Assembly: GCF_900105765.1 (NCBI RefSeq)
Contig: NZ_FNTX01000002.1
Coordinates: 1,426,001 to 1,490,000 of the forward strand
Direction of reading: 5' to 3'
Source of the DNA: Ruania alba
GTDB lineage: Bacteria; Actinomycetota; Actinomycetes; Actinomycetales; Beutenbergiaceae
Length of the DNA stretch: 64,000 nt
A program made the position numbers and the translations under genes. Below the pieces are notes generated by a model that did not search any database, was not told the origin of the DNA, and saw only the letters and a list, made by a program, of their open reading frames with translations. Below are positions 1 through 64,000 of the stretch, in pieces (the stretch's first letter is position 1; each line of letters starts with the position of its first letter).

Positions 1-1
1 C

Positions 2-364
2 TCGCGCGTGACGATGCGAGCACCGGGTCTGGGCTCGGACGACTTCCACGAGCTGGTGGACCGGTCCGGACTGCACGGGGTGAGCTACGCCGTCGGGTGG
101 ACCGCCTGGCTGGACATCGCCCCCGAGGGGGTCTCCAAGGCGTCGGCGCTGGAGCAGGTGCGCCAGTACCTGCAGGTGGGCCCGACGGCGACCGTGGCGG
201 CCGGGGACGGACGCAACGACATCGAGATGCTCACCTGGGCGGGTGTGGGCGTGGCCATGGGCGGCGCCGACGAGACCACCCGCGGCGCGGCCGACCTGGT
301 CACCGGGCCGGTGGAGACCGACGGATTGGTGCCGGTGCTGCGCACGCTGCTCGCGGGGGAGTGA
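2..364 (+). CDS. HAD-superfamily hydrolase, C-terminal part (cut by window edge)
   Basis: Only the last 120 or so residues are inside the window; the reading frame is open to base 2. The segment contains the HAD motif III signature GDGRND followed by IEMLTWAGVGVAMGGA, typical of Cof-type (class IIB) phosphatases, where these acidic residues hold the catalytic magnesium. The preceding K of VSKASAL matches the motif II lysine position. Cof-type proteins dephosphorylate small phosphorylated metabolites in the cytoplasm; the substrate cannot be read from sequence. The gene converges on the lipoprotein gene that ends 7 bp downstream. The family call is firm, the specificity unknown. Confidence 0.85.
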   Translation, partial: SRVTMRAPGLGSDDFHELVDRSGLHGVSYAVGWTAWLDIAPEGVSKASALEQVRQYLQVGPTATVAAGDGRNDIEMLTWAGVGVAMGGADETTRGAADLVTGPVETDGLVPVLRTLLAGE

Positions 365-370
365 TGACGT

Positions 371-1063
371 TCAGCCTTCCGGTGGTGTGATCTCGAGATC
401 CGCACCGAAGCCGGTCAGGGTTCCGCCCAGGTCGTCTCCGTAGGTGTACCGGCGCAGCAGGTCCTGTTCGTCCACCCACCAGGTCTCGGTCCGGTCCGGC
501 AGTGCCACCTCGTAGACCGTCACCGGAATGCCGTCGAGCTCGGTCTCGTCCACCGGCCGCACTGCCTCGACGTCGGTGTAGACGTTCTCCAGCGCGCCCG
601 CCCAGTTCCACAGGGCGAGGAAGTCCTCGGCCGCACCAGGGCCAGCGGTGCTGGCGGCGCCGCCGTCCGATGCCCGCCAGTACGTCCCGTCGACGAACCA
701 CTCGTGCAGGGTGACCTCACCGTCAGGGTTCCGGGTGGTGATCTCCATGGCCACCACCTCGGTGCCCTGATACGCCATCGCCCCGGTGACGCTGCCGTCC
801 ACCGTGGTTTGCTCGAACTGCATCGAACCAGCCGCGCGGATCGCGTCCGCGGTACGGGTGCCGATCGTGTCGGGCGTGAGCGGGTCGGCAAGGTCGACGG
901 TCGGTTCGGGGGAGCCGGTCCCTGTGTCTTCAGCGCTGGTGGCGACGGTCGCGGTGGTGCCGCCGCTCGGTGGCGGGTCCTCCGGGCCGGCGCAGCCGGC
1001 CACCAGCAGCACTGACCCCATGACCACCGTGAGGGTTCGCCGGAACGGCATGGTCGCCGTCAC
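371..1063 (-). CDS. Putative lipoprotein, LppX/LprG-like
   Basis: A 230-residue protein with a lipoprotein signal peptide: basic start, hydrophobic stretch TLTVVMGSVLLVAGC with a lipobox ending in Cys at about residue 24, then a Pro/Ser/Thr-rich linker of about 30 residues. The rest (VDGTYWRAS, TWWVDEQDLLRRYTY) has the beta-rich look of the LolA/LppX_LprAFG fold, whose members carry lipids or serve as cell-surface lipoproteins. The GTG start overlaps the stop of the upstream bpa gene (GTGA), suggesting coupling; an ATG four codons later (1051) is an alternative start. No specific function can be assigned. Confidence 0.7.
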   Translation of the reverse strand: MTATMPFRRTLTVVMGSVLLVAGCAGPEDPPPSGGTTATVATSAEDTGTGSPEPTVDLADPLTPDTIGTRTADAIRAAGSMQFEQTTVDGSVTGAMAYQGTEVVAMEITTRNPDGEVTLHEWFVDGTYWRASDGGAASTAGPGAAEDFLALWNWAGALENVYTDVEAVRPVDETELDGIPVTVYEVALPDRTETWWVDEQDLLRRYTYGDDLGGTLTGFGADLEITPPEG

Positions 1064-1668
1064 AAATACTGGCCGGTGCCGTGGTGCTCCCCACCGTCTT
1101 TCGGGCCCAGCCCCATGGCTTGGCCGGGGTGCACCCCAGGAGGCAGCGCCTTGCGCATCTGGACGAGCTGGTTCTGCGCGGCCATCTGCTGCGCCACCAG
1201 GGCAGTTTGGATGCCGTGGAACAAGCCCTCCAGCCAGCCCACCAACTGAGCCTGAGCGATCCGCAGCTCGGCGTCGGAGGGGGCCCGGTTGTCGGTGAAC
1301 GGCAGCGTGATGCGATGCAACTCGGCCACCAGGTCCTCGCTCAGACCGTCCTCGAGCTCATGCAGAGACTTCTCGTGGATCTCCGCCATCCGTTCCCGGG
1401 CAGCTTCGTCCAGTGGGGCGTTGCGCACCTCGTCGAGGAGCTGCTTGATCATCGTGCCGATCCGCATCACCTTCGCCGGCTCGGCCACCAGCTCGGATGG
1501 GTCGGAGTCGTCGTCGGCCGTGGCTACCCCGAGCCCGTCCGGCGAGGTGACCACCACGCGCGGGCTGGCCCTGTTCTCGGCTGACTCCTCCTGTTGAGCG
1601 TCCGATCCGCCACGCGTGTCGTCGGAGGCCCCCACCTGGTCGTCGGTGTTCTCGTCGGTGCTCGTCAT
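1060..1668 (-). CDS. bpa: Bacterial proteasome activator Bpa (PafE)
   Basis: A 202-residue protein of the DUF2587 family. An acidic disordered N-terminus of about 70 residues is followed by a helical core (VMRIGTMIKQLLDEVRNAPL, then ELHRITLPF, then QLVGWLEGLFHGIQTALVAQQ) and the C-terminal tail GQYL. In mycobacterial Bpa/PafE this same GQYL tail docks into the 20S proteasome alpha ring and opens its gate without ATP, so unfolded proteins can be degraded. The ATG at 1668 is chosen because the family region begins just after it; the longer frame upstream is a shadow of the divergent epimerase gene. The organism should therefore have a 20S proteasome elsewhere. Confidence 0.92.
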   Translation of the reverse strand: MTSTDENTDDQVGASDDTRGGSDAQQEESAENRASPRVVVTSPDGLGVATADDDSDPSELVAEPAKVMRIGTMIKQLLDEVRNAPLDEAARERMAEIHEKSLHELEDGLSEDLVAELHRITLPFTDNRAPSDAELRIAQAQLVGWLEGLFHGIQTALVAQQMAAQNQLVQMRKALPPGVHPGQAMGLGPKDGGEHHGTGQYL

Positions 1669-1773
1669 GACTCCATCATGCCTCGCTCGTTGCTGTCCCG
1701 CTGAGCTGCGCACCAGTCGCTTTCGCCGGGTCCGATGCAGGCCCAGGGCCGAGCAGGTACTAGCCTTCACCGT

Positions 1774-3009
1774 ATGAACTGGTTGACCAACGCTGCTCAT
1801 ACTCGGTGGCTGGAGAGCGAGACGGACGCTCTGCTGGACTTCGCCTCCGGGTCTCTCGTCGAGGAAGGTTTCGCCTACCTGAGCACCGAGGGGGTGCCGG
1901 TCCCCTCGCAGGGGAGCCACCTGTGGCTCACCTGCCGCATGATCCACTGCTTCTCCCTCGGTGCGCTGCTGGGCAGGCCCGGTTCGGCGACCATGGTCGA
2001 CCACGGGTTGCGGTCACTCGCGTCCCACTTCCATGACGATGAGAACGGCGGCTGGTACGCCCAGGTGGGCCCCGACGGGCCAATGGACGACACCAAGCCG
2101 GCCTACGCTCACGCCTTCGTGATCCTCGCCGGAGCGAGTGCCGCCTCGGCCGGCCGGCCCGGCGGCAAGGAGCTGTTGGAGCAGGCGTTGACGGTCTCCC
2201 TGCAGCGGTTCTGGCGGGAGGACGAGGGCATGGTCGTGGAGTCCTGGGACAGGACGTTCTCCGAGCTCGAGGACTACCGCGGCGTGAACGCCAACATGCA
2301 CACGGTGGAGGCCTATCTCGCGGCCGCGGATGTCACCGGCGATGACGCGTGGCTGGACCGCGCCACCCGGATCACCCGCCGCGTGGTGGACGACTTCGCC
2401 CGGAAGCAGTCCTGGCGGATCCCGGAGCACTTCGACTCCGACTGGCAGCCACTGCTCGACTACAACATGGACTCGCCCTCGGACCCGTTCCGGCCCGCCG
2501 GTGCCACCATCGGGCACTGGTTCGAGTGGAGCCGCCTGGTGCTGCACGTCCGCGCAGCCTGGGCGGTGCGCGGCGTCGCGGCCGAGGACTGGATGCTCGA
2601 GGGGGCGCAGGCGCTGTTCGACCTGGGCGTGGCCGAGGGGTGGGACGTGGACGGCGCCGACGGCTTCGTCTACACGGTGGACTTCGAGGGCAAGCCGCTG
2701 GTGCGTGAGCGGATGCACTGGGTGGTCACCGAGGCGCTCGCGTCGGCTGCGGCCCTGTACCGGGTGACCGGGGATGCGAACATCGCCGCCTGGTATCAGC
2801 TGTGGTGGGAGTACGCGGCCGTGCACCTGATCGACACCCAGCACGGATCCTGGGTGCACGAGCTGGGCGCGGACAACGAGCCGAGCGCCACCGTGTGGGC
2901 GGGCAAGCCGGACGCCTATCACGCGGTGCAGGCCACCCTCATTCCACGGTTGCCGCTGGCCCCGGTGCTGGCCCCGGCGCTCGCACAGGGGATGCTCGAC
3001 ACCCACTGA
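1774..3009 (+). CDS. AGE-family sugar isomerase/epimerase (YihS/ManI-like)
   Basis: A 411-residue protein with the (alpha/alpha)6-barrel features of the N-acylglucosamine 2-epimerase superfamily. Family blocks visible are LTCRMIHCFS near residue 50, NANMHTVEAYL, GHWFEWSRLV and a late KPDAYHA, which supply the histidines used for proton transfer in YihS and mannose isomerase. Length matches that branch (about 400-415), so an aldose-ketose isomerase acting on mannose or a related sugar is more likely than an N-acetyl-hexosamine epimerase. The ATG at 1774 begins the conserved part; upstream in-frame codons overlap bpa on the other strand. It stands alone. Confidence 0.85.
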   Translation: MNWLTNAAHTRWLESETDALLDFASGSLVEEGFAYLSTEGVPVPSQGSHLWLTCRMIHCFSLGALLGRPGSATMVDHGLRSLASHFHDDENGGWYAQVGPDGPMDDTKPAYAHAFVILAGASAASAGRPGGKELLEQALTVSLQRFWREDEGMVVESWDRTFSELEDYRGVNANMHTVEAYLAAADVTGDDAWLDRATRITRRVVDDFARKQSWRIPEHFDSDWQPLLDYNMDSPSDPFRPAGATIGHWFEWSRLVLHVRAAWAVRGVAAEDWMLEGAQALFDLGVAEGWDVDGADGFVYTVDFEGKPLVRERMHWVVTEALASAAALYRVTGDANIAAWYQLWWEYAAVHLIDTQHGSWVHELGADNEPSATVWAGKPDAYHAVQATLIPRLPLAPVLAPALAQGMLDTH

Positions 3010-3070
3010 GCCGCCGGCCGCGTGGCCGGAGCTGTCGGCCCGGGGTGTTTGGTGGGCAGGTGTCCGGTCC

Positions 3071-3176
3071 GTGCGCGGCGGTTGGTGTCATCGGTCGTTG
3101 GTGTCCGGCTCGTGCGCGGCCGGTTGGTGCCATCCGTCGTTGGTGTCGTGCGGCACGCGCGACGGATGGTGGCACC
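3071..3176. repeat. Imperfect 41-bp tandem repeat running into an inverted repeat
   Basis: Two imperfect copies start at 3071 and 3112, both beginning GTGCGCGGC and sharing the cores GGTTGGTG and CGTTGGTGTC. The second copy leads into an inverted repeat: GGTGCCATCCGTCG (3126-3139) pairs with CGACGGATGGTGGCACC (3160-3176) with a 3-nt bulge, and the loop holds a further perfect CGTGC/GCACG pairing. It lies in the 270-bp gap between two converging genes, so it could work as a bidirectional terminator. No gene is seen in this gap. Confidence 0.5.
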
Positions 3177-3279
3177 CAGTCGCGGCCAGGTGCCATCGGG
3201 CGTCGCTCCGGTGCGCGGGTGCCGACGACGGTGGGCACCTACGTGTGCGGTGCCGAGGTGCCCGACGGCGGCCCTCCCC

Positions 3280-4290
3280 TCAGGGGAGGAGCAGCACCTT
3301 GCCGAACACCTCGCCGTCGGCCATCATCTGGTGCGCCTCGCTCACCTCGGCGAGTGGCACCCGGGCATGGATGACGGGCCGCACCCCGCCCTGGGTGACC
3401 AGCGGCCAGGCGCGCTTGCGGACGTCGGCGATGATCGCCGTCTTCTGCTCGGGTGGGCGCTGGCGCAGCACGGTCCCATGCACGGAGAGCCATCGGGTGA
3501 GCACGGGGGCGAGGTTGAGCTCGCCGGTGGCCCCCTTCTGCATGCCAATGATCACCAGATGCCCGAACCGGGCCAGCGCATCGATGTTCTGCGCGAGGTA
3601 TTTCGCCCCGACGACGTCCAGCACCACGTCCGCGCCATTGCCGTTGGTCTCGGCATGAGTGATGGCGACGAAGTCCTCGCTGCGGTGATCGATGGCCCGG
3701 TGCGCACCGAGCTCGGCGCAGCGGGCGGCGCGATCCGGGCCGCCGGCGGTGGTGAGGACGCGGGCGCCAAGGCCAGTCAGAAGCTGCAGGGCGATCGTGC
3801 CCACGCCACCGGATCCGCCGTGCACGAGGATCGTGGTGCCGGCGAGGGTGCGCGGGTCCAGGCCGGCCGTGGCGGGCAGCCCGGGCACGGCGAACAGGTT
3901 CGACCAGAGCGTGGCGAGCGCTTCGGGGAAGCTCGCCGCCTCGACCAGGTCGATGTCGTCCGGAACCGGTAGCAGCAGGTCTGCGCGAGCGACGGCCTGC
4001 TCGGCGTAGCCTCCGCCGTCGAGAAGGGCGCACACGCGGTCGCCGACCCGATGCCCGGTGACCCCCTCGCTGAGGGCAGCGATCGTGCCAGAGACCTCCA
4101 GGCCCGGCCAGTCCGGAGCGCCGGCGGGCGGCGGGTGCATGCCTTTGAGCTGGAGCAGGTCGGCGCGGTTCACCCCGGCGGCGGCCACGTCGATGAGGAC
4201 CTCGCCCGGCCCAGGGGAGGGGGTGGGGATGTCGGCCGAGGTGAGCGTGTCGGTCGAGGACTCGTCGGAGGAGATCACCATGGCGCGCAT
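3280..4290 (-). CDS. NAD(P)H-quinone oxidoreductase, zinc-free MDR (PIG3-like)
   Basis: A 336-residue medium-chain dehydrogenase/reductase. The GroES-like part (GEVLIDVAAAGVNRADLLQLKG, then PGLEVSGTI) is followed by a Rossmann domain with the loop VHGGSGGVG near residue 155. The catalytic and structural zinc cysteines of alcohol dehydrogenases are absent, as expected of the quinone reductase branch related to PIG3 and QorA, which reduce quinones with NADPH. The end EAHQMMADGEVFGKVLL is typical. It is convergent with the sugar isomerase and has no operon partner. Confidence 0.87.
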   Translation of the reverse strand: MRAMVISSDESSTDTLTSADIPTPSPGPGEVLIDVAAAGVNRADLLQLKGMHPPPAGAPDWPGLEVSGTIAALSEGVTGHRVGDRVCALLDGGGYAEQAVARADLLLPVPDDIDLVEAASFPEALATLWSNLFAVPGLPATAGLDPRTLAGTTILVHGGSGGVGTIALQLLTGLGARVLTTAGGPDRAARCAELGAHRAIDHRSEDFVAITHAETNGNGADVVLDVVGAKYLAQNIDALARFGHLVIIGMQKGATGELNLAPVLTRWLSVHGTVLRQRPPEQKTAIIADVRKRAWPLVTQGGVRPVIHARVPLAEVSEAHQMMADGEVFGKVLLLP

Positions 4291-4305
4291 CCCCCCACCC
4301 TACGA

Positions 4306-4367
4306 ACGCGAGTGCGCGACTTCTCGCTCACCGACTGAGATATGGGCGAGATCGCCCGCACTCGGTG
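4306..4367. repeat. Dispersed 62-bp palindromic repeat, family 1, copy 1
   Basis: The element begins ACGCGAGTGC and ends GCACTCGGTG, with CTGAGATAT in the middle and a weaker internal CTCGC/GCGAG pairing, so the transcript folds into a hairpin. A second copy of exactly the same length is at 33691-33752. Here it sits between the start of the oxidoreductase gene and tRNA-Ser(UGA). It resembles REP-type elements in size, palindromy and intergenic placement. Confidence 0.7.
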
Positions 4368-4416
4368 CGTGCCAGTTTGGGCGGTCCGGTCACTCTGGGC
4401 CAGAATGGGGCTACCA

Positions 4417-4502
4417 GGAGGGTTGACAGAGCGGCCGAATGTGACGGTCTTGAAAACCGTTGTGCCTCAACAGCACCAAGGGTTCGAATCCCTTACCCTC
4501 CG
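4417..4502 (+). tRNA. tRNA-Ser (anticodon UGA)
   Basis: An 86-nt class II tRNA. The acceptor stem GGAGGGT/ACCCTCC is perfect and the discriminator is G. The anticodon stem ACGGT/ACCGT encloses CTTGAAA with TGA at 4451-4453. A long variable arm follows, and the T-loop GGTTCGAATCC is canonical. The long variable arm and anticodon agree on serine. Confidence 0.96.
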
Positions 4503-4546
4503 CCGAGGCTCCGGGCGTACGCTGGCACGTAGGGGAGTGATGCAGC

Positions 4547-4948
4547 GTGCCGCAGCGTCGAGAGCGAATCAGGTTCGCTGTCGGAGTCGCGCTCGCTCCC
4601 GGTCTGGCCGCCCTCGCCCATGCATGGGTGGAATGGTTGAGTCCGCACGGCGTCGTCGGGGTGCTCATGGGGGTGTCCATCGCGGCGGTCGTGGTCATCG
4701 TCGCCACGGTCGTCGAGCGCCGCACGCGTGCGCGAATGTCGCCCGACGGGCTGCGCCGTCGAGAGCGCGCGAACATCGCCGCGGGGTGGGGGATGATCGT
4801 CGGCGGATTCGCAGGCATCCTCGCCTCGTTCGTCGGGATGCCGTGGTTCGAGCTGCGTGAGGTGGCGCTCGTGGTGATCGCCGGGGGCGGCGCCGGACTG
4901 GTCAGTGGTGCGCGAGCACGGCTGGCACGACTGGAATCGGCGATGTAG
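4547..4948 (+). CDS. Small membrane protein of unknown function
   Basis: A 133-residue protein with about four hydrophobic segments: FAVGVALAPGLAALAHAW, VVGVLMGVSIAAVVVIVA, WGMIVGGFAGILAS and VALVVIAGGGAGLVSG, linked by a positively charged loop (VERRTRARM...RRRERAN), which should face the cytoplasm. The GTG start is supported by AGGGGAG nine bases upstream. I do not recognise a family. It lies between two tRNA-Ser genes without an operon partner. Confidence 0.6.
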   Translation: MPQRRERIRFAVGVALAPGLAALAHAWVEWLSPHGVVGVLMGVSIAAVVVIVATVVERRTRARMSPDGLRRRERANIAAGWGMIVGGFAGILASFVGMPWFELREVALVVIAGGGAGLVSGARARLARLESAM

Positions 4949-5020
4949 CAACGGTTTCAGCATGACCGGACGATGTGGTTCGCATCATCGGGATCCCCCC
5001 GTTATCCTGGTGGGCGTCGA

Positions 5021-5109
5021 GGAGACGTCGCATAGTCTGGTCTAGTGCGCATCCCTGCTAAGGATGTGAAGGGGCAACCCTTCCGTGGGTTCAAATCCCA
5101 CCGTCTCCG
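5021..5109 (+). tRNA. tRNA-Ser (anticodon GCU)
   Basis: An 89-nt class II tRNA. The acceptor stem GGAGACG/CGTCTCC is perfect, the discriminator is G, and the anticodon stem CATCC/GGATG encloses CTGCTAA with GCT at 5057-5059. There is a long variable arm and a T-arm with GGTTCAAATCC. Its 3-prime end is duplicated 407 bp downstream, which marks it as an integration target. Confidence 0.96.
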
Positions 5110-5114
5110 CCACT
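5098..5114 (+). repeat. att-like direct repeat, copy 1 (tRNA-Ser 3-prime end)
   Basis: The 17-mer CCACCGTCTCCGCCACT spans the last 12 bases of tRNA-Ser(GCU) and the next five, followed by GTGATG. The identical 17-mer recurs at 5505-5521. Identity across a tRNA 3-prime end is the usual footprint of a tyrosine-recombinase attachment site. Confidence 0.7.
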
Positions 5115-5135
5115 GTGATGTCTCACGACATCGGC

Positions 5136-5169
5136 GACAACGGACCTACGGAAACGTGGGTCCGTTGTC
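5136..5169. terminator. Strong hairpin at the end of the transposase remnant
   Basis: A 15-bp stem, GACAACGGACCTACG against CGTGGGTCCGTTGTC, with one wobble pair and a GAAA tetraloop. It overlaps the last codons of the minus-strand transposase remnant and lies 26 bp past tRNA-Ser(GCU), so it can act in either direction. Confidence 0.75.
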
Positions 5170-5454
5170 GTTTCTGGTGTGTGCTGGTCCTGGGGGTCGT
5201 CCGGTGGGTTGGTAGTCGCGGGTGGGGCCGAGGATGAGTTGGCGCAGGATTTCGCCGGTGGCGGCGTTGATGATGGTGATGTCGAGATCGGCGATGAGCA
5301 GGACCACGGGGGTTCGGGCGTGGGTTCGGCCGATGCCGATGTGGTGGAGGGTGCCGCCATGACGGGCGAGCGCGGACTGAGACTGGCCCGAGTTCACCGC
5401 GGTCACCATCAGGCGTCGCTTGCTGTCCATGGGCCACGAGCCTGGCCACGGCAC
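5146..5454 (-). pseudogene. IS481-type transposase, C-terminal remnant
   Basis: About 100 codons remain open. The segment LARHGGTLHHIGIG, then HARTPVVLLIADLDI, GEILRQL and PTRDYQPTG matches the tail found after the DDE catalytic domain of IS481-family transposases. The catalytic domain and the left part of the element are gone, so the product cannot act. It lies between two copies of the 17-bp tRNA-end repeat and is probably the last trace of a larger insertion. Confidence 0.72.
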
Positions 5455-5504
5455 CTATGCCGATCTCGTGCGACACCCCTATTCCGATGTCCTGCACCAG
5501 GACA

Positions 5505-5521
5505 CCACCGTCTCCGCCACT
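5505..5521 (+). repeat. att-like direct repeat, copy 2
   Basis: A perfect second copy of the 17-mer at 5098-5114, followed by TGTGATG where the first copy is followed by GTGATG. It abuts a GC-rich terminator hairpin (5523-5565). The simplest reading is that this was the original tRNA-terminator junction and the 390 bp in between arrived later. Confidence 0.68.
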
Positions 5522-5522
5522 T

Positions 5523-5565
5523 GTGATGAGGGCCCCGCCATGCTGTTCGGCGGGGCCCTCATCAC
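5523..5565 (+). terminator. Perfect 17-bp terminator hairpin
   Basis: GTGATGAGGGCCCCGCC pairs perfectly with GGCGGGGCCCTCATCAC around a 9-nt loop (5540-5548). It is probably the original terminator of tRNA-Ser(GCU), now separated from it by the insertion remnant. Confidence 0.82.
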
Positions 5566-5779
5566 GTCTCAGATCGGGGGATCCGGATGACTAGGAGCGT
5601 TCGCGACGTGTGGACGCGTCCGCCGTCGCCGCGTGAGGCCCTCCTCCGCGATCCAACCCACTCAGCCGAGCTCTCAGTGGACGGCTGTTGGTGTTCGCCC
5701 GGTCGTCTCCGCCCGAAGTGGCGTCACGTCCCGTCGTGATGACGAACTGGTCAGGTGGGTAGCGGGCTGCTACCGTGAC

Positions 5780-5795
5780 GCTATTACGAAATAGC
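5780..5795. promoter_or_regulatory. Candidate operator of the LacI regulator
   Basis: The inverted repeat GCTATT-ACGA-AATAGC ends 14 bp before the GTG of the LacI-family gene, ahead of its GGAGG ribosome site. Size and place suit an autoregulatory operator. A second hairpin (GGTAGC/GCTACC, 5758-5774) is just upstream. Confidence 0.5.
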
Positions 5796-5809
5796 ATGGA
5801 GGCTGACTG

Positions 5810-6865
5810 GTGCCGATCAAGGGTCGATCGCACGCTCCCACCCAGGGAGACGTGGCGCGTCTGGCCGGTGTCACCCAGGGGACCGTGTCTGCTGTCCTGA
5901 ACGGGCGCGCGAGGGCTCATCGGATCCCGGAGGCTACTGAACTGCGGGTCCGGGAGGCGGCGGCCGAGCTCGGCTATGTCGCGAATCCCGCTGCTCGCAG
6001 TTTGCGCGGCAAGCGCAACCGCCTGCTCGGCGTGCACACCTTCGAGTCGGTCTTTCCGCTTGATGAGGGGAACTTCTTCCATGAGTTCCTCCTCGGTATC
6101 GAGAAGCAGGCGGTGGTCGAGGGGTATGACATGGTGCTGTTCACCTCGACTGAGGACGCCACGGGGCGGCGTCGGATCTATCGCGAGGGTGCGAACCGTT
6201 TGAATGTGGCCGATGGCAGTGTTCTGCTCGGTTTTGCGCAGGATGTGAGCGATATCGTCCGCCTCGCTGGTGAGGGGTACCCGTTCGTGCACATCGGCCG
6301 TCGTGAGGTTCCGGGGGCGGAGTTCCGTTGGGTCGGTGCTGACTACCGGGCAGGGACGGCCGCGATCATTGCCCGTCTGGTCCGTCTGGGGCATGAGCGG
6401 ATTGGGTATCTGAGTCCGGACCGGCGCAGTGAGGCGCTGGCTGATCGTGAGGACGGCTACCGCGATGGTTGCAGCGCGGCGGACGTGCCCGCCCTGGTTG
6501 ATCTGCTGGAGGTGGAGCAGATGAGCGCGGAGTGGTTCGACCGCGCTGTTGCTGATGGGGTGACGGCGTTCGTGACGGCGAATGAGGACTACGCCGCGCG
6601 GTTGGCTGAGCTGACCCGAGCTCGCGGGCTGACGATCCCTGAGGACGTGTCGGTGGTGGTGTTGCGTGGTACCGCCGCCGGGCCGCGGCCGGGGGTGTCG
6701 TGGAGCGGGATGGGTATTCCCCGGAACGAGATGGGGCGGGTGGCCACGCGGATGTTGGTGGAGATTCTGCGGGACCCGCACGCGACCCAGGATGAGCACA
6801 TTCTCCTTCCCTGCGCCCCACCGGAGGAGACCACGATGGCCCCAGCCAAAGGAGCAACCGCATGA
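5810..6865 (+). CDS. LacI-family transcription regulator
   Basis: A 351-residue regulator. The N-terminal HTH reads GDVARLAGVTQGTVSAVLNGRA (about residues 13-34), followed by a hinge region ending NPAARSLRGKR. The periplasmic-binding-protein-like sensor domain follows (LLGVHTFES, HERIGYLSP near residue 190). The GTG start has GGAGG seven bases upstream. Its stop overlaps the ATG of the FAD oxidoreductase (ATGA), and a sulfatase follows, so it most likely controls this three-gene operon in response to a sulfated sugar or glycan fragment. That ligand is inferred from context only. Confidence 0.88.
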   Translation: MPIKGRSHAPTQGDVARLAGVTQGTVSAVLNGRARAHRIPEATELRVREAAAELGYVANPAARSLRGKRNRLLGVHTFESVFPLDEGNFFHEFLLGIEKQAVVEGYDMVLFTSTEDATGRRRIYREGANRLNVADGSVLLGFAQDVSDIVRLAGEGYPFVHIGRREVPGAEFRWVGADYRAGTAAIIARLVRLGHERIGYLSPDRRSEALADREDGYRDGCSAADVPALVDLLEVEQMSAEWFDRAVADGVTAFVTANEDYAARLAELTRARGLTIPEDVSVVVLRGTAAGPRPGVSWSGMGIPRNEMGRVATRMLVEILRDPHATQDEHILLPCAPPEETTMAPAKGATA

Positions 6866-8457
6866 ACCAGATCTACGCAGACATCGCCGTCATCGGCGCA
6901 GGGCTGGGCGGAGTAGCAGCAGCCCTGGCTGCGGCCCGGCACGGTCGCACCGTGATCCTGACTGAGGAGACGGAATGGGTGGGCGGTCAGGTCACCTCTC
7001 AGGGGGTGCCGGTCGATGAGCACCGCTGGATCGAGCAGTTCGGGTGCACGGCGAGTTATCGCGCGTTCCGCGACGGTGTGCGGGACTACTACCGCGACCA
7101 CTATCCGCTGACTGCTGCCGCCCGGGCGGACAGATACCTGAACCCCGGCAGCGGGCTGGTGAGCCGGTTGTGTACTGAACCCAGGGTCGCAGTGGCGGTG
7201 CTGGAGGCAATGCTTGCCCCGCATCAGGCGGCAGGCCGTATCGATCTGCGGCTCCGGCACCGGCCCATCGCGGCCACCACCGACGGCGACACTGTCACCA
7301 GTGTCACGGTCGAGGACGCTGACGGTAGCCAGGTCACTATCAGCGCCGACTACGTCCTGGACGCTACCGAGACTGGTGAGCTTCTCCCGCTCACCGGTAC
7401 CGAGTACGTCACCGGCTTCGAGTCCCAGGCCGACACCGGCGAACCCAGCGCGCCGGCCGAGCGGCAGCCGGAGAACATGCAGTCGGTCACCTGGTGCTTC
7501 GCTTTCGACTATGTCGAGGGCGAGGACCACACGATCGACAAGCCGGCTGACTATGACTCCTGGCGCCATTTCCAGCCGCCGTACTGGCCCGGTCCGATGC
7601 TCGAGTTCACCGCACCGCACCCGCGGACGCTGGAACCCATCACCCGGGTGCTGCTGCCGCACCATGACGAACGGCCCGGTGAACCGGCCGCGAGTGGTTC
7701 GATCGACTTGTGGCGTTACCGCCGGATCCTTGCCCGGGCGAACTTCGCCCCTGGCGCTGTGCCGAGTGACATCGTGCTGGTGAACTGGCCGATGGTCGAC
7801 TACGTCAGCGGGCCGTTGTTCGACGCCGGGGGCAACAACGCCGAGCACTTCGAGGGCGCGAAGCAGATGAGTCTGTGCCTGATGTATTGGATGCAGACCG
7901 AGATGCCTACCCCCGATGGCGGGAAGGGGCTGCCGGGTCTGCGGTTGCGCGGGGACGTGTTCGACACCTCCCACGGTCTGGCGAAGTACCCCTACATTCG
8001 CGAGTCTCGCCGCATCGTGGCCGAGTACACGGTGATCGAGCAGGACGTGGCTGCTGAGTCCCGGCCGGGGAAGAGGGCGAAACAGTTCGACGACTCCGTC
8101 GGTATCGGGTGCTACCGGATCGACCTGCACCCCTCCACCGGTGGGGACAACTACATCGATGTCGGATCGTTGCCGTTCCAGATTCCGCTCGGTGCGTTGC
8201 TGCCGGTCCGGGTGCGCAATCTGCTCCCTGCGGCGAAGAACCTCGGCACCACCCACATCACCAACGGCTGCTACCGGCTCCACCCGGTGGAGTGGAACAT
8301 CGGCGAGGCCGCCGGCCTGCTCGCCGCCCGGTGCATCACCGGCGGCACGACCCCGCACCAGGTGCGGGCCGACCGGGCCCAGTTGCGCTCGTTCCAGCAG
8401 GCCCTGACCGATGACGGCGTCGAACTCGCCTGGCCCGACGTCGTCGTCGCCGTCTGA
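6862..8457 (+). CDS. FAD-dependent oxidoreductase, FAD_oxidored family
   Basis: A 531-residue flavoprotein. It opens with a dinucleotide-binding motif (IAVIGAGLGGVAAALAAARHG, GxGxxG at residues 12-17), then EETEWVGGQVTSQGVP, which is characteristic of the FAD_oxidored family. The C-terminal FAD-closing part contains LLPAAKNLGTTHITNGCYRLHP and EWNIGEAAGLLAARC. Members recur next to glycan-degrading enzymes, and most have no proven substrate. No signal peptide is seen, so it acts in the cytoplasm. It is coupled to the LacI gene by a 4-bp overlap, and the sulfatase follows after 29 bp. Oxidation of a sugar or sugar-derived acid is an inference from context. Confidence 0.83.
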   Translation: MNQIYADIAVIGAGLGGVAAALAAARHGRTVILTEETEWVGGQVTSQGVPVDEHRWIEQFGCTASYRAFRDGVRDYYRDHYPLTAAARADRYLNPGSGLVSRLCTEPRVAVAVLEAMLAPHQAAGRIDLRLRHRPIAATTDGDTVTSVTVEDADGSQVTISADYVLDATETGELLPLTGTEYVTGFESQADTGEPSAPAERQPENMQSVTWCFAFDYVEGEDHTIDKPADYDSWRHFQPPYWPGPMLEFTAPHPRTLEPITRVLLPHHDERPGEPAASGSIDLWRYRRILARANFAPGAVPSDIVLVNWPMVDYVSGPLFDAGGNNAEHFEGAKQMSLCLMYWMQTEMPTPDGGKGLPGLRLRGDVFDTSHGLAKYPYIRESRRIVAEYTVIEQDVAAESRPGKRAKQFDDSVGIGCYRIDLHPSTGGDNYIDVGSLPFQIPLGALLPVRVRNLLPAAKNLGTTHITNGCYRLHPVEWNIGEAAGLLAARCITGGTTPHQVRADRAQLRSFQQALTDDGVELAWPDVVVAV

Positions 8458-8486
8458 GACCTACGAAATCGGCAAAGGGAGAGCTG

Positions 8487-9965
8487 TTGATGACTGAGCA
8501 ACCGAACATCCTGGTGCTGATGGTGGACCAGTGGCGTGGTGACTGCCTCAGCGCGGCCGGGCACCCCGTCGTCAAGACGCCGTACCTGGATCGCCTTGCC
8601 GCCCGCGGGACCCGCTTCACCCACGCCTACTCCGCCTCGCCCACCTGCATCCCGGCACGGGCGTCCCTGCACACCGGGATGTCAGCCGCCTCGCACGGGC
8701 GGGTCGGGTACAAGGATCTGGTGCCGTGGAACTACGAGGTCACCCTGGCCGGTGAGCTCACCCGCGCCGGCTACCAGACCCAGGCGGTGGGCAAGATGCA
8801 CGTCTACCCCGAACGCACCCAGTTGGGCTTTCAGAACGTCATCCTGCACAGCCCCACCGGGATCGTGCGCACGGCCCGCCAGCAGGGCAAAGACCCCGGA
8901 CTGGTGGACGACTACCTGCCCTGGCTACGTCAGCAGCTCGGCCGGGACGCCACCTACTTCGACCACGGTGTCGACTCCAACTCCTACGTCGCCCGCCCGT
9001 GGGACAAACCCGAACACACCCACCCCACGAACTTCGTCGCCACCCAAGCGGCTGACTTCCTGCGCCGGCGCGACCCGCGTAAACCATTCTTCCTGTTCGC
9101 CTCCTTCAACGCCCCGCACCCGCCGTATGACCCACCGGAGTGGGCGTTCCAGCAATACCTGAACGCACCCATGCCTGATCCGCCGACCGGGGACTGGCAG
9201 GACTACTACGCCGAGTTCGAGGACCCAGCCAACTCGTCCGCGGGGGTGACCCAGATCGATGAGACGATGCTGCGCCGCGCCCGCGCCGGCTACTACGGGC
9301 ACATCACCCACGTCGACCAGCAGATCTCCTACCTGCTGGCCGAGCTCGACCATTACGGCGTGGCCGAGAACACCTACATCTGCTTCATCTCCGACCACGG
9401 CGAGATGCTCGGCGACCACCACATGTTCCGCAAGGGCTACCCCTACGAAGGATCCGCCCGCATCCCGATGCTCATCTCCGGGCCAGGCATGAAACCCGGC
9501 CACGTCAGCGACGAAGTCGTCGAACTGCGCGACATCATGCCGACCCTGCTCGAGTGTGCCGGGGCCCCGACCCCGGACCAGGTCGAAGGCCACAGCCTGC
9601 GCGACATCACCCGTGGCGGGAGCGAACCCGTGCGCGCGTACCTGCACGGCGAACACCTCATGTTCGGCCAATCACTGCAATGGCTCACCGACACCCACAG
9701 CAAATACGTCTGGATGTCCGCCACAGGGCGCGAACAACTCTTCGATCTCGACCACGACCCGCACGAGACCCACAACCTCGCCACCGACCCGGCGTGGGCC
9801 GACACCCTGACGACCTGGCGAGCACGGCTGATCCAAGAACTGACCGGCCGCGAAGAAGGATTCACCGACGGCCGGCAACTGTTCCCCGGGCGGCCAGTCT
9901 CCCCATGCCTGGCCCACGCCACCGATCCAAGGCCACCCCGTCTGACAGCCTGGTTGTCTCGGTAG
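8487..9965 (+). CDS. Cys-type sulfatase
   Basis: A 492-residue sulfatase. The N-terminal metal block NILVLMVDQWRGD is followed by the active-site signature CIPAR at residues 54-58; Cys54 would be oxidised to formylglycine by a sulfatase-maturating enzyme not encoded in this window. Further family blocks are GYQTQAVGKMHVYP, FASFNAPHPPYDPP and ICFISDHGEMLGDHHMFRKG. The family hydrolyses sulfate esters on sugars, choline or aryl groups. No signal peptide is visible, which suggests a small imported substrate. Ribosome site AAAGGGAG lies ahead of the ATG. It is the last gene of the LacI-oxidoreductase operon; the palindrome TCAGGC/GCCTGA at 10005-10020 may terminate it. Confidence 0.9.
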   Translation: MMTEQPNILVLMVDQWRGDCLSAAGHPVVKTPYLDRLAARGTRFTHAYSASPTCIPARASLHTGMSAASHGRVGYKDLVPWNYEVTLAGELTRAGYQTQAVGKMHVYPERTQLGFQNVILHSPTGIVRTARQQGKDPGLVDDYLPWLRQQLGRDATYFDHGVDSNSYVARPWDKPEHTHPTNFVATQAADFLRRRDPRKPFFLFASFNAPHPPYDPPEWAFQQYLNAPMPDPPTGDWQDYYAEFEDPANSSAGVTQIDETMLRRARAGYYGHITHVDQQISYLLAELDHYGVAENTYICFISDHGEMLGDHHMFRKGYPYEGSARIPMLISGPGMKPGHVSDEVVELRDIMPTLLECAGAPTPDQVEGHSLRDITRGGSEPVRAYLHGEHLMFGQSLQWLTDTHSKYVWMSATGREQLFDLDHDPHETHNLATDPAWADTLTTWRARLIQELTGREEGFTDGRQLFPGRPVSPCLAHATDPRPPRLTAWLSR

Positions 9966-10004
9966 CGACGGCGTGCCAGTTCGCGTTGGAACGCTTCCGG
10001 CGCC

Positions 10005-11063
10005 TCAGGCGGACGCCTGATTGAGGATCGCGGCGACAATGGATGGTAAACCGACCACGGGGTTGCGATCCCCGCGGACGCGCTCAGGTAATTGAATCTG
10101 AAACTTCACAGAATCATGGACCAATTCTTGGAAAGAGGAGAGATCGCTGGAACGCGGAATTCGAATGCGGTCGTCAGCGATGTCGTAGAGCCGTTCAAAT
10201 GTCGTGTCGAAAGGTCGGCGAAGTGCAGTCTGTCCCACCTTGCCTTGGTCGTCAATCTGAAAGTTCCGGTCGCCATAGTCTCGAACACAGCGGATAAGGT
10301 CAAGTCTCAGGCTCTGTGGTAGGAACTCCTGGATAGTCTGGATTAGAGATTCGATGCTGTGACCTTCGCTCGAAGTTTGAAGCCATCGGATACCTAATGA
10401 GAGCAGGTAGAGTTCGCTTTCGACAGATCCGTCCGCCGCCACGCCGGGCTCAACTTGGTACCATCCCTCGATGTGATGTCGGCTCGAACTCGTTGTAGAG
10501 GTCTTGACTTCGACGCCAACGGATCCCAACTGAAAGTCGCGCGAAGAGCGGTCTGAGCCGAGCCAGCACGCCAGCAACGCCTGCGATGGTGGTGCGGTCG
10601 GCGCTCGCATCAGGGCCAGGAGTACGAGTAGTTCGCCTGCCAACCCGGTAAGCGCTGCGTTCTCAGCGGCTGCCTCATCTAGCACGAGGGCGATCAACGG
10701 CTCTGTTCGTCTGAAAGCTCCAGCCATGTTGTGCGTTCGACCATGGTCAAGCAACTCGATTAGTACGGTTGCCGCTGCAGCATCAAAATGATCACCTGCG
10801 GGCAGCCAGAGGCGGTTCGCTGCGAATGTCTCGCCTCTCTCACCACGCCACGTGTCATGCACCAAGCGCTCACGCACATTTTGATCTAGGGCAACCAGTT
10901 GGGGTCCAAGGATGAACAGTTCCAACTCGTTCTGTTGGTTGCGCGCTATCGCGAGCGACTGATCTGGCCCTATCCACTTGATTCGTCGGCGGTGGCGACC
11001 GTTGGCCGGTGTCGCGGAAGTCAGAAGTATGCGCAACGATTCGAACGTCGGTGAGATCGACAC
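10005..11063 (-). CDS. PD-(D/E)XK nuclease-like protein (DUF4420)
   Basis: A 352-residue protein with the PD-(D/E)XK triad in the order expected of DUF4420: Glu144 in GLAGELLVL, Asp176 in SSRDFQLG and Glu185-x-Lys187 in VGVEVKTST. The nuclease core is therefore intact. It is the last gene of the methyltransferase-DUF262-Z1 operon: its GTG lies 5 bp after the Z1 stop, with GGGGAGG inside the Z1 coding end. DUF4420 proteins accompany Z1 proteins in predicted restriction-like systems, where they are the likely DNA-cutting subunit. The gene is visibly lower in GC than the flanking chromosome. Cleavage activity is inferred. Confidence 0.82.
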   Translation of the reverse strand: MSISPTFESLRILLTSATPANGRHRRRIKWIGPDQSLAIARNQQNELELFILGPQLVALDQNVRERLVHDTWRGERGETFAANRLWLPAGDHFDAAAATVLIELLDHGRTHNMAGAFRRTEPLIALVLDEAAAENAALTGLAGELLVLLALMRAPTAPPSQALLACWLGSDRSSRDFQLGSVGVEVKTSTTSSSRHHIEGWYQVEPGVAADGSVESELYLLSLGIRWLQTSSEGHSIESLIQTIQEFLPQSLRLDLIRCVRDYGDRNFQIDDQGKVGQTALRRPFDTTFERLYDIADDRIRIPRSSDLSSFQELVHDSVKFQIQLPERVRGDRNPVVGLPSIVAAILNQASA

Positions 11064-11068
11064 TTGGA

Positions 11069-13894
11069 CTATCCCTCCCCTTTTCGTCGGCTAGCGCTCA
11101 CAGCCTCGATGTGATCTGGGCCGCCGCACGGAATGCTAAGCCCAACCGCCACGGCGGCGCTATCCTCGTCGCGTCCGATGAGCTGGAAAACGATCAGACC
11201 TGGACTGCCCTCGGGACGACTCCCGTCGGAGTTCAGAAGTGGTGGCTCGCCGAGCAGGGTGTAGTCGAGCGCGTCGTCGCCTACATAGCCCGTTTCTGTA
11301 GCTCTTCGAGAACCCCAACTCGCGTCGAGCGAATTTCCCTCGACAGTCCTCATCATTGGACGAATATCCACCTTAAGATGACGACCCAGTTGATCCAGCG
11401 GACCTGAGTCGATGCTTGGCCCAGAGCCGAATCGCAGGGCTACACGGAAGCGTGGCTGGCTAGCTGCCTTCGCGTCGAGATCGATGAGACTCCAGCGTTG
11501 CGGTGGAGTCTCATCAGTAATTAGGCCGCGGACTCGCCTGTCTAGGCATGACGCCCAGAACCGCAGGTAGGCAGCGATGACGTAGGGCGAGAAGTGGCCG
11601 AGATCGACGCAGTCACCTTCGACGAGCGGGGCGCGATATAGCGGAAACACCGGATCGTCCGAACAGATCCCAGCCAGGGTCTCCACCGCTGCCCAGCGCT
11701 GCACCTGCTCAAGCGATCGGCCATGGTCCGTGTAATGAAGTGAGTCGAGAAGATCCGCCGCATCCAAGAGGCCGAGATCCTCGACCGCCACCAGCCCGCG
11801 CCGATCACCTCTGACAGCGCCGTTCTCGTGCGCGTCGGCAAAGAATGAGGCCATGATCTCGAGGTTGCGTCCGTCCGCGCCGGGCGGATTTAGATGCCGC
11901 ACCATGGGGCGCGAGCCCGGTCGCAACTGTCGCGAACTGAGACCGGATACCTTCCCGGTCGCCCGGAAGGACGTTCCTTGGAGGACAGTGAAGTCGGGGA
12001 GAGAGTCGGGCGTCGACTCCATAGCTGCGAGCACTTGGCTACGGAGGGAGTGGTCGGTATCCGCGAACTGTGTGAACAGTGACAATTGATTCGACGAGAG
12101 GAATACGCGGCATAGGTCAACGTAAGATCCACGGAATCCGAACCAGCGCTGCATCTGCATCTGAGTATCAGCCATAGGAGCGGACGAATGTCGAGTAAAC
12201 AAGGTGACAAGCAAGCCCTCCAGCGTCAAGCCTCGGGACATTACGTTGCCAGCTACGAAGATGGTCGAGTGGTTGGGAGGCGACAGCCAGCCCATGTCAG
12301 ACGACACAGGTTCGAAGTTTGGCCTGTCATCTGCGGCAGGATCACTGTTAATAACAGCGATTGCAGTACCGGGAATTATCTCCTCGATAAGCAATTGCTT
12401 GATTCGTTTCCACATAGAGACGCGGCGAAATGTGCTAGAGGTGTCGAGTGACTCATAATGAGCCTGTACTGCAGCGCTCGATGCACGGTAGGATTCGTGC
12501 CAGCTGCTCCATGCGTTCTCGTCTGCGCTGAGGTCTGCAAGGGCGCCCGTTTCGCCCTGACTGCTACCGCCGAGCCACCATTCACGCAAATATCGTGCAA
12601 CCTCGAAGTGCTCGTCCTTTCCAGCCGAAGGGTGGATGAGCATCGAAGTGACCGGAGAGGTGTCTGCGGTGACAGCGTCTCGACTTTCGAACACCTTAGA
12701 TCGAGCCGTCGCAGGGCCAAACCTGTCGCCAGCTCGTTCGAGCCGGATTGCAGCGCCAACGAGGTACGCGCGCACTGCGTCGAGTACTGACTCATCCACC
12801 ACCGGTTCGCTGCTGTGAGGTGGATCGTCTGCATTGTCTATCGACGCGGAATCCGCACTGGACGTCTCTACGCACAGAACGTCACTCAGCGGCCCATAGT
12901 AGACGTCCGCGCCTGTGTACCAACCGGGAAGTCCTTCCGGTACTCGGTACGTGAGAGATCGAGGGGTTGGAGTTCCATGCTCTCCGGGCGTTCGCAGTGC
13001 GGCGACGAAATTTCGCGGAGCCAACGGATTATCTGGGTCTTGAAGAAAATTTGCCTGGGGTGTCGCCGTATAGGCGATGTAGGTGGCAAAGACGTGGTCT
13101 GCGATTGTGTGACCCGGATCGATCCGTTGTTCCCAGAGATCGAGTATTCTGCGAGGGACCTGCTTGAAGACCTCAAGTTCGGGCGAGCTCCATGGGAGCG
13201 CATCGTCGGATATAGATGAATCGTCGGCTTCATCGTCAATCACCAGGAGGTTGACGTCCACGCCGACCGACGCAGCGCTGGGATATACCGTCTCGCGGAG
13301 TGTCCGCCCGAGTCGATGCAGGTGGTCGACCTGCTTCATCGCGACGATAATGAGTGGGCGCCCGCGCTCGAGAGCCCGCTTTACGGAACCGGCGGGAACG
13401 GCGTATGCGCGGTCCGGACGAATCTGGGGTCCGTTAGCGACCTCTCCCGGGAGTGGCAGAAATATTCGGCGTTTCAAGGGGTGAGGCGCTGAATCAAGTT
13501 GAGAATGGATGCGTGCTAGCGTCTGAAGCCATAGTGCTGTGCGCGTCCCTGCTAGCACCACGGCAACATTGACACCATTGTCGAGAGCGCGCGCAAGCAC
13601 GCCGATCATCGACGCAGTTTTTCCCGATTGGACGGCGCCCATGACGGCACCGGTTCGTATCTGTGAATCACCCCACCGGGTGTCCGAAGTGGGGAGAACG
13701 GCCCGATCGCCAATGTATGCAGAGTCGTCAAGGACGACCTCCTGGCTAACGGTGCCCATCGCTGATTCTCTAAGTGCCGCTGCGTACGTCTTTAGCCACC
13801 CGAACTCAGGATGTTGGGCGATCTCGATGGTCTCGTCGCCGAACGGGGCTTCTAATTCCACCATGTGGGCCGCGGAAGGTCGAGGAGGTGACAT
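11069..13894 (-). CDS. Z1-domain P-loop ATPase
   Basis: A 941-residue protein. Walker A is GAVQSGKT (residues 86-93), Walker B LLVIDDEAD (about 216-224), and a helicase-like YTATP motif follows near 275. The C-terminal half holds the Z1 domain: FVAGNVMSRGLTLEG (about 546-560) and the hallmark QMQRWFGFR (580-588), which acts like an arginine-finger motif VI. Z1 proteins resemble superfamily II helicases and occur in predicted restriction systems. The gene overlaps the DUF262 gene upstream. The start at 13894 is one of two candidates; ATG 13864 gives 931 residues, and neither has a clear ribosome site. DNA translocation is inferred. Confidence 0.88.
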   Translation of the reverse strand: MSPPRPSAAHMVELEAPFGDETIEIAQHPEFGWLKTYAAALRESAMGTVSQEVVLDDSAYIGDRAVLPTSDTRWGDSQIRTGAVMGAVQSGKTASMIGVLARALDNGVNVAVVLAGTRTALWLQTLARIHSQLDSAPHPLKRRIFLPLPGEVANGPQIRPDRAYAVPAGSVKRALERGRPLIIVAMKQVDHLHRLGRTLRETVYPSAASVGVDVNLLVIDDEADDSSISDDALPWSSPELEVFKQVPRRILDLWEQRIDPGHTIADHVFATYIAYTATPQANFLQDPDNPLAPRNFVAALRTPGEHGTPTPRSLTYRVPEGLPGWYTGADVYYGPLSDVLCVETSSADSASIDNADDPPHSSEPVVDESVLDAVRAYLVGAAIRLERAGDRFGPATARSKVFESRDAVTADTSPVTSMLIHPSAGKDEHFEVARYLREWWLGGSSQGETGALADLSADENAWSSWHESYRASSAAVQAHYESLDTSSTFRRVSMWKRIKQLLIEEIIPGTAIAVINSDPAADDRPNFEPVSSDMGWLSPPNHSTIFVAGNVMSRGLTLEGLLVTLFTRHSSAPMADTQMQMQRWFGFRGSYVDLCRVFLSSNQLSLFTQFADTDHSLRSQVLAAMESTPDSLPDFTVLQGTSFRATGKVSGLSSRQLRPGSRPMVRHLNPPGADGRNLEIMASFFADAHENGAVRGDRRGLVAVEDLGLLDAADLLDSLHYTDHGRSLEQVQRWAAVETLAGICSDDPVFPLYRAPLVEGDCVDLGHFSPYVIAAYLRFWASCLDRRVRGLITDETPPQRWSLIDLDAKAASQPRFRVALRFGSGPSIDSGPLDQLGRHLKVDIRPMMRTVEGNSLDASWGSRRATETGYVGDDALDYTLLGEPPLLNSDGSRPEGSPGLIVFQLIGRDEDSAAVAVGLSIPCGGPDHIEAVSASRRKGEG

Positions 13895-16104
13895 AGGCCA
13901 GAATATCCGAACTGCTTTCGAATGGAGTTGTCGACCGAGGCGGAATCGATGTTCAGGGTCGTAAGAAACTCGCGTACAACTCCAGCGACGAACTCCCATT
14001 GCTGGCGTGACTGGGTCTTGGGCGGCCTGGTCCAACCCTGCGATGCCTCGCTAATGTCCTCGACGGCGTCTTCTAGTCGATCCTGCAGCGAATCGCCGTG
14101 TGCCACGTGTGCGACCGCCAGTGCGATTAGAGAAGCCACCAGTTGGAGTTCTTGCCAGCGACCGGAGCCGCGCGCGTTTCGGAACCTTGGTGCCCACGTC
14201 TCCGGTGGTACCACCTGATGGGCATCCACGGCCTTGTCGAGCATTACCATCGCTTCGATCACGCGCTGAGTGTCTCTGAGCGGGTCCGCAGGGGCGGCAT
14301 GAATGCGATCAAGAAGCGCTGTGATGTGTCGAGCCGTCGATCGGGATGAGAGCCGGTCGTCCTCCAGCAGAAGGGTGGCAGCTACCCACGAGAGTGCCTT
14401 GGTCCGTTTATAACCTGCCTCAGTGTAGCCGTAGGGTCCCGATGGATCGACAAGTGCGTGTCCGGTAGAACTCAGATCGTGCCACGAACTTGAAAGAAAT
14501 GGGGCGACCTGCTCGATTCCGTCAGCATCGCCACTGGTTGCGAGGATTGCCCTCATGAAGTCGAGGTGGTGGTAAGTGGCGTTGCGAATTTCTTCGGCAT
14601 TTAAATGTTTTCCCTGTTTGTTGTAGAGGCTGAAGACTTCGTGAATCTGACGACTCGTGGCCTCTTCGTACTCGATAACTGGGATTCGGTAGTTCGATAC
14701 GTCTTCGAAAAGGGTGCGGATCTTCTTTTTTCCGCTGCCGATCTGGATTACTATGTTCCGGATTTCTGAGTAGTAACGACCACGCGCTTGCTCAAGTTCG
14801 CCACTCAATGACCGGACCTCACCAGAGCGCAGCGGGAAGGGAAAATAGAGTTCCTTTTCGCGTTTCGCGGTCAGGTTCGTCGGCTCGTTCTTCCGCCACT
14901 GCTTCTTGAACGACGGGTAGTTTGTCATGAAGATCTGTTGGAGTTCATCGACGTCAACGCCCCATTCGCCGGCCTTGTCGGCGACGAGCGAAAGGGCTTT
15001 CGGGTGGGAGGCGGTGAATCGCAAGAGGGATGTAAGGCGCTGTTTGCCGTCTACTATTTCGTAGCGATCACCCTCGTCGGTGTTCCACTTAAGGACAATT
15101 ACAGAGGGAAGCGGGATCCCGCGCAATACCGATTCTACGAGTAATTGTGCATCGGCTGTGGGCCAGACGTCCGCGCGTTGGTACGAAGGATTGAGGTCAA
15201 TCTCGCGGTCAATGGCGTACTGGCGGAACTGCGCAATCGTCCATACATGTGCGCCAGCTTGTATGGGACCGGCAGTCTCGACGTCTTCGCCTTCCTCGAC
15301 GTCACTCCACCACGAGTCCCAATTCCCACTGGCAGTTTCAAGTGTGACTGTCCCCTCAGCCTCGTCATCGAGTTCTTCGAGGAATCGCTCGCGAAGTTCG
15401 CCTGCTCGCTCGAGACGCTCTTGCAGCCTACTGAAGAAGGTCGCAGGGTGTCCCACCTCCGCCGGGGCAAGGCCCAGCATCTCCCCAAGTGACCTATCGA
15501 ACACCTCTGGAGAACTTCCGTCGATCTCGCGTGGAAGGTGCATCCATCCCTGGATGGCGGCAACTGGGCTGCGCCAGGTGCCCGTTGAGATCGAGATTGC
15601 GTCTCGGTCTACGTCGAAGAAGCGCGACGAGTCGACGCTCAGTGGTGTCGCTCCGTCGGCCATGAGGCTCGCGATAGCGTCAATGAGGTTCTGATTCAGT
15701 TCGGTCAGGTCTTCGGCCATGTCTTGCTCCGGGTTGTCGTCCCAACGAGGTGCCGGGTGCAGGTTCTGAAGGTCACGTACAAGAGAGCGTGCTGGACGGC
15801 GACCTTCGTTGAGATGCCACCGGACGGCTCCGTCCACTACGCGGTTGAGTCCCGTCAGCGTGACGGTGTCACCGGATGAGATGCACGTGTCATCCCAGTC
15901 TTCGCCGACCCGTTCCGCTATGAGACGACCGCACTCGCACTTCCCTGGCACGCTGGAGAGGTCGAGTCCGACAAACTGGCCAAGCGCGAGGAATGCGGCC
16001 TTTTTTTCCTTGCTGCCCGGACCGAGAGGTTCAACCACGCGGTTGCCGAGATAGTACATCCGGGCGACTGCGTCCGCTTTCGACCTCGCACTTTCGTACC
16101 TCAT
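13852..16104 (-). CDS. DUF262 (ParB/Srx-fold, GmrS-like) protein with novel N-terminal region
   Basis: A 750-residue protein. The DUF262 module starts near residue 290 and shows SYQRADVW (308-314) and IVDGKQRLTSLLRF (350-363), the NTP-binding and nicking motifs of the ParB/Srx fold in GmrS and related proteins. The 280 residues before it match nothing I recognise; they contain a small Cys cluster (CECGR at 56-60, C74). The C-terminal 250 residues are helical. Start 16104 is preferred because it falls 16 bp after the methyltransferase stop; an upstream start would overlap that gene. It takes the place a GHKL/MORC-type ATPase occupies in some related Z1 operons. Relatives act on modified DNA. 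Confidence 0.85.
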   Translation of the reverse strand: MRYESARSKADAVARMYYLGNRVVEPLGPGSKEKKAAFLALGQFVGLDLSSVPGKCECGRLIAERVGEDWDDTCISSGDTVTLTGLNRVVDGAVRWHLNEGRRPARSLVRDLQNLHPAPRWDDNPEQDMAEDLTELNQNLIDAIASLMADGATPLSVDSSRFFDVDRDAISISTGTWRSPVAAIQGWMHLPREIDGSSPEVFDRSLGEMLGLAPAEVGHPATFFSRLQERLERAGELRERFLEELDDEAEGTVTLETASGNWDSWWSDVEEGEDVETAGPIQAGAHVWTIAQFRQYAIDREIDLNPSYQRADVWPTADAQLLVESVLRGIPLPSVIVLKWNTDEGDRYEIVDGKQRLTSLLRFTASHPKALSLVADKAGEWGVDVDELQQIFMTNYPSFKKQWRKNEPTNLTAKREKELYFPFPLRSGEVRSLSGELEQARGRYYSEIRNIVIQIGSGKKKIRTLFEDVSNYRIPVIEYEEATSRQIHEVFSLYNKQGKHLNAEEIRNATYHHLDFMRAILATSGDADGIEQVAPFLSSSWHDLSSTGHALVDPSGPYGYTEAGYKRTKALSWVAATLLLEDDRLSSRSTARHITALLDRIHAAPADPLRDTQRVIEAMVMLDKAVDAHQVVPPETWAPRFRNARGSGRWQELQLVASLIALAVAHVAHGDSLQDRLEDAVEDISEASQGWTRPPKTQSRQQWEFVAGVVREFLTTLNIDSASVDNSIRKQFGYSGLCHLLDLPRPTWWN

Positions 16105-16120
16105 AGCCACTCGCAAACTC

Positions 16121-17470
16121 TCACGCTGGGACCGCCTCGCGCGTCGGAGCGGACACACTCGCTGGTTCATCAACGATGGTAGCGAGCCCAGGAGCAATTT
16201 TACGAAGTCGTGTGAGATCTCGTTCAATATGCTTACGCAGGACATGTTGTACAACGCCGACGTGGACGCCGTTACCTAATTGCTTATAGCTCTCACTAGC
16301 GGGCTGGTCGCCGAAGTCGAAATTGGGTGGAAAACCTTGGAGAGTTGCAGCTTCGGCGACTGACAATCGTCGTTGCTGGGGGCCAAGGATCGGCGTCTGA
16401 GAGATTGCGACTAGCGCCGGAAGATGGGTCATGCGCTTGGCGCGAATGCCGGACGGGCGTAGTTGCATGGCGCAGTTCCAGAGACTGTCCTCAGTTTGAG
16501 CTTGCCACTCGAATTTTCGCCGAGAGGCAGGGAAGGAGCGTACGTCGTGAGCCTCAATCCAGCGATCGAGTACTGACTGATGCTGAGTGTAGAATTTTGA
16601 ATTCTTGCGGAGGAAGTTCTCCTTCCATCTTGGTGTCTCTCGTGGAAGGTCGAACTGATCTTCGTGCACCCAGGAGTCCACCCAGAACGGAAACCCAGGT
16701 AGCCGTACCTCGTCGAGTGCTCGGCTTGGCGCTGCGGTGCGTAGCCGTGCGGTGATCAGTTCACGGAAATTCTCCCATGCATCAATCCACTGCCGCTCTT
16801 CGCGGGTGAGCTCGCAGCCAGCGATGAACCGGCGAGAATCCACGGGTAGTTCAGTCATGAGATCCCACGGCTCTGTGCGGACCATCTTGTTCACCACGGC
16901 AGGGGCCGGGTCGTCTGCGCTTCGTTCGGGCCAATACGTGGCGGTGATGAAGACTCGCTCACGGATCTGTGGCGATCCGCCTTGTTCGACCGGAAGCAGG
17001 TGCGGGGAGAAGATGGCGGGCCTCGATGAGACGTGATATCCGGCCTCGCGCAAGCACTGCACGATTACGGCCCACTCGTGACGGTGTCGTGGTCCAGCGA
17101 GGTTGCGAACATTCTCCAATAGCACCACGGGTGGCCTCCGCGCCGCAACGATATGCATGATGTTCTCGAACAGAGTTCCTCGCGCCTCGTCCATGCCACG
17201 TTGAGCACCTGATTTGGAGAAGGGCTGGCACGGGAACCCTGCTGTCAGCACGGTGTGTTCGGGCACGTCCACGCCCTGGTCGTTTGCTCGTTTCGTGATG
17301 TCGCCGAGCGGATCGGCGCCATGGTTCCACTCGTACACGCGAGCTGCGCGCGGGTCGATCTCCACTGAGTCGACACAGGTCCCGCCCAACTCGCGGAGGG
17401 CGTAGGCAAACCCGCCGATGCCGGCAAACAGGTCGACGAAGGTGAACTCAGCGTGCTGAGAGGGTGTCAT
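16121..17470 (-). CDS. DNA C5-cytosine methyltransferase
   Basis: A 449-residue enzyme with all main C5-MTase motifs in order: I DLFAGIGGF (residues 13-21), IV GFPCQPFSKSG with catalytic Cys81, VI LLENVRNL (about 117-124), VIII QIRERVF, IX LSVAEAATLQGFP and X YKQLGNGVHVGVV. About 130 residues between VIII and IX form the target-recognition region, so the recognition site cannot be read. It would transfer methyl groups from S-adenosylmethionine to cytosine. ATG 17470 is chosen for its AGGAGA site six bases upstream. As first gene of the operon it probably marks self DNA or generates the mark read by the DUF262 and Z1 partners. Confidence 0.95.
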   Translation of the reverse strand: MTPSQHAEFTFVDLFAGIGGFAYALRELGGTCVDSVEIDPRAARVYEWNHGADPLGDITKRANDQGVDVPEHTVLTAGFPCQPFSKSGAQRGMDEARGTLFENIMHIVAARRPPVVLLENVRNLAGPRHRHEWAVIVQCLREAGYHVSSRPAIFSPHLLPVEQGGSPQIRERVFITATYWPERSADDPAPAVVNKMVRTEPWDLMTELPVDSRRFIAGCELTREERQWIDAWENFRELITARLRTAAPSRALDEVRLPGFPFWVDSWVHEDQFDLPRETPRWKENFLRKNSKFYTQHQSVLDRWIEAHDVRSFPASRRKFEWQAQTEDSLWNCAMQLRPSGIRAKRMTHLPALVAISQTPILGPQQRRLSVAEAATLQGFPPNFDFGDQPASESYKQLGNGVHVGVVQHVLRKHIERDLTRLRKIAPGLATIVDEPASVSAPTREAVPA

Positions 17471-17521
17471 TTGGGTCTCCTGTCTCGAGCGTCGCATGCG
17501 AACCGCTCGGATCAAAGCCAC

Positions 17522-17539
17522 CACGCTGGTTCCAGCGTG
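17522..17539. promoter_or_regulatory. Perfect inverted repeat upstream of the methyltransferase operon
   Basis: CACGCTGGTTCCAGCGTG is a perfect 8-bp inverted repeat around TT, 52 bp upstream of the methyltransferase ATG and 144 bp before the divergent LigD-like gene. Restriction-modification genes are often autoregulated, so this is a reasonable operator candidate. No controller protein gene is seen in the operon. Confidence 0.4.
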
Positions 17540-17682
17540 CTCGGCCAGCACGGGCCCGATGCAACTGCTTTGGACCTGTCTATCCTATGGCTCTGTGAAT
17601 CCGTTCTACGGTCGTTTGCCGTGAGGTCGGCACGCTACCTTCAGTCACCGACATGATGGTCTGCCCTCTCTATGGTGGCCGT

Positions 17683-18609
17683 ATGGCTGACGACGCCGTC
17701 GAGTTCACCGCCGGTGACCGCACGATCCGGATCTCCCACCCGGACCGGGTGATGTTCCCCGCCCGCGGGGAGACCAAGCTCGACCTTGCCCACTACTACG
17801 CCGCCGTCGGCGATGGCATCACCCGCGCCCTGCGCGAGCGGCCGTGCATGCTGCACCGGTACCCCACCGGGGTGACCGGTGAGAAGGTGCACCAGAAGCG
17901 CCTGCCGCGAGGGGCGCCGTCGTGGGTGGAGACCGTGCAGGTGTACTTTCCCCGGTACAAGCGCACCGCTGACGAACTGTGCGTGACCGAACCGGCGAGC
18001 GTGATCTGGGCGGTACAGATGGGCACCGTGGAGTTCCACCCCTGGAACTCCCGCCGCGACCACGTGGAACAGCCCGACGAGTGGCGCATCGACCTCGACC
18101 CGATGCCGGACTGCCCGTTCGACCGGGTGCGCCGGGTCGCTCACGTCGCCCACGAGATCCTCGACGAGCTCGGAATCACCGGCTACCCGAAGACCTCCGG
18201 CGGGTCCGGCCTGCACATCTACGTGCGGATCGATCCCCGCTGGGGCTTCGATGAGGTCAGGACGGCGGCACTCGCCTTCGCGCACGAGGTCGCCCGGCGC
18301 GCGCCTGACGAGGTGACGACCGAGTGGTGGCGCAAGGACAGAGACCCGACGGCCGTCTTCGTGGACTTCAACCAGAACGCACGCGACCACACCATCGCCG
18401 CCGCGTATTCGGTGCGCGGCAACCCCGAGGCGACCGTCTCCACCCCGATCGGCTGGGACGAGATCGAGGACGTCGAACCCCGCGAGCTGACCATCGCCAC
18501 CGTGCCCGAACGGTTCGCCCGTCTCGGGGACCTGCACGCCGGCATTGACGCCGTCGCGCACTCGATCGAGCCGCTGCTCGCCTGGGCGGAGCGGGACGAG
18601 AAGTCCTGA
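17683..18609 (+). CDS. LigD-type DNA polymerase/primase domain protein
   Basis: A 308-residue archaeo-eukaryotic primase-type polymerase of the LigD Pol family. Visible are the catalytic pair in RIDLDP, then KTSGGSGLHIYVRI and the third metal site in VFVDFNQNARD, in the family order. It is the polymerase module only, without ligase or phosphoesterase domains, a common stand-alone form in actinobacteria that cooperates with Ku and LigD in end joining. ATG 17683 begins the conserved part. It is divergent from the defence operon with a 212-bp gap and followed by an unrelated transporter. Confidence 0.9.
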   Translation: MADDAVEFTAGDRTIRISHPDRVMFPARGETKLDLAHYYAAVGDGITRALRERPCMLHRYPTGVTGEKVHQKRLPRGAPSWVETVQVYFPRYKRTADELCVTEPASVIWAVQMGTVEFHPWNSRRDHVEQPDEWRIDLDPMPDCPFDRVRRVAHVAHEILDELGITGYPKTSGGSGLHIYVRIDPRWGFDEVRTAALAFAHEVARRAPDEVTTEWWRKDRDPTAVFVDFNQNARDHTIAAAYSVRGNPEATVSTPIGWDEIEDVEPRELTIATVPERFARLGDLHAGIDAVAHSIEPLLAWAERDEKS

Positions 18610-18647
18610 CACACGCCCGTCATCTGCGCACGGCTACTCTGGCGCCC

Positions 18648-18695
18648 ATGCCCACACGCACGTCGCCCCACCGTTCTGTCGAGCCGGCCCGGTGA
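18648..18695 (+). CDS. Possible 15-codon leader ORF coupled to the transporter
   Basis: ATG at 18648 opens MPTRTSPHRSVEPAR and stops at TGA 18693-18695, which overlaps the GTG start of the SBF-like transporter (GTGA). The overlap would let ribosomes reinitiate on the transporter. It may be chance; there is no independent support. Confidence 0.2.
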   Translation: MPTRTSPHRSVEPAR

Positions 18696-19645
18696 AGCGG
18701 GTCATTCGCGGGCTCGACCCGTTCGTGCTGCTCATCCTCGGCGCGTTGGTGCTCGGGCTGGTGCTGCCGATATCTGAGCCCGTATTGGACGGGGTGGGCC
18801 GCGTCGGCGACGTCGCGATCTTCCTGCTGTTCTTGGTCTACGGCATGCGGCTGCGCACCACCGAGGTGCTCGGCTCGCTGCGCAATTGGCGGCTCCAGGG
18901 CGGGATCCTCGCGGCGACCTATCTGATCTTTCCCGCGCTCGGGTTGCTCATCTCCTGGGCTGTCGCTCCGATCGTGGGCGCTGCGCTGGCCGCCGGTGTG
19001 CTGTACCTGAGCCTGCTCCCCTCCACGGTGCAGGCCTCAGTGGCGTTCGTCTCGGTGGCACGAGGGAATGTGGCCGGGGCGATCAGTGCGGCCACGATCT
19101 CCAACGTGGTGGGGATGGTGGCCACCCCCTTGCTGGTGCTGTGGCTGATGGGCTCGTCCGGTGCCACCGGGATGGGCGGCATCCGCTCGGTGCTGCTGCA
19201 GCTGCTGCTGCCCTTCGTGATCGGCCAGGTGTTGCAGCCCTGGGTGGGGGACTGGGTGCGGTCGCACAAGCCCCTCACCACGGTGCTGGATCGGGGCACC
19301 GTGATTCTGCTGGTGTTCGCCGCGGTCGCCTCGGCCACCGCCGACGGCGTCTGGCAGGAGGTCTCGGCCGTCATGCTCGTGGCCCTGCTCGGGGTGAGCG
19401 GTCTGCTCCTCACGGTGCTGCTGCTGATCACCTGGTGGGGCGGCAAGGGACTCGGACTCGATGTGGCGGACCGGATCGCGCTGCTGATGTGCGGGTCGAA
19501 GAAGTCACTGGCCACCGGTCTGCCGATGGCCCTGGTGCTGTTCCCTGCTGCCGCGGCCGCCACCATCGCGGTGCCGGTGATCATCTTCCACCAGCTGCAG
19601 CTCGTGGTCTGCGCCGCGATCGCCCGCCGGCTCGCGGCCCGCTGA
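18692..19645 (+). CDS. SBF-like (SLC10A7-type) sodium/organic anion transporter
   Basis: A 317-residue protein with nine or ten hydrophobic segments covering most of its length. The first two helices and FLLFLVYGMRLRTTEV match the SBF-like/SLC10A7 branch of bile acid:sodium symporters, as do YLSLLPSTVQASVAFVSVARGN and LLMCGSKKSLATGLPMA. Family members move organic anions with sodium, but the bacterial substrate is unknown. The GTG at 18692 is preferred since the ORF upstream is a shadow of the LigD gene end. It converges on the ABC permease with a 5-bp gap. Confidence 0.82.
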   Translation: MKRVIRGLDPFVLLILGALVLGLVLPISEPVLDGVGRVGDVAIFLLFLVYGMRLRTTEVLGSLRNWRLQGGILAATYLIFPALGLLISWAVAPIVGAALAAGVLYLSLLPSTVQASVAFVSVARGNVAGAISAATISNVVGMVATPLLVLWLMGSSGATGMGGIRSVLLQLLLPFVIGQVLQPWVGDWVRSHKPLTTVLDRGTVILLVFAAVASATADGVWQEVSAVMLVALLGVSGLLLTVLLLITWWGGKGLGLDVADRIALLMCGSKKSLATGLPMALVLFPAAAAATIAVPVIIFHQLQLVVCAAIARRLAAR

Positions 19646-19650
19646 CCGAC

Positions 19651-20961
19651 TCAGGCGAGCACGGTACGCACGACCCGCCCGGACGCGAGCACTCCGAGCA
19701 GCACCAGGGCGCAGGCGCCGGCCACGCTGAGCGCGAACTGGATCAGCACCGGGCCAGCGCTGAGGAACGCGAACCCGAGGGCAGGAACCATGAACAGCAG
19801 GGCACACGCCGTCGCCAGTCCCACGGCGGCCGCCAGCGGGACCAGCGTCTCGCGCACCCGTGCTGCGTTCAGCACCCGCAGGTCGGTACCGGCCAGATGC
19901 AGCGCCCGGTACTCAGCCCCCTGATCGATCACACGCCCTGCCTGCATCACGCCAGTGGACACGGCGGCCACCACGCCGGCGATGGCCAGCGTCAGGAAGC
20001 CGCCCATGGCCATATCCGCAATCATCCGGTCGGCGTCGTCGGCGCTGCCATACATCGCGATCGCCGCCGTGAGACCGGCGATGAACGTGGCCAGGGCCAC
20101 CCCGCCCACGCTGCGCCAGGCAGTCCGTGGGGAGTCGATGATGCGGCGCGCCGCGATCAGGGAGGCCGCGTCCTTGCTGCGCTTCACGGCGACCCGGCCG
20201 ATCACACCCATCACCCACGGGCCCAGCGCATTCATCATGGCGAACCCGGCGGCCACGAAGAGAACGAGCACCATGATGCCCGCCTGCCCCGTCTGCAGCA
20301 GCACGGCAAACACGACCGCGAAGCCCACCACCGGCAGCACCCGGGACCAGTGCAGTGCCTTCGGCTTGGTCCGTGCTGCCACACCGAGCGGGGTGATCGC
20401 CACCTTCCGCAGGCTTGCTCCCGCCGAGACCAGCGCCACGATGGTGACGCCGCCGATCGCGGCCACGAACACCCACCACGGCGGCACCAGCTCGGCGTAG
20501 CCGAACGGGTTGTCCTGGAACGGGAGCGGCATCACCAACGGAATCAGTACGAAGGGGCCGGCAGCGCCGAGCGCCGCACCGACGAGCGCCTGCACGGAGG
20601 CATCCAGCACCGTCAACAGCGACACCTGGCCGGTCGTGGCACCGGCGAGCCGAAGTGCCGCCAGCCGCTCATCGCGGCGGGCCACGGCCAGACGTGCCGC
20701 GGCCCCGCCGAGGGTGACCAGTGGCACCATCAGCAGAACCGTGGCGGTACCCGCGAGCATGACGTAGAAGCCGCCGTCGGACTCCATCCCTGGCTGCTCG
20801 GCGCGCTCGATGAACGCGAGCAGACCGCCGATGACCACCAGCACCACCGCCGTCGTGACGGCGAATGCCGTGACGGCGAGCACGCTGGTGAGGCGCTGGG
20901 GATCGGTGGATCCGGCGCTGCGGCGGCGCAGCAGCAGCCACATGTCGAGCGCGGCCCTCAT
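19651..20961 (-). CDS. ABC transporter permease, FtsX/MacB-like
   Basis: A 436-residue membrane protein with an N-terminal helix (LAVTAFAVTTAVVLVVIGG), several later helix pairs (TIVALVSAGASLRKVAI, VLLMVPLVTLGGAAARL) and the ARRDERLAALRLAGAT motif typical of FtsX-domain permeases. The partner ATPase gene overlaps its start (ATGA). Such pairs move antibiotics, lipids or lipoproteins outward or couple ATP use to cell-surface work. ATG 20961 is chosen because of this overlap. Confidence 0.83.
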   Translation of the reverse strand: MRAALDMWLLLRRRSAGSTDPQRLTSVLAVTAFAVTTAVVLVVIGGLLAFIERAEQPGMESDGGFYVMLAGTATVLLMVPLVTLGGAAARLAVARRDERLAALRLAGATTGQVSLLTVLDASVQALVGAALGAAGPFVLIPLVMPLPFQDNPFGYAELVPPWWVFVAAIGGVTIVALVSAGASLRKVAITPLGVAARTKPKALHWSRVLPVVGFAVVFAVLLQTGQAGIMVLVLFVAAGFAMMNALGPWVMGVIGRVAVKRSKDAASLIAARRIIDSPRTAWRSVGGVALATFIAGLTAAIAMYGSADDADRMIADMAMGGFLTLAIAGVVAAVSTGVMQAGRVIDQGAEYRALHLAGTDLRVLNAARVRETLVPLAAAVGLATACALLFMVPALGFAFLSAGPVLIQFALSVAGACALVLLGVLASGRVVRTVLA

Positions 20962-21734
20962 CGGGGCACCCGGTCGAACGGGCGCGGCGCCGGCTGGAGC
21001 TGCTGGGTGAGTCGGGCAGGTACAGGGTGCTCGACGAGGTCCTCGGGGCGGTGCTCGGCCACGACCTGTCCGTCTTGCATCTGCACGGTGCGCGAGCACC
21101 AGCGAGCGACCTGCGGGTCATGGGTGACGATCACCAGGGCGGCGCCGGTGGCTCGGGTGGCCTCGGTGAGTACCTGGAGCACCTCGTGCCCGGTCTCCTG
21201 GTCCAGTGCGCCGGTGGGTTCGTCGGCGAACACGACCCCGGGGGATCCCACCAGCGCGCGGGCAATGGCCACGCGCTGAGCCTGCCCGCCGGAGAGCTCA
21301 CCTGGGCGGCGCTGCGCCATCCCGGCCAGACCGAGGTACTCAAGCCAGCGTTGCGCGGTCTGAGTGGCACTCTGGCGGGGCATGCCGCCGAGCATCAGGG
21401 GGAGTGCGGCGTTCTCGTCGGCGGGGAGCTCGGGGAGCAGTTGGCCGGACTGGAACACGAAACCGAAGTCCGTGCGGCGCAGTGCGGTGCGTGCCGACTC
21501 GGAGAGCGAGGCGAGATCCTGTCCGGCCCAGAGCACCTCACCCTGGGTGGGGGTGAGGATGCCGGCGAGGCAGTGCAGCAGCGTCGTCTTCCCGGACCCG
21601 GATGGCCCCATGACGGCGATCGACTCGCCCGGCGCAACGGTGAGATCGACGCCGGCAAGGGCCGTGGTCGTGACGCCGTCAGTGCCGTAGGTCTTCACCA
21701 GGCGATGGGCGGAGAGTGGAGAGCGTGTGGTCAT
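20958..21734 (-). CDS. ABC transporter ATP-binding protein, LolD/MacB type
   Basis: A 258-residue ATPase: Walker A GPSGSGKTT, Q-loop VFQSGQLLPEL, signature LSGGQAQRVAIARAL, Walker B VVFADEPTGALD and the H-loop VIVTHD. The DEPTGALD form is typical of the MacB/LolD/FtsE branch. It is first of a two-gene operon with the FtsX-like permease. ATG 21734 starts the conserved part; longer frames overlap intergenic DNA. Confidence 0.92.
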   Translation of the reverse strand: MTTRSPLSAHRLVKTYGTDGVTTTALAGVDLTVAPGESIAVMGPSGSGKTTLLHCLAGILTPTQGEVLWAGQDLASLSESARTALRRTDFGFVFQSGQLLPELPADENAALPLMLGGMPRQSATQTAQRWLEYLGLAGMAQRRPGELSGGQAQRVAIARALVGSPGVVFADEPTGALDQETGHEVLQVLTEATRATGAALVIVTHDPQVARWCSRTVQMQDGQVVAEHRPEDLVEHPVPARLTQQLQPAPRPFDRVPR

Positions 21735-21947
21735 AGCTGTCACTCTCGTGGTCAGCGCGGTGCGGCCGCATCGGCCCTGGGGATCGACGTGCGGTGAGTG
21801 GATCCACCGGTGGGATGGCGGGATGTCCACCCACGGGAGGACGGGATCGCACCGTACCGGTGAGCCCGTGTGTGACGGGGCCGACAACGCAGTGATTGGT
21901 CAGGGGGGCCGTGGACCGGTAGAGTGGCACGCGGCCATGAGCCAAAA

Positions 21948-22020
21948 GCGCCCGTAGCTTAATGGATAGAGCATCTGACTACGGATCAGAAGGTTGGGGG
22001 TTCGAGTCCCTCCGGGCGCG
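21948..22020 (+). tRNA. tRNA-Arg (anticodon ACG)
   Basis: A 73-nt tRNA with acceptor stem GCGCCCG/CGGGCGC, discriminator G, and anticodon stem TCTGA/TCAGA around CTACGGA with ACG at 21981-21983. The T-arm carries GGTTCGAGTCC. The ACG anticodon is read as ICG after A34 deamination and covers CGN arginine codons. Confidence 0.97.
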
Positions 22021-22039
22021 CTCGTTGAGACAGCGACAC

Positions 22040-22075
22040 AGAAGCCCCTTCCCGGGAGACCGGGGAGGGGCTTCT
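22040..22075 (+). terminator. Terminator after tRNA-Arg
   Basis: AGAAGCCCCTTCCC pairs with GGGGAGGGGCTTCT (14 bp, one wobble) around an 8-nt loop, starting 20 bp after the tRNA. Only a short T-poor tail follows, as is usual in high-GC actinobacteria. Confidence 0.8.
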
Positions 22076-22202
22076 GCGTTCCACCTGATGCCCGGCGCCG
22101 ACGCCGCAGCGTGGTCCGGTCTCAGCACGATTCAGGTGGTGAACACTGTCGTGGGCGAAACACGCCTCGGCGTCGGCGCTCACGGAGTCAGCGCTCTGAG
22201 GC

Positions 22203-22218
22203 TGTGACGGAGATCACA
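22203..22218. promoter_or_regulatory. CRP/GlxR-type binding site 1 (perfect)
   Basis: TGTGACGGAGATCACA fits the CRP/GlxR consensus TGTGA-N6-TCACA in all ten informative positions. It lies 82 bp ahead of the C-run of the first small-RNA-like module. Upstream of it, 22076-22202 shows no gene. Confidence 0.7.
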
Positions 22219-22261
22219 AAAGAGTGGCGTGACGACTTCGGTGTGTGCCGGTCGTACCTGG

Positions 22262-22350
22262 TAAGCGCCACACGTGTGGTTTCTCCCCCCGGGCCCGCGC
22301 GTGGGTGCGCCTCCGGGCGGGTCGGCATGATTGCCGGCCCGCCCGGAGCC
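22262..22350 (+). ncRNA. Candidate small RNA, module A
   Basis: No ORF is supported here. A first hairpin (GCGCCACACG, 22265-22274, with CGTGGGTGCGC, 22300-22310) presents a loop with six cytosines (22285-22290). A second hairpin has a 16-bp stem, 22311-22326 with 22333-22348, one wobble and loop ATGATT, and would end transcription. Two hairpins with a C-rich loop recall the actinobacterial 6C RNA and other C-rich-loop sRNAs. The ends are estimated; a paralogous module lies 188 bp downstream. Confidence 0.5.
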
Positions 22351-22390
22351 TGTTCGCCGATGACGTGGGCAAATCTGCCGCCGTCGTGGC

Positions 22391-22406
22391 TGTGACGCAC
22401 GTCACG
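22391..22406. promoter_or_regulatory. CRP/GlxR-type binding site 2
   Basis: TGTGACGCACGTCACG matches nine of ten positions of TGTGA-N6-TCACA. The C-run of module B begins 82 bp after the site start, the same distance as in module A. Confidence 0.65.
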
Positions 22407-22449
22407 GCAGTCGGTGCGTGAGGATCTCGGCGTTGTTGGCACGTACATC

Positions 22450-22534
22450 GTGAGCGGGATCGTGCGGCTTCTCCCCCGGGCCGCCACGCTCGCTCGGATG
22501 GGCGGGTGTGCCACAGCACTCCCGCCCATCCGCT
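22450..22534 (+). ncRNA. Candidate small RNA, module B
   Basis: Paralogous to module A. The first hairpin pairs CGTGCGGC (22461-22468) with GCCGCCACG (22480-22488, one bulge) and shows a C5 loop within TTCTCCCCCGG. A terminator-like hairpin follows: CGGATGGGCGGG (22495-22506) with CCCGCCCATCCG (22521-22532). Stem sequences differ from module A while pairing is kept, which argues for a folded RNA product. Ends are estimated. Confidence 0.5.
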
Positions 22535-22595
22535 TCCGGGTTGGCTCGATGGGGTGCGGCTCGCGGAAGGTTCGGGATCGATGCCCGCTTCCTGG

Positions 22596-22611
22596 TGTGA
22601 GGTAATTCACG
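22596..22611. promoter_or_regulatory. CRP/GlxR-type binding site 3
   Basis: TGTGAGGTAATTCACG matches nine of ten consensus positions. After it, AGTGGCGTG and GGTCGTAC recur at nearly the same spacing as after site 1, so the promoter too looks duplicated. This copy leads into the gene at 22657 rather than a hairpin module. Confidence 0.65.
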
Positions 22612-22656
22612 TGCGCAGTGGCGTGCTCAGCAGCACCAGTTCAGGTCGTACGGGCT

Positions 22657-23046
22657 ATGGGTGGAGTGCAGCAGGTGAGGACTCGCGAGGACGCGGTGCG
22701 GCTCGCGCAATGGCTCGAGTCGGCCGACCGTGGGGTCCCGGTCGTCCTGATCAGCCCGTCCCGGTATGGCGCCGAGTCGTTCCTGGATGTCGATCGCCTG
22801 GAGGCTGAGGCCAGTGCGTCTGCCGAGATCTATCTCCTTGCCTCGGTGGCCGCAGTGTGGGCACTGCGCCGCACCTACCCGCCGGCGCGGCACCTCTATG
22901 CGGGGTCGGCGCGGGTGGTGCCAGTCGGCGGCTTCGTGGCGGAGGTGACGCGGTTGCACGTGGCCGGTGACGGTATCGACCGCGTACAGGTTGCGCGGGA
23001 GCTGCTCGATGACGTCCGCAGGTGCTCTCCGCTCGCCGTGTCCTGA
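22657..23046 (+). CDS. Hypothetical protein downstream of the CRP-site array
   Basis: A protein of 129 residues if ATG 22657 is used (a GTG nearby is possible). It begins MGGVQQVRTREDAVRLAQWL and has a central stretch SAEIYLLASVAAVWALRR and a C-terminal helix VQVARELLDDVRR. The composition looks like a real soluble alpha/beta protein, but I recognise no family and no catalytic motif. It is the gene nearest to the third CRP/GlxR-type site. It converges on the membrane protein gene, 19 bp apart. Confidence 0.55.
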   Translation: MGGVQQVRTREDAVRLAQWLESADRGVPVVLISPSRYGAESFLDVDRLEAEASASAEIYLLASVAAVWALRRTYPPARHLYAGSARVVPVGGFVAEVTRLHVAGDGIDRVQVARELLDDVRRCSPLAVS

Positions 23047-23065
23047 CTGCCGGCCAACGCCGGCA

Positions 23066-23647
23066 TCAGGCAGGTGTCGTGAGCAGGTCGACGCCGAAGG
23101 TCGCGAGCGTGCCGAATGCCACGCCCCACAGAATGATCGAGACGATCTGCCAACGGATCACCGCATTCCGTGAGGCACCGAAGGAGACCATCGCCACCGA
23201 CGTGATCTGGCTGGGCAACACGGTCTGACCGAGCAGGCTCACTCCGGCCACGCCGTATCGATCGAACATGCGCTTGAGCTTCTCCCGTTTCGGGGAGGTG
23301 GCGGGTTCGCGGTTGCGCATGGCCGCATCGCGCGCTTTCGCCGCGCCGAGCACGAGTACCAGCATCGAGGCGGCGTTGCCGACGATGGCCACCGGGATCG
23401 CGACGAACGGGCTCAACCCGGCCAGGACCCCGATGACTGAACCGAAGTAGGACTCGACGAACGGGATGGCACTCGCCAGGAGCACGCCGAGCCACTGGAC
23501 CACGGCTGGCAGATTCTCGGTGAACTCGCGGAGGGACTCGACCACGGTGGGCTCTCTCTCGATCAGTGCGGCCGTGTAGGCCGGCTCGTAGGGACAGGTC
23601 CAGCGTCTCGTCGACCGTGGGCCGCCAGTAGTGCCCTCACGCACCAC
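23066..23647 (-). CDS. Small multidrug export-like membrane protein
   Basis: Up to 193 residues. The hydrophobic part starts at LPAVVQWLGVLLASAIPFVESYFGSVIGVLAG, continues with FVAIPVAIVGNAASMLVLVLGAA, a basic loop (SPKREKLKRMFDRYG), and ends with VSLLGQTVLPSQIT and VSIILWGVAFGTLATFGVDLL, matching the Sm_multidrug_ex family. The name is historical and transport is unproven. The N-terminal 34 residues are Arg-rich and may be untranslated; a GTG at 23545 would give a 159-residue protein closer to family length. Confidence 0.7.
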   Translation of the reverse strand: MVREGTTGGPRSTRRWTCPYEPAYTAALIEREPTVVESLREFTENLPAVVQWLGVLLASAIPFVESYFGSVIGVLAGLSPFVAIPVAIVGNAASMLVLVLGAAKARDAAMRNREPATSPKREKLKRMFDRYGVAGVSLLGQTVLPSQITSVAMVSFGASRNAVIRWQIVSIILWGVAFGTLATFGVDLLTTPA

Positions 23648-23721
23648 TTCTGGGCCTTCCCGTCACGATCGACCCGTGACAGATGTCATCGGATCGTGGC
23701 GGTTCAGCAAGGCTCGTCACT

Positions 23722-23733
23722 CGAAACGTTTCG
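23722..23733. promoter_or_regulatory. LacI-type operator CGAAACGTTTCG
   Basis: A perfect 12-bp palindrome with the central CG step typical of LacI-family sites. It lies 73 bp ahead of the isomerase ATG, and a plausible -10 (TATCGT, 23754-23759) is 20 bp downstream, so a bound repressor would cover the -35 region. A weak CRP-like site (CGTGA-N6-TCATC, 23675-23690) is further upstream. The regulator is not encoded next to it. Confidence 0.6.
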
Positions 23734-23805
23734 TTTTCTGAGGTGCTTCTGGGTATCGTGGGCCACGCCCATGTATCGAGCCGTCTCATCGAGGAGCCCC
23801 CTGAC

Positions 23806-24543
23806 ATGACCGGAGCACCGATCTCCGTCCAGCTGTACTCCGTCCGCGACGCCATGAACGCGGACATGACCGCCACGTTGCGCCGCATCGCCGACATCGG
23901 TTACACCAATGCCGAGGCGTTCGGTTTTGCCGACCGGGTCGACGACTACAAGGCCGCCAAGGACGCCTCAGGCCTGCAGATCCCGTCCGGGCACGCCAAG
24001 CTCGTCGAGGCCGAGGACCCGGCGGCGATCTTCGACGCCGCCACGACACTCGGAATCAGCACCGTGATCGACCCCGCGATCCACGCCGACAAGTGGAGTG
24101 ACCGGGCCGGTGTGGAAGCTCTTGCCGCGCGCCTGAACGAGCTCGCCGGACAGGCCGCTGACCAGGGCCTGACGGTCGGGTACCACAACCACTGGTGGGA
24201 GCTCGCCGAGATCGACGGCACCCCGGCGCTGGAGATCCTCGCCGCCGCGCTCGACGAGCGGATCGTGCTCGAGGTGGACACGTACTGGGCCGAGGTTGGT
24301 GGCCAGTCGGCCCCCGCGCTGCTCGAGCGGCTCGGGAGCCAGGTCGGATTCCTGCACGTCAAGGACGGCCCGCTCACTCGCGACAACAAGGCGCAGTTGC
24401 CTGCCGGTGCCGGCCAGGTGCCGATCGAGGCCATCCTCGCCGCCGCCCCGGACGCCGTGCGCGTGGTGGAGTTCGACGACTACGCCGGCGACGTGTTCGA
24501 GGGCATCGCCACGAGCCTGGCCTACCTGAAGGAGCGCGCATGA
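23806..24543 (+). CDS. Sugar phosphate isomerase/epimerase (xylose isomerase-like TIM barrel)
   Basis: A 245-residue AP endonuclease 2/xylose isomerase-like TIM barrel. Barrel elements seen are ISVQLYSVRDAM at the start, YHNHWWELAEI (metal-binding His and Glu), IVLEVDTYWAEVGG, VGFLHVKDGP and a late VVEFDDYAGD. Related proteins isomerise or epimerise keto-sugars and inosose-like compounds. ATG 23806 has GAGGAG ten bases upstream. Its stop overlaps the Gfo/Idh/MocA gene (ATGA), so the two form one pathway unit, a very common pairing for sugar or inositol oxidation. Confidence 0.86.
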   Translation: MTGAPISVQLYSVRDAMNADMTATLRRIADIGYTNAEAFGFADRVDDYKAAKDASGLQIPSGHAKLVEAEDPAAIFDAATTLGISTVIDPAIHADKWSDRAGVEALAARLNELAGQAADQGLTVGYHNHWWELAEIDGTPALEILAAALDERIVLEVDTYWAEVGGQSAPALLERLGSQVGFLHVKDGPLTRDNKAQLPAGAGQVPIEAILAAAPDAVRVVEFDDYAGDVFEGIATSLAYLKERA

Positions 24544-25637
24544 GCGGGAAGGTGGGCGTTGGCATCATCGGCGCCGGCGTGATCAGCACGCAGTACCTGA
24601 AGAACCTCACCTCCTTCAGCGACCTGGAGATTCTGTTCATCGCCGACCTCGACGTAGAGCGCGCCCGCGCCCAGGCCGAAGAGTTCGGGGTGCCGGGCCA
24701 CGGCACGGTGGCCGATCTGCTCGCCGTCGACCAGGTGGAGATCGTCGTCAACCTCACCATCCCGGCCGTGCACGCCGAGGTGGGGCAGCAGATCGTGGCT
24801 GCCGGTAAGCACCAGTGGAGCGAGAAGCCGCTCGCGCTGGACCGGGCGTCCGCCCGGGCGCTGCTGGATTCCGCCGCTGCCGCGGGGCTGCGCGTGGCGT
24901 GTGCCCCGGACACTGTGCTCGGCGCCGGTCTCCAGACCACGTTCCGAGAGATTCGTTCCGGGCGCATCGGCACCCCACTGAACGCGCTGGTGCTGCTGCA
25001 GAACCCGGGCCCGGAGTCCTGGCACCCGAGCCCGGAGTTCCTCTTCGACGTCGGCGCAGGTCCGCTCTTCGACATCGGCCCGTACCACCTGACGGCGCTG
25101 GTCCACATGCTCGGACCCGTCACCCGCGTGAGCGCGACCCACTCGACGGCGCGTACGACCCGCGTGATCGGGTCAGGTCCGAAGGCAGGAACGGAGTTCC
25201 CGGTGAACGTCCCCACGCACCACAGCGCATTGATTGAGTTCGCCTCGGGCGCCAGTGCCCAAGCGGTGTTCAGCTTCGAGTCGACGATCAATCGGGCGAA
25301 GCTCGAAGTGACGGGCACCGACGGAGCGTTCGAAGTGCCGGACCCGAACAAGTTCGACGGCCCGACCGTCTACTGGGCGCCGGGAACAAAGGAGGCCAGC
25401 GATATCGAGGCCGTCGGAGCCACGTCCACCCGTGGTACCGGGGTGCTCGAACTGGCTCGGGCGATCCGTGCGGGTGAGCCCGAACGCGCCTCCGGCGAGA
25501 TCGCCTTCCACGTGCTCGACGTCATGATCGCGATCTCCGAGGCGGCAGCCTCCGGGACCGCCGTCGAGGTGACCAGCACGGTGACCGTGCCTGACTCGCT
25601 TGCCGAGGACTGGGATCCCGCCGCGGCGACGCTCTGA
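24540..25637 (+). CDS. Gfo/Idh/MocA-family dehydrogenase
   Basis: A 365-residue NAD(P)-dependent sugar dehydrogenase. The Rossmann start VGVGIIGAGVISTQYLKNL is followed by the diagnostic WSEKPLAL (lysine of the EKP motif, about residue 97). The C-terminal substrate domain contains LFDIGPYHLTALVHMLG with the active-site Asp and His. It would oxidise a sugar or cyclitol, often at C3, in concert with the overlapping isomerase gene. A strong hairpin follows 10 bp after the stop and closes the two-gene operon. Confidence 0.88.
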   Translation: MSGKVGVGIIGAGVISTQYLKNLTSFSDLEILFIADLDVERARAQAEEFGVPGHGTVADLLAVDQVEIVVNLTIPAVHAEVGQQIVAAGKHQWSEKPLALDRASARALLDSAAAAGLRVACAPDTVLGAGLQTTFREIRSGRIGTPLNALVLLQNPGPESWHPSPEFLFDVGAGPLFDIGPYHLTALVHMLGPVTRVSATHSTARTTRVIGSGPKAGTEFPVNVPTHHSALIEFASGASAQAVFSFESTINRAKLEVTGTDGAFEVPDPNKFDGPTVYWAPGTKEASDIEAVGATSTRGTGVLELARAIRAGEPERASGEIAFHVLDVMIAISEAAASGTAVEVTSTVTVPDSLAEDWDPAAATL

Positions 25638-25647
25638 CGTCTCGGCA

Positions 25648-25694
25648 CGCGAACCCCCGATGCGTCCATGATGTGGACGGATCGGGGGTTCGCG
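25648..25694 (+). terminator. Long composite terminator hairpin
   Basis: CGCGAACCCCCGAT (25648-25661) pairs perfectly with ATCGGGGGTTCGCG (25681-25694), and the loop holds a second stem CGTCCA/TGGACG. It ends the isomerase-dehydrogenase operon and may serve either strand. Confidence 0.82.
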
Positions 25695-25787
25695 CGTGCG
25701 GGGGTGGGCGGAGCTGGACGATGGTCCGCGGCGTGCGTCCAGACGCACAGCCCACGATGACTTCCATTGATTTCGAGAGAGGCACAC

Positions 25788-27191
25788 GTGTCCAGCGGCA
25801 CAACCCCTGAAACCTCCACCCGGCGCCGTCTGCGGCTGCCGTCCTTCAGCGTCCAGATCGTGCTCGGTCTGGTGCTCGGCGCACTTCTCGGCTGGGTCGC
25901 TCTGCAGATGGGCACCGTGGGTGCTGAGGAGGACCCGAACTGGCTCACCGAGACCCTCGCCACCATCGGTGGATCGTTCGTGACCCTGTTGCGTGCGATC
26001 GTGCCGCCGCTGGTGTTCCTCGCGATCGTCGCCTCCATCGCCAACCTGCGCAAGGTCTCCAACGCTGCCCGGCTGGCAGGCCAGACACTGCTCTGGTTCG
26101 CCATCACCGCCGGGATCTCCGTGGCGATCGGTATGGCGCTGGGACTGATCACCCGGCCCGGGGAGAACACCTCGATCAGTGCTGACCTCGCCGAGGAGCC
26201 GGGCCGCACGGGCAGCTGGGTGGACTTCCTCACCGGCCTGATCCCGAGCAACTTCCTGGGCCTGGACGTCGGATTGCGGGGAGACTCGGTCTCGCTCAAC
26301 TTCAGTGTGCTGCAGATCGTGGTGATCGCCCTTGTGGTGGGGATCGCCGCACTGCGCTCGGGCCAGAAGGCGGACGCCTTCCTCAGCTTCAACGCCTCAG
26401 CTCTCGCGGTGATCCAGAAGGTCCTCTGGTGGATCATCCGGCTCGCCCCGCTCGGCACTCTCGGCCTCATCGGGCGCGCCGTGGCCACCTACGGCACGGA
26501 ACTGTTCGCACCCTTGGCGACCTTCGCCGTCGCCATCTATGTGGGCCTGGCAATCGTGCTGTTCGCGCTGTACCCCATCCTGTTGCGTGTCAACGGGCTG
26601 CCGGTGCTGTCCTACTTCCGCGGCGCATGGCCAGCGATCCAGCTCGGTTTCGTCTCCCGCTCCTCGATCGGAACTCTCCCGGTGACCGAACGCGTGACGG
26701 AGCGGAACCTCGGTGTGCCGCGCGAGTACGCCTCGTTCGCGGTGCCGCTGGGCGCCACCACCAAGATGGACGGTTGCGCGGCCATCTACCCGGCGATCGC
26801 GGCAATCTTCGTGGCCCAGTTCTACGGGATCCAGCTCACGGTGACCGACTACCTGCTCATCGCGTTCGTCTCCGTGGTGGGGTCGGCCGCGACGGCAGGA
26901 CTCACCGGCGCGCTGGTGATGCTCACCCTGACCCTGTCCACCCTGGGGCTGCCCCTGGAGGGTGTGGGCCTGTTGCTCGCCGTGGACCCGATCCTGGACA
27001 TGGGGCGCACGGCCGTGAATGTCGCCGGACAGGCCCTCGTGCCGACGATCGTGGCCAAGCGTGAAGGCATCCTCGATGAGGAGCGGTACCGCTCCGGCAA
27101 CGCCGAGAGTCTGTTCGCCGACGACGATGACACGGGCGAGGCTCCCGCTGCCGATCACAGCGAGAGCAAGCGGGTGTCCACCCCGGCCTGA
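25788..27191 (+). CDS. Dicarboxylate/amino acid:cation symporter (DAACS family)
   Basis: A 467-residue carrier with about eight helices and the two re-entrant hairpins of the GltPh fold. Signature regions are FVTLLRAIVPPLVFLAIVASIANL, GFVSRSSIGTLPVTERVTE (hairpin 1 serine motif), VPLGATTKMDGCAA and LLLAVDPILDMGRTAVNVAG. Relatives import glutamate, aspartate or C4-dicarboxylates with sodium or protons. In place of the usual NMDG there is TKMDGC, so substrate choice may differ. The GTG at 25788 has GAGAGAGG eight bases upstream, better than the in-frame ATG at 25767. The last 40 residues are acidic and disordered. Confidence 0.9.
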   Translation: MSSGTTPETSTRRRLRLPSFSVQIVLGLVLGALLGWVALQMGTVGAEEDPNWLTETLATIGGSFVTLLRAIVPPLVFLAIVASIANLRKVSNAARLAGQTLLWFAITAGISVAIGMALGLITRPGENTSISADLAEEPGRTGSWVDFLTGLIPSNFLGLDVGLRGDSVSLNFSVLQIVVIALVVGIAALRSGQKADAFLSFNASALAVIQKVLWWIIRLAPLGTLGLIGRAVATYGTELFAPLATFAVAIYVGLAIVLFALYPILLRVNGLPVLSYFRGAWPAIQLGFVSRSSIGTLPVTERVTERNLGVPREYASFAVPLGATTKMDGCAAIYPAIAAIFVAQFYGIQLTVTDYLLIAFVSVVGSAATAGLTGALVMLTLTLSTLGLPLEGVGLLLAVDPILDMGRTAVNVAGQALVPTIVAKREGILDEERYRSGNAESLFADDDDTGEAPAADHSESKRVSTPA

Positions 27192-27206
27192 CCGCGAGTC
27201 ACGCCG

Positions 27207-27241
27207 ATCGGGCCGCCCGGGGAACTCCCGGGCGGCCCGAT
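27207..27241 (+). terminator. Perfect 15-bp terminator hairpin
   Basis: ATCGGGCCGCCCGGG pairs with CCCGGGCGGCCCGAT around a 5-nt loop, 15 bp after the symporter stop. It separates the symporter from the MarR-like gene. Confidence 0.85.
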
Positions 27242-27261
27242 GCGTTGAGAGGGGTGTGAGC

Positions 27262-27789
27262 ATGATCGACGAAGGCTTCGCCTCCAGCGACCTCAACTCC
27301 AGCACGGCACTCGCCACGGTCAAGGTGCGCGACGTCGCACCGGTGGCCGGGGTGACCGAGATTCTCTCGCTGGCCGATGAGCTCAGCAGGATCGGCGCAG
27401 CGGGCAGCCAGCTCGCCCGGGCGATCGAGTCCGTCACCGGTCTGCGCGCCGGGGAGGTGCAGGTGCTCGCCGCCGTCGCCGGCGGAGCGAGTCACCCGCG
27501 CGCGATCGCCGACGCCACCGGCCAGGTGCCCGAGGCTGCCGAGGTGACCGTGGAGGGCCTGCAGGAGCGCGGCCTGATCGGCCGGCACGCCCACTCCGCC
27601 GACCCGGCCGCCGAGCCCACCCTGATGCATGTCTCCATGGCCGGTCACGCGGTGCTCGAGCAGGTGGAAGCGGTCCGGATCCGACTCGCCGACGCCCTGG
27701 TGAGCTCGCTCGGTGCCGAGCGGGCCCGGGAGCTGCGCTCCACGCTGACGGCGGTCGCCGACCTGATCGAGACGCCCGTCCTGCCCTGA
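27262..27789 (+). CDS. MarR-like winged-helix regulator
   Basis: A 175-residue protein. After 35 variable residues it shows a dimer helix and winged-helix layout: LRAGEVQVLAAVAGGASHPRAIADATGQ (HTH), TVEGLQERGLIGRHAHSAD (recognition and wing), then the C-terminal helices VRIRLADALVSSLG. This is the MarR fold, somewhat divergent. GAGAGGGG precedes the ATG by about eight bases. The ligand and targets are unknown; the DAACS symporter is the closest candidate target. Confidence 0.72.
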   Translation: MIDEGFASSDLNSSTALATVKVRDVAPVAGVTEILSLADELSRIGAAGSQLARAIESVTGLRAGEVQVLAAVAGGASHPRAIADATGQVPEAAEVTVEGLQERGLIGRHAHSADPAAEPTLMHVSMAGHAVLEQVEAVRIRLADALVSSLGAERARELRSTLTAVADLIETPVLP

Positions 27790-27980
27790 GGGGCTCGGGC
27801 CGGCGCTCGGCGAGGTGCGGTCCGTCGTGACCGGCGGACCGTGCTTGTGGTGACGCGCGCCCTGGGTGCCTGCTCATTCGATTGGTGATTGCCTGAGCGC
27901 TGGGTGGCCGATGACGGTCTTGTCCCCGATGTCAGTCATGGCGCCAATGGTGACCGATCACGAAAAAGTCCCACCCATGG

Positions 27981-28009
27981 TTGACGGCGGCGCGATCGCC
28001 CCCTATCGT
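27981..28009 (+). promoter_or_regulatory. Sigma-70-type promoter of the rhamnogalacturonan locus
   Basis: TTGACG (27981-27986) and TATCGT (28004-28009) are separated by 17 bp, an excellent match to the housekeeping consensus. Transcription would start near 28016, leaving a leader of about 110 nt before the YesL-like ATG. The surrounding gap, 27790-28123, shows no gene. Confidence 0.6.
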
Positions 28010-28026
28010 GAATCCATTCAAACAGG

Positions 28027-28040
28027 GGAAAGCCCTTTCC
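28027..28040. promoter_or_regulatory. Candidate operator GGAAAG-CC-CTTTCC
   Basis: A perfect 6-bp inverted repeat around CC, about ten bases after the predicted start of transcription, where a repressor would block elongation. Its binding protein is unknown. Confidence 0.45.
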
Positions 28041-28123
28041 TGCCGTCGACGGAGTCGGTTCCGAACCGCTCCGAGGCGTCGACACGAGGCCCTGACCGAG
28101 ATCAATGAAGATGCGGAGGCGAG

Positions 28124-28825
28124 ATGGTGCTCAGCGGAACGGTGGCTGCCACCACCCGTCGGTCGACCGCGGACGCCCGGACCGCGACCTCCCGCCTGCA
28201 TGCATGGGCGGACGCGGTCGCCTTCGTCGCGCTTGTGAACGCTCTCATCCTGGTACTCACCCTGGCGGGTGGTGTGCTGCTCGGCTGGGCGCCCGCCCTG
28301 GCCGCCGCGGTCGCCTGCAGCCGCCGGCGGATCCGTGGTGAGGTGCACCCGTGGATCCGGCTGTTCGCCACGACCTGGCGCCGTGAGCTGCGCCGGGCCA
28401 CGCTCCTCCAGCTCCCGGGGAACGTGGTGATCGCGCTGCTCGTGATCAACCTGCTCGTCTTCCACGACCGGCCGGGCTTCACTGTGCTGGTGGTGGCACT
28501 CGCGGTCGCCACCGGGATCGCCGTGGTGCACCAGGTGCTGGTCGTCACCATGGACGCCCACTACGACCTGCCCATCGGTGACTGTCTGCGCCTGGCTGGT
28601 GCGTTCGCCGTCAGGTTTCCCGGGGCTCCGTTGCTGCTCGCCGCCACCACCGCCTTGGCGGCCACTGTCACCGCCTGGATCCCGGGGCTGCTCCCGGTGA
28701 TCGCCCTCGGCGCCTGGCTCTACCTGTGCACTGCCCTGTGTCTCTCCTTCTTCGCCGCCAACGACCGTGCCCTGCACGGCGAGGAGGCGACTTCCGACCA
28801 CCTGGCGAACTCACCCTCCGAGTGA
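28124..28825 (+). CDS. YesL-family membrane protein (DUF624)
   Basis: A 233-residue membrane protein with about five helices (FVALVNALILVLTLAGGVLL, VVIALLVINLLVF, FTVLVVALAVATGIAVV and two more). Length and the RLFATTWRRELRRAT loop fit the DUF624/YesL family, which is linked to rhamnogalacturonan ABC importers in Bacillus (yes and lpl genes). Its molecular role is unknown. It is first in the operon, 30 bp before the solute-binding protein gene. Confidence 0.78.
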   Translation: MVLSGTVAATTRRSTADARTATSRLHAWADAVAFVALVNALILVLTLAGGVLLGWAPALAAAVACSRRRIRGEVHPWIRLFATTWRRELRRATLLQLPGNVVIALLVINLLVFHDRPGFTVLVVALAVATGIAVVHQVLVVTMDAHYDLPIGDCLRLAGAFAVRFPGAPLLLAATTALAATVTAWIPGLLPVIALGAWLYLCTALCLSFFAANDRALHGEEATSDHLANSPSE

Positions 28826-28855
28826 ACAACGACGCCACCCACGAAAGGAACACCC

Positions 28856-30394
28856 ATGAAGAAGCAACTCCTCGCGCCCGTGGCCATGCTGGCTGCCAGC
28901 GGGCTGGCGCTCACCGCATGCAGCGGTGGCAGTGACGGCGGCAGCGGCGGTGGTGACGGCGGCGATCTGGAATCGCTGACCATCATGGCCCCCTACTTCG
29001 CCGAGGTACCGCCGGAGAGCGACGACCCGGTCGGCAGCGGCCTCAGCGATCTGGCCGGGATGCCGCTGGAGGTGCAGTGGGTGCCGAACTCTTCCTACGG
29101 AGAGCGGGTGAACACGGTGCTCGCCGGGGACGACATCCCCGACGTGATGGTCATCACCGGCAAGGACCAGGGCTTCGTGGCCACCGCCGAGGCCGGCGGC
29201 TTCTGGGACCTGACCGACCACCTCGCCTCCGGTGACTACCCGAACCTGGTCACCGAGAACCCGGACGTGCAGCAGGCCGCCAGCGTGAACGGCACGGTCT
29301 ACGGGATCTACCGCGCCCGCGACGTGATCCGCTCCAGCGTGATCCTGCGCGCCGACTGGCTGGAGAACGTGGGTCTGGACGCGCCGGAAACCACCGAAGA
29401 CCTCGCCGAGATCGCCCGCGCCTTCACCGAGGACGACCCCGACGGAAACGGTGAGGACGACACCTACGGCATGATCGCCCCGCAGTGGCCGGGAGGTATC
29501 GGCACCAGTAGCCCGTACGACACCATCGAGGTCTGGTACGGGTCGGGCAACGTGTGGCGCGACGAGGGTGGCGAGCTGGTGCCGGCCTTCACCACCCCGG
29601 AGTGGCGCGAGGCTGTGGAGTTCGAGCGCGACCTGGTGCAGAACGGCTACATCAATCCCGACTACGCCACGATGGACCCGGGCACCTGGAACGAACCGTT
29701 CCTCAACGGTGAGGGCGGGATCATTCTCGACGTGCAGTCCCGTGCCGGGCAGCTGCGGGGCTTGTTCACCGATGCCGGCGAGAACCCGGACGAGATGGTC
29801 ACCATGGTCGGCCAGCTCGAGGGGCCGAACGGCACCTTCGCCCTGCCCACCACGGGCTATGCCGGCTTCCTCGCCATCCCAAGGTCCTCGGTGCAGACCG
29901 AGGAGCAGCTGGACCAGGTGCTCACCGCGTTGAACGAACTGAACAGCACCGAGGGACAGATCCTGATGAACAACGGCATCGAGGGGGACAACTTCGAGGT
30001 GGTGGACGGCTACGCGCAGTTCAACCCGGAGCGCCAGGACTTCACCGACCAGGTCACGGGAGCTTGGGCCCAGCTCGGGATGAACGTGAACGAGTACACC
30101 GCCTACTCGCCACTGCCCGAGACCGACTCGGACGTGGCGTTCAACGAGCGACGCCTGGAGCTGCAGGCCGAGGACCTGGAGAACGCGGTGTTCAACCCGG
30201 CCGCCGGCCTGGTCTCGGACACCTACACCACCAACGGGACCCAGCTGGACAACATCATCGGTGACGCCCGCATCCAGTACCTGGCCGGGCAGATCGACGA
30301 CGCCGGTCTGGATGCCGCCATCGAACGGTGGCGCTCCAGCGGTGGTGACGCGGTGACCGAAGAGGTCAACGCGCTCTACGACGAGCTCGGCTGA
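28856..30394 (+). CDS. Extracellular solute-binding lipoprotein (LplA-like)
   Basis: A 512-residue lipoprotein: MKKQLLAPVAMLAASGLALTAC is a clean signal with the lipobox Cys at residue 22, followed by a Gly/Ser linker. The mature part shows the family 1 binding-protein fold of large oligosaccharide receptors: DIPDVMVITGKDQ, TYGMIAPQWPGG, AVEFERDLVQNGYINPDYATM and GYAGFLAIPRSS. Its size and neighbours match the LplA-type receptor for pectin oligosaccharides. It delivers substrate to the two permeases that follow; no ATPase gene is present, so a shared MsmX-type ATPase must serve it. Confidence 0.88.
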   Translation: MKKQLLAPVAMLAASGLALTACSGGSDGGSGGGDGGDLESLTIMAPYFAEVPPESDDPVGSGLSDLAGMPLEVQWVPNSSYGERVNTVLAGDDIPDVMVITGKDQGFVATAEAGGFWDLTDHLASGDYPNLVTENPDVQQAASVNGTVYGIYRARDVIRSSVILRADWLENVGLDAPETTEDLAEIARAFTEDDPDGNGEDDTYGMIAPQWPGGIGTSSPYDTIEVWYGSGNVWRDEGGELVPAFTTPEWREAVEFERDLVQNGYINPDYATMDPGTWNEPFLNGEGGIILDVQSRAGQLRGLFTDAGENPDEMVTMVGQLEGPNGTFALPTTGYAGFLAIPRSSVQTEEQLDQVLTALNELNSTEGQILMNNGIEGDNFEVVDGYAQFNPERQDFTDQVTGAWAQLGMNVNEYTAYSPLPETDSDVAFNERRLELQAEDLENAVFNPAAGLVSDTYTTNGTQLDNIIGDARIQYLAGQIDDAGLDAAIERWRSSGGDAVTEEVNALYDELG

Positions 30395-30456
30395 CCCACC
30401 CCGGCGGGGCTCGCGCACCTGCGGGCCCCGCCCCACGACCTCGAGAGGAGGCGGAC

Positions 30457-31422
30457 ATGACGACGACCGTCGAGACCGTGGCGGCGCCGCCGCGACGTGA
30501 ACCCCGCGCGCCCAACCGGCGCAACCCGGGTCAGACGCTGCTGCGCTACCGGTGGCTGATCTTCCTGATGCTGCCAGGCATCGCGTACTTCCTGATCTTC
30601 CGGTTCTGGCCGATGTACGGCGCCCAGATCGCGTTCCGCAACTATGTGCCGTTCCTCGGTATCGAGGGCAGCGAGTGGGTCGGTTGGGATCACTTCGCCG
30701 ACTTCTTCTCCAACCCCGACTTCCCGCGGTTGCTGGCCAACACCCTGATCATCGCCGGGCTGAGCCTGTTCATCGCGTTCCCGCTGACGATCGTGATGGC
30801 GCTGCTGCTCAACGAGCTGCGCCTGAACATCCTGAAGCGCACGGTGCAGACCCTGGTCTACATTCCGCACTTCTTGTCCTGGACCGTGGTGGTCTCCCTG
30901 ACGGGGCTGCTGTTCGCCGTCGGGAACGGCCCGATGTGGACGTTGCTCAACGACCTCCTCGGGACCGAGACCAACTTCCTCGCCGATCCGGGCTGGTTCC
31001 GGCCGCTGATCCTGATGCAGGAGGTCTGGAAGAACACCGGCTGGGGAACGATCATCTTCCTCGCTGCGCTCGCCGGGGTGGATCAGGAGCAGTACGAAGC
31101 AGCGATCATCGACGGCGCCGGCCGGTGGCAACGGGTGCGGTTCATCACCATCCCCTCGATCATGAGCACGATCATCGTGCTGCTGATCCTGCAGACCGGG
31201 CAGATCCTGAATACCGGGTTCGAGCAGATCTACCTGATGTCGAACGCGCTGAACCGGTCCGTGGCCGACGTGTTCGACACCTACGTCTACTTCACCGGTA
31301 TCCAGCAGGGCGCCTACTCCTACTCCACTGCCGTGGGGCTGGCGAAGGCGATCGTGGGCCTCATCCTCATCTTCGGCACGAACTGGCTGGCCAAGCGGTT
31401 CAACCAGGCAGGGATCTTCTGA
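30457..31422 (+). CDS. ABC sugar permease (LplB-like)
   Basis: A 321-residue inner-membrane permease with six helices and the EAA loop EAAIIDGAGRWQRVRFITIP, which contacts the ATPase. The first helix (LIFLMLPGIAYFLIFRFWPMYG) and WKNTGWGTIIFLAALAG are typical of the LplB/YesP group. GAGAGGAGG precedes the ATG. Its stop overlaps the next permease start by one base (TGATG). Confidence 0.9.
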   Translation: MTTTVETVAAPPRREPRAPNRRNPGQTLLRYRWLIFLMLPGIAYFLIFRFWPMYGAQIAFRNYVPFLGIEGSEWVGWDHFADFFSNPDFPRLLANTLIIAGLSLFIAFPLTIVMALLLNELRLNILKRTVQTLVYIPHFLSWTVVVSLTGLLFAVGNGPMWTLLNDLLGTETNFLADPGWFRPLILMQEVWKNTGWGTIIFLAALAGVDQEQYEAAIIDGAGRWQRVRFITIPSIMSTIIVLLILQTGQILNTGFEQIYLMSNALNRSVADVFDTYVYFTGIQQGAYSYSTAVGLAKAIVGLILIFGTNWLAKRFNQAGIF

Positions 31423-32321
31423 TGACTTCACTGCGCGCACCCAACCGGGTCAAGTATCGCTTCAACACCCCGGCCGGCAAGGTCTTCGACGTCGTCAACA
31501 TCGTGGTGCTCACGGCTGTCGGTGCCCTGGCGATCCTGCCGTTCCTGTATGTCTTCGCCGCCTCCCTGGCCACGGAGCTGGAGATCACCACCCGCCCGTT
31601 CTTCCTCTGGCCCAGCGAGGTCACGACGGCGGCCTACCAGTCGATCCTGAGCTCCAGCGTGTTCGTGCGAGCCTTCGTCACGACCGTGGTGGTCACCCTC
31701 GTCGGCACGATGATCCAGCTGGTGCTCACCGCCCTGATGGCCTACCCGTTGGCCAAGGTGGACCTGCCGGGGCGGCGCACCATCATGGCGCTGGTGGTGT
31801 TCACGATGGTGTTCAGCGCCGGGATGATCCCGACCTTCCTGATCGTCAAGGAGCTCGGTCTGCTGGACACCTACTGGGCGCTGATTCTGCCGATGGCGAT
31901 CAACCCGTTCAGCCTGATCATCATCAAGAACTTCTTCCAGGAGCTGCCCAAGGACCTGGAGGAGTCCGCTCGGATCGACGGCGCGAACGAGCTGCGGGTG
32001 CTGCGCAGCGTGGTGATGCCGCTGTCGAAACCAGTGCTGGCCACGTTCGCGCTGTTCTACGCGGTGGGCATCTGGAACGACTACATGTCACCGCTGCTGT
32101 ACCTGAGCGACCAGAGCAAGTGGACCCTGCAGATGATCCTGCGGCAGGTGACCGCCTCGGCGTCACTCTCCCCGGACGATCTGATGACCGACGTGCCGCC
32201 ACCGGCGCAGGGGATCAAGTTCGCCGTGGTGATCGTGGCGACCATCCCGGTGCTGCTGGCCTACCCGTTCCTGCAGAAGCACTTCGCCAAGGGCATGTTG
32301 ATCGGGAGTGTGAAGGGCTGA
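31422..32321 (+). CDS. ABC sugar permease (LplC/YtcP-like)
   Basis: A 299-residue permease of the MalG-type group. It has six helices and the EAA loop EESARIDGANELRVLRSVVMP. MVFSAGMIPTFLIVKELGLLDTYWALILP and GIWNDYMSPLLYL are typical of LplC/YesQ/YtcP. Coupled at both ends by one-base stop/start overlaps to the other permease and to the esterase gene, it forms the heterodimeric channel with the preceding protein. Confidence 0.9.
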   Translation: MTSLRAPNRVKYRFNTPAGKVFDVVNIVVLTAVGALAILPFLYVFAASLATELEITTRPFFLWPSEVTTAAYQSILSSSVFVRAFVTTVVVTLVGTMIQLVLTALMAYPLAKVDLPGRRTIMALVVFTMVFSAGMIPTFLIVKELGLLDTYWALILPMAINPFSLIIIKNFFQELPKDLEESARIDGANELRVLRSVVMPLSKPVLATFALFYAVGIWNDYMSPLLYLSDQSKWTLQMILRQVTASASLSPDDLMTDVPPPAQGIKFAVVIVATIPVLLAYPFLQKHFAKGMLIGSVKG

Positions 32322-32989
32322 TGACCATCCATCTGGCAGGCGACTCCACCGTGGCGCCGGGACCGCTCGACGGGTCCGGGGTGATCGGATGGGGTGGCGT
32401 CTTCGACGAGTTCACTGACGAACTGGTGGCGAACCGGGCCATCGGTGGCGCGACCACGGATTCGTTCGTAGCGGAAGGCCGCTGGCAGGCGACCATCGAT
32501 GCGATCGAGGCGGGGGACGTCGTCGTGCTCGGGTTCGGGCACAACGATCAGAAGCTCGAGGAGCTGGCGGCCGACGGCCGGTACACCGAGAATCTCGAGC
32601 GGTTCGTGACCGAGGTGCGCGACCGGGGCGGCATCCCGGTGCTGACCACCAGCGTGGAACGGCTGCTGCGTGACGACGCGGGTGCGTTGCGGGTGTCCCA
32701 CGGGTCCTATCCCCGGGCGGTGCGCCGGCTCGGGCACCGGCTGGACGTGCCGGTGATCGAGCTGACCGCGTTCACTCGGTGGCTGTACGAGTGGCTGGCC
32801 GAGGAGGCTGGGCCGGTGCTGTTCCCGCACGGTAAGCCGGACCACAGCCCGGAGGAGGCGCGTGACACCACGCACTTCGGGCTCGCCGGAGCGCGGGCGG
32901 TGGCCTCGTTCGTGGCGCAGAACCTGCGGGCGATCCGCGGTCAGGACGACCACCACGAGCCGCTGGGTCGGTGGGTGATGCAGCCGTGA
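32321..32989 (+). CDS. GDSL hydrolase, rhamnogalacturonan acetylesterase-like
   Basis: A 222-residue SGNH esterase without a signal peptide. Block I is AGDSTVAP with the nucleophile Ser9, the Gly of block II is in NRAIGGATTDSF, block III is GFGHNDQK, and the catalytic Asp/His pair is in DTTHFG near residue 183. The DST form and spacing fit rhamnogalacturonan acetylesterases, which remove acetyl groups from galacturonic acid residues. Being cytoplasmic, it would act on imported oligosaccharides. Its stop overlaps the DUF1961 start (GTGA). Confidence 0.87.
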   Translation: MTIHLAGDSTVAPGPLDGSGVIGWGGVFDEFTDELVANRAIGGATTDSFVAEGRWQATIDAIEAGDVVVLGFGHNDQKLEELAADGRYTENLERFVTEVRDRGGIPVLTTSVERLLRDDAGALRVSHGSYPRAVRRLGHRLDVPVIELTAFTRWLYEWLAEEAGPVLFPHGKPDHSPEEARDTTHFGLAGARAVASFVAQNLRAIRGQDDHHEPLGRWVMQP

Positions 32990-33650
32990 CCTACACGAAT
33001 GCCCTCACCAGCCCGCGGATCTGGAGGGCTGGGTGGCCGAGGGGCCGGTCGGTACCCGGTGCACCGCCGACGGGCTGGAGCTGTTCAGCACCGCCGACGA
33101 GGCGGCGCTGGTGGCCGACGGCCGCGGCGATCACGCGCACTTCACCTACTGGTGCCCCGAGGTGTTCGGACCGGACCTGGAGATCTCCTGGGACTTCAGG
33201 CCGCTGCACGGGGGCGGGCTGGCGATGATCTTCTTCGCCGCCACCGGCGCGGCTGGTGAGGACCTGTTCGACCCGGCACTGGGAGAACGCACCGGCTTCT
33301 ACCCGCAGTACCACTCCGGGGACATCGCCACGCTGCACATCTCCTACCTGCGCCGGAAGTGGGCAGGAGAGAAACGGTTCCGCACCTGCAACCTGCGCAA
33401 GAGCCCCGGCTTCCACCTGGTGGCCCAGGGCGCCGACCCGCTGCCCGGCCCGGAGGACGCGGACGGTTGGTATCGGATCCGGGTGACCAAGCAGGGACCG
33501 GAGGTGACCTTCGCCATCGACGACCTGGACCTGTTCACCTGGACCGATGACGGCGCCTGCGGCCCGCCCCTGGCGGGCGGCCGGATCGGCTTCCGGCAGA
33601 TGTCCCCGCTGGTGGCCCGCTACCGCAACCTCGAGGTCCGCCCCCTCTGA
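32986..33650 (+). CDS. DUF1961-family protein, one frameshift
   Basis: The GTG at 32986 overlaps the esterase stop and reads TYTNALTS; from about 33015 the family sequence continues one frame over as ADLEGWVAEGPVGTR and on to the stop at 33650, about 220 residues in total. One base is missing within CCCGCGGA (33012-33019); CCCC would restore the frame. The body (DLEISWDFRPLHGGGLAMIFFAATG, TGFYPQYHSGDIATLHISYLRR, WYRIRVTKQG) is a concanavalin-like beta sandwich found beside rhamnogalacturonan genes (YesU-type). Catalysis is not established. A consensus error is more likely than gene loss. Confidence 0.72.
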
Positions 33651-33690
33651 CCGACCCACCTGCCCCTGCCCCTACCCACCCACCACCCTG

Positions 33691-33752
33691 ACGCGAGTGC
33701 GGCCGATTTCGCTCACTCGCTGAGATATAGCCGAGAAGTCGAGCACTCGGTG
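33691..33752. repeat. Dispersed 62-bp palindromic repeat, family 1, copy 2
   Basis: Same boundaries and length as the copy at 4306-4367: begins ACGCGAGTGC, has CTGAGATAT in the middle and ends GCACTCGGTG. It lies between the DUF1961 gene and the YetA-like lyase gene and overlaps an apparent upstream GTG (33750) of the latter, which argues that the true start is later. Confidence 0.7.
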
Positions 33753-33788
33753 ACCATCGAGTGCCCGCTCACCCTGTTTGGAGCGTCG

Positions 33789-36560
33789 ATGACCGCCGAG
33801 GCGACTATGACCGACCGTGACCGTGACGAACACCGCAGCGAGGTGGACGTACCGATCCGGTGGATCGACGACGCCCCGCCCCAGCAGTTGCCGGCCGGAG
33901 CGACCCTCGGCGCCCCGGTTCCGCGGGGCGTGGTGACCTCGCCCGAGGACCTGGCGCTGGTCGACGAGACCGGCGCCCCGGTGCAGGCCCAGCTCTGGCC
34001 GTTGGCGACCTGGCCGGACGGGTCGGTGAAGTGGGCGGGCATCGGTCTCGGGGCGCAGACCGAGCCCAGCGCCGGGTACCGGCTCGTTGTGCCGTCGTCG
34101 GCTACGGCGGCCACCCCGCCAGCCACCGTGACTTCGTCGGTTCGGCGCGATGTCGTGGGCGCGGACCCACGAAGTGGCGCCGAAGCCACGAAGTCGGCAG
34201 GGGAGAATGCCGGGAGCGAGGCCGCCGCCACGGTCGCGGTGGCCGAGGACCCCGACGGCGTCACGATCGACACCGGTGCCCTCACCGTCCGTATCCCCGC
34301 CCGGGGCGGAGTTCTGGTCGAATCGTTGGCCATCGCCGGCCAGGAGGTCGCCCGGGGCGGTGTCCTGGTCTCCAGCGTGCAGGACCAGCCCGAGCCGAAC
34401 CACCCCGGCCGGGAGCACGGCGTGGGGCAGGTCGACTCGGTCACCGTGGAGCAGGCCGGCCCGGTCCGTGCGGTGGTGCGCATCGAGGGACGGCACCACA
34501 CCGGCTCCGGCCGCGCCTGGCTGCCCTTCACCGTCCGGCTGGTGGCCGCCGCCGGGGCGACCCACCTGCGGCTGGTGCACTCCTTCGTCTGGGACGGCGA
34601 CGCGAACGCGGACTTCCTCAGCTCACTCGGCGTCCGGTTCGACGTACCGCTACGTGCACAGCCGCACGACCGGCACGTGCGCCTCGCCGGTGCCGACGGC
34701 GGTCTGTTGCGCGAGGCCGTCCGCGGCCTGACCGGCCTGCGCCGCGACCCCGGCGAAGCGGTACGGAACGCCCAGATGGCGGGCGAGCCGACGCCGTCAG
34801 CGGACACCTGGGACCAGGACGTGGCGCGGCTCGCGCAATGGATCCCCACCTGGGATGGCTGGAGCCTGCGCCAGCACAACGCCAACGGGTACACGATCCG
34901 CAAGCGCACCACCCCCGACCACCCCTGGATCGGTGTGGCCGAAGGCACCCGGTCCGGCGGGTTCGGCTACCTCGGGGACACCGGCGGTGGCCTCGGGCTC
35001 GGGCTCACCGGGTTCTGGCAGTCCCACCCCACCGGGATCGACATCGCCGGTGCCGCGACCGAGACAGGCTCGCTCACCATGTGGCTGTGGTCGCCGGACG
35101 CCGACCCGATGGACCTGCGGTTCTACCACGACGGCCTCGGGCAGGACACCTACGCCGACCAGCTCGATGCCCTCGACATCACCTACGAGGACTACGAACC
35201 GGGCTTCGGCGACGCGCACGGCATCGCCCGCACCCACGAGCTCGACGTGGTCGCCTACCCGGCCACCCCGAGCGTGGAGCAGCTGGCAGTGGACGTGGCG
35301 CACACGGTCGAACCACCCCGGCTGGCACCCACCCCGGAGGCGCTGCACGCTGCCGGGGTGCTCGGCGACTGGGACCTCCCCGACCGCAGCACCCCCGCCC
35401 GGGCTCGCTTGGAGGACCGGCTCGATGCCCTGCTGGACTTCTACGTCGGGCAGATCGACCAACGGTCCTGGTACGGGTTCTGGAACTACGGCGACCTGAT
35501 GCATTCCTACGACGCCGACCGGCACACCTGGCGTTACGACGTCGGCGGGTACGCCTGGGACAACTCCGAGCTCTCCCCGGACCTGTGGCTGTGGACGGCG
35601 TTCCTGCGCACCGGGCGGGCCGACGTGTTCCGCCTCGCCGAACGGCTCACCCGGCACACCGGGGACGTGGACGTCTACCACGCGGGGCAGTGGAAGGGGC
35701 TGGGCACCCGGCACAACGTGCAGCACTGGGGGTGCAGCGCCAAGCAGCTGCGGATCTCCACCCCGGCCTACCGGCGGCACCATTACTTCCTCACCGCCGA
35801 CGAGCACACCCGCGACCTGATGCTCGAGCTGCGGGACTCCGACCAGACCTTCCTCGGGCTGGACCCGGTGCGGAAGGTACGCCCGGACGCCGCCACCTAC
35901 ACCCCGCAACGCAGCGCCCTCGGGGTGGGGCTGGGCACGGACTGGAGCTCCCTCGCGGCCACCTGGCTCGCCGACTGGGAGATCACCGGGAACACCCGAT
36001 CCCGGGACCGGCTGCTCGGCACGATGACCGACATCGGCGCCCTCCCGCGCGGCTTCTTCACCGGTGAGGCGCTCTACGACCTGGACACCGGGCGCTTCGA
36101 CACCTCCCGGGACCGGGTGGGCGCCTCGCACCTGTCGATCATGTTCGGGCTGGTCGAGATCTGCAGCGAGCTCGTGGACCTGGTGGACGAGCAGGACGCG
36201 CCCGGGTTCGCCGACGCATGGCTGCAGTACTGCCGGCTCTACCTCGGCACCCCGGAGGAGCAGGTGGCCGAGCTCGGCGCCGAGCACGGGGGCGCACCCT
36301 TCGAGCAGCCGCACTCGCGGGTGCTCGCCTATGCGGCGCACCGGCTCGGCCGGGCCGACCTCGCCGAGCGGGCGTGGCAGGCGTTCTTCGTCGGCGGGGA
36401 GCGGATGCGCGGGGAGTTCGTCTCGGCCCGGGAGGAGCCGCCGTACGTGCTCGCCCCGGTGGACGACGCCCCCACGCTGTGGACCAACGACGCAGCGCAG
36501 GGATCCCTGGCCACGATGCAGTGCCTGGCGCTGATCGGCGAGCACCTGCCCGAGGAGTAG
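33789..36560 (+). CDS. Exo-rhamnogalacturonan lyase family protein (PcRGLX/YetA-like)
   Basis: A protein of about 923 residues with the layout of the YetA/PcRGLX family: N-terminal beta domain (VPIRWIDDAPPQQLPAGATLGAPVPRG, then VKWAGIGLGAQ), a middle sandwich (RLVHSFVWDGDANADFLSSLGVRFD) and a C-terminal alpha-barrel with WYGFWNYGDLMHSYD, GGYAWDNSELSPDLWLW and VQHWGCSAKQLRIS. Relatives release terminal disaccharides from the rhamnogalacturonan backbone. There is no signal peptide, so it acts on imported oligomers. ATG 33789 is chosen for GGAG five bases upstream. It is separated from the transporter operon by a palindromic repeat. Confidence 0.85.
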   Translation: MTAEATMTDRDRDEHRSEVDVPIRWIDDAPPQQLPAGATLGAPVPRGVVTSPEDLALVDETGAPVQAQLWPLATWPDGSVKWAGIGLGAQTEPSAGYRLVVPSSATAATPPATVTSSVRRDVVGADPRSGAEATKSAGENAGSEAAATVAVAEDPDGVTIDTGALTVRIPARGGVLVESLAIAGQEVARGGVLVSSVQDQPEPNHPGREHGVGQVDSVTVEQAGPVRAVVRIEGRHHTGSGRAWLPFTVRLVAAAGATHLRLVHSFVWDGDANADFLSSLGVRFDVPLRAQPHDRHVRLAGADGGLLREAVRGLTGLRRDPGEAVRNAQMAGEPTPSADTWDQDVARLAQWIPTWDGWSLRQHNANGYTIRKRTTPDHPWIGVAEGTRSGGFGYLGDTGGGLGLGLTGFWQSHPTGIDIAGAATETGSLTMWLWSPDADPMDLRFYHDGLGQDTYADQLDALDITYEDYEPGFGDAHGIARTHELDVVAYPATPSVEQLAVDVAHTVEPPRLAPTPEALHAAGVLGDWDLPDRSTPARARLEDRLDALLDFYVGQIDQRSWYGFWNYGDLMHSYDADRHTWRYDVGGYAWDNSELSPDLWLWTAFLRTGRADVFRLAERLTRHTGDVDVYHAGQWKGLGTRHNVQHWGCSAKQLRISTPAYRRHHYFLTADEHTRDLMLELRDSDQTFLGLDPVRKVRPDAATYTPQRSALGVGLGTDWSSLAATWLADWEITGNTRSRDRLLGTMTDIGALPRGFFTGEALYDLDTGRFDTSRDRVGASHLSIMFGLVEICSELVDLVDEQDAPGFADAWLQYCRLYLGTPEEQVAELGAEHGGAPFEQPHSRVLAYAAHRLGRADLAERAWQAFFVGGERMRGEFVSAREEPPYVLAPVDDAPTLWTNDAAQGSLATMQCLALIGEHLPEE

Positions 36561-36580
36561 GACGCGCGCCGGGCGCCCGT

Positions 36581-36640
36581 GCCGAACGCAACCCTGTGCG
36601 GCGTCCGAGCATCGAAACGCCGCACAGGGTTGCGCTCGGC
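36581..36640. repeat. Dispersed 60-bp palindrome, family 2, copy 1
   Basis: A 24-bp stem with one mismatch (36581-36604 with 36617-36640) around a 12-nt loop. It begins GCCGAACGCAAC and ends TTGCGCTCGGC. A 60-bp relative is at 40743-40802. Lying 20 bp after the lyase stop, it can also terminate transcription. The remaining gap to the riboswitch (36641-36740) shows nothing else. Confidence 0.72.
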
Positions 36641-36740
36641 AGTCGGGGTGTCCGGGTCCGGTGGGTGAGCAGCCCAGGCCGGTGCGTGGGCCGCGAGCGT
36701 GCATGTGCCACACTGGTGGGGTCGAACTGAAGTTCGCGCA

Positions 36741-36862
36741 CTCCGGGGTCGGTGTAATTCCGAACCGGCGGTTATAGTCCGCGACCCGGCCGCAGCCAGC
36801 GGCCGGTTGATCAGGTGAAACTCCTGGACCGACGGTGAAAGTCCGGATGGGAGGTAGTGCGC
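36741..36862 (+). ncRNA. FMN riboswitch (RFN element)
   Basis: Conserved RFN blocks occur in order: CGGGGTCGGTG, AATTCCGAACCGGCGGT, TATAGTCCGCGA, a variable hairpin (GGCCG...CGGCC), GGTGAAACTCC, GGACCGACGGTGAAAGTCC and GGATGGGAGGTAGTGCG. It sits 92 bp before ribD. FMN binding would reduce expression of the rib operon, by early termination or by hiding the ribosome site. Confidence 0.95.
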
Positions 36863-36953
36863 GCGCGGCGGTCCTCGCCCGTGGTGGGTTTGTGCACCCG
36901 GTGGCGGTCCGCCGTCGCCGGCCCCGGGCTGCGCCTGAGCGCAGGAGGTACCG

Positions 36954-38246
36954 GTGGCATATCCCGACGGCGGAGCGCACCATGCGTGGCCCGGTGACCA
37001 TGATCACGTGGTCGCTGCACTTCGCTGCGCCATCGACCTGAGCGCCCGCGGACTCGGCCGGGTCAGTCCGAACCCCGCGGTCGGGTGCGTGATCCTCGAC
37101 GTCGAGGGGCACACGGTCGGCGAGGGATGGCACGCCCGGCCCGGCGGTGAGCACGCGGAGGTCGTCGCGATCGCCGATGCCCGGCACCGGGTCTTCGGCC
37201 CCGGCGACGACGCCCCACCGGACTTCCTCACCGGGTGCACCGCCGTCGTCACCCTCGAACCCTGCCCGCACACCGGGCGCACCGGCCCCTGTACCCAGGC
37301 GCTGCTGACCGCCGGCATCTCCCGGGTGATCTACGCCGTCGGGGATCCGCTGCACGGCGGGGGAGCGGACCAGTTGCGCGCCACGGGCACCGAGGTGCAC
37401 GGCCCGGGCAGCCCGCTCGTGCCGGACGAGCTCGCCACCGAGGCGGCCGCCACCAACGAGGCCTGGCTGACGGCGGTGCGCACCTCCCGCCCGCACGTCA
37501 CCTGGAAGTTCGCCGCCACCCTGGACGGCCGGTCCGCTGCCGCCGACGGCACCAGCCGCTGGATCACCGGCGAGCAGGCGCGCGCGGACGTGCACCGGCT
37601 TCGGGACAGTGTCGACGCGGTGCTCGTCGGGGCGGGGACCCAACGCACCGACGATCCGCACCTGACCGTGCGACCTGCGCCGTCGGACGGGCGGCAGCCG
37701 CTGCGGGTGGTGCTCGACCCGTCCGGCCGTACGGCAGGTGGTGCCCGCATGCTTGATGATGCGGCGCCCACTCTGCTCGTGCTCGGGCCCGAAGCTCCGC
37801 TGCCCGACGTCGCCGGTCATGTCGAGGTCGTCCGCGTCCCCACCTCCGGACGGGCAACGTTGTGGCCGGAATCGGTCTCGAAACCGACCACAACCTCGCC
37901 CGGCCAGGGCAACGAGACGGGGCCGACCGACCCGGGCGACGCCAGCCATCGGTACCTGGATCTGCCGGCAGTGCTTGCCACCCTGCACGAACGCGGACTC
38001 CGGTCCGTGCTGCTGGAAGGTGGCCCGCGCCTGGCCGGAGCGTTCCTCGCCGCCGGCCTCGTGGACCGGGTGGTCGCCTACCTCGCTCCGGCCCTGCTCG
38101 GCGCCGGACCCCCCGCGCTCGCCGACGCCGGAGTCCGCACGATCGACGCCGCCCACCGCCTGGAGACGGTCGACGTGACCACCCTCGGCCCCGACATCCG
38201 TCTCACCGCCCGCCCCCTCCCACTCCCCGAATCCCTCCAGGAGTAA
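36954..38246 (+). CDS. ribD: Bifunctional diaminohydroxyphosphoribosylaminopyrimidine deaminase / reductase
   Basis: A 430-residue fusion. The N-terminal deaminase has the zinc motif PGGEHAEVVAI and TLEPCPHTGRTGPC (His/Cys/Cys ligands and catalytic Glu). The C-terminal reductase has KFAATLDGRSAAADGTSRWITG, VDAVLVGAGTQRTDDP and LLEGGPRLAGAFLAAGLVDR. It deaminates the pyrimidine product of GTP cyclohydrolase II and reduces the ribose. An insert around residues 300-325 (KPTTTSPGQGNETGPTDPGD) is longer than usual. GTG start with AGGAGGT six bases upstream. First gene under the FMN riboswitch. Confidence 0.96.
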   Translation: MAYPDGGAHHAWPGDHDHVVAALRCAIDLSARGLGRVSPNPAVGCVILDVEGHTVGEGWHARPGGEHAEVVAIADARHRVFGPGDDAPPDFLTGCTAVVTLEPCPHTGRTGPCTQALLTAGISRVIYAVGDPLHGGGADQLRATGTEVHGPGSPLVPDELATEAAATNEAWLTAVRTSRPHVTWKFAATLDGRSAAADGTSRWITGEQARADVHRLRDSVDAVLVGAGTQRTDDPHLTVRPAPSDGRQPLRVVLDPSGRTAGGARMLDDAAPTLLVLGPEAPLPDVAGHVEVVRVPTSGRATLWPESVSKPTTTSPGQGNETGPTDPGDASHRYLDLPAVLATLHERGLRSVLLEGGPRLAGAFLAAGLVDRVVAYLAPALLGAGPPALADAGVRTIDAAHRLETVDVTTLGPDIRLTARPLPLPESLQE

Positions 38247-38251
38247 GTCCC

Positions 38252-38893
38252 ATGTTCACCGGAATCATCACCGACCTCGGCACCGTCGAGAGCCTCGAAC
38301 CCACCCCCGGCGGCGCCCGGCTCGTCGTTACCGGACGCCTGCCGCACGACGTCGCCGTCGGTGACTCCATCGCCGTCGACGGTGTCTGCGTGACGGTGAC
38401 CTCGCTCGCCGAGGCGAGCGACGCCGTCATGCGCACCTTCACCGCGGACCTGATGCCGCCCACCCTCGGCCGCACCACGCTCGGCGGGCGCAGCGGGGGG
38501 GACCGGGTGAACCTGGAGCCCGCTCTCTCGGCCGGGGGCCGGTTCGGCGGGCACGTCGTGGCCGGTCACGTCGACGCCGTTGGCACCGTGGTCGGGCGGA
38601 CCGCCGGCGACCTCGCCGACCAGCTGACCGTGGCACTGCCCGCCCAGCTCGCCCGGTACGTGGTGCCGCAGGGATCGATCGCCGTGGACGGGGTGAGCCT
38701 GACCGTCGCCGAGCTGCACGACAACGCCGACGACGCGGGCGGCTGTTTCGTCACCATCGGCCTGATCCCCGCCACGCTCGAAGCCACCACCCTCGGGCAG
38801 CGCACCCCACCGGACCGGGTCAACCTCGAGGTGGATCTGCTCGCCAAGCAGGTCGAACGCCTGCTCGCCGTGCAGGAGGTGGCCCGTGCGTGA
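38252..38893 (+). CDS. ribE: Riboflavin synthase alpha subunit
   Basis: A 213-residue protein with the two tandem lumazine-binding repeats: MFTGIITDLGTVESLE at the start, DSIAVDGVCVTVTSL in the first, GGHVVAGHVDAVGTV at the junction and GSIAVDGVSLTVAEL in the second. It dismutates two dimethylribityllumazine molecules into riboflavin and the pyrimidine. CAGGAG precedes the ATG. The end overlaps ribBA by eight bases. Confidence 0.96.
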   Translation: MFTGIITDLGTVESLEPTPGGARLVVTGRLPHDVAVGDSIAVDGVCVTVTSLAEASDAVMRTFTADLMPPTLGRTTLGGRSGGDRVNLEPALSAGGRFGGHVVAGHVDAVGTVVGRTAGDLADQLTVALPAQLARYVVPQGSIAVDGVSLTVAELHDNADDAGGCFVTIGLIPATLEATTLGQRTPPDRVNLEVDLLAKQVERLLAVQEVARA

Positions 38894-40229
38894 CGTCGAG
38901 CGTGCCATTGCCGAGATCGCGGCTGGTCGCACCGTGATCGTCGTGGACGACGCCGACCGGGAGAACGAGGGCGACCTGGTGGCCGCCGCGGACGCGATCA
39001 CCCCCGAGACCGTGGCCTTCATGGCCACCTACGGGCGCGGCCTGATCTGCGCCCCGATCACCGCCGAGGACGCTGGCCGGCTGGACCTGCCGCCGATGGT
39101 CGCCCGCAACACGGAGGCCCACGGCACCGCCTTCACCGTGAGCGTGGACGCCACCGAGGGCATCAGCACCGGGATCAGTGCCGCCGACCGGGCCCACACA
39201 CTGCGGCTGCTCGCGGACCCGGCCACCGCTCCGGAGCAGCTGGCCCGGCCCGGGCACGTGTTCCCGCTGGTGGCACACCCCGACGGGGTGCTCGGCCGGA
39301 TCGGGCACACCGAGGCCGGGGTAGACCTCACCCGGCTCGCCGGCCGTCGCCCGGCCGCCGTGATCTGCGAGATGCTCACGCCCGACGGCGTCCCTTGCCG
39401 GGGCGAGGAGTTGCGCGCCTTCGCCGCAGAGAACGGGATGGCGCTGGTGACCGTGGCCGAGCTGGTTGCGTACCGGCAAGGTCTGGCGTCCTCCGACGGG
39501 GAGCCGATCGGCTGGCCGCCGGTCGTGGAAGACGCGACGGATCTGCGAACGCCCATCCCGCCCGCCACGGTCCGACGCCAGGCGGAGGCGACGCTCCCGA
39601 TCGCTGCTGGAACGTTCCGGGCGATCACGTATCTGGATCAGGGGACCGGTACCGAGCACGTGGCACTGTGCCTGGGTCTGAACGGCTCCGGCCATTTCTC
39701 CGGCGAGGACGACGTGCTGGTACGGGTGCATTCGGAGTGCTTGACCGGGGAGGCGTTCGGCTCGTTGCGCTGCGACTGTGGACCACAGTTGGACGACGCC
39801 CTCACGGCCATTGCCGCTGAAGGGCGCGGGGTGGTCGTGTACCTGCGCGGTCACGAAGGCCGCGGCACCGGGCTGACGGCGAAAATCCGCGCCTACCAGT
39901 TGCAGGAACAGGGTCGCGACACGGTGGAGGCGAACCTCGACCAAGGGTTGCCCGCCGATGCTCGTGACTACGCGGCCGCCGCAGCGATCCTGCTCGACCT
40001 CGGTGCACGCGAGGTGCGTCTGAAGTCGAACAATCCGGCCAAGTCGGCGGCGCTCGCGATGGGTGGGGTCGCGGTGCGTGGCCACGTGTCGGCGCCCGCT
40101 CCGGTGGGAGTCGACAACCTGGCCTACCTGCGCACCAAGGCCACCCGGATGGGGCACGTGCTGCCCTGGCTGCCGGACGAGCCCCACACCCTGACCGCAC
40201 CGACCACCCACGAGAGGACCCCCGTATGA
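38886..40229 (+). CDS. ribBA: Bifunctional DHBP synthase / GTP cyclohydrolase II
   Basis: A 447-residue fusion. The DHBP synthase half (residues 1-200) has [47 protein letters not shown] and the metal-binding acidic motif. The GTP cyclohydrolase II half has [21 protein letters not shown] (three zinc cysteines), [12 protein letters not shown], and ends with [19 protein letters not shown]. It supplies both precursors of lumazine. GTG start overlapping ribE, and an ATGA overlap with ribH. Confidence 0.96.
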
Positions 40230-40720
40230 CCAGCGAAACCACCCCCGCCCCGCACACCGGACCCGGGATCGAGGTGCCGCACGTGCCGCACCTGCGTGCC
40301 GCCGTCGTGGCTGCCTGCTGGCACGAGGAGATCACCACCGGACTGCTCGACGGGACGCTGCGTGCCTTTGGTGATGCCGGGATCACTGAGCCGACGGTGA
40401 TCCGCGTGCCGGGCAGCTTCGAGCTGCCGGTGGCCGCGGGTCGGCTCGCGCGCGGCGGGTATGACGCTGTGGTGGCGCTCGGGATGGTGCTGCAGGGCAC
40501 CACCGCGCACTTCGAGTACGTGTGCCAGGGGGTGACGACGGGGCTCACCGAGGTGGCCACCTCCACCGGGGTGCCGGTCGGGTTCGGGGTGCTCACCTGC
40601 AGCACCGAGGAGCAGGCCCGCGATCGGGCCGGGCTTCCTGGGTCACGGCAGGACGTCGGCTACGAGTCGGCGGTGGCGGCGCTCAGCACGGCGGTGGCGC
40701 TCGCCGAGGCCGGCGTGTGA
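40226..40720 (+). CDS. ribH: 6,7-dimethyl-8-ribityllumazine synthase
   Basis: A 164-residue protein with the lumazine synthase blocks [31 protein letters not shown] (catalytic His; the usual VIRGxTxHFDYV is slightly altered), [16 protein letters not shown] and the C-terminal helices. It condenses the pyrimidine with DHBP and forms a 60-mer or pentamer. It is the last gene of the rib operon, followed by a palindromic repeat. Confidence 0.96.
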
Positions 40721-40742
40721 CCCGCTGCCAGCTTTCCCCACC

Positions 40743-40802
40743 GCCGAACGCAACGTTGTGCGGCGTTTCCGGTCGGGCGCGCCGCACCAGGTTGCGCTCG
40801 GC
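40743..40802. repeat. Dispersed 60-bp palindrome, family 2, copy 2
   Basis: Begins GCCGAACGCAAC and ends TTGCGCTCGGC like the copy at 36581-36640, and has the same length, but with several mismatches in the stem and a different loop. It lies between converging genes (ribH and the DUF1801-like gene), where it can act as a shared terminator. Confidence 0.7.
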
Positions 40803-40825
40803 GGGGTGGTGAACCGGACGTTGCG

Positions 40826-41311
40826 TCAGCCTGGTGGTACCTCGCGCAGGGCTGCCTGCTCGACCAGGCTCGCCAATTGCTCCCAGGCTGCCTCGGTCGG
40901 CTCGGTCAGTGCATACGACGTCGGCCACATGCCCGAGTCGTCGTCGAGGTTCGCTCCCACGCTGAACCCGAAGGTGGAGTAGCGCTCCTTGTCCATCTGA
41001 CCACTGCGGAAAAAGCAGAGCATCTTCCCCTTGCGGGCGTACCCGGGCTGCCCGTAATAGAGCTTGGGCGCCAGGTCCGGGGCTGCCGTCGTGACGACGG
41101 CGTGCACCCGTTCGGCCAGCACGCGGTCCGACTCCGGCATCGAAGCGATCTTCGCCAGCACATCCGCCTCGTCGGCGGCGGCCTTCTCCGCAGATCGGCC
41201 GCGGCGCGCTTGCGCCTTCAGTTCGGCGGACCGCTCCTTCATCGCGGCGCGTTCCTGATCCGAGAAACCTGTGGCGGCCGTGCTCTTCCTGCCGGTAGAC
41301 CCGGTTCCCAT
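40826..41311 (-). CDS. DUF1801-like (YdhG-type) protein
   Basis: A 161-residue protein. The N-terminal 50 residues are charged and helical (SDQERAAMKERSAELKAQARRG). The C-terminal fold has DRVLAERVHAVVTTAAPDLAPKLYYGQPGYARKGKMLCFF and YSTFGFSVGANLDD, which resembles the DUF1801/YdhG group, proteins sometimes called iron chaperones without firm proof. ATG 41311 has AGGGGAG eight bases upstream. No operon partner. Confidence 0.65.
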   Translation of the reverse strand: MGTGSTGRKSTAATGFSDQERAAMKERSAELKAQARRGRSAEKAAADEADVLAKIASMPESDRVLAERVHAVVTTAAPDLAPKLYYGQPGYARKGKMLCFFRSGQMDKERYSTFGFSVGANLDDDSGMWPTSYALTEPTEAAWEQLASLVEQAALREVPPG

Positions 41312-41437
41312 GACGGTGCTCCCCTCGTTGATCTGTGCGTGTGCGTCCACGCTAGAGGGGCCAGTCCGTTGAGTGCTTCTCGATTCGTGATCGACCAGGT
41401 GTGGTCGACTGGCTCGATTCGTTCGGTCAGGTGGCGG

Positions 41438-42166
41438 CTACTGGGCTGCGAGCCACCCGGCCAGCCGGTCCGGCCGGTCGGTGATGATGCCGTCCACCCC
41501 CGCAGCCACCAGCGGAGCCCACTCGGCCGAGTCGTTCGAGGTCCAGGTGAAGATCTGCTGCCCGGCCCCGTGCACCCGGTCAACGGCGTCTGGCCTGGCG
41601 ATCACACTCGCCGAGGTCGGGTTGCATGCCACGGCGTCCAGTTCTGCACACGTCGCGAGCGCCTCGTCGGTGACTTCCTGCACCAGCAGCGCTCGCGGAA
41701 GTTCCGGAGCCAGAGTGGCCAGGGTGCGTAGCATCTCCACCTCGAAGGACTGCGCGATCACCCGTTCGGTGACACCTGCCGACGCGAGCTGTGCGAGCAG
41801 TGCCTGCGTCGGTTCGGGTCGCCAGGCCCCCTTCAGCTCCAGCAGCAGCCCGACCTCCGGGAACCGCCCCAGCAGGTCCACCACATCGGCGAACAACGGC
41901 AGAGCCGTGCCGGCGAAGCCGGGATCGAACCAGGAGCCGGCATCCAGGTGCTTCACGTCGGTGGCGCGCATCTCGGCGACGATGCCGGCGCCGTCGGTGG
42001 TGCGGTCCACGGCGGCGTCGTGGATCACCACAGCCGATCCGTCCCCGCCCACCTGCACGTCGATCTCGATGAAGTGGGCTCCACCGAACGCGGCAGCAGC
42101 GAACGCGGGCAGGGTGTTCTCCGGGGCGACGGAGGAGTTGCCGCGATGGGCGACGATCTGGGTCAC
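41438..42166 (-). CDS. Glycerophosphodiester phosphodiesterase family protein
   Basis: A 242-residue TIM barrel. HRGNSSVAPENTLPAF supplies the catalytic His and Glu, HFIEIDVQVGGDGSAVVIHDAAVDRTTDG the metal ligands and second His, then LLLELKG and a C-terminal ADGIITDRPDRL-like end (AAGVDGIITDRPDRL). It would cleave glycerophosphodiesters to glycerol-3-phosphate and alcohol. No signal peptide, so cytoplasmic. Confidence 0.9.
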   Translation of the reverse strand: MTQIVAHRGNSSVAPENTLPAFAAAAFGGAHFIEIDVQVGGDGSAVVIHDAAVDRTTDGAGIVAEMRATDVKHLDAGSWFDPGFAGTALPLFADVVDLLGRFPEVGLLLELKGAWRPEPTQALLAQLASAGVTERVIAQSFEVEMLRTLATLAPELPRALLVQEVTDEALATCAELDAVACNPTSASVIARPDAVDRVHGAGQQIFTWTSNDSAEWAPLVAAGVDGIITDRPDRLAGWLAAQ

Positions 42167-42868
42167 AAGAGTCTCCTGTCTCTGGCTCTAGCTGACACCG
42201 TACGACGCGCCGCCGACACTGGCGTGGAGGTGGTGGGAACCGTCGCCGGGGATTCAGGCAACGTTCACTTCCGCGACCGCAGTGGCAGGCGCGCTACGCG
42301 CCCGGGCCGCGCAACTCGTTCGACGACTTCCAGCAGCTTGCTGGGCACGCAGTTGGAACGCACGCGATACAAAGTGGGCTTCCCGACCCGGGGACGTCCG
42401 TCCCAAGCCTGATTGTTCAACCTCTGCACCTGGCTCCGGCTCAGCGAGCCGAAACCAGCCACTCGTTCCTGCGCCCAGCTCTCTCTTCACGAAGAGATCG
42501 ACACGACGTCCAAGCAATCGAGACTGGCGACGTACGACGAGAATATTGGCCGCAGTACAGAAACTCACCCGGGTACATCTCGGTGTCCCGGGTACCGCGG
42601 TGGCCGCGGCCCGGCAAAGAGAGGGTGCCGTCGAGCTGGTGTATCGAGAGACCAGCGGGGCGCTCGGGCAGACGCTGTTTCACCGGAGGGGACTGCGATC
42701 CGCAACTTCCGATCTGTGATCGGGATGCGTCGATGATGGAGTACACGCGAGCCATCCTGGCCCGTGTGTCTACGTTAGTCAGGTCCGCAACAGAACTGGG
42801 CGTTCGGAGCGATGGCGGTGATGCCACACTCGACCAGTCTTTTCATCACCCCCCCTATTCCTCCTCCA
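42167..42868. other. 702-bp stretch without a supported gene
   Basis: All frames are short or lack family features. On the plus strand a frame near 42560-42719 reads like coding sequence (GAVELVYRETSGALGQ) and could be a relic of a longer protein, but it is cut off on both sides. Base composition falls towards the sugar operon on the right, so this may be the scarred edge of a transferred block. No tRNA, hairpin or promoter stands out. Confidence 0.4.
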
Positions 42869-43738
42869 TCAACCCTTCACTGCCCCAGCCGCCAGTCCGT
42901 CAATGAGTTGTCGACGTAGGGAAATGAAGATCAGGATCGTAGGGAGAGCCGCAAGCATAGTCCCTGCGAGCACAAGGCCATACTCCGTGGAGAATGCCGT
43001 ACGCAGTGAGTTTAAACCTAGCGGAAGGGTGTACATAGATGAATCGGACACGAATGTTGCCGGCCACAGGAAGTCGTTGTACACGGCTAGGAAGAACCAA
43101 ACGAAAAGGGCGCCGATGGCAGGGCGAATAAGTGGCAGAACCACGGTGATAAAAATACGGAACTCTCTTGCGCCATCAACACGCGCGGACTCGATCACTT
43201 CCGATGGCACTCCCAGGATGAACTGGCGCATCATGAATACACCAAAAGCTGGCAGCAAGAACGGAATCGCATAGGTGAAATAGCTATTGGCCAGCCCAAG
43301 TCGCGTGATCTCTACGAACAAGGGGACCAAGATGATGGCAAATGGAACCATGAGTGCAGACAACACAATGTTGAACAGTACTCTTTCGCCAGGGAATCGG
43401 TACTTGGCGAATCCGAACCCTGCCAGTGCGGCAAGGAATGTCGAAACGGCCGCCGTAGATGAAGCGACAAGCGCGCTCGTTATGAACCATCTTGCGAATG
43501 GTGCACGCGTGAGCAGCTCGGAGTAATTCTCAACCGTCGGGTTGGAAGGAACGATCTGCGGAGGCGTAATGAAGATATCCTCTAGTGGCTTGAATGAGCC
43601 GGAGAGTGCCCAGAGGAGTGGGACGAACGAGACGACCAGCCAGAAGCCCAGTGCGATGTGGGTTAGGGCCGGCGGCCTACGGCGTACACTTGATCCGCTA
43701 TTGGCTCGCTTCGCTTCGGACATCTTTGCGAAAGTCAC
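42869..43738 (-). CDS. ABC sugar permease (MalG type)
   Basis: A 289-residue permease with six helices and the EAA loop ESARVDGAREFRIFITVVLPLI. NPTVENYSELLTRAPFARWF is the extracytoplasmic region typical of MalG-type subunits. The GTG overlaps the stop of the partner permease (GTGA), with GGGAG five bases upstream. Codon use is clearly less GC-rich than in the rib genes. It is the last gene of the six-gene operon. Confidence 0.88.
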   Translation of the reverse strand: MTFAKMSEAKRANSGSSVRRRPPALTHIALGFWLVVSFVPLLWALSGSFKPLEDIFITPPQIVPSNPTVENYSELLTRAPFARWFITSALVASSTAAVSTFLAALAGFGFAKYRFPGERVLFNIVLSALMVPFAIILVPLFVEITRLGLANSYFTYAIPFLLPAFGVFMMRQFILGVPSEVIESARVDGAREFRIFITVVLPLIRPAIGALFVWFFLAVYNDFLWPATFVSDSSMYTLPLGLNSLRTAFSTEYGLVLAGTMLAALPTILIFISLRRQLIDGLAAGAVKG

Positions 43739-44667
43739 TTCGACTCCCTTCCTACTCCGAACGCTGAAGCGATCACCCGCGATGCCGCGAATACCGTGAT
43801 GAACAGCAGCACACCTGCGGCCGCAGCGAGACCGAACTGCTGTCGTACGAACGCGGCGCGGTAGATAAACATGGTGAGGCTGATGGAGGCATTGCCCGGG
43901 CCCCCATCAGTGAGGATATACGGCTCCTCAAATATCTGGGCGGTTCCCGTCAGCACGATCACGACAACGAACGCTGTCACCGGACGCAGCATCGGAATTG
44001 TGACACTGAAGAACTGACGAACAGGGGAAGCGCCGTCTATCGAACTCGCTTCATACAGCTCACGGGGAATGTTCTGTAGCCCGGCGAGAAAAAAGATCAT
44101 CAAGTAGCCGGAATACCGCCAGATCAATATAATTATGATGGTCAATCGAGCCAGCACAGGAGCATCCAGCCAGCCGACAGGTGGCAACCCCAAGACTGCG
44201 CTTAGTATGGAGTTTACCAAGCCGGTCTGAGTATCGAACAGTATATTGAACAGTAAGGCGACGATGACCGGAGAAAGTACTACGGGCAAGAAGAATGAGG
44301 TCCGAAAGAATCCTCTCCATCGAACGCCTCTACTATTAAGAAGAGCTGCCAGCACGAGTGCGATCGGTATGACCAACAGCAAGGCTCCAGCAACATACCA
44401 TCCTGTGTTTGCCGCCGCTGCACGGAAGTCGTCGCTGCGGAGAAGGGTGGCGTAGTTCTCAAGGCCGACCCAACTAGGTGTCCCGATTCCCGCCCATGAA
44501 TGCAAGCTCAAATGAACGGCGAACAGACCTGGGCCAGCGATGAATGCAGCGAAAACAAGGTAGAAGGGCGCAATGAAGACGTAGGGCGCCAATCGCGTTC
44601 TTGTCCACTTTCTCCTTCTGCGGCGTTCATGTACATCGACTGCTTTGCCCGCTTCGACGGCACTCAT
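43735..44667 (-). CDS. ABC sugar permease (MalF/UgpA type)
   Basis: A 310-residue permease: basic N-terminus, first helix LAPYVFIAPFYLVFAAFIAGPGLF, and EAA loop ELYEASSIDGASPVRQFFSVTIPML. It pairs with the following permease. No ATPase gene lies in the operon, so a shared MsiK/MsmX-type ATPase is needed. Starts 3 bp after the binding-protein stop. Confidence 0.88.
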   Translation of the reverse strand: MSAVEAGKAVDVHERRRRRKWTRTRLAPYVFIAPFYLVFAAFIAGPGLFAVHLSLHSWAGIGTPSWVGLENYATLLRSDDFRAAAANTGWYVAGALLLVIPIALVLAALLNSRGVRWRGFFRTSFFLPVVLSPVIVALLFNILFDTQTGLVNSILSAVLGLPPVGWLDAPVLARLTIIIILIWRYSGYLMIFFLAGLQNIPRELYEASSIDGASPVRQFFSVTIPMLRPVTAFVVVIVLTGTAQIFEEPYILTDGGPGNASISLTMFIYRAAFVRQQFGLAAAAGVLLFITVFAASRVIASAFGVGRESK

Positions 44668-44670
44668 TGG

Positions 44671-45990
44671 TCAGGAGGCCATCTGGCTCTCGGCGCGAGC
44701 TGCCGCCCCCTGGATGGCTTGAGCAGCTGTCTCCCGACCGGTGAGGGCGCTCTGGATCGCGGTCTCAAGTTCGTCAATGACAATAGATGAGTTGGGGCTC
44801 TGGAACATATCCGGAGCGTCGACTGCGATAGTGCTGTAAATATCCATGACACGCTGTCCGCCCAGGAAGTCATCGGTCTTGTCGATAACTTCGGGAACGT
44901 CCCAGGCTGATTTCATTGTCGGCAGGTATCCGGTCGTTCTAAAACGGTCGACCTGTCCGTCCAGAGTTCCGTAGGCGTCCTGTAGTAACAGTAGGGCAGC
45001 GTCGCGCACCGGAGAGTCTTTTGATACAGCGAATCCCGTGCCACCCGACGTGCTCGTGCTAAATCCGCCCGCCTCGAAACGCGGCAATGGGGCGATCTCC
45101 CACTTTCCGGCCTGTTCTGGAGCGTTTGCCTGGAGGATGAAAGTATTGAACCAGTCGGGCATGAAGTAGGCTGCAACTCGGTCTTGTTTGAGAAGTGATG
45201 TTCCTGGTCCGCCGTAGAAGTCGCTCACGACCATGAACGTGCCGTTTTCTGCGCCATCCACCAGAAGTTGGAGCGCCTCGACCGCCTCCGCGCTGTCGAT
45301 GGTCAGGTTTCCATCAGAATCGAACATACCGCCGCCACGTTGCAGCAGCAGGATTTCGAACCAGGTGATATCGGCGTTGCCGATGACGCCCAGACTTATT
45401 CCGTGCCGCTCGGATATCTCCCCTCCAATCCGTATGTAGTCTGTCCAGGTTTCTGGTTCTGGTATCGAATACTGTTCCCATAGGTCTGTGCGCTTGTACA
45501 GGGTGACCAGCGGAAACTGAGACTCCATCGCGTAAACCTTGCCATCGTCTGTGTACGGCGCAACCCTCGCTTCGAAGAACTCGTCACGGGGTGCGCCCAT
45601 AGCTTCGGTCAGGTCGACCAGGGTTTCGGCGGCGATGTGGTTTGTCATGAACCTGGGAAAGCTCTTGATTTCGATCCCAAGAAGACCGGGAAGTGCGCCA
45701 CTGGCTGAGTATGCGGTCAATGCCTTGGTGGTGATGTCGTCGGCGGAGGACTGTAGCTCAGTGATCTCGTACTCGTACGGACTGTCGTTGAGGGCAGCCG
45801 CACGTTGGGCGAAGAACTCTGTGAACTCGGCTGCGTTGCTCCACACTGGGACAGAGACCGGTCCTGACGTCGCCTGCTCAGGTTCACTCGAGCCAGCGCA
45901 GGAGGCGAGTAGTGGAGCGATCGCCGCTGCCGCGGTGATTCCGAGTGCAGAGCGTCTCGTGATCCTGGGAGTTGGGATATTGGCATTCAT
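44671..45990 (-). CDS. Extracellular solute-binding lipoprotein, Tat-type signal
   Basis: A 439-residue family 1 binding protein. The N-terminus ITRRSALGITAAAAIAPLLASC combines a twin-arginine pair with a lipobox Cys at about residue 30. The body contains LPGLLGIEIKSFPRFM, YAMESQFPLVTLYKRTDLW and GGTGFAVSKDSPVRDAALLLLQDAYG, typical of CUT1 sugar receptors. ATG 45990 is preferred, with AAAGGG upstream. The ligand is unknown; neighbouring ThuA and Gfo/Idh genes suggest a disaccharide. Confidence 0.87.
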   Translation of the reverse strand: MNANIPTPRITRRSALGITAAAAIAPLLASCAGSSEPEQATSGPVSVPVWSNAAEFTEFFAQRAAALNDSPYEYEITELQSSADDITTKALTAYSASGALPGLLGIEIKSFPRFMTNHIAAETLVDLTEAMGAPRDEFFEARVAPYTDDGKVYAMESQFPLVTLYKRTDLWEQYSIPEPETWTDYIRIGGEISERHGISLGVIGNADITWFEILLLQRGGGMFDSDGNLTIDSAEAVEALQLLVDGAENGTFMVVSDFYGGPGTSLLKQDRVAAYFMPDWFNTFILQANAPEQAGKWEIAPLPRFEAGGFSTSTSGGTGFAVSKDSPVRDAALLLLQDAYGTLDGQVDRFRTTGYLPTMKSAWDVPEVIDKTDDFLGGQRVMDIYSTIAVDAPDMFQSPNSSIVIDELETAIQSALTGRETAAQAIQGAAARAESQMAS

Positions 45991-46027
45991 CGTGGTGACC
46001 CTTTCTGCTCGCTTCGTCGCGAGTCGG

Positions 46028-47083
46028 TCATGCCGAGGGAACTCGGAGAGTTGTCGTGCGGTCGATGAGGGGCAACGTGAGGAGGGATCGGGTGTTGGCA
46101 GACTGGTAGGCGCCAAGTAGAAGTTCGGTGGTGGCATGTCCGCGGTCGGCGTCGATCACGCTTGGCACTTCTGCTCTGGTGGCGTGGAGAATCTCGTGCA
46201 CCGAGTCAATAAAGGCATCTGTGTAGTTGTAGCTGCTCGTGTTCGCCTTGTCTTGCTGAATCAGGTACGTGCGTACGAGGTCGTTCTCGTCGCCGTCTCG
46301 CAAGACCAGGTTGGCGCTGTTTGGTGCTAACCGCATGACACCATCAGTCCCGGTGACAATGAGGCCGGCGCCTGACAGATGTGAGCTTGATCGGATGAGA
46401 ACGAGCGCGTCGTTGGGAAAGCCGATTTGAAGGAGCATCTCGTCTTCGACGAGGTGGCCGTAGCGCGTCTTTCCGGACTGCTGCGCGGCAGCGAACAGCC
46501 ATGATGCAGGCGGGTCGTTGAGCAGGTGGCAGGCCATGTCGACCCAGTGGCTGCCCCAGGACATGAGGTCCCAGCCGCCTCCGACGAAACCTTCGATGCG
46601 TAAGATGGTGCCGAGGTGGCCATCGTCGATGAGTTGCTTGGCACCGCGGTATGGCTGTTCGAAGCGGCGCTGATGATTGACGAAGAGTCGTACCCCTGCG
46701 TCTGAAGCGGCGCGGACCATCTCGTCAATCTCGTTCAAGCTGACGGCCATGGGCTTTTCGCAAAGTATGGTCTGCACACCTGACCCGATCGCCTGCAACA
46801 CCATTTGGTGGTGAAGTGTCGGCCACGTGCATATGCTCAAAACGTCGATCTGCTCATGTGCTAGGAGGTCGCCCAAGGAACCGTATGCGGTTGCATTCTG
46901 GTTCTGGGCAGCGAGGGCCTCCGCGTTCTGAATCTGAATGTCCGCGACGGCCGTGAGGGTGGTGTCGGGATGAACTGCATAGGCGTTGGCGTGCGCCTGG
47001 CCGATTGAGAAGCCCTCGAGGTTCTGGTTGGTCTTCGCAACGGGAGCGCCCGCTCCGACGATGGCTGCTCGATAGGTCATCAT
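46028..47083 (-). CDS. Gfo/Idh/MocA-family dehydrogenase
   Basis: A 351-residue NAD(P)-dependent dehydrogenase. Start YRAAIVGAGAPVAKTNQNLEGFSIGQAHANAYAVHP has an insertion between the Gly-rich loop and the helix. The EKP motif is ILCEKPMAVSL, and the active-site region WDLMSWGSHWVDMACHLLND carries Asp and His. With ThuA next to it, it resembles ThuB-like enzymes that oxidise the C3 hydroxyl of disaccharides. Its ATG overlaps the ThuA stop (ATGA). Confidence 0.87.
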   Translation of the reverse strand: MMTYRAAIVGAGAPVAKTNQNLEGFSIGQAHANAYAVHPDTTLTAVADIQIQNAEALAAQNQNATAYGSLGDLLAHEQIDVLSICTWPTLHHQMVLQAIGSGVQTILCEKPMAVSLNEIDEMVRAASDAGVRLFVNHQRRFEQPYRGAKQLIDDGHLGTILRIEGFVGGGWDLMSWGSHWVDMACHLLNDPPASWLFAAAQQSGKTRYGHLVEDEMLLQIGFPNDALVLIRSSSHLSGAGLIVTGTDGVMRLAPNSANLVLRDGDENDLVRTYLIQQDKANTSSYNYTDAFIDSVHEILHATRAEVPSVIDADRGHATTELLLGAYQSANTRSLLTLPLIDRTTTLRVPSA

Positions 47084-47772
47084 CGCTCCTGCAACTGGTG
47101 GTCATCGGCGATCACGGACGAGATTCCAGCCCAGAGGTGGCTCCGGATCATCGAGTTTTCGTACGTCGTTGGCTCGTGTCCGAGGGAGGTGTACCACGTT
47201 CGTGCGGCACCGACCTTCGATCGCCAGGCAATCGGGTGGTCAGCGCCCATGCTCGAGTCCTCAGGGTCGTAGGTCCCTTCATCGACGGTAAGGAGTACCT
47301 CCACGTCAGCTCGGGGATTGCGATCGAACGCGTACCACTCATCGGTCCAGCGCCATTGTGCAGGCAACATGCTGACCGATGGGTCGTCGGGTCGTTCCAC
47401 AGTCACCGTCGCGGTCTGTAACTGGCGCTTCGTCGGATGGCTGCGGAAGCGTGCACCGACAAGCTCGTCAAAAAGTGCCCAGTCACGCTCACAGTCGGAG
47501 GCAGCGTGTATGCCTGCAAACCCTCCTCCGCGTGCTGTGTAGCCTTCATAGGCGCTCCGCTGTGTCGCGTCGAGCAGACCTGTGCCGGAGGTGTGCGCCC
47601 ACACCACGGCAAGAGCATCGTTCAAGTTCTGCTCCGTGAAGATCGTCGAATCGTCAGTCGCGACAAACGGAATCGCGTTCTCCTTCGCCATGTCGCCGAT
47701 AGCGCGCACGGTGGCGTCAATGCACGTGTGCCGAAAGCCGACGGTTCCCGAGAATATGATGAGTCGTCCCAC
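47080..47772 (-). CDS. ThuA-domain protein
   Basis: A protein of about 230 residues with the ThuA fold, a class I glutamine amidotransferase-like sandwich: LIIFSGTVGFRHTCIDATVRAIGDMA, ALAVVWAHTSGTGLLDATQRSAYEGYTARGGGFAGIHAASDCE, then DEWYAFDRNPRADVEVLLTVDE and HPIAWRSKVGAARTWYTSLGHEPTTYEN. ThuA with ThuB is needed for use of trehalose-type disaccharides through 3-keto intermediates in rhizobia. GTG 47772 with GAGAGG upstream; GTG 47778 is also possible. Confidence 0.85.
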   Translation of the reverse strand: MGRLIIFSGTVGFRHTCIDATVRAIGDMAKENAIPFVATDDSTIFTEQNLNDALAVVWAHTSGTGLLDATQRSAYEGYTARGGGFAGIHAASDCERDWALFDELVGARFRSHPTKRQLQTATVTVERPDDPSVSMLPAQWRWTDEWYAFDRNPRADVEVLLTVDEGTYDPEDSSMGADHPIAWRSKVGAARTWYTSLGHEPTTYENSMIRSHLWAGISSVIADDHQLQER

Positions 47773-47815
47773 CGTCACAACCTCTCTGTTTAGTACCGTG
47801 CTGAGCAATTGATGG

Positions 47816-48667
47816 TCAGCGTTCTGCGCCGAGGCGACTAAGGTATGTTGCTGAATCGAGCACGGCTTCGTCGCCACCGATCTCAAGCGTGGTATGACCG
47901 TCGAACCCGGCCCCTTCCAGAGCCCGGAACGCGCCCTCGATGTCGATCACACCGGAACCGAGCGCGATCGGGGACATGCCGCAGCCATAGATCGTGCCCC
48001 GGCGTTCCTCCCACTCGCTGCCGAGGTCCTTCCAGTGGACATGCTGGATCTTCTCGCCGAACGTACGCACATACTCGACCGGATCGGTGCCGGCCAGCCA
48101 GATATTCCCGGTGTCGAGGTTGAGCGCGAGGGCGGGGGAGTCGATCCGCTCGAGCAGGGCCGATGTGCCGTCGATAGTGCCGGTGATCGGACCGTGTGGT
48201 TCGAGCAGGATGGTCACGCCGTGGTCCTCAGCCACCCGTAACGGCTCGTGCAACTTCTCCGCGATCGTGAAGACGGCTTCTTTCTGATCGAGGTTCTTCC
48301 CGAACGGTGTGACCGGCTCACCCTCGGTGGTGATGACATGGGGCACGCCGATCGTGGCGGCGGACCGGACAGCCTTGATGATCTCTGCCGTGCCGTACCG
48401 CCACGGGGCGGCGGCGTCCAGCAGGTCGGAGTGCGCGCAGTACGAGGTGATCTGCAGCCCGCGGTCCTCGAACAGCCTCTTCAGGTCGAACGGGTTGGAG
48501 TCGAGACTCGCGACCGCACTGAACCCGAAGTGGTTCCCCAGGACGGCACCGTCCGACGTGTCGGTCACGTCGGCGTAGGTGAAGCCCCAGTCCCGGATCC
48601 GGTCGAGCTGGTGGTCGAGAGTTGAAAACGGGTCGACGAGGGCGAAGCAACCGATTTTGATAGCCAC
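47816..48667 (-). CDS. Sugar phosphate isomerase/epimerase (xylose isomerase-like TIM barrel)
   Basis: A 283-residue TIM barrel, first gene of the operon. Seen are FTYADVTDTSDGAVLG, GLQITSYCAHSDLLDAAAPW, ITTEGEP, ILLEPHGPITGTIDGT (metal-binding Glu), LALNLDTGNIWLAG, IQHVHWKDLGSEW and TTLEIGGDEAV (second Glu). The GTG start has AGGAGGAG eight bases upstream. Its GC content is higher than that of the four genes at the far end of the operon, so the operon may be a mosaic. Divergent from the AraC regulator. Confidence 0.87.
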   Translation of the reverse strand: MAIKIGCFALVDPFSTLDHQLDRIRDWGFTYADVTDTSDGAVLGNHFGFSAVASLDSNPFDLKRLFEDRGLQITSYCAHSDLLDAAAPWRYGTAEIIKAVRSAATIGVPHVITTEGEPVTPFGKNLDQKEAVFTIAEKLHEPLRVAEDHGVTILLEPHGPITGTIDGTSALLERIDSPALALNLDTGNIWLAGTDPVEYVRTFGEKIQHVHWKDLGSEWEERRGTIYGCGMSPIALGSGVIDIEGAFRALEGAGFDGHTTLEIGGDEAVLDSATYLSRLGAER

Positions 48668-48853
48668 GTATGGGTCTCCTCCTCATTGAGTCGGGCCGTG
48701 TTGCCCGTAACTACTGACGATGAGGCTAGGACTCAGAACTTCTCGATGTCGTTCGACTTCGACCAGTGATGAATCGTGAACATCGATATCGTTGCCGCAG
48801 AGCATGGCCTCCGCCTAGGTTCGACGTCAGGAAGGGCTCGAGGAGGAGGCCGT

Positions 48854-49897
48854 ATGCCCACACAGAACGACGCCATGGCAATGGGTCGCAACGGCGGTGC
48901 CAACCCGGCGACGTTCGAGGCGCCCACAGGAACCTTCGTGGCAGACACCTGCGCCCCGCTGAGGGAGGCGGGCGCCAGCGGCGAGATCGACCTCTGGGCG
49001 TTCGGCCGGGGTACCTACCCGGGTGAGCCGATCGCGTCGGACGTGCTTCCGCAACTGAAGAACGTCGGTACCTGGGAGATCACCAGGGACCAGACGTGGG
49101 GTCTGGACTGGCACCGCAACGAGGGCATCGAGTTCACCTGCGTCTCGGCGGGTGCCATCCCGTTCTCCTGCGAGGGAGAGGACTTCGATCTCAGTGCCGG
49201 CCACGTGACGGTTACTCGCCCGTGGCAACTACACCGGGTCGGCCGCCCGCATGTGTCCTCGTCCCGACTGACCTGGTTCATCCTCGATGTCGACGTGCGC
49301 CGACCGAACCAGGAGTGGGTGTGGCCCACCTGGCTCCCGATCCCCGCTGACGACATAGCCCGACTCACCGACCTGCTGAGTCTCAACGAACGACCCGTGT
49401 GGCGTGCCAGCAGGGGCCTCCTGACCGCGGTTGACACGCTCGAGCGCACGCTCCGGGGCGAGGTCAGCCAGCCGATGGCACGGATCGCGACCAGCGTGGT
49501 GGAGATCTTCATCGAGCTGCGTGATCTCCTGGAGCACCACGAGCCCGTCCTCGACCCGTACCTGTCCTCGACCGAGCGGACGGTGCACCTCTTCCTCGAG
49601 CGGCTGCGGGAGCGGCTTCAAGAGTGCTGGTCGGTGGACCAGATGGCCGCGGAATGCGGTCTCGGCCGCACCCGATTCGTCCACTATTGCAAGCAGATGA
49701 CGAATCTGACCCCGCAGGAGTACCTGAACCTCGTGCGGATCGAGCACGCGAAGCAGCTGCTCACCACCACGGACCTGCTGGTCTCGGACATCGCGCAGTT
49801 GTGCGGTTTCGCCTCGAGCCAGTACTTCTCGACTCGATTCCGTCGGCTCACCGGGAGGCAACCGGCTCAGCTGCGACGGGACCGGGCCACGGCCTGA
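48854..49897 (+). CDS. AraC-family regulator of the divergent sugar operon
   Basis: A 347-residue regulator. The N-terminal cupin-like sensor (GIEFTCVSAGAIPFSCEGEDFDLSAGHVTVTRPWQLHRVG) is followed by a C-terminal double HTH: WSVDQMAAECGLGRTRFVHYCKQMTNLTPQEYLNLVRIEHA and VSDIAQLCGFASSQYFSTRFRRLTG. ATG 48854 is chosen for AGGAGG upstream. The 186-bp divergent gap to the isomerase gene should hold the regulated promoter. Activation by the imported sugar is inferred. Confidence 0.9.
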   Translation: MPTQNDAMAMGRNGGANPATFEAPTGTFVADTCAPLREAGASGEIDLWAFGRGTYPGEPIASDVLPQLKNVGTWEITRDQTWGLDWHRNEGIEFTCVSAGAIPFSCEGEDFDLSAGHVTVTRPWQLHRVGRPHVSSSRLTWFILDVDVRRPNQEWVWPTWLPIPADDIARLTDLLSLNERPVWRASRGLLTAVDTLERTLRGEVSQPMARIATSVVEIFIELRDLLEHHEPVLDPYLSSTERTVHLFLERLRERLQECWSVDQMAAECGLGRTRFVHYCKQMTNLTPQEYLNLVRIEHAKQLLTTTDLLVSDIAQLCGFASSQYFSTRFRRLTGRQPAQLRRDRATA

Positions 49898-49982
49898 CCA
49901 TTCTCGGTGTATGGCGCGCGACATCCCGGATTCGGTCTGCCCCAGCAGTGACAAGGCCGGGGTGCCCTCGTAGGGTGCCCGT

Positions 49983-50735
49983 ATGAAGGTCATTGCGGTG
50001 TACTCCACCAAGGGTGGGGCGGGGAAGACGTCGGCAGCGGTCAACTTGGCCTCGGAAGCAAGCAAGTCCGGCGCGGTGCTGTTGTGGGACCTGGATGCTC
50101 AGGGGGCGAGCACCTACCTTGCAGGTGTGAAGCCCAAGCTCAAGGGCGGGGTCGCCAAGCTGCTCAAGGGGAGCAACTCGATCTCCGACGTGGCCCGTAA
50201 GTCCGCGTTTCCCCGCGCTGACGGCAGTCACCGGATCGACGTCGTCCCCGCCGATGACTCCTACCGGGAGCTTGAGCTGATGCTTGATGCGGCGAAGGGC
50301 TCGCGGCGCCGACTGCAGAAGGTCCTCAAGGACGCCTCCGGTACCTATGACACCGTCATCCTGGACTGTCCGCCCGGTGCCTCGTTGGTGGCGGAGAACG
50401 CGGTGCGCTCGGCAGATGTCATCGTCACGCCTGTGCCCCCGGCCGCACTGTCGCTCCGTTCGCTGGAGCAGGTGCGCGACATCGTCGCGGATTCCGCGAA
50501 GCCCGCCCCGATCCTGGCCTTCCTCTCCATGGTGGACCGTCGCAAGCTCACCCATCGTCGCGCCGTCGAGGACCTGCCCGCCGAGCACTCCGAGATCGTC
50601 GACGTCGTCGTGCCCGCCAGCGTGGTGGTGGAACGCATGGGGGCCGAACGCGCCCCGGTGGCCGCATTCGCGCCGCGGCACCAGGTGACGGAGGCGTACA
50701 CGCAGTTGTGGAAGCTCGTCGCGCAGCACGCGTGA
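49983..50735 (+). CDS. ParA/MinD-like P-loop ATPase
   Basis: A 250-residue ATPase with the deviant Walker A KGGAGKTS (signature lysine at residue 10), the A-prime motif LLWDLDAQGAST and Walker B VILDCPPGASLVAENAV. These define the ParA family, which positions DNA or protein cargo. There is no parB gene or parS repeat beside it, so it is an orphan ParA rather than the chromosomal partition pair. The ATG follows a GC-rich 85-bp gap after the AraC gene. Confidence 0.9.
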   Translation: MKVIAVYSTKGGAGKTSAAVNLASEASKSGAVLLWDLDAQGASTYLAGVKPKLKGGVAKLLKGSNSISDVARKSAFPRADGSHRIDVVPADDSYRELELMLDAAKGSRRRLQKVLKDASGTYDTVILDCPPGASLVAENAVRSADVIVTPVPPAALSLRSLEQVRDIVADSAKPAPILAFLSMVDRRKLTHRRAVEDLPAEHSEIVDVVVPASVVVERMGAERAPVAAFAPRHQVTEAYTQLWKLVAQHA

Positions 50736-50831
50736 GGGCTGACGCGCCCCTCCCATGCGGGGCCAATCGTTCGCGTCCGGTTTGCAGGTGCGGCGTGAGA
50801 CCCTGCACGCAGGTACGCACATGAGGTTTGG

Positions 50832-51223
50832 CTAGGAACCGTGCTTCCACGGATTGATGAGCCGGACCTGCGTGTGCGTGAAATCCTTGACATTCCGGGT
50901 CGCGAGATCGAAGCCTCCGGCGCGGCAAATTGCGGCGATGAGACCGTCCATGGTGCTCAGGGCACGCCCGCGGGAGCGTCCGTGGGACCGCAGCGTGGCG
51001 AACTGTGCGCCTGAGGCTTCGTCGAAGGGGAGTATTCGCCCTTCGAAGAGTGGCACGGTCTCGTCCTCGAAGCGCTGCCCACCTTCTCGTGCTCTGTCGG
51101 ATGGGTCGCCTCTTCGGGAATGCTCCGAACCTCGGCCTCCGTGCTGCGCCCATGGCGAGCGGCACGTGCCTTCAACGCGCGGTGGGTTTCGTCAGAGAGT
51201 TTGCGAACGGTGATGGCAGGCAT
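50832..51223 (-). pseudogene. Relic of a FitAB/VapBC-type toxin-antitoxin pair
   Basis: The start encodes an antitoxin N-terminus, MPAITVRKLSDETHRALK then ARHGRSTEAEVRSI, a ribbon-helix-helix like FitA/VapB. After about 45 codons a different frame takes over and encodes the C-terminal half of a PIN toxin: FEGRILPFDEA, MDGLIAAICRAGG and FDLATRNVKDF, ending NPWKHGS. The toxin N-terminus with its first acidic residues is missing, so a deletion joined the two genes. Neither product should work. Confidence 0.72.
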
Positions 51224-51293
51224 GACGACCTCCAGTGATATCAATTCAGGAACGATGCCATCATCGTGTGTAGGTCGGGCTGTTCTCACCCGA

Positions 51294-53249
51294 TCAGCCC
51301 AACGGTTCCCGCAGCCCGCTCGCCCGCCGCACCGGGTGCGCCACCGCGGCCCGCACGGCCTCCTCGGTGCCGACCACCCGCACGAACTCCTGCGCCCGCG
51401 TCACCGCCGTGTACAGCAGCTCGCGCGTCAGCAACGGTGACGTCGCCGGCGGCAGGATCAGCGACACCCGCCCGAACTGACTGCCCTGCGCCCGGTGCAC
51501 CGTCATGGCATGCACCGTCTCCACGGGAGGCAGCCGGTGCGTGCGCACCAGCATCGGCCGGTCCGGGTCCCCGAACGCGGCTACCACGCTCTCACCGTCG
51601 GCGATCAATACTCCCGTGTCGCCGTTGTACAGACCGACGTCCTTGTCGTTGCTGGTCACCAGGATCGGTCGGCCCACCGCCCACGGGTGTCCGGCGCGAT
51701 GTCCACCCACCGCAGCAGTACCCTCCTGGACCCACGCCTCCACCTGCGCCGCCCACCGGGCCACTCCGGCCGGACCCCGCCGGTGCGCGAGCATCAACCG
51801 ATGCGCGTTCAGTGCCTCGAGTGCCCCGGCCGCATCCCCGGCCACAGCTTGTGCCACCAGCTTCTCGCCCGCCGCCACGGCGTCCGCGCGCACACCGACC
51901 ACCGCCGCCTCATCCAGCTGCTCGACGTCGGCTGCCACCAGCTCCACTCCGTGCCGGCCCGCTCGCAGCAGCTCCAGCACCTGCTCGGCATTACCGGCGC
52001 GGATCGCGGCCGCTAGCGGGAGGATCTCCGAGCCCTCTTTCTGCCGGTGCACGGTCGTCAACCGCACCACCCCGTTGCCCAGGTCCGCGGCCACCGTCGG
52101 GCCGCCAGCCACTCCACCCGCCAGCGCGCTGGTTCCCTCGGTGCCCAGGCCCAACCCGGAGGGTGCCGCCGCGACCGGCGGCCGCGCCACCAGGTCACCG
52201 AGCACCGCACCCGCTTCCACCGACGCCAGCTGATCCGGATCGCCGACCAGCACCAGCCGCGCGTCCGGGCGCAACGCCTCCAGCAGCCGCGCCATCAACG
52301 ACAACGGCACCATCGACGTCTCGTCCACGACCACCACATCATGTGGCAGATGATGGCTCCCGTCATGCCGGAACCGGGTGGTGCTCCCCGGCTTGTACCC
52401 GAGCAGCCGGTGCACCGTGGTCGCCTCCGGCAGCCCCACACGCTCCCGATCGGCGTCCGGCAACGCCCCCACCACCTGGGCGGCTGCCTCTTGCAACCGG
52501 GCCGCTGCCTTTCCTGTCGGGGCTGCGAGCGCCACCCGCGCCGGACCGGCCACGTCCTGCAGGACGGCCAGCAGCCGCGCCACCGTCGTCGTCTTCCCGG
52601 TTCCCGGGCCACCGGTGAGCACCGTCAATCGCCGCCGCAGCGCGTGCGCGGCCGCCAGTCGCTGCCGGTCGTCGCCCGCATCCGGGAACAAGCGCTGCAC
52701 CGCCGGCGCGAAGTCCCCCGTTACCTCCAGGTCCGGAGCGATCAGCCGGGCGTCGATCAACCGCCGCACGGTCAGCTCGTCCCGCCAGAACCGGTCCAGG
52801 TACAGCCGGCCGTTCACCCAGCGTGCCGGGCGCACGTCCGGGTGCGACCCTCCCGCCGCATCGTGCCCATCCACTCCGACGGCGACCATCGGGCTGGCCT
52901 GCACGGCTGCCACCCATGCGGCGTGCTCGGGCCATGGGGGCGGCTCCGCCGCCGCGTCCTCACCCTGACCGGCGTCGTCGGGGATGCGCAGCGCCGCCAG
53001 CTCCGACTCCTCACCCAGGTGCAGGCACACCGACCCTCCGCGCAGCGCCCGCACCGTCAGCGCCGCCGCGAGCAGCACCCGCTCGTCGCTCTCCCCGGTC
53101 AGCCGGCCCAGCCGGGTCGCCACCTGCACATCGGTCGCCGTCACCAGGCCGGCCGCGTTGAACTGTGCCAGCAGCGGGGGAGCCCCGACGGCGGTGCGTA
53201 CGTCTCCATCGACACTCGCCATGGCGTCGGTGGTCGTGATCGCGCTCAT
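51294..53249 (-). CDS. recD: Exodeoxyribonuclease V subunit alpha
   Basis: A 651-residue helicase of superfamily I. Walker A is LTGGPGTGKTTTVARLLAVLQ, motif II VVVDETSMVPLSLMARLL, followed by LVLVGDPDQLASVEAG and the C-terminal MTVHRAQGSQFGRVSLIL and LYTAVTRAQEFVRVVG. As RecD it is the 5-prime to 3-prime motor of the RecBCD complex. The ATG at 53249 overlaps the recB stop (ATGA), with GAGAGGGG upstream. It is third in the recC-recB-recD operon. Confidence 0.93.
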   Translation of the reverse strand: MSAITTTDAMASVDGDVRTAVGAPPLLAQFNAAGLVTATDVQVATRLGRLTGESDERVLLAAALTVRALRGGSVCLHLGEESELAALRIPDDAGQGEDAAAEPPPWPEHAAWVAAVQASPMVAVGVDGHDAAGGSHPDVRPARWVNGRLYLDRFWRDELTVRRLIDARLIAPDLEVTGDFAPAVQRLFPDAGDDRQRLAAAHALRRRLTVLTGGPGTGKTTTVARLLAVLQDVAGPARVALAAPTGKAAARLQEAAAQVVGALPDADRERVGLPEATTVHRLLGYKPGSTTRFRHDGSHHLPHDVVVVDETSMVPLSLMARLLEALRPDARLVLVGDPDQLASVEAGAVLGDLVARPPVAAAPSGLGLGTEGTSALAGGVAGGPTVAADLGNGVVRLTTVHRQKEGSEILPLAAAIRAGNAEQVLELLRAGRHGVELVAADVEQLDEAAVVGVRADAVAAGEKLVAQAVAGDAAGALEALNAHRLMLAHRRGPAGVARWAAQVEAWVQEGTAAVGGHRAGHPWAVGRPILVTSNDKDVGLYNGDTGVLIADGESVVAAFGDPDRPMLVRTHRLPPVETVHAMTVHRAQGSQFGRVSLILPPATSPLLTRELLYTAVTRAQEFVRVVGTEEAVRAAVAHPVRRASGLREPLG

Positions 53250-56200
53250 GGTGTACCCCTCTCTTGCGGGCCGACACCGTCGAGCACCTCCGACAGCGCC
53301 GCCACCAGACCCGCCGGTGGCCGCCACGCGAGCACGCCGTGGGGCGACCCGTCCGGTCCCACCGGTGTGTCCGGTCCCGCCATGCCACGTACGAAGAGGT
53401 ACAACCCTCCGCCCAGGTGCACGTCGGGGTTATATCCGCGCAGCCGCCATCGCAGGTACCGGTGCAGCCCCACCAGGTACAGCAGCAACTGCAGCGGATA
53501 GTGCGCCTGCAGCATGGCACTCACGACGGCGTCCGGCCGGTAGTCGTGCACGGTCAGGTCGGCGCCGAGCGCGCCGAGGCGGTTCGACTTGTAGTCGCAG
53601 ACGAGGAAACTCGCAGGACGGCTCGTACCGCTGCCTCCGTGCCCCGCAGCACCGCGTCGATCGAGCCGGTGAGATACCCCCGCAGCTCCGCGGGGCCCTG
53701 CGGTTCGGCGGCGAGGGTGCGCAGCATCGACGGATACGGCGCGAACATGTCGCCCGGTTCGACGTGGGCCTCGAGCACGTCAGCGATGTCGTGCAGTGTG
53801 GCCGCCTGCCGCGCAGCGCTCCCGTCACCCTGACCGTCCTGCCGCTGATCTCCGCCGGCGAGCGGGAGCTCGAACTCCAGCTCGGCGAGCCGGTCCGCGG
53901 GTCGAACTCCGCCAGGGTGCGCCCGCCTGCGAGCGGACCCAGTGGGGTGCGCATCACCGTCCCCAGCCCGCTCGCCAGCGAATCCACGTCTAGCCCGTCC
54001 ACTCGCGCCGACGACGCCGCCCGGCACCGCGCCAGCAGTTCGGCGTCCAGATCGGCCGCCGCCGTGTCGGCGTACTCGAGCACCTCGTGCACCAGGGTGC
54101 CGAACGCTGCCCCGGCTGGCTGGTTCGCCATCGGGGAGGGCAGGTCGAGCCCCGGAGCATCCGGTGCCGCTGACACTCCCGCCAGGACGCTGTCCTCCCC
54201 AGCGTCACCGTCTGCGCTGCCCGGTTCGTCCAGCACGCCCGCATCCTCCGGCTCACTGAGCACCCCGGTCTCGCCGCGAGCCGCGTCACCAGCCGGTGCC
54301 GCGTGCGCCTGGTGCGCCGCCGCGGTCAGTGCCGTGTAGGACGCTCGCCGCCAGCTCACGTCCGGCAGCCGATCCAGGTGGGCCACGCTCAACTCCGGCT
54401 GCTCCCGCACGGGCTGCTCCCACCGCGCTCTGCTCGGTTCCATCGGCGCCACCTCGGCCGCGATCGTTCCTCCCGAGCGCCCGGCGATCGTCTCGAACGC
54501 GTCGGTGACCGTATCGTCCCGCATCGCTCCTGGTTCCGCCGCCACCGCCGGGGCACCACCGAGGTCGCGCCCGCCGAGCAACACGCGGGTGAGCGGACCC
54601 TTCGCTGTGTTGCGGGAGGGGACCCAGTGCGCGACCACCTGGTGCCGGGCACGGGTGAGCGCCACGTACAGCAACCGCAGATCCTCGCCCCGGTCCTCTC
54701 GCTGGTACCGCTCGCGCGCCTCCCGGTACAGCTGCGAACCGGGCCCGCCCACGTGCAGGATGCGGCGCCCGTCGTCGGCGTGGAAGCCGAGGATCGAGGG
54801 AGTGGCCGACTCGAACCGGTCCCACCCGAACGGCACATACACCACGCCGAACTCCAGGCCCTTGCTGGCGTGCACCGTCACCACCTGCACGGCGGCCGCA
54901 TCGGTCTCCAGCCGCCGGCTGCGCTCCTCCTCGAAGTCCCGGGTCGCCTCCCGGATCCGACGACGCAACCACCCCGTCAATGCCGCCGCACCGAGCCCCT
55001 CGGTGACCGCGACCGTGTGCAGCACCTCGCCCACGTGCCGCAGGTCGGTCAGCCGTCGCTCCCCGGTCGTGGTCGCCATCAGACGTTCCGCCACACCGCC
55101 TCGGGTGACCGCCTCGTGCAGGGCGGCCACTCCGCGGGTGGTGAGCAGACGTGCCCAGGTGCGCACCGTCTCGGCGAGCCGGTCCCGGTCGGTGTCATCC
55201 GCCGTCGCCAACCTGCGGGCATCCCACCCGATGAACGGGGTGAGGGCCAGTGCCGAGGCTCGCCCGTGCGAGCCCGGTTGTTCGAGCGCGTCCAGCAGGG
55301 TGAGCCATTCCCGGGCGGCGGGGGTGGCGAACACGCTCGACAGCCCGGAGACCACCGCGGGGACCCCACGGGCGCTGAGCTCGGCTCGCACCTGCTCGGC
55401 CTGCGCGTTCGTGCGGGTCAGCACGGCCACGTCACCCGGTTGCAGCGCCCGCCAGTGTCCGTCCTCCTGGACCTGGGTGCTGCCGAGGCGGGAGACGATG
55501 TCGGCGGCCGTGTCGGCGGCGATGAAGGAGCGCGCATCACCGACGTAGGGGTCCTTGCCCGGGCGCACTCCCAGGGCCTCGCGGGTGACCTGCCGCAACC
55601 GCAGCGCCGGTCCACCGTCGAACCGGTGCTCCCGATGGGCAGCCTCGACCGGTCCCACGGTGATCTGGTCGTGGCCCAGCGCGGCCCCGCCGAGCACGGT
55701 GTGCAACGCCTCGAGCAGCGGAGCGTCGCTGCGCCAGTTCGTGCCCAGCGTGGCGGTGGCGACGGCATCGTGCTTCGCGTCCAGGTAGGCGAGCACGTCG
55801 GCGCCGCGGAAGGCGTAGATCGCCTGCTTCGGGTCGCCGATCAGCACCAGGGTGCGATGGCGGTGGAAGGCGGTGCGCAGGATCTCCCACTGCACCGGGT
55901 CGGTGTCCTGGAACTCGTCCACCATCACCACGCGGTAGCGGTCCCGCACTCGTTGGGCCGCCGCCGGGCCGTGCACCGGGTCCCGTAGCGCGTCGCGCAG
56001 CAGCACGAGAAGGTCGTCGTAGTCCATCAGGTGACCGACTCGCTTGCGCCGCTCGGTCTCGGCCCGCACGGCTACTGCGAGCCGGTACCGGAGGGTCCCC
56101 AGATCCGAGTTGTCCTCACCCTTCGGTTCCAGCTCGGCGCCATGATCGCTGACGGCGGCCCGCCCCAGTGCGTAGAGCTCGTCCGGGTTCAGGCGCGGCT

Positions 56201-56756
56201 TCTTCTCGTTGGAGAACTCCTGGATGTACAGGTCGTCGGTGACCTCCTGCACCAGGTCGGCCACGTCCGCGACGAACGTGGCCGCCGGATCCACATCGGC
56301 CGCGATCCCCAGCGCGGTGAGCATCTGCTGGCAGAACCCGTGCGTGGTGGTGATCGTGGCTGCGTCCAGCTGGGAGAGTGCTCGCGCCAGGCGGGCCCGC
56401 CGCCGGTCCAGCTCGTCGGCATCCACATCGGCGAGTTGCGCTACGAGCGGGTCCTCGCTGGCGGCCGGGTCGGCCGAGCGCAGCGCCCGTTCGGTGCTCA
56501 CCAGGCGCTCGCGCACCCGGTCACGCAGCTCGGAGGTGGCGGCCCGGCCGAAGGTCACCAGCATCAGGTCCCGCAGTTCGGCCACACCTTCGGCCACGTA
56601 CCGGGCGGTCAGTGCGGCGATGGTGAACGTCTTCCCGGTGCCGGCGCTGGCCTCCAGGACGGTGGTGCCCTCCGGGAGCGGTCCGTGCACATCGAAGGTC
56701 GCGGGCCCTGGCGCCATAGCGCCGCGGACCTGACCGGTGGGCTGCGTCTGGTTCAT
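53246..56756 (-). CDS. recB: Exodeoxyribonuclease V subunit beta, two frameshifts
   Basis: About 1,170 residues after correction. Helicase motifs: LEASAGTGKTFTIAAL, VDEFQDTDPVQWEIL, VLIGDPKQAIYAFRGAD, VTVHASKGLEFGVVYV. The frame breaks twice near the C-terminus: at TCCGCGGG (53894-53901) and at a run of four C (53642-53645); one extra base at each joins LAEFDP to ADRLAELEFELPL and SIDAVLRG to HGGSGTSRPASFLVCDYKSN. The nuclease residues, Asp of GSID and the DYK motif, lie on either side of the second break. Probable sequence errors; if real, the nuclease domain is lost while the helicase remains. ATGA overlap with recC. Confidence 0.85.
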
Positions 56757-59700
56757 GAGGTGATCCGCTCCTCACTGGCGAGCAGGGGGTCCCACACGCG
56801 GCGGGCCAGGGCGCCCAGTCGGGTGGTCTCCTCCGGGTACCGCTCGCGGTCCTGTTCCGACGGCGTCCCGGCCACGGACTCCAGGCTCGCCCCGTCCCCG
56901 AAGCACAGGAGATGGAAGGGGTCGTCGGCCTGGTAGTCGTAGCGCCACCCCCGGCGCACCTGCGCCAGCGCCGAGTCCGGCCCGGCACCCTTGGAACGCG
57001 CGGTGGCGTAGCGTTCGGCGATCTTCGGAGGGATCGGCAGCGGCATACGCGATGCCTCGATGTGCAGCGCCACCAGATCGGCGAGTGCGGCAGCCGGATC
57101 CTCCGGCGGCCGTAGGCGGCTCGCGGCCGCCGTCGGGCTGTCCTCCCCGTACCGGTTGCTCTCCCCCCGACCGATCGTCACGGTGTGCCAGGCGCGGTCC
57201 GGTTCGGTCGTGGCGAGGGCCAGCAGTTGCACCCACGCCCGCAGCCGGTGCTTGGCCCCGAGCTTGGAGTACTCCGCACGCACCACCCGGTCGCTGTGTA
57301 CCCCGGGCACGGTCCCGGCCACCAGCACGGAGCCGACCTCGGCCAGCACGTCCCTCCCGGTCGCGCTGCCCATGCGCGCCGCCTCGGTGGCCATCGCATG
57401 GATCGGGCGGATCCGTTCCATCACCTCCAGCAGCGCGGCGTTCCCCAGCTGCCGTGGTGGCATCTGCCCGCGGCGCCACTCCGCCTGGAACGCTTGCCGG
57501 GGTTCAGCCCCGGCCAGTACCGCGGTGAGGATGCGATCGCCCGCTGCCCAGGAGTCCAGCGGTCCCACGCTCAAGGGCAGGCGCTCGTCCACCTCGTCCT
57601 CGTCGCGCAGCAGCTGCACACCCAGCCGGCGTCGGACGAACCACTTGGCAGGGTGCTCGAGCAGCTCCACCAGCTCGTCCAGGTCGAGCACCGGTCGCTC
57701 GGCTGTGCTGGTGCCCACCGCACCCCCGTTGCCAGCGGGAGCAGCACCACCCACGGACGCTCCGCCGTCGGGAATCGGCAGCGGCTCGGTGACCAGTACG
57801 CCTGGGGCCACCCGCTCATCTCGGCCGGCGCGGGCACCGCGGAACGCCGCCACATCAAAGCTGAACGGCCCCGGTGCACCCAAGGCCCCCGGGGTGAAGG
57901 CGCGCTCGTCCACCGTCTGCAGCGGGTGGTGGGTCACCACCTGATCGCGCACCGGTTCGCCGCCTGGTGCGGTGGCGATCCGGTCCAGCGCATCCACCAG
58001 CTCGGCCACCGGCACTGCGGGTGGCCGGGGTGCACCGCTGCGCTCGTCGGCGCCGGTGTGCACCACCACCAGATGCTCGCCGGCGGCGGTGATCGCGTCC
58101 AGGAAGATCTGCCGGTCCTCGCTGCGCAGGTCCCGCTCGCCCAGGCAAGGGTCGCGCGCGAGCAAGTCATCCCCGCTCGGGTGGGGGATCGCGGGAAGGC
58201 GCCGTCGTCCATCCCGAGCAGGCACACCACCCGGTGCGGCACCGCGCGCATCGGCTCCAGCGAGCACACCGTCAGCGCGCCCGTGCGGAACCCGGAGCGG
58301 GTGGGTCGGCCCGCCAGCCGGTCGGCGAGCAGGGCACGCACATCCGCCAGCAGCAATCCTGACTCCTCGTGGGTGTCCGAATTCTGCACGGCGCCTGACT
58401 CGCGCACCCCGGCGAGCACTCGGCGGGCATGGATCGTCTGCCACGGTTCCTCCGGCTCGGTCAGCAGCGTCACCGCATCCTCGAGCGTGTCCAACCAGTG
58501 GTGCAGCGGGTGCGCACCGTCCAGCCGTGCCAGCAGACGGGTCAGCCGATCGATCAGCTCGGCGAACCGGCCGGCGACGTCCACATCGGTGGAGCCGACG
58601 TCGTCCACCGGCAGCGCTGCACCCACGTAGCGGGATTCCTCCTCGGCCATCGCCACCCCGAGCAGCACGCGGTCCAGTGCGGCGTCCCAGGTGCCCTGCC
58701 GGACCGAGGGGTCGATCCCGTACCGGGCCCGGCGCGCACCGTCCTCGCCCCAGCGCACCCCCACCTCGACGGCCCACGTGCGCCACCGGTTCAGATCGTC
58801 CTCACTGAGCCGGAACCTGCGCCGGACCGGGGTCGAGGCCGCCAGATCCAGGACCTCCGGTGCACTCACGCGGCTGTCGGCGAGGCGCAGCAGGGTGTCC
58901 ACCACCGTGAGTACCGGGTTCGTGCTGCGTGCGCCCCGGTCGGCGAGGCTGACCCGAAGCTGTTGCCCCGGGTGCACCTCGGTGGTGCCGTCGGCCGTGG
59001 CGCCGAAGGTCGCGGTGATCAGCGGGGCGAAGGCGTCCACGTCCGGGCACATCACCACCACGTCCCGGGGCTCCAGGCTGGGGTCGGCGGCGAACAGCCC
59101 GGTGAGCACCTCGCGCAGCACCTCCACCTGCCGGGCCCGGCCGTGACAGGCGTGCACCTGCACGCTGCGGTCGTCCTCGGCGACCGGCTGGGTGCCCGGT
59201 TCCGGTTGGTCCAGGCGAATCGAGCGCTGCAACCGGCCCAGCAGGGTGGCCAGCGGTTCCGGTACTGGGTGGTGGCTCGTCGTGGCCGGCCCCTGCATCA
59301 CCCGGTGCTGCAGCTCGGTCGCGTCGGTGCCCATCGAGACCAGCAACGGATGCCGGGCCGCCGGCTCCTGCTCGGCTCGGCGGATCCCGGGAGGAGGCAT
59401 GCCGGCGACGGCGTCCCACACCACCGGGGAGGGGTGCGGCAGCCACAGGTGCACGTCGCGGTGCACGGCCAGACCGCGCAGCACGCGGAGCTGGTCCTCC
59501 GGCAGGCGGGTGGGGCCGAAGACCGACACCCGGTCGGGGAGGTCCGTCGTTCCCGGGTCCGCCTCGAGCGCGCCCAGTGCCGCGGTCAGGGTCTCGGCCG
59601 GGCTCGCGGAGCCGATGTGCTCGCGCACCCGGCGCCATAGGGCCGGCTGCCAGGTCAAATCGTCCGGCACCGGGAGACCGTGGCCATCAGTGTCGGTGCC

Positions 59701-60222
59701 GTCCAGCCACGCCGTCACCAGATCGGGACGCTGATGGGCGTACGCGGAGAACGATCTGGCGATCCGCTGCGCGAGCGCCACGCGTCGGGACCGCCGCACG
59801 GTGTCGACCGAATCGAGACCGGCGGGGCCGTCAGCGGCCTCACCCACATACCGGGCCAGCGGGGCGGCCCAGTCCTCGCCCAGGCAGGCGTCGATCGTCT
59901 CCAGCACCGGCCACACCAGGCGCGCCGAACGCCACGGGTCCTCGTCCGGGTCGATGCCGGTCGCAGCCCCGAGCACCGCCTGCACCAAGCGCCCGGGGGA
60001 GCGGAAGTCCACGTTCGCGCACACGCCCGCGGAACCTGCGCCGTCGGAAACTCCCAGATGGTGGGAGAGGCGTTGGGCGAGCCACCGCTCGATTCCGCGG
60101 GTGGGAACGGCCACCACGTCTGGGGTGAACGGATCCTCCGGCGCCTCGGCGAGCACCTCTGCGAGCGGCGCGACCAGGGCGTCGGTGCGCTCGGAGCGGT
60201 GGATGTGCAGCACGTCGGCCAT
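56753..60222 (-). CDS. recC: Exodeoxyribonuclease V subunit gamma, one frameshift
   Basis: About 1,156 residues after correction. The start MADVLHIHRSERTDALVAPL, then PFTPDVVAVPTRGIERWLAQRLSHHLG and VCANVDFRSPGRLVQAVLG, is typical of RecC, as is VVVMCPDVDAFAPLITATFG. One base is missing near 58181-58195, where GMDDGAFPR leads into HPSGDDLLARDPCLGERDLRSEDRQ in the next frame; a run of five G/C is in this stretch. RecC recognises Chi and splits the strands. First gene of recCBD, 41 bp after the citrate synthase stop on the same strand. Confidence 0.86.
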
Positions 60223-60263
60223 GCTACGGCGCACCGCTGACATCCCGGTGCGCCGATTGGCGA

Positions 60264-61430
60264 CTAGTGATCGGGCACTGGCTGTGGGGCTGGTGGCCCG
60301 ACATAGCGGGCCGAAGGCCTGATGATCTTCGCATCCGCACTCTGCTCCAGGATGTTCGCGGTCCAGCCGAGCACCCGGGCGGCCGCGAACGTCGGTGTGA
60401 ACAGGGCGCGCCCGATCCCGACGATCTCCATGACTACCGCGGCGTACCACTCCAGGTTCGTGTGCAGGGCACGGCCCGGCTTGTGCTGGTCGAGCAGCAC
60501 CGGCACGCGCTCCTCGACCGCGACGGCAAACTCGACCCGTGGCCCGCCGAATCGCTGGGCGACTTTCTTCAGGAGCGCTGATCTCGGGTCCTCGGTGCGG
60601 TACACCGGGTGCCCGAAGCCCATGATCCGGGCACCGGACTCCAGCTGGGTCCTCACCCAGGCGTCGATGTTCTCGGGTGTGCCGATCAGGTCGAGGCTGT
60701 CGAGTGCGCGGCTCGGGGCGCCACCGTGCAGTGGCCCGGAGAGCGCTCCAAGGGCGCCTACCAGGCACGCGGCGCCGTCAGCGCCGGTCGAGGCGATCAC
60801 TCGGGCGGTGAACGTCGAGGCATTGAACCCGTGGTCGATCGCGGCGACCAGGTAGGCGGAGAGTGCCTCGACGTGCTCCTCCGGCGCCTGAGTGCCTTGG
60901 ATCATGTAGAGGAAGTTGGCCACATAGCCCAGGTCGGGGTGCGGGCTCACCGGCGTCTTGCCGGCGTGTATCCGGGCGAGTGCCGCGATGATCGTGGGCA
61001 CTTTCGCGGCGAGCGCGATCAGATCGGCGCGACGTTCCTGCAGTGTCAGGTCGTAGAGCGGACGCAGCCCACGCCGGTCACCTTCGAGCGAGAGCGCCAC
61101 CCGGAGCCCGGAGAGTGGATCGGAGCCGCTACTGGTCGCAGCGGTAGTGGGTAGTGCCGCGAGCATATCGGCGGAGAGCGGCATCTGGGCGGCGACTTCG
61201 GCGGCGAATGCGGCACTCTCTCGGCGATCGGGTAGCGACCCGTCGAGCAGCAGCTTCCAGACGTCCTCCACGGATCGGGATGCGGCCAAGTCCGTGGCCG
61301 AGTACTGGCGGTAGTGGTAAAAGCCTTCGTGCCCACGTACGTCGCCGAGCGCGGTGTCGGTCACCACAACGTTGGTGAGTCCGCGGGGCACGGTGATCGG
61401 AGTGTTGTTCATGCGGGACGGCGCGGTCAT
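60264..61430 (-). CDS. Citrate synthase / 2-methylcitrate synthase family protein
   Basis: A 388-residue citrate synthase. Catalytic blocks: first His in GALSGPLHGGAPS, second His in IMGFGHPVYRTEDPR, and the region LHTNLEWYAAVVMEIVG, where the usual Asp is Glu (NLEWYA for NVDFYS). The N-terminus GLTNVVVTDTALGDVRGHEGFYHYRQYSATDLA is typical of the type found in actinobacteria. The Asp-to-Glu change is conservative but notable. Divergent from a second citrate synthase-like gene with a 103-bp gap. Confidence 0.88.
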   Translation of the reverse strand: MTAPSRMNNTPITVPRGLTNVVVTDTALGDVRGHEGFYHYRQYSATDLAASRSVEDVWKLLLDGSLPDRRESAAFAAEVAAQMPLSADMLAALPTTAATSSGSDPLSGLRVALSLEGDRRGLRPLYDLTLQERRADLIALAAKVPTIIAALARIHAGKTPVSPHPDLGYVANFLYMIQGTQAPEEHVEALSAYLVAAIDHGFNASTFTARVIASTGADGAACLVGALGALSGPLHGGAPSRALDSLDLIGTPENIDAWVRTQLESGARIMGFGHPVYRTEDPRSALLKKVAQRFGGPRVEFAVAVEERVPVLLDQHKPGRALHTNLEWYAAVVMEIVGIGRALFTPTFAAARVLGWTANILEQSADAKIIRPSARYVGPPAPQPVPDH

Positions 61431-61498
61431 GGTGTTCTCCTCGTTCGCTGGTGACGGCGTTGCCCCAGGACAGCACCGGCATTGATAGCGGCATAATC

Positions 61499-61519
61499 AA
61501 CGTTGATCCGATCAATGTT
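61499..61519. promoter_or_regulatory. Candidate operator between the two citrate synthase genes
   Basis: An inverted repeat, AACGTTGATC facing GATCAATGTT, centred on 61509, with one mismatch. A further TTGAT (61482-61486) and ATCAA (61496-61500) pair lies next to it, so the region holds two overlapping TTGAT-ATCAA dyads. It lies in the 103-bp gap between divergent genes, one of which encodes its own N-terminal HTH. Confidence 0.5.
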
Positions 61520-61533
61520 CGCGAGGGGTGCAT

Positions 61534-62823
61534 GTGAGTGAACCACTGCCTCGCCTGACCACGGCTCAGGCGGCCGCTCGGCTGGGTGTGAAACCTGCGA
61601 CGTTGTATGCCTACGTCTCGCGTGGGCGAATCAGGAGCACTCGATGCGAGACCGGCGGCTCGACTTTCGACGCCCTCGAGGTGGAGGAGCTCGCCGCTGC
61701 ACGGCGATCCGGCCGGGTCGTTGCGCCTGCATCATCAGCAAATAGGACGCAGGGCCGGCCGCTGATGGTGCTGGGTTCGCCGCTGACGTTGATCGAAGAT
61801 GATGAGCTGTACTTCCGTGGTGTCCGAGCTACCGACCTGGCTCGGACCTGCACGGTCGAAGAAGCGATCGAGTTTCTCTGGACCGCAGGGGTGAGCAACG
61901 GCCCACCAGCACCCGGGGTGGAGCCGGTGGTCGTGGCACGCGCGAGCCAGGCAGGAGACCTGCTCGGACCGTCCGCCCGCTCGATCGACCGGATGCAGAT
62001 CGCCGTCACGATCGCCGGAACGCACGACCCGTTCCGGACGGAACTCAACCCGGAGGGTGCGAGAACCGCGGGGCGGCAGATCGTCGCGATCGTCGTCGAC
62101 GCCTTACCGGATCTCGGCAAGCCCGCACCGCTCACGGCGCCCTTGGCGCACCGGCTCTGGCCGAAGCTGACCGCACAACCGGCCACGGCCGCGGACCTCG
62201 ATCTCATCGCTGCTGCACTTGTGCTGTGCCTGGACCATGATCTCGCCACCGCGACCCTCGCTGCGCGGGTGGCCGCCACCGCCCGCGCCCACCCGTATGC
62301 CGCCGTCGCCTCGGCGCTCGCCGCCTTCGACGCTGCCTTGCACGGATCAGCATCGATCGCTGCCGTGCAGATGCTGCGCGACGTGCTCGGGCCGACGCGC
62401 CCTGAGCGGGCAGTCGCTGAGCACGTGGCGGGGGGCAGCGGCGTGCCGGGCTTCGGCCATGTGCTGTACCGACGCACCGATCCCCGCGCTGCCTTCCTCT
62501 TCGACGCGATGGCGGCGATGCCGCGGTACGAGCTCGCGATCAATGCGGCGCAACAGGTCGGTGCGGTGATCGCACCGCGCACCGGACGTCCCGCGAACCT
62601 CGACCTTGCGCTCGCTGTGATGGCCATCGGCGCGGACATGTCCGCAGACGCGGGGCAGGTCCTCTTTGCGACCGCACGGACAGCGGGGTGGATCGCGCAC
62701 ATTGCGGATGAGTACTCCCAGGCCCCGCTACGGCTCCGGCCGGAGTCGCACTACACAGGTCCGCGCCCAGACGGCGCTTCTCACAGGGCCGCTGAGGGAG
62801 CGCCGTGGCCACGGCCGAACTGA
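61534..62823 (+). CDS. Citrate synthase-like protein with N-terminal HTH
   Basis: A 429-residue protein. Residues 7-60 form a MerR/excisionase-like HTH (LTTAQAAARLGVKPATLYAYVSRGRIRS, FDALEVEELAAAR), then a citrate synthase domain with LHGSASIAAVQMLRDVLG (first His), VPGFGHVLYRRTDPRA (second His) and NLDLALAVMAIGADMSADAGQ (Asp retained). The catalytic triad therefore looks intact. GTG 61534 with AGGGG five bases upstream is preferred over GTG 61528. Domain order and the dyads in the intergenic gap suggest that it binds DNA and senses a citrate-cycle metabolite. Confidence 0.87.
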   Translation: MSEPLPRLTTAQAAARLGVKPATLYAYVSRGRIRSTRCETGGSTFDALEVEELAAARRSGRVVAPASSANRTQGRPLMVLGSPLTLIEDDELYFRGVRATDLARTCTVEEAIEFLWTAGVSNGPPAPGVEPVVVARASQAGDLLGPSARSIDRMQIAVTIAGTHDPFRTELNPEGARTAGRQIVAIVVDALPDLGKPAPLTAPLAHRLWPKLTAQPATAADLDLIAAALVLCLDHDLATATLAARVAATARAHPYAAVASALAAFDAALHGSASIAAVQMLRDVLGPTRPERAVAEHVAGGSGVPGFGHVLYRRTDPRAAFLFDAMAAMPRYELAINAAQQVGAVIAPRTGRPANLDLALAVMAIGADMSADAGQVLFATARTAGWIAHIADEYSQAPLRLRPESHYTGPRPDGASHRAAEGAPWPRPN

Positions 62824-62873
62824 AGACTGCTCACGCACTCCACGGTGGCGACGTCGTCTGCCAGGCTGGGGCT

Positions 62874-63773
62874 ATGGTCGAACTCTTCACCGAGCCCGGC
62901 GCCCAGTTGCGCCGCCTGTACACCGGCAGCGTCTGGGCCGAGGGCCCCGTCTGGCTGCCCGGCCCGAGCCCGCAGGGCAGAGTCCGCTGGAGCGACATCC
63001 CGAACAACCGCATCCTCGAGCACGACGTGGCCGCCGGCCGCACCCGCGTCTACGCCAAGGACGCCGAGTTCACCAACGGCCGCACGCTCGACCTGACCGG
63101 CGCCGTCGTGCAGTGCTCGCACGGGCGGCGCGCGGTGGAGCGGGACACCCCGGACAACGGCAAGCCGGCGCCGGTGACCCTGGTCGAGACCTGGCAGGGC
63201 CACCGGTTCAACTCCCCGAACGATGTGGTGGTCGCCTCCGACGGGGCGATCTGGTTCACCGACCCCCCGTACGGGATCCTCACCAACAAGGAGGGCCGCC
63301 AAGCTCCCCAGGAATACGACGGCTGCTACGTCTTCCGCCTGGACGAGACCACCGGTGCGGTGAGCGCGGTGGTCACCGACATGATCCACCCGAACGGGCT
63401 CGCGTTCTCCCCGGACGAGTCGGTCCTGTACGTCTCCGACACCGGCGAGGGAGCCGGCCACATCCGTGCCTACGATGTGCAGAGTCCCGACGGCGGCCCT
63501 CCCCGATGCGTGAACGGCCGAGTTTTCGCCACGGTCCGTCCGGGCGCCCCGGACGGGTTCCGGGTGGACACCGAGGGTCGAGTCTGGACCTCCGCCTGGG
63601 ATGGGGTGCAGATCTGGTCACCCGACGGTGAACAGCTCGGGCTGATCGAGGTCCCCGAGCACGTGGCGAACCTGTGCTTCGGCGGCGAGGACGGCCACGA
63701 CCTGTTCATCACCGCCACGACCAGCCTGTACACGATGCGGGTCACCGGGTCCGAGGCGCCCCGCCCTTCCTGA
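62874..63773 (+). CDS. SMP-30/gluconolactonase family protein
   Basis: A 299-residue beta-propeller lactonase. Metal-site blocks are SVWAEGPVWLPG (Glu), RFNSPNDVVVASDGAIWFTDPPYGI (Asn and Asp), MIHPNGLAFSPDESVLYVSDTGEG (second Asn/Asp), and GAPDGFRVDTEGRVWTSAWDGVQIWSPDG. It would open sugar lactones such as gluconolactone. ATG 62874 begins the conserved part. No signal peptide. The gene converges on the LacI regulator at the right edge. Confidence 0.9.
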   Translation: MVELFTEPGAQLRRLYTGSVWAEGPVWLPGPSPQGRVRWSDIPNNRILEHDVAAGRTRVYAKDAEFTNGRTLDLTGAVVQCSHGRRAVERDTPDNGKPAPVTLVETWQGHRFNSPNDVVVASDGAIWFTDPPYGILTNKEGRQAPQEYDGCYVFRLDETTGAVSAVVTDMIHPNGLAFSPDESVLYVSDTGEGAGHIRAYDVQSPDGGPPRCVNGRVFATVRPGAPDGFRVDTEGRVWTSAWDGVQIWSPDGEQLGLIEVPEHVANLCFGGEDGHDLFITATTSLYTMRVTGSEAPRPS

Positions 63774-63798
63774 CAGGATCGACGGTCCTCAGCACATT

Positions 63799-63816
63799 GC
63801 TGCCTCATTCGGCAGC
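63799..63816. terminator. Small hairpin between converging genes
   Basis: GCTGCC-TCATTC-GGCAGC, a 6-bp stem between the lactonase stop and the regulator stop. Weak, but placed as a shared terminator. Confidence 0.4.
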
Positions 63817-63842
63817 AGGTGCCCCAGATCCCGTCGAAACTC

Positions 63843-64000
63843 TCACGCCGTCCCGCCCTCGACCAGCTCGGGCGTGAGCGTCAGCACCCGCGGCTGCGCC
63901 GGTGCCGGTCCGCCGTCGAGCATCGCCAGGAGTGTCTCGGTCGCTGCCGCGACCATCTGCACCAGCGGGTTGTACACCGTGGTCAGGCGTGGCGTGGTCC
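63843..64000 (-). CDS. LacI-family regulator, C-terminal end (cut by window edge)
   Basis: The last 51 codons of a gene entering from the right edge read PRLTTVYNPLVQMVAAATETLLAMLDGG, then PRVLTLTPELVEGGTA. The T-x-V-x-x-P-L-x-x-M pattern followed by a Leu-rich helix and a final TPELV strand is the usual C-terminus of LacI regulators. It may control the adjacent lactonase gene. Confidence 0.75.
   Translation of the reverse strand, partial: TTPRLTTVYNPLVQMVAAATETLLAMLDGGPAPAQPRVLTLTPELVEGGTA

Follow-up and report, generated by a model that had tools for sequence, protein, structure and literature searches.

The window, a 64,000-nucleotide stretch of the Ruania alba genome, carries four intact minus-strand genes in the order C5 cytosine methyltransferase, DUF262/GmrS-type NTPase, Z1 ATPase and DUF4420 protein (Table 1). 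Open reading frames, start codons and Pfam matches, all four of them above curated cut-offs, agree with the sequence-only reading of this DNA, which had described minus-strand genes with short gaps or overlaps: 16 bp separate the methyltransferase and DUF262 genes, 5 bp separate the Z1 and DUF4420 genes, and the start of Z1 overlaps the end of DUF262. Two Z1 starts are available, of which the ATG at 13894 yields the K92 numbering used in that reading and the ATG at 13864 is the alternative. The lower GC content that it had reported was also recovered (56–62% in the block versus about 65–72% elsewhere in the first 30 kb). The operon is flanked by a sulfatase and a LigD-type primase-polymerase, with an FAD oxidoreductase and a transporter also among the flanking genes. 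A LigD orthologue (85–91% identity) was present in four of the seven other genomes of the genus, and in all four the operon was absent within 18 kb around it. Carriage by phages or plasmids was considered and rejected: there were matches in 57 phage records, which in the 10 listed span 10% of the query, around the DUF262 core, and for plasmids a single record of 72,556 matched at E 1e-40, covering 65%.

Table 1. Genes, domains and motifs of the operon, in window coordinates
Feature	Position	Strand	Details
C5 cytosine DNA methyltransferase, first operon gene	16121..17470	-	ATG at 17470, stop at 16121; Pfam DNA_methylase 2.9e-66
PCQPF motif of methyltransferase, presumably catalytic (Cys81 from ATG 17470)	17219..17233	-	conservation
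DUF262 protein (GmrSD_N, ParB/Srx-type NTPase), long form, 750 aa	13852..16104	-	ATG 16104, stop 13852; Pfam 2.2e-25
N-terminal domain, hallmark of DUF262 long form	15721..16098	-	~126 residues; no Pfam family found
DGKQR nucleotide-pocket motif of DUF262	15037..15051	-	67/67 sequences, window included
Z1-domain SF2-like ATPase	11069..13864	-	ATG 13864 or 13894, stop 11069; Pfam Z1 1.8e-32
Walker A of Z1, GAVQSGKT	13616..13639	-	conservation
Walker B / motif II of Z1, DDEADD	13220..13237	-	conservation
Z1 signature DTQMQMQRWFG	12137..12169	-	conservation; fits DThhQXuRhFG in the available text of Iyer 2008 (PMC2292703)
DUF4420 PD-(D/E)XK protein, likely nuclease	10005..11063	-	GTG 11063, stop 10005; Pfam 1.4e-17
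DUF4420 E144	10632..10634	-	
DUF4420 D176	10536..10538	-	
DUF4420 ExK of PD-(D/E)XK site (E185, K187)	10503..10511	-	at least 95% of 57 sequences

Motif conservation was assessed in alignments of 65 methyltransferases, 65 DUF262 proteins, 57 Z1 proteins and 57 DUF4420 proteins, each including the window. At least 95% of aligned homologues kept PCQPF, DGKQR, GxxQSGKT, DDEADD, TAT, DTQMQMQRWFG and the DUF4420 residues E144, D176, E185 and K187, so that the motifs first called intact from the letters alone are both present in the window and retained among its relatives. We take the catalytic role of PCQPF from the C5 methyltransferase family. Letters 2 and 3 of the Z1 Walker A vary among homologues. 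The counterpart of DGKQR in GmrS and SspE is DGQQR, which occurred in none of the 67 DUF262 sequences (window included). In DUF4420 alignment A3, E144, E185 and K187 were found in 37 of 38 sequences and D176 in all 38; the distant DUF4420 protein of locus L052, which lies outside the 57-sequence set, lacks aligned E144, E185 and K187.

The sequence-only reading had named a failure of the four genes to recur together as a refutation; this did not occur, and we found the gene set to be fixed. Scanning one genome per species across 84,980 species yielded 65 DUF262 loci, identified via two short peptide patterns and hence missing relatives without them. Z1 followed DUF262 on the same strand in 59 of the 65 loci, and DUF4420 came next after Z1 in 56 of these 59 (55 by tblastn and L052 by blastp), the remaining three stopping at a contig end. 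A C5 methyltransferase was present in 64 of 65 loci (63 in the main scan, with L046 confirmed and L079 added by separate checks) and was not seen at L080, on a 15-kb contig. Its position varied: adjacent upstream on the same strand in 40 loci, downstream on the opposite strand in 12, elsewhere in 11 and absent from the stretch in 2. Reciprocally, of the Z1 genes resembling the window's at E 1e-20 in 396 genomes of the order, 13 of 13 (the window's among them) sat between an upstream DUF262 and a downstream DUF4420.

DUF262 proteins are familiar as sensor-type NTPases with a nuclease attached, and the sequence-only reading had called DUF262 the nuclease/NTPase half of GmrSD-like type IV enzymes. 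The DUF262 assignment stands, GmrSD_N (DUF262) being the sole Pfam match of the window protein; the nuclease part needs correction, since no DUF1524 or HNH nuclease was detected in it. Neither the window protein (E up to 0.1) nor three relatives (E up to 0.01) matched DUF1524 in Pfam, and the operon neighbours match other Pfam families, leaving none adjacent. This makes the DUF4420 PD-(D/E)XK protein the likelier nuclease of the operon. It also makes a type IV filing unfitting, and we rejected that class; the DUF262 protein is more plausibly a gate driven by NTP.

AlphaFold2 models had a mean pLDDT of 88 (pTM 0.59) for DUF262 and 93 for DUF4420. Foldseek gave no match at E < 0.001 for either model, the best PDB match of the DUF262 model being BrxU (7p9k, E 0.012, prob 0.95). 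Sequence searches against solved structures gave no match with E up to 1 for either the DUF262 alignment or Z1, and one chance-level match (E 0.4) for DUF4420. Because Foldseek gave no useful match, the DUF4420 fold was assigned from Pfam, from the conserved motifs and from the succession of helices and strands. A single histidine, H629, is conserved in the last third of DUF262 (38 of 39 sequences), and this region may hold a catalytic site that escaped recognition. Locus L080 also encodes a separate 506-aa protein with two tandem copies of the N-terminal domain characteristic of the long form.

DUF262 occupies the slot that a GHKL/MORC-type ATPase fills in related operons, as had been proposed from the letters; this follows from the Z1 census and the gene order of one locus. 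Among 17 other Z1 genes in the 396 genomes, a GHKL ATPase was nearby in 10, DUF262 in 1 and both in 0, and locus L118 reads methyltransferase-GHKL-Z1-DUF4420, the window order with GHKL for DUF262. The two were never seen together in one Z1 operon in either the census or the DUF262 loci. A GHKL profile, which recovered 10 of 10 training proteins when each was left out, was run over every ORF of 90 aa or more in the 67 DUF262 loci (window included); its one match (L069) lay outside the operon.

Within the window's long subclass (n = 24), the partner with which the methyltransferase co-varies is DUF262, and not Z1 or DUF4420. The partial Mantel r was 0.61 for methyltransferase versus DUF262 given Z1 (P = 0.0005, the minimum possible with 2,000 shuffles), −0.14 for methyltransferase versus Z1 given DUF262 and 0.68 for DUF4420 versus Z1 given DUF262. 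The short subclass (n = 28) shows the opposite, with a partial r of 0.62 for methyltransferase versus each of Z1 and DUF4420 given DUF262 and −0.16 versus DUF262 given Z1, so a reader role for DUF262 would not be general. As the methyltransferase-matched part of long-form DUF262, the N-terminal domain had no more support than the remainder of the protein (rho 0.60 versus 0.55–0.57 for the rest).

The methyltransferase matches the PADLOC model DruM2 (PDLC00034, 2e-188), and members of the same methyltransferase and DUF262 families have Druantia-type neighbours, which the sequence-only reading had not mentioned. At four loci the two genes stand with Druantia DruF/DruE and without Z1, and at four further loci one methyltransferase-DUF262 pair adjoins both effector sets (Z1-DUF4420 and DruF/DruE). 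No DruG turned up among the scanned proteins of the four DruF/DruE loci, which represent a subset of their ORFs. The methyltransferase and DUF262 look like a detachable unit. Tentatively, the pair may form a portable self/non-self gate, in which DUF262, and not the nuclease, reads the methyltransferase site and drives Z1-DUF4420 or DruF-DruE, in some genomes both. If true, part of Druantia and Z1-type restriction would be alternative outputs of a single sensing module. The occurrence of these DUF262 and methyltransferase families beside Druantia genes suggests, in testable form, a means of self/non-self discrimination in such Druantia systems.

The best explanation, with a probability of roughly 0.57, is that the operon encodes a defence system resembling restriction-modification and driven by nucleotide hydrolysis, with DUF262 gating Z1 and DUF4420. 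The methyltransferase would mark its own target site in host DNA with 5-methylcytosine, and the DUF262 protein would act as a gate, hydrolysing NTP and checking the state of this site. Where the mark is missing, DUF262 would license the Z1 ATPase for DNA translocation or remodelling and the DUF4420 PD-(D/E)XK protein for cutting. Both halves of the scheme have precedents in the available texts: SspE recognises a mark, hydrolyses GTP and licenses a nuclease (PMC13251355), and CglI combines a C5 methyltransferase, a Z1 ATPase and a separate nuclease whose cleavage requires NTP hydrolysis (PMC4267653). The recurrence of the gene set, DUF262 in the GHKL position and the long-subclass co-variation of methyltransferase and DUF262 also speak for it. 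Counted against it were the opposite pattern in the short subclass, the L052 protein without its aligned active-site residues, the lack of a useful-score solved relative for DUF262, Z1 or DUF4420, an N-terminal domain that is no better a methyltransferase match than the rest of long-form DUF262, and the possible hidden catalytic site around H629.

The C5 mark could instead be a signal, not a shield, with methylated host sites activating the DUF262 NTPase and the effectors attacking unmarked or wrongly marked DNA, as with SspE. SspE relies on a host mark (available text of PMC9646914, PMC13251355 and PMC10952713), BrxU, the DUF262 enzyme that best matched our model, acts on modified cytosine (PMC10952713, in part), and a methyltransferase is present in 64 of 65 loci; yet CglI, the nearest studied Z1 system, is described as ordinary restriction-modification (PMC4267653, in part), and we consider this reading rather unlikely. 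An improbable one is that DUF262-Z1-DUF4420 attack phage DNA bearing other modified cytosines, the methyltransferase being a loosely linked passenger or having a side role. The modification-dependent GmrSD and BrxU do contain DUF262 (PMC4619093 and PMC10952713, in part) and the place and strand of the methyltransferase vary, but this gene went unseen at only one of 65 loci, DUF1524 was undetected, and in the long subclass the methyltransferase co-varies with DUF262. It is more improbable still that DUF262 is itself an abortive-infection effector, acting by nucleotide depletion or as a ParB/Srx-type nuclease, with Z1-DUF4420 as the DNA-sensing part. For ParB/Srx proteins, NTPase as well as nuclease activity is reported (PMC4619093, in part) and H629 is conserved; however, DUF262 is retained where the other pair is DruF/DruE, a better fit to a gate than to an effector.

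The four-gene set of methyltransferase, DUF262, Z1 and DUF4420 is probably directed against viruses, marking host DNA and cutting DNA that lacks the mark. Canonical Druantia type II, found in Proteobacteria only according to the available text of the PADLOC paper (PMC8565338), comprises DruM, DruF, DruG and DruE; the window operon shares with Druantia types II/IV the DruM2 methyltransferase family, its sole gene matching a Druantia model, and has no DruE or DruF beside it, although both stand by the same DUF262 in the four related loci. GmrSD, BrxU and SspE share the DUF262 domain with its QR pair, DGxQR and FxxxN motifs; the window protein differs in having DGKQR for DGQQR, no DUF1524 detected as a fused or adjacent domain, and a place among four genes that include a dedicated methyltransferase. 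The MZA anti-phage system shares the Z1 (MzaC in NCBIfam) and DUF4420 / PD-(D/E)XK (MzaD) families, but membership was ruled out by scores of 114.4 bits against a family cut-off of 1,500 for the MzaC-like Z1 protein and 26.2 bits against 420 for the MzaD-like DUF4420 protein. Neither GHKL nor AIPR was found in window-type operons, the latter by a weak profile (two training proteins only) without a match in 67 loci including the window.

CglI/NgoAVII ATP-dependent restriction likewise has a C5 methyltransferase, a Z1 ATPase and a separate nuclease, and the C. glutamicum control genome was positive for Z1 profile PF10593; it differs in having three genes without DUF262 and a PLD-B3 nuclease (PMC4267653, in part), whereas the window's fourth gene matches DUF4420 only in Pfam. 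Among the papers searched, none was found joining DUF262 with the Z1 domain or DUF4420; a review naming both Druantia and DUF262 draws no link between them in its available text, and by word count two recent surveys of related systems contain neither DUF4420 nor 'Z1 domain'. The MORC/paraMORC-Z1 operons share the C5 methyltransferase, a Z1 ATPase bearing DThhQXuRhFG and an extra PD-(D/E)XK gene (available text of PMC2292703, where the word DUF262 has a count of 0). The window has this set of Z1, DUF4420-type nuclease and DNA methyltransferase without a GHKL ATPase in the operon. The window operon has a DUF262 switch protein in the position that a MutL-type ATPase holds in known relatives. Its presence in the MORC/MutL-type ATPase place, with no recognisable nuclease of its own, suggests that both kinds of protein serve to license a nuclease in an NTP-driven way.

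The four genes that the sequence-only reading had assigned to a putative defence operon were confirmed to be intact on the minus strand, spanning positions 10005-17470 in the order claimed. The methyltransferase and DUF262 genes are separated by a 16-bp gap and the Z1 and DUF4420 genes by a 5-bp gap, and the DUF262 and Z1 genes overlap by a short stretch. The block is also lower in GC, as had been noted (56-62% versus about 65-72% elsewhere in the first 30 kb).

Genes of the operon, with positions in the window
Feature	Position	Strand	Basis
C5 methyltransferase	16121-17470	-	Pfam, above curated cut-off
DUF262 protein	13852-16104	-	Pfam, above curated cut-off
Z1 protein	11069 to 13864 or 13894	-	Pfam, above curated cut-off
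DUF4420 protein	10005-11063	-	Pfam, above curated cut-off

The operon is flanked on one side by genes for a LacI-type regulator, an FAD oxidoreductase and a sulfatase, and on the other by a LigD primase-polymerase and an SBF-like transporter. A LigD orthologue followed by the transporter was present in four of seven other genomes of the genus, and in all four the operon was absent from the 18 kb around the orthologue. Genome G003 (locus L151) carries the FAD oxidoreductase and sulfatase pair without the operon. The operon-side sulfatase comes after the FAD oxidoreductase and the LacI-type regulator (5810-9965); as a query (8487-9965) it gave 87 matches in the window's own genome (G000), which is thus rich in sulfatase matches, although some of the 87 are pieces of one gene.

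The gene set recurs in other genomes, based on a species-wide scan and a reverse test; lack of recurrence was one of the outcomes that would have counted against the sequence-only reading. Using a four-sequence DUF262 alignment (A1) against 84,980 genomes, one per species, an approach that relies on two short peptide patterns and misses relatives without them, we recovered 65 DUF262 loci (49 Actinomycetota and 16 Pseudomonadota, some from metagenome bins). Z1 was found downstream on the same strand in 59 loci and lay within 250 bases of DUF262 in 58 of these, the exception being a broken locus (L083); two of the six loci without Z1 stop at a contig end (L065 and L082) and four carry genes of the Druantia defence system. 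With tblastn, DUF4420 was found after Z1 in 55 loci; in L052 it was identified from a weaker blastp match (24% identity), and its aligned active-site letters differ. The three remaining Z1 loci (L049, L059 and L073) are cut off by contig ends. Searching with tblastn also gave a C5 methyltransferase in 63 of 65 loci, with the weak L046 match confirmed by Pfam; that of L079 appeared once the stretch was extended, and L080 had none in its 15-kb contig. The methyltransferase was directly upstream of DUF262 on the same strand in 40 of the 65 loci and more distant in 3, on the opposite strand downstream in 12 or upstream in 6, downstream but on the DUF262 strand in 2 (L077 is counted here because of an over-long ORF start and is really upstream) and outside the stretch in 2. 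In the reverse direction, a search of 396 genomes of the order with the Z1 protein of the window as query (E 1e-20) yielded 13 genomes including the window's, a set that has species in common with the 65 loci. All 13 had DUF262 upstream and DUF4420 downstream, and none had a GHKL (MORC/MutL-type) ATPase in the roughly 1.5 kb covered to either side.

DUF262 had been proposed to occupy the ATPase slot of related Z1 operons, and a Pfam Z1 census of 396 genomes of the phylum bore this out. It identified 18 Z1 genes in 16 genomes, 17 of them outside the window genome; within four ORFs, in stretches several of which stop at contig ends, 10 of the 17 had GHKL, 1 had DUF262, 6 had neither and none had both. 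In seven cases (L106, the first Z1 of L107, L114 and L116-L119) GHKL immediately preceded Z1 on the same strand, and in three it lay one gene further away, with DUF4420 (L115) or a methyltransferase (L110 and L113) in between. One locus, L118, has the window's exact order, as methyltransferase (398 bits against the profile of the operon methyltransferase), GHKL, Z1 and DUF4420; L119 has GHKL, Z1, a weak DUF4420 match, one other gene and then a methyltransferase on the other strand (612 bits). Across 67 DUF262 loci, including the window, the GHKL profile found a single protein, outside the operon in L069. In a quick Z1 tree of 39 rows (23 DUF262-linked, chosen from 57 aligned; three other-group rows long-branched), the Z1 genes of DUF262 operons formed one clade (SH-aLRT 100), which indicates that the exchange is old rather than a recent patch. 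Separately, Z1 and GHKL occur at locus L116 (5049-13339) together with a C5-type methyltransferase and the restriction enzyme NaeI (Pfam 1.8e-117), which suggests that a classical type II enzyme may also be served by Z1-GHKL pairs. In L107, the two Z1 genes flank a protein (9285-11735) that has trypsin-like, AAA and WD40 matches.

All 67 DUF262 sequences, including the window's, carry DGKQR and none carries DGQQR, which two papers report for GmrS and SspE (PMC4619093, PMC10952713). All 39 aligned sequences keep the QR pair, F491 and N495. DUF1524 was undetected in the window protein and three relatives, and no histidine in the last third is invariant across the 39; H629 is kept in 38, and on this basis the last third may hold a hidden active site. 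The predicted structure (mean pLDDT 88, pTM 0.59) matched BrxU best in the PDB (E 0.012, probability 0.95, TM only 0.16-0.20), so Pfam and the motifs are the main grounds for relating the protein to GmrSD. An additional N-terminal domain of about 126 residues makes the window protein a long form. A separate 506-aa protein in L080 (13338-14858), with no Pfam match, contains two tandem copies of this domain, and 'hypothetical' genes of phages such as RB49 (H2-H11) match the DUF262 core over about 76 residues.

The methyltransferase and DUF262 look like a portable pair. The four Druantia-linked loci (L039, L041, L058 and L079) combine DUF262 and methyltransferase of the operon families with DruF and DruE (DruF2/DruE2 by PADLOC for L039 and L058, by similarity for L041 and L079), with no Z1 in the stretch; the methyltransferase lies beyond DruE in L058 and L079, and the L039 genome has an additional Z1-type locus (L035). 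In quick trees with some long branches, their DUF262 proteins fall in two places separated by well-supported branches, and the L039 and L041 methyltransferases nest within Z1-linked ones, mostly from Demequina (SH-aLRT 97). At four composite loci (L024, L032, L038 and L055), DruF and DruE adjoin the full four-gene set (DruF2 by PADLOC in the first three, the rest by similarity). Each of these genomes holds one such DUF262 (E 1e-30). Beyond DruE, no second family methyltransferase was found in L024, L032 or L038, and the L055 contig stops there. A single methyltransferase-DUF262 gate may thus be common to two effector sets, though there are other reasons for defence genes to cluster. DruE also occurs near L086, with a weak DruE-like match near L071. 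After DruE, L032 has a DruK-type PD-(D/E)XK protein (6312-7508; PADLOC 6.9e-149), and the L024 and L038 genomes have ORFs of similar size.

Partial Mantel tests gave opposite patterns for operons with long and short DUF262 forms. Among the 24 complete four-gene operons of the long subclass (including the window and leaving out L077), the methyltransferase co-varied with DUF262 given Z1 (r = 0.61, P = 0.0005) but, given DUF262, did not do so with Z1 (-0.14) or DUF4420 (-0.06), despite plain correlations of 0.28 and 0.38; Z1 and DUF4420, given DUF262, co-varied at 0.68. For the 28 operons of the short subclass (leaving out L046 and L077), the corresponding values were -0.16 with DUF262 given Z1, and 0.62 with both Z1 and DUF4420 given DUF262. 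We give more weight to the long subclass, a preference chosen after the result was seen, because its methyltransferases vary more in the presumed target-recognition stretch, delimited by motif positions (median identity 0.38 versus 0.60; 25 and 29 operons).

We favour restriction of unmarked DNA, in which the methyltransferase would mark DNA, DUF262 would check the mark and hydrolyse NTP, Z1 would move or remodel DNA and DUF4420 would cut it. An apparently broken operon copy lies on a Neorhizobium conjugative plasmid (NZ_CP147997.1; L165, 10267-25398), with the methyltransferase annotated in two pieces, a short Z1, and TniB and Mu-type transposase genes nearby. Within the open-access papers searched, we found none on DUF262 together with Z1 or DUF4420, or on a DUF262-Druantia link. 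A 2008 paper (PMC2292703) described operons in which a Z1-type helicase and a PD-(D/E)XK gene stand with methyltransferases and GHKL ATPases, and one from 2017 (PMC5379612) an island that carries Z1, DUF4420, an EcoRII-like enzyme and a Dcm-like methylase. For the favoured mechanism, the DUF262 protein SspE offers the order recognise, hydrolyse, activate (PMC13251355), and the CglI system, which has a Z1 ATPase and a distinct nuclease next to a C5 methyltransferase, offers NTP-dependent cleavage (PMC4267653).
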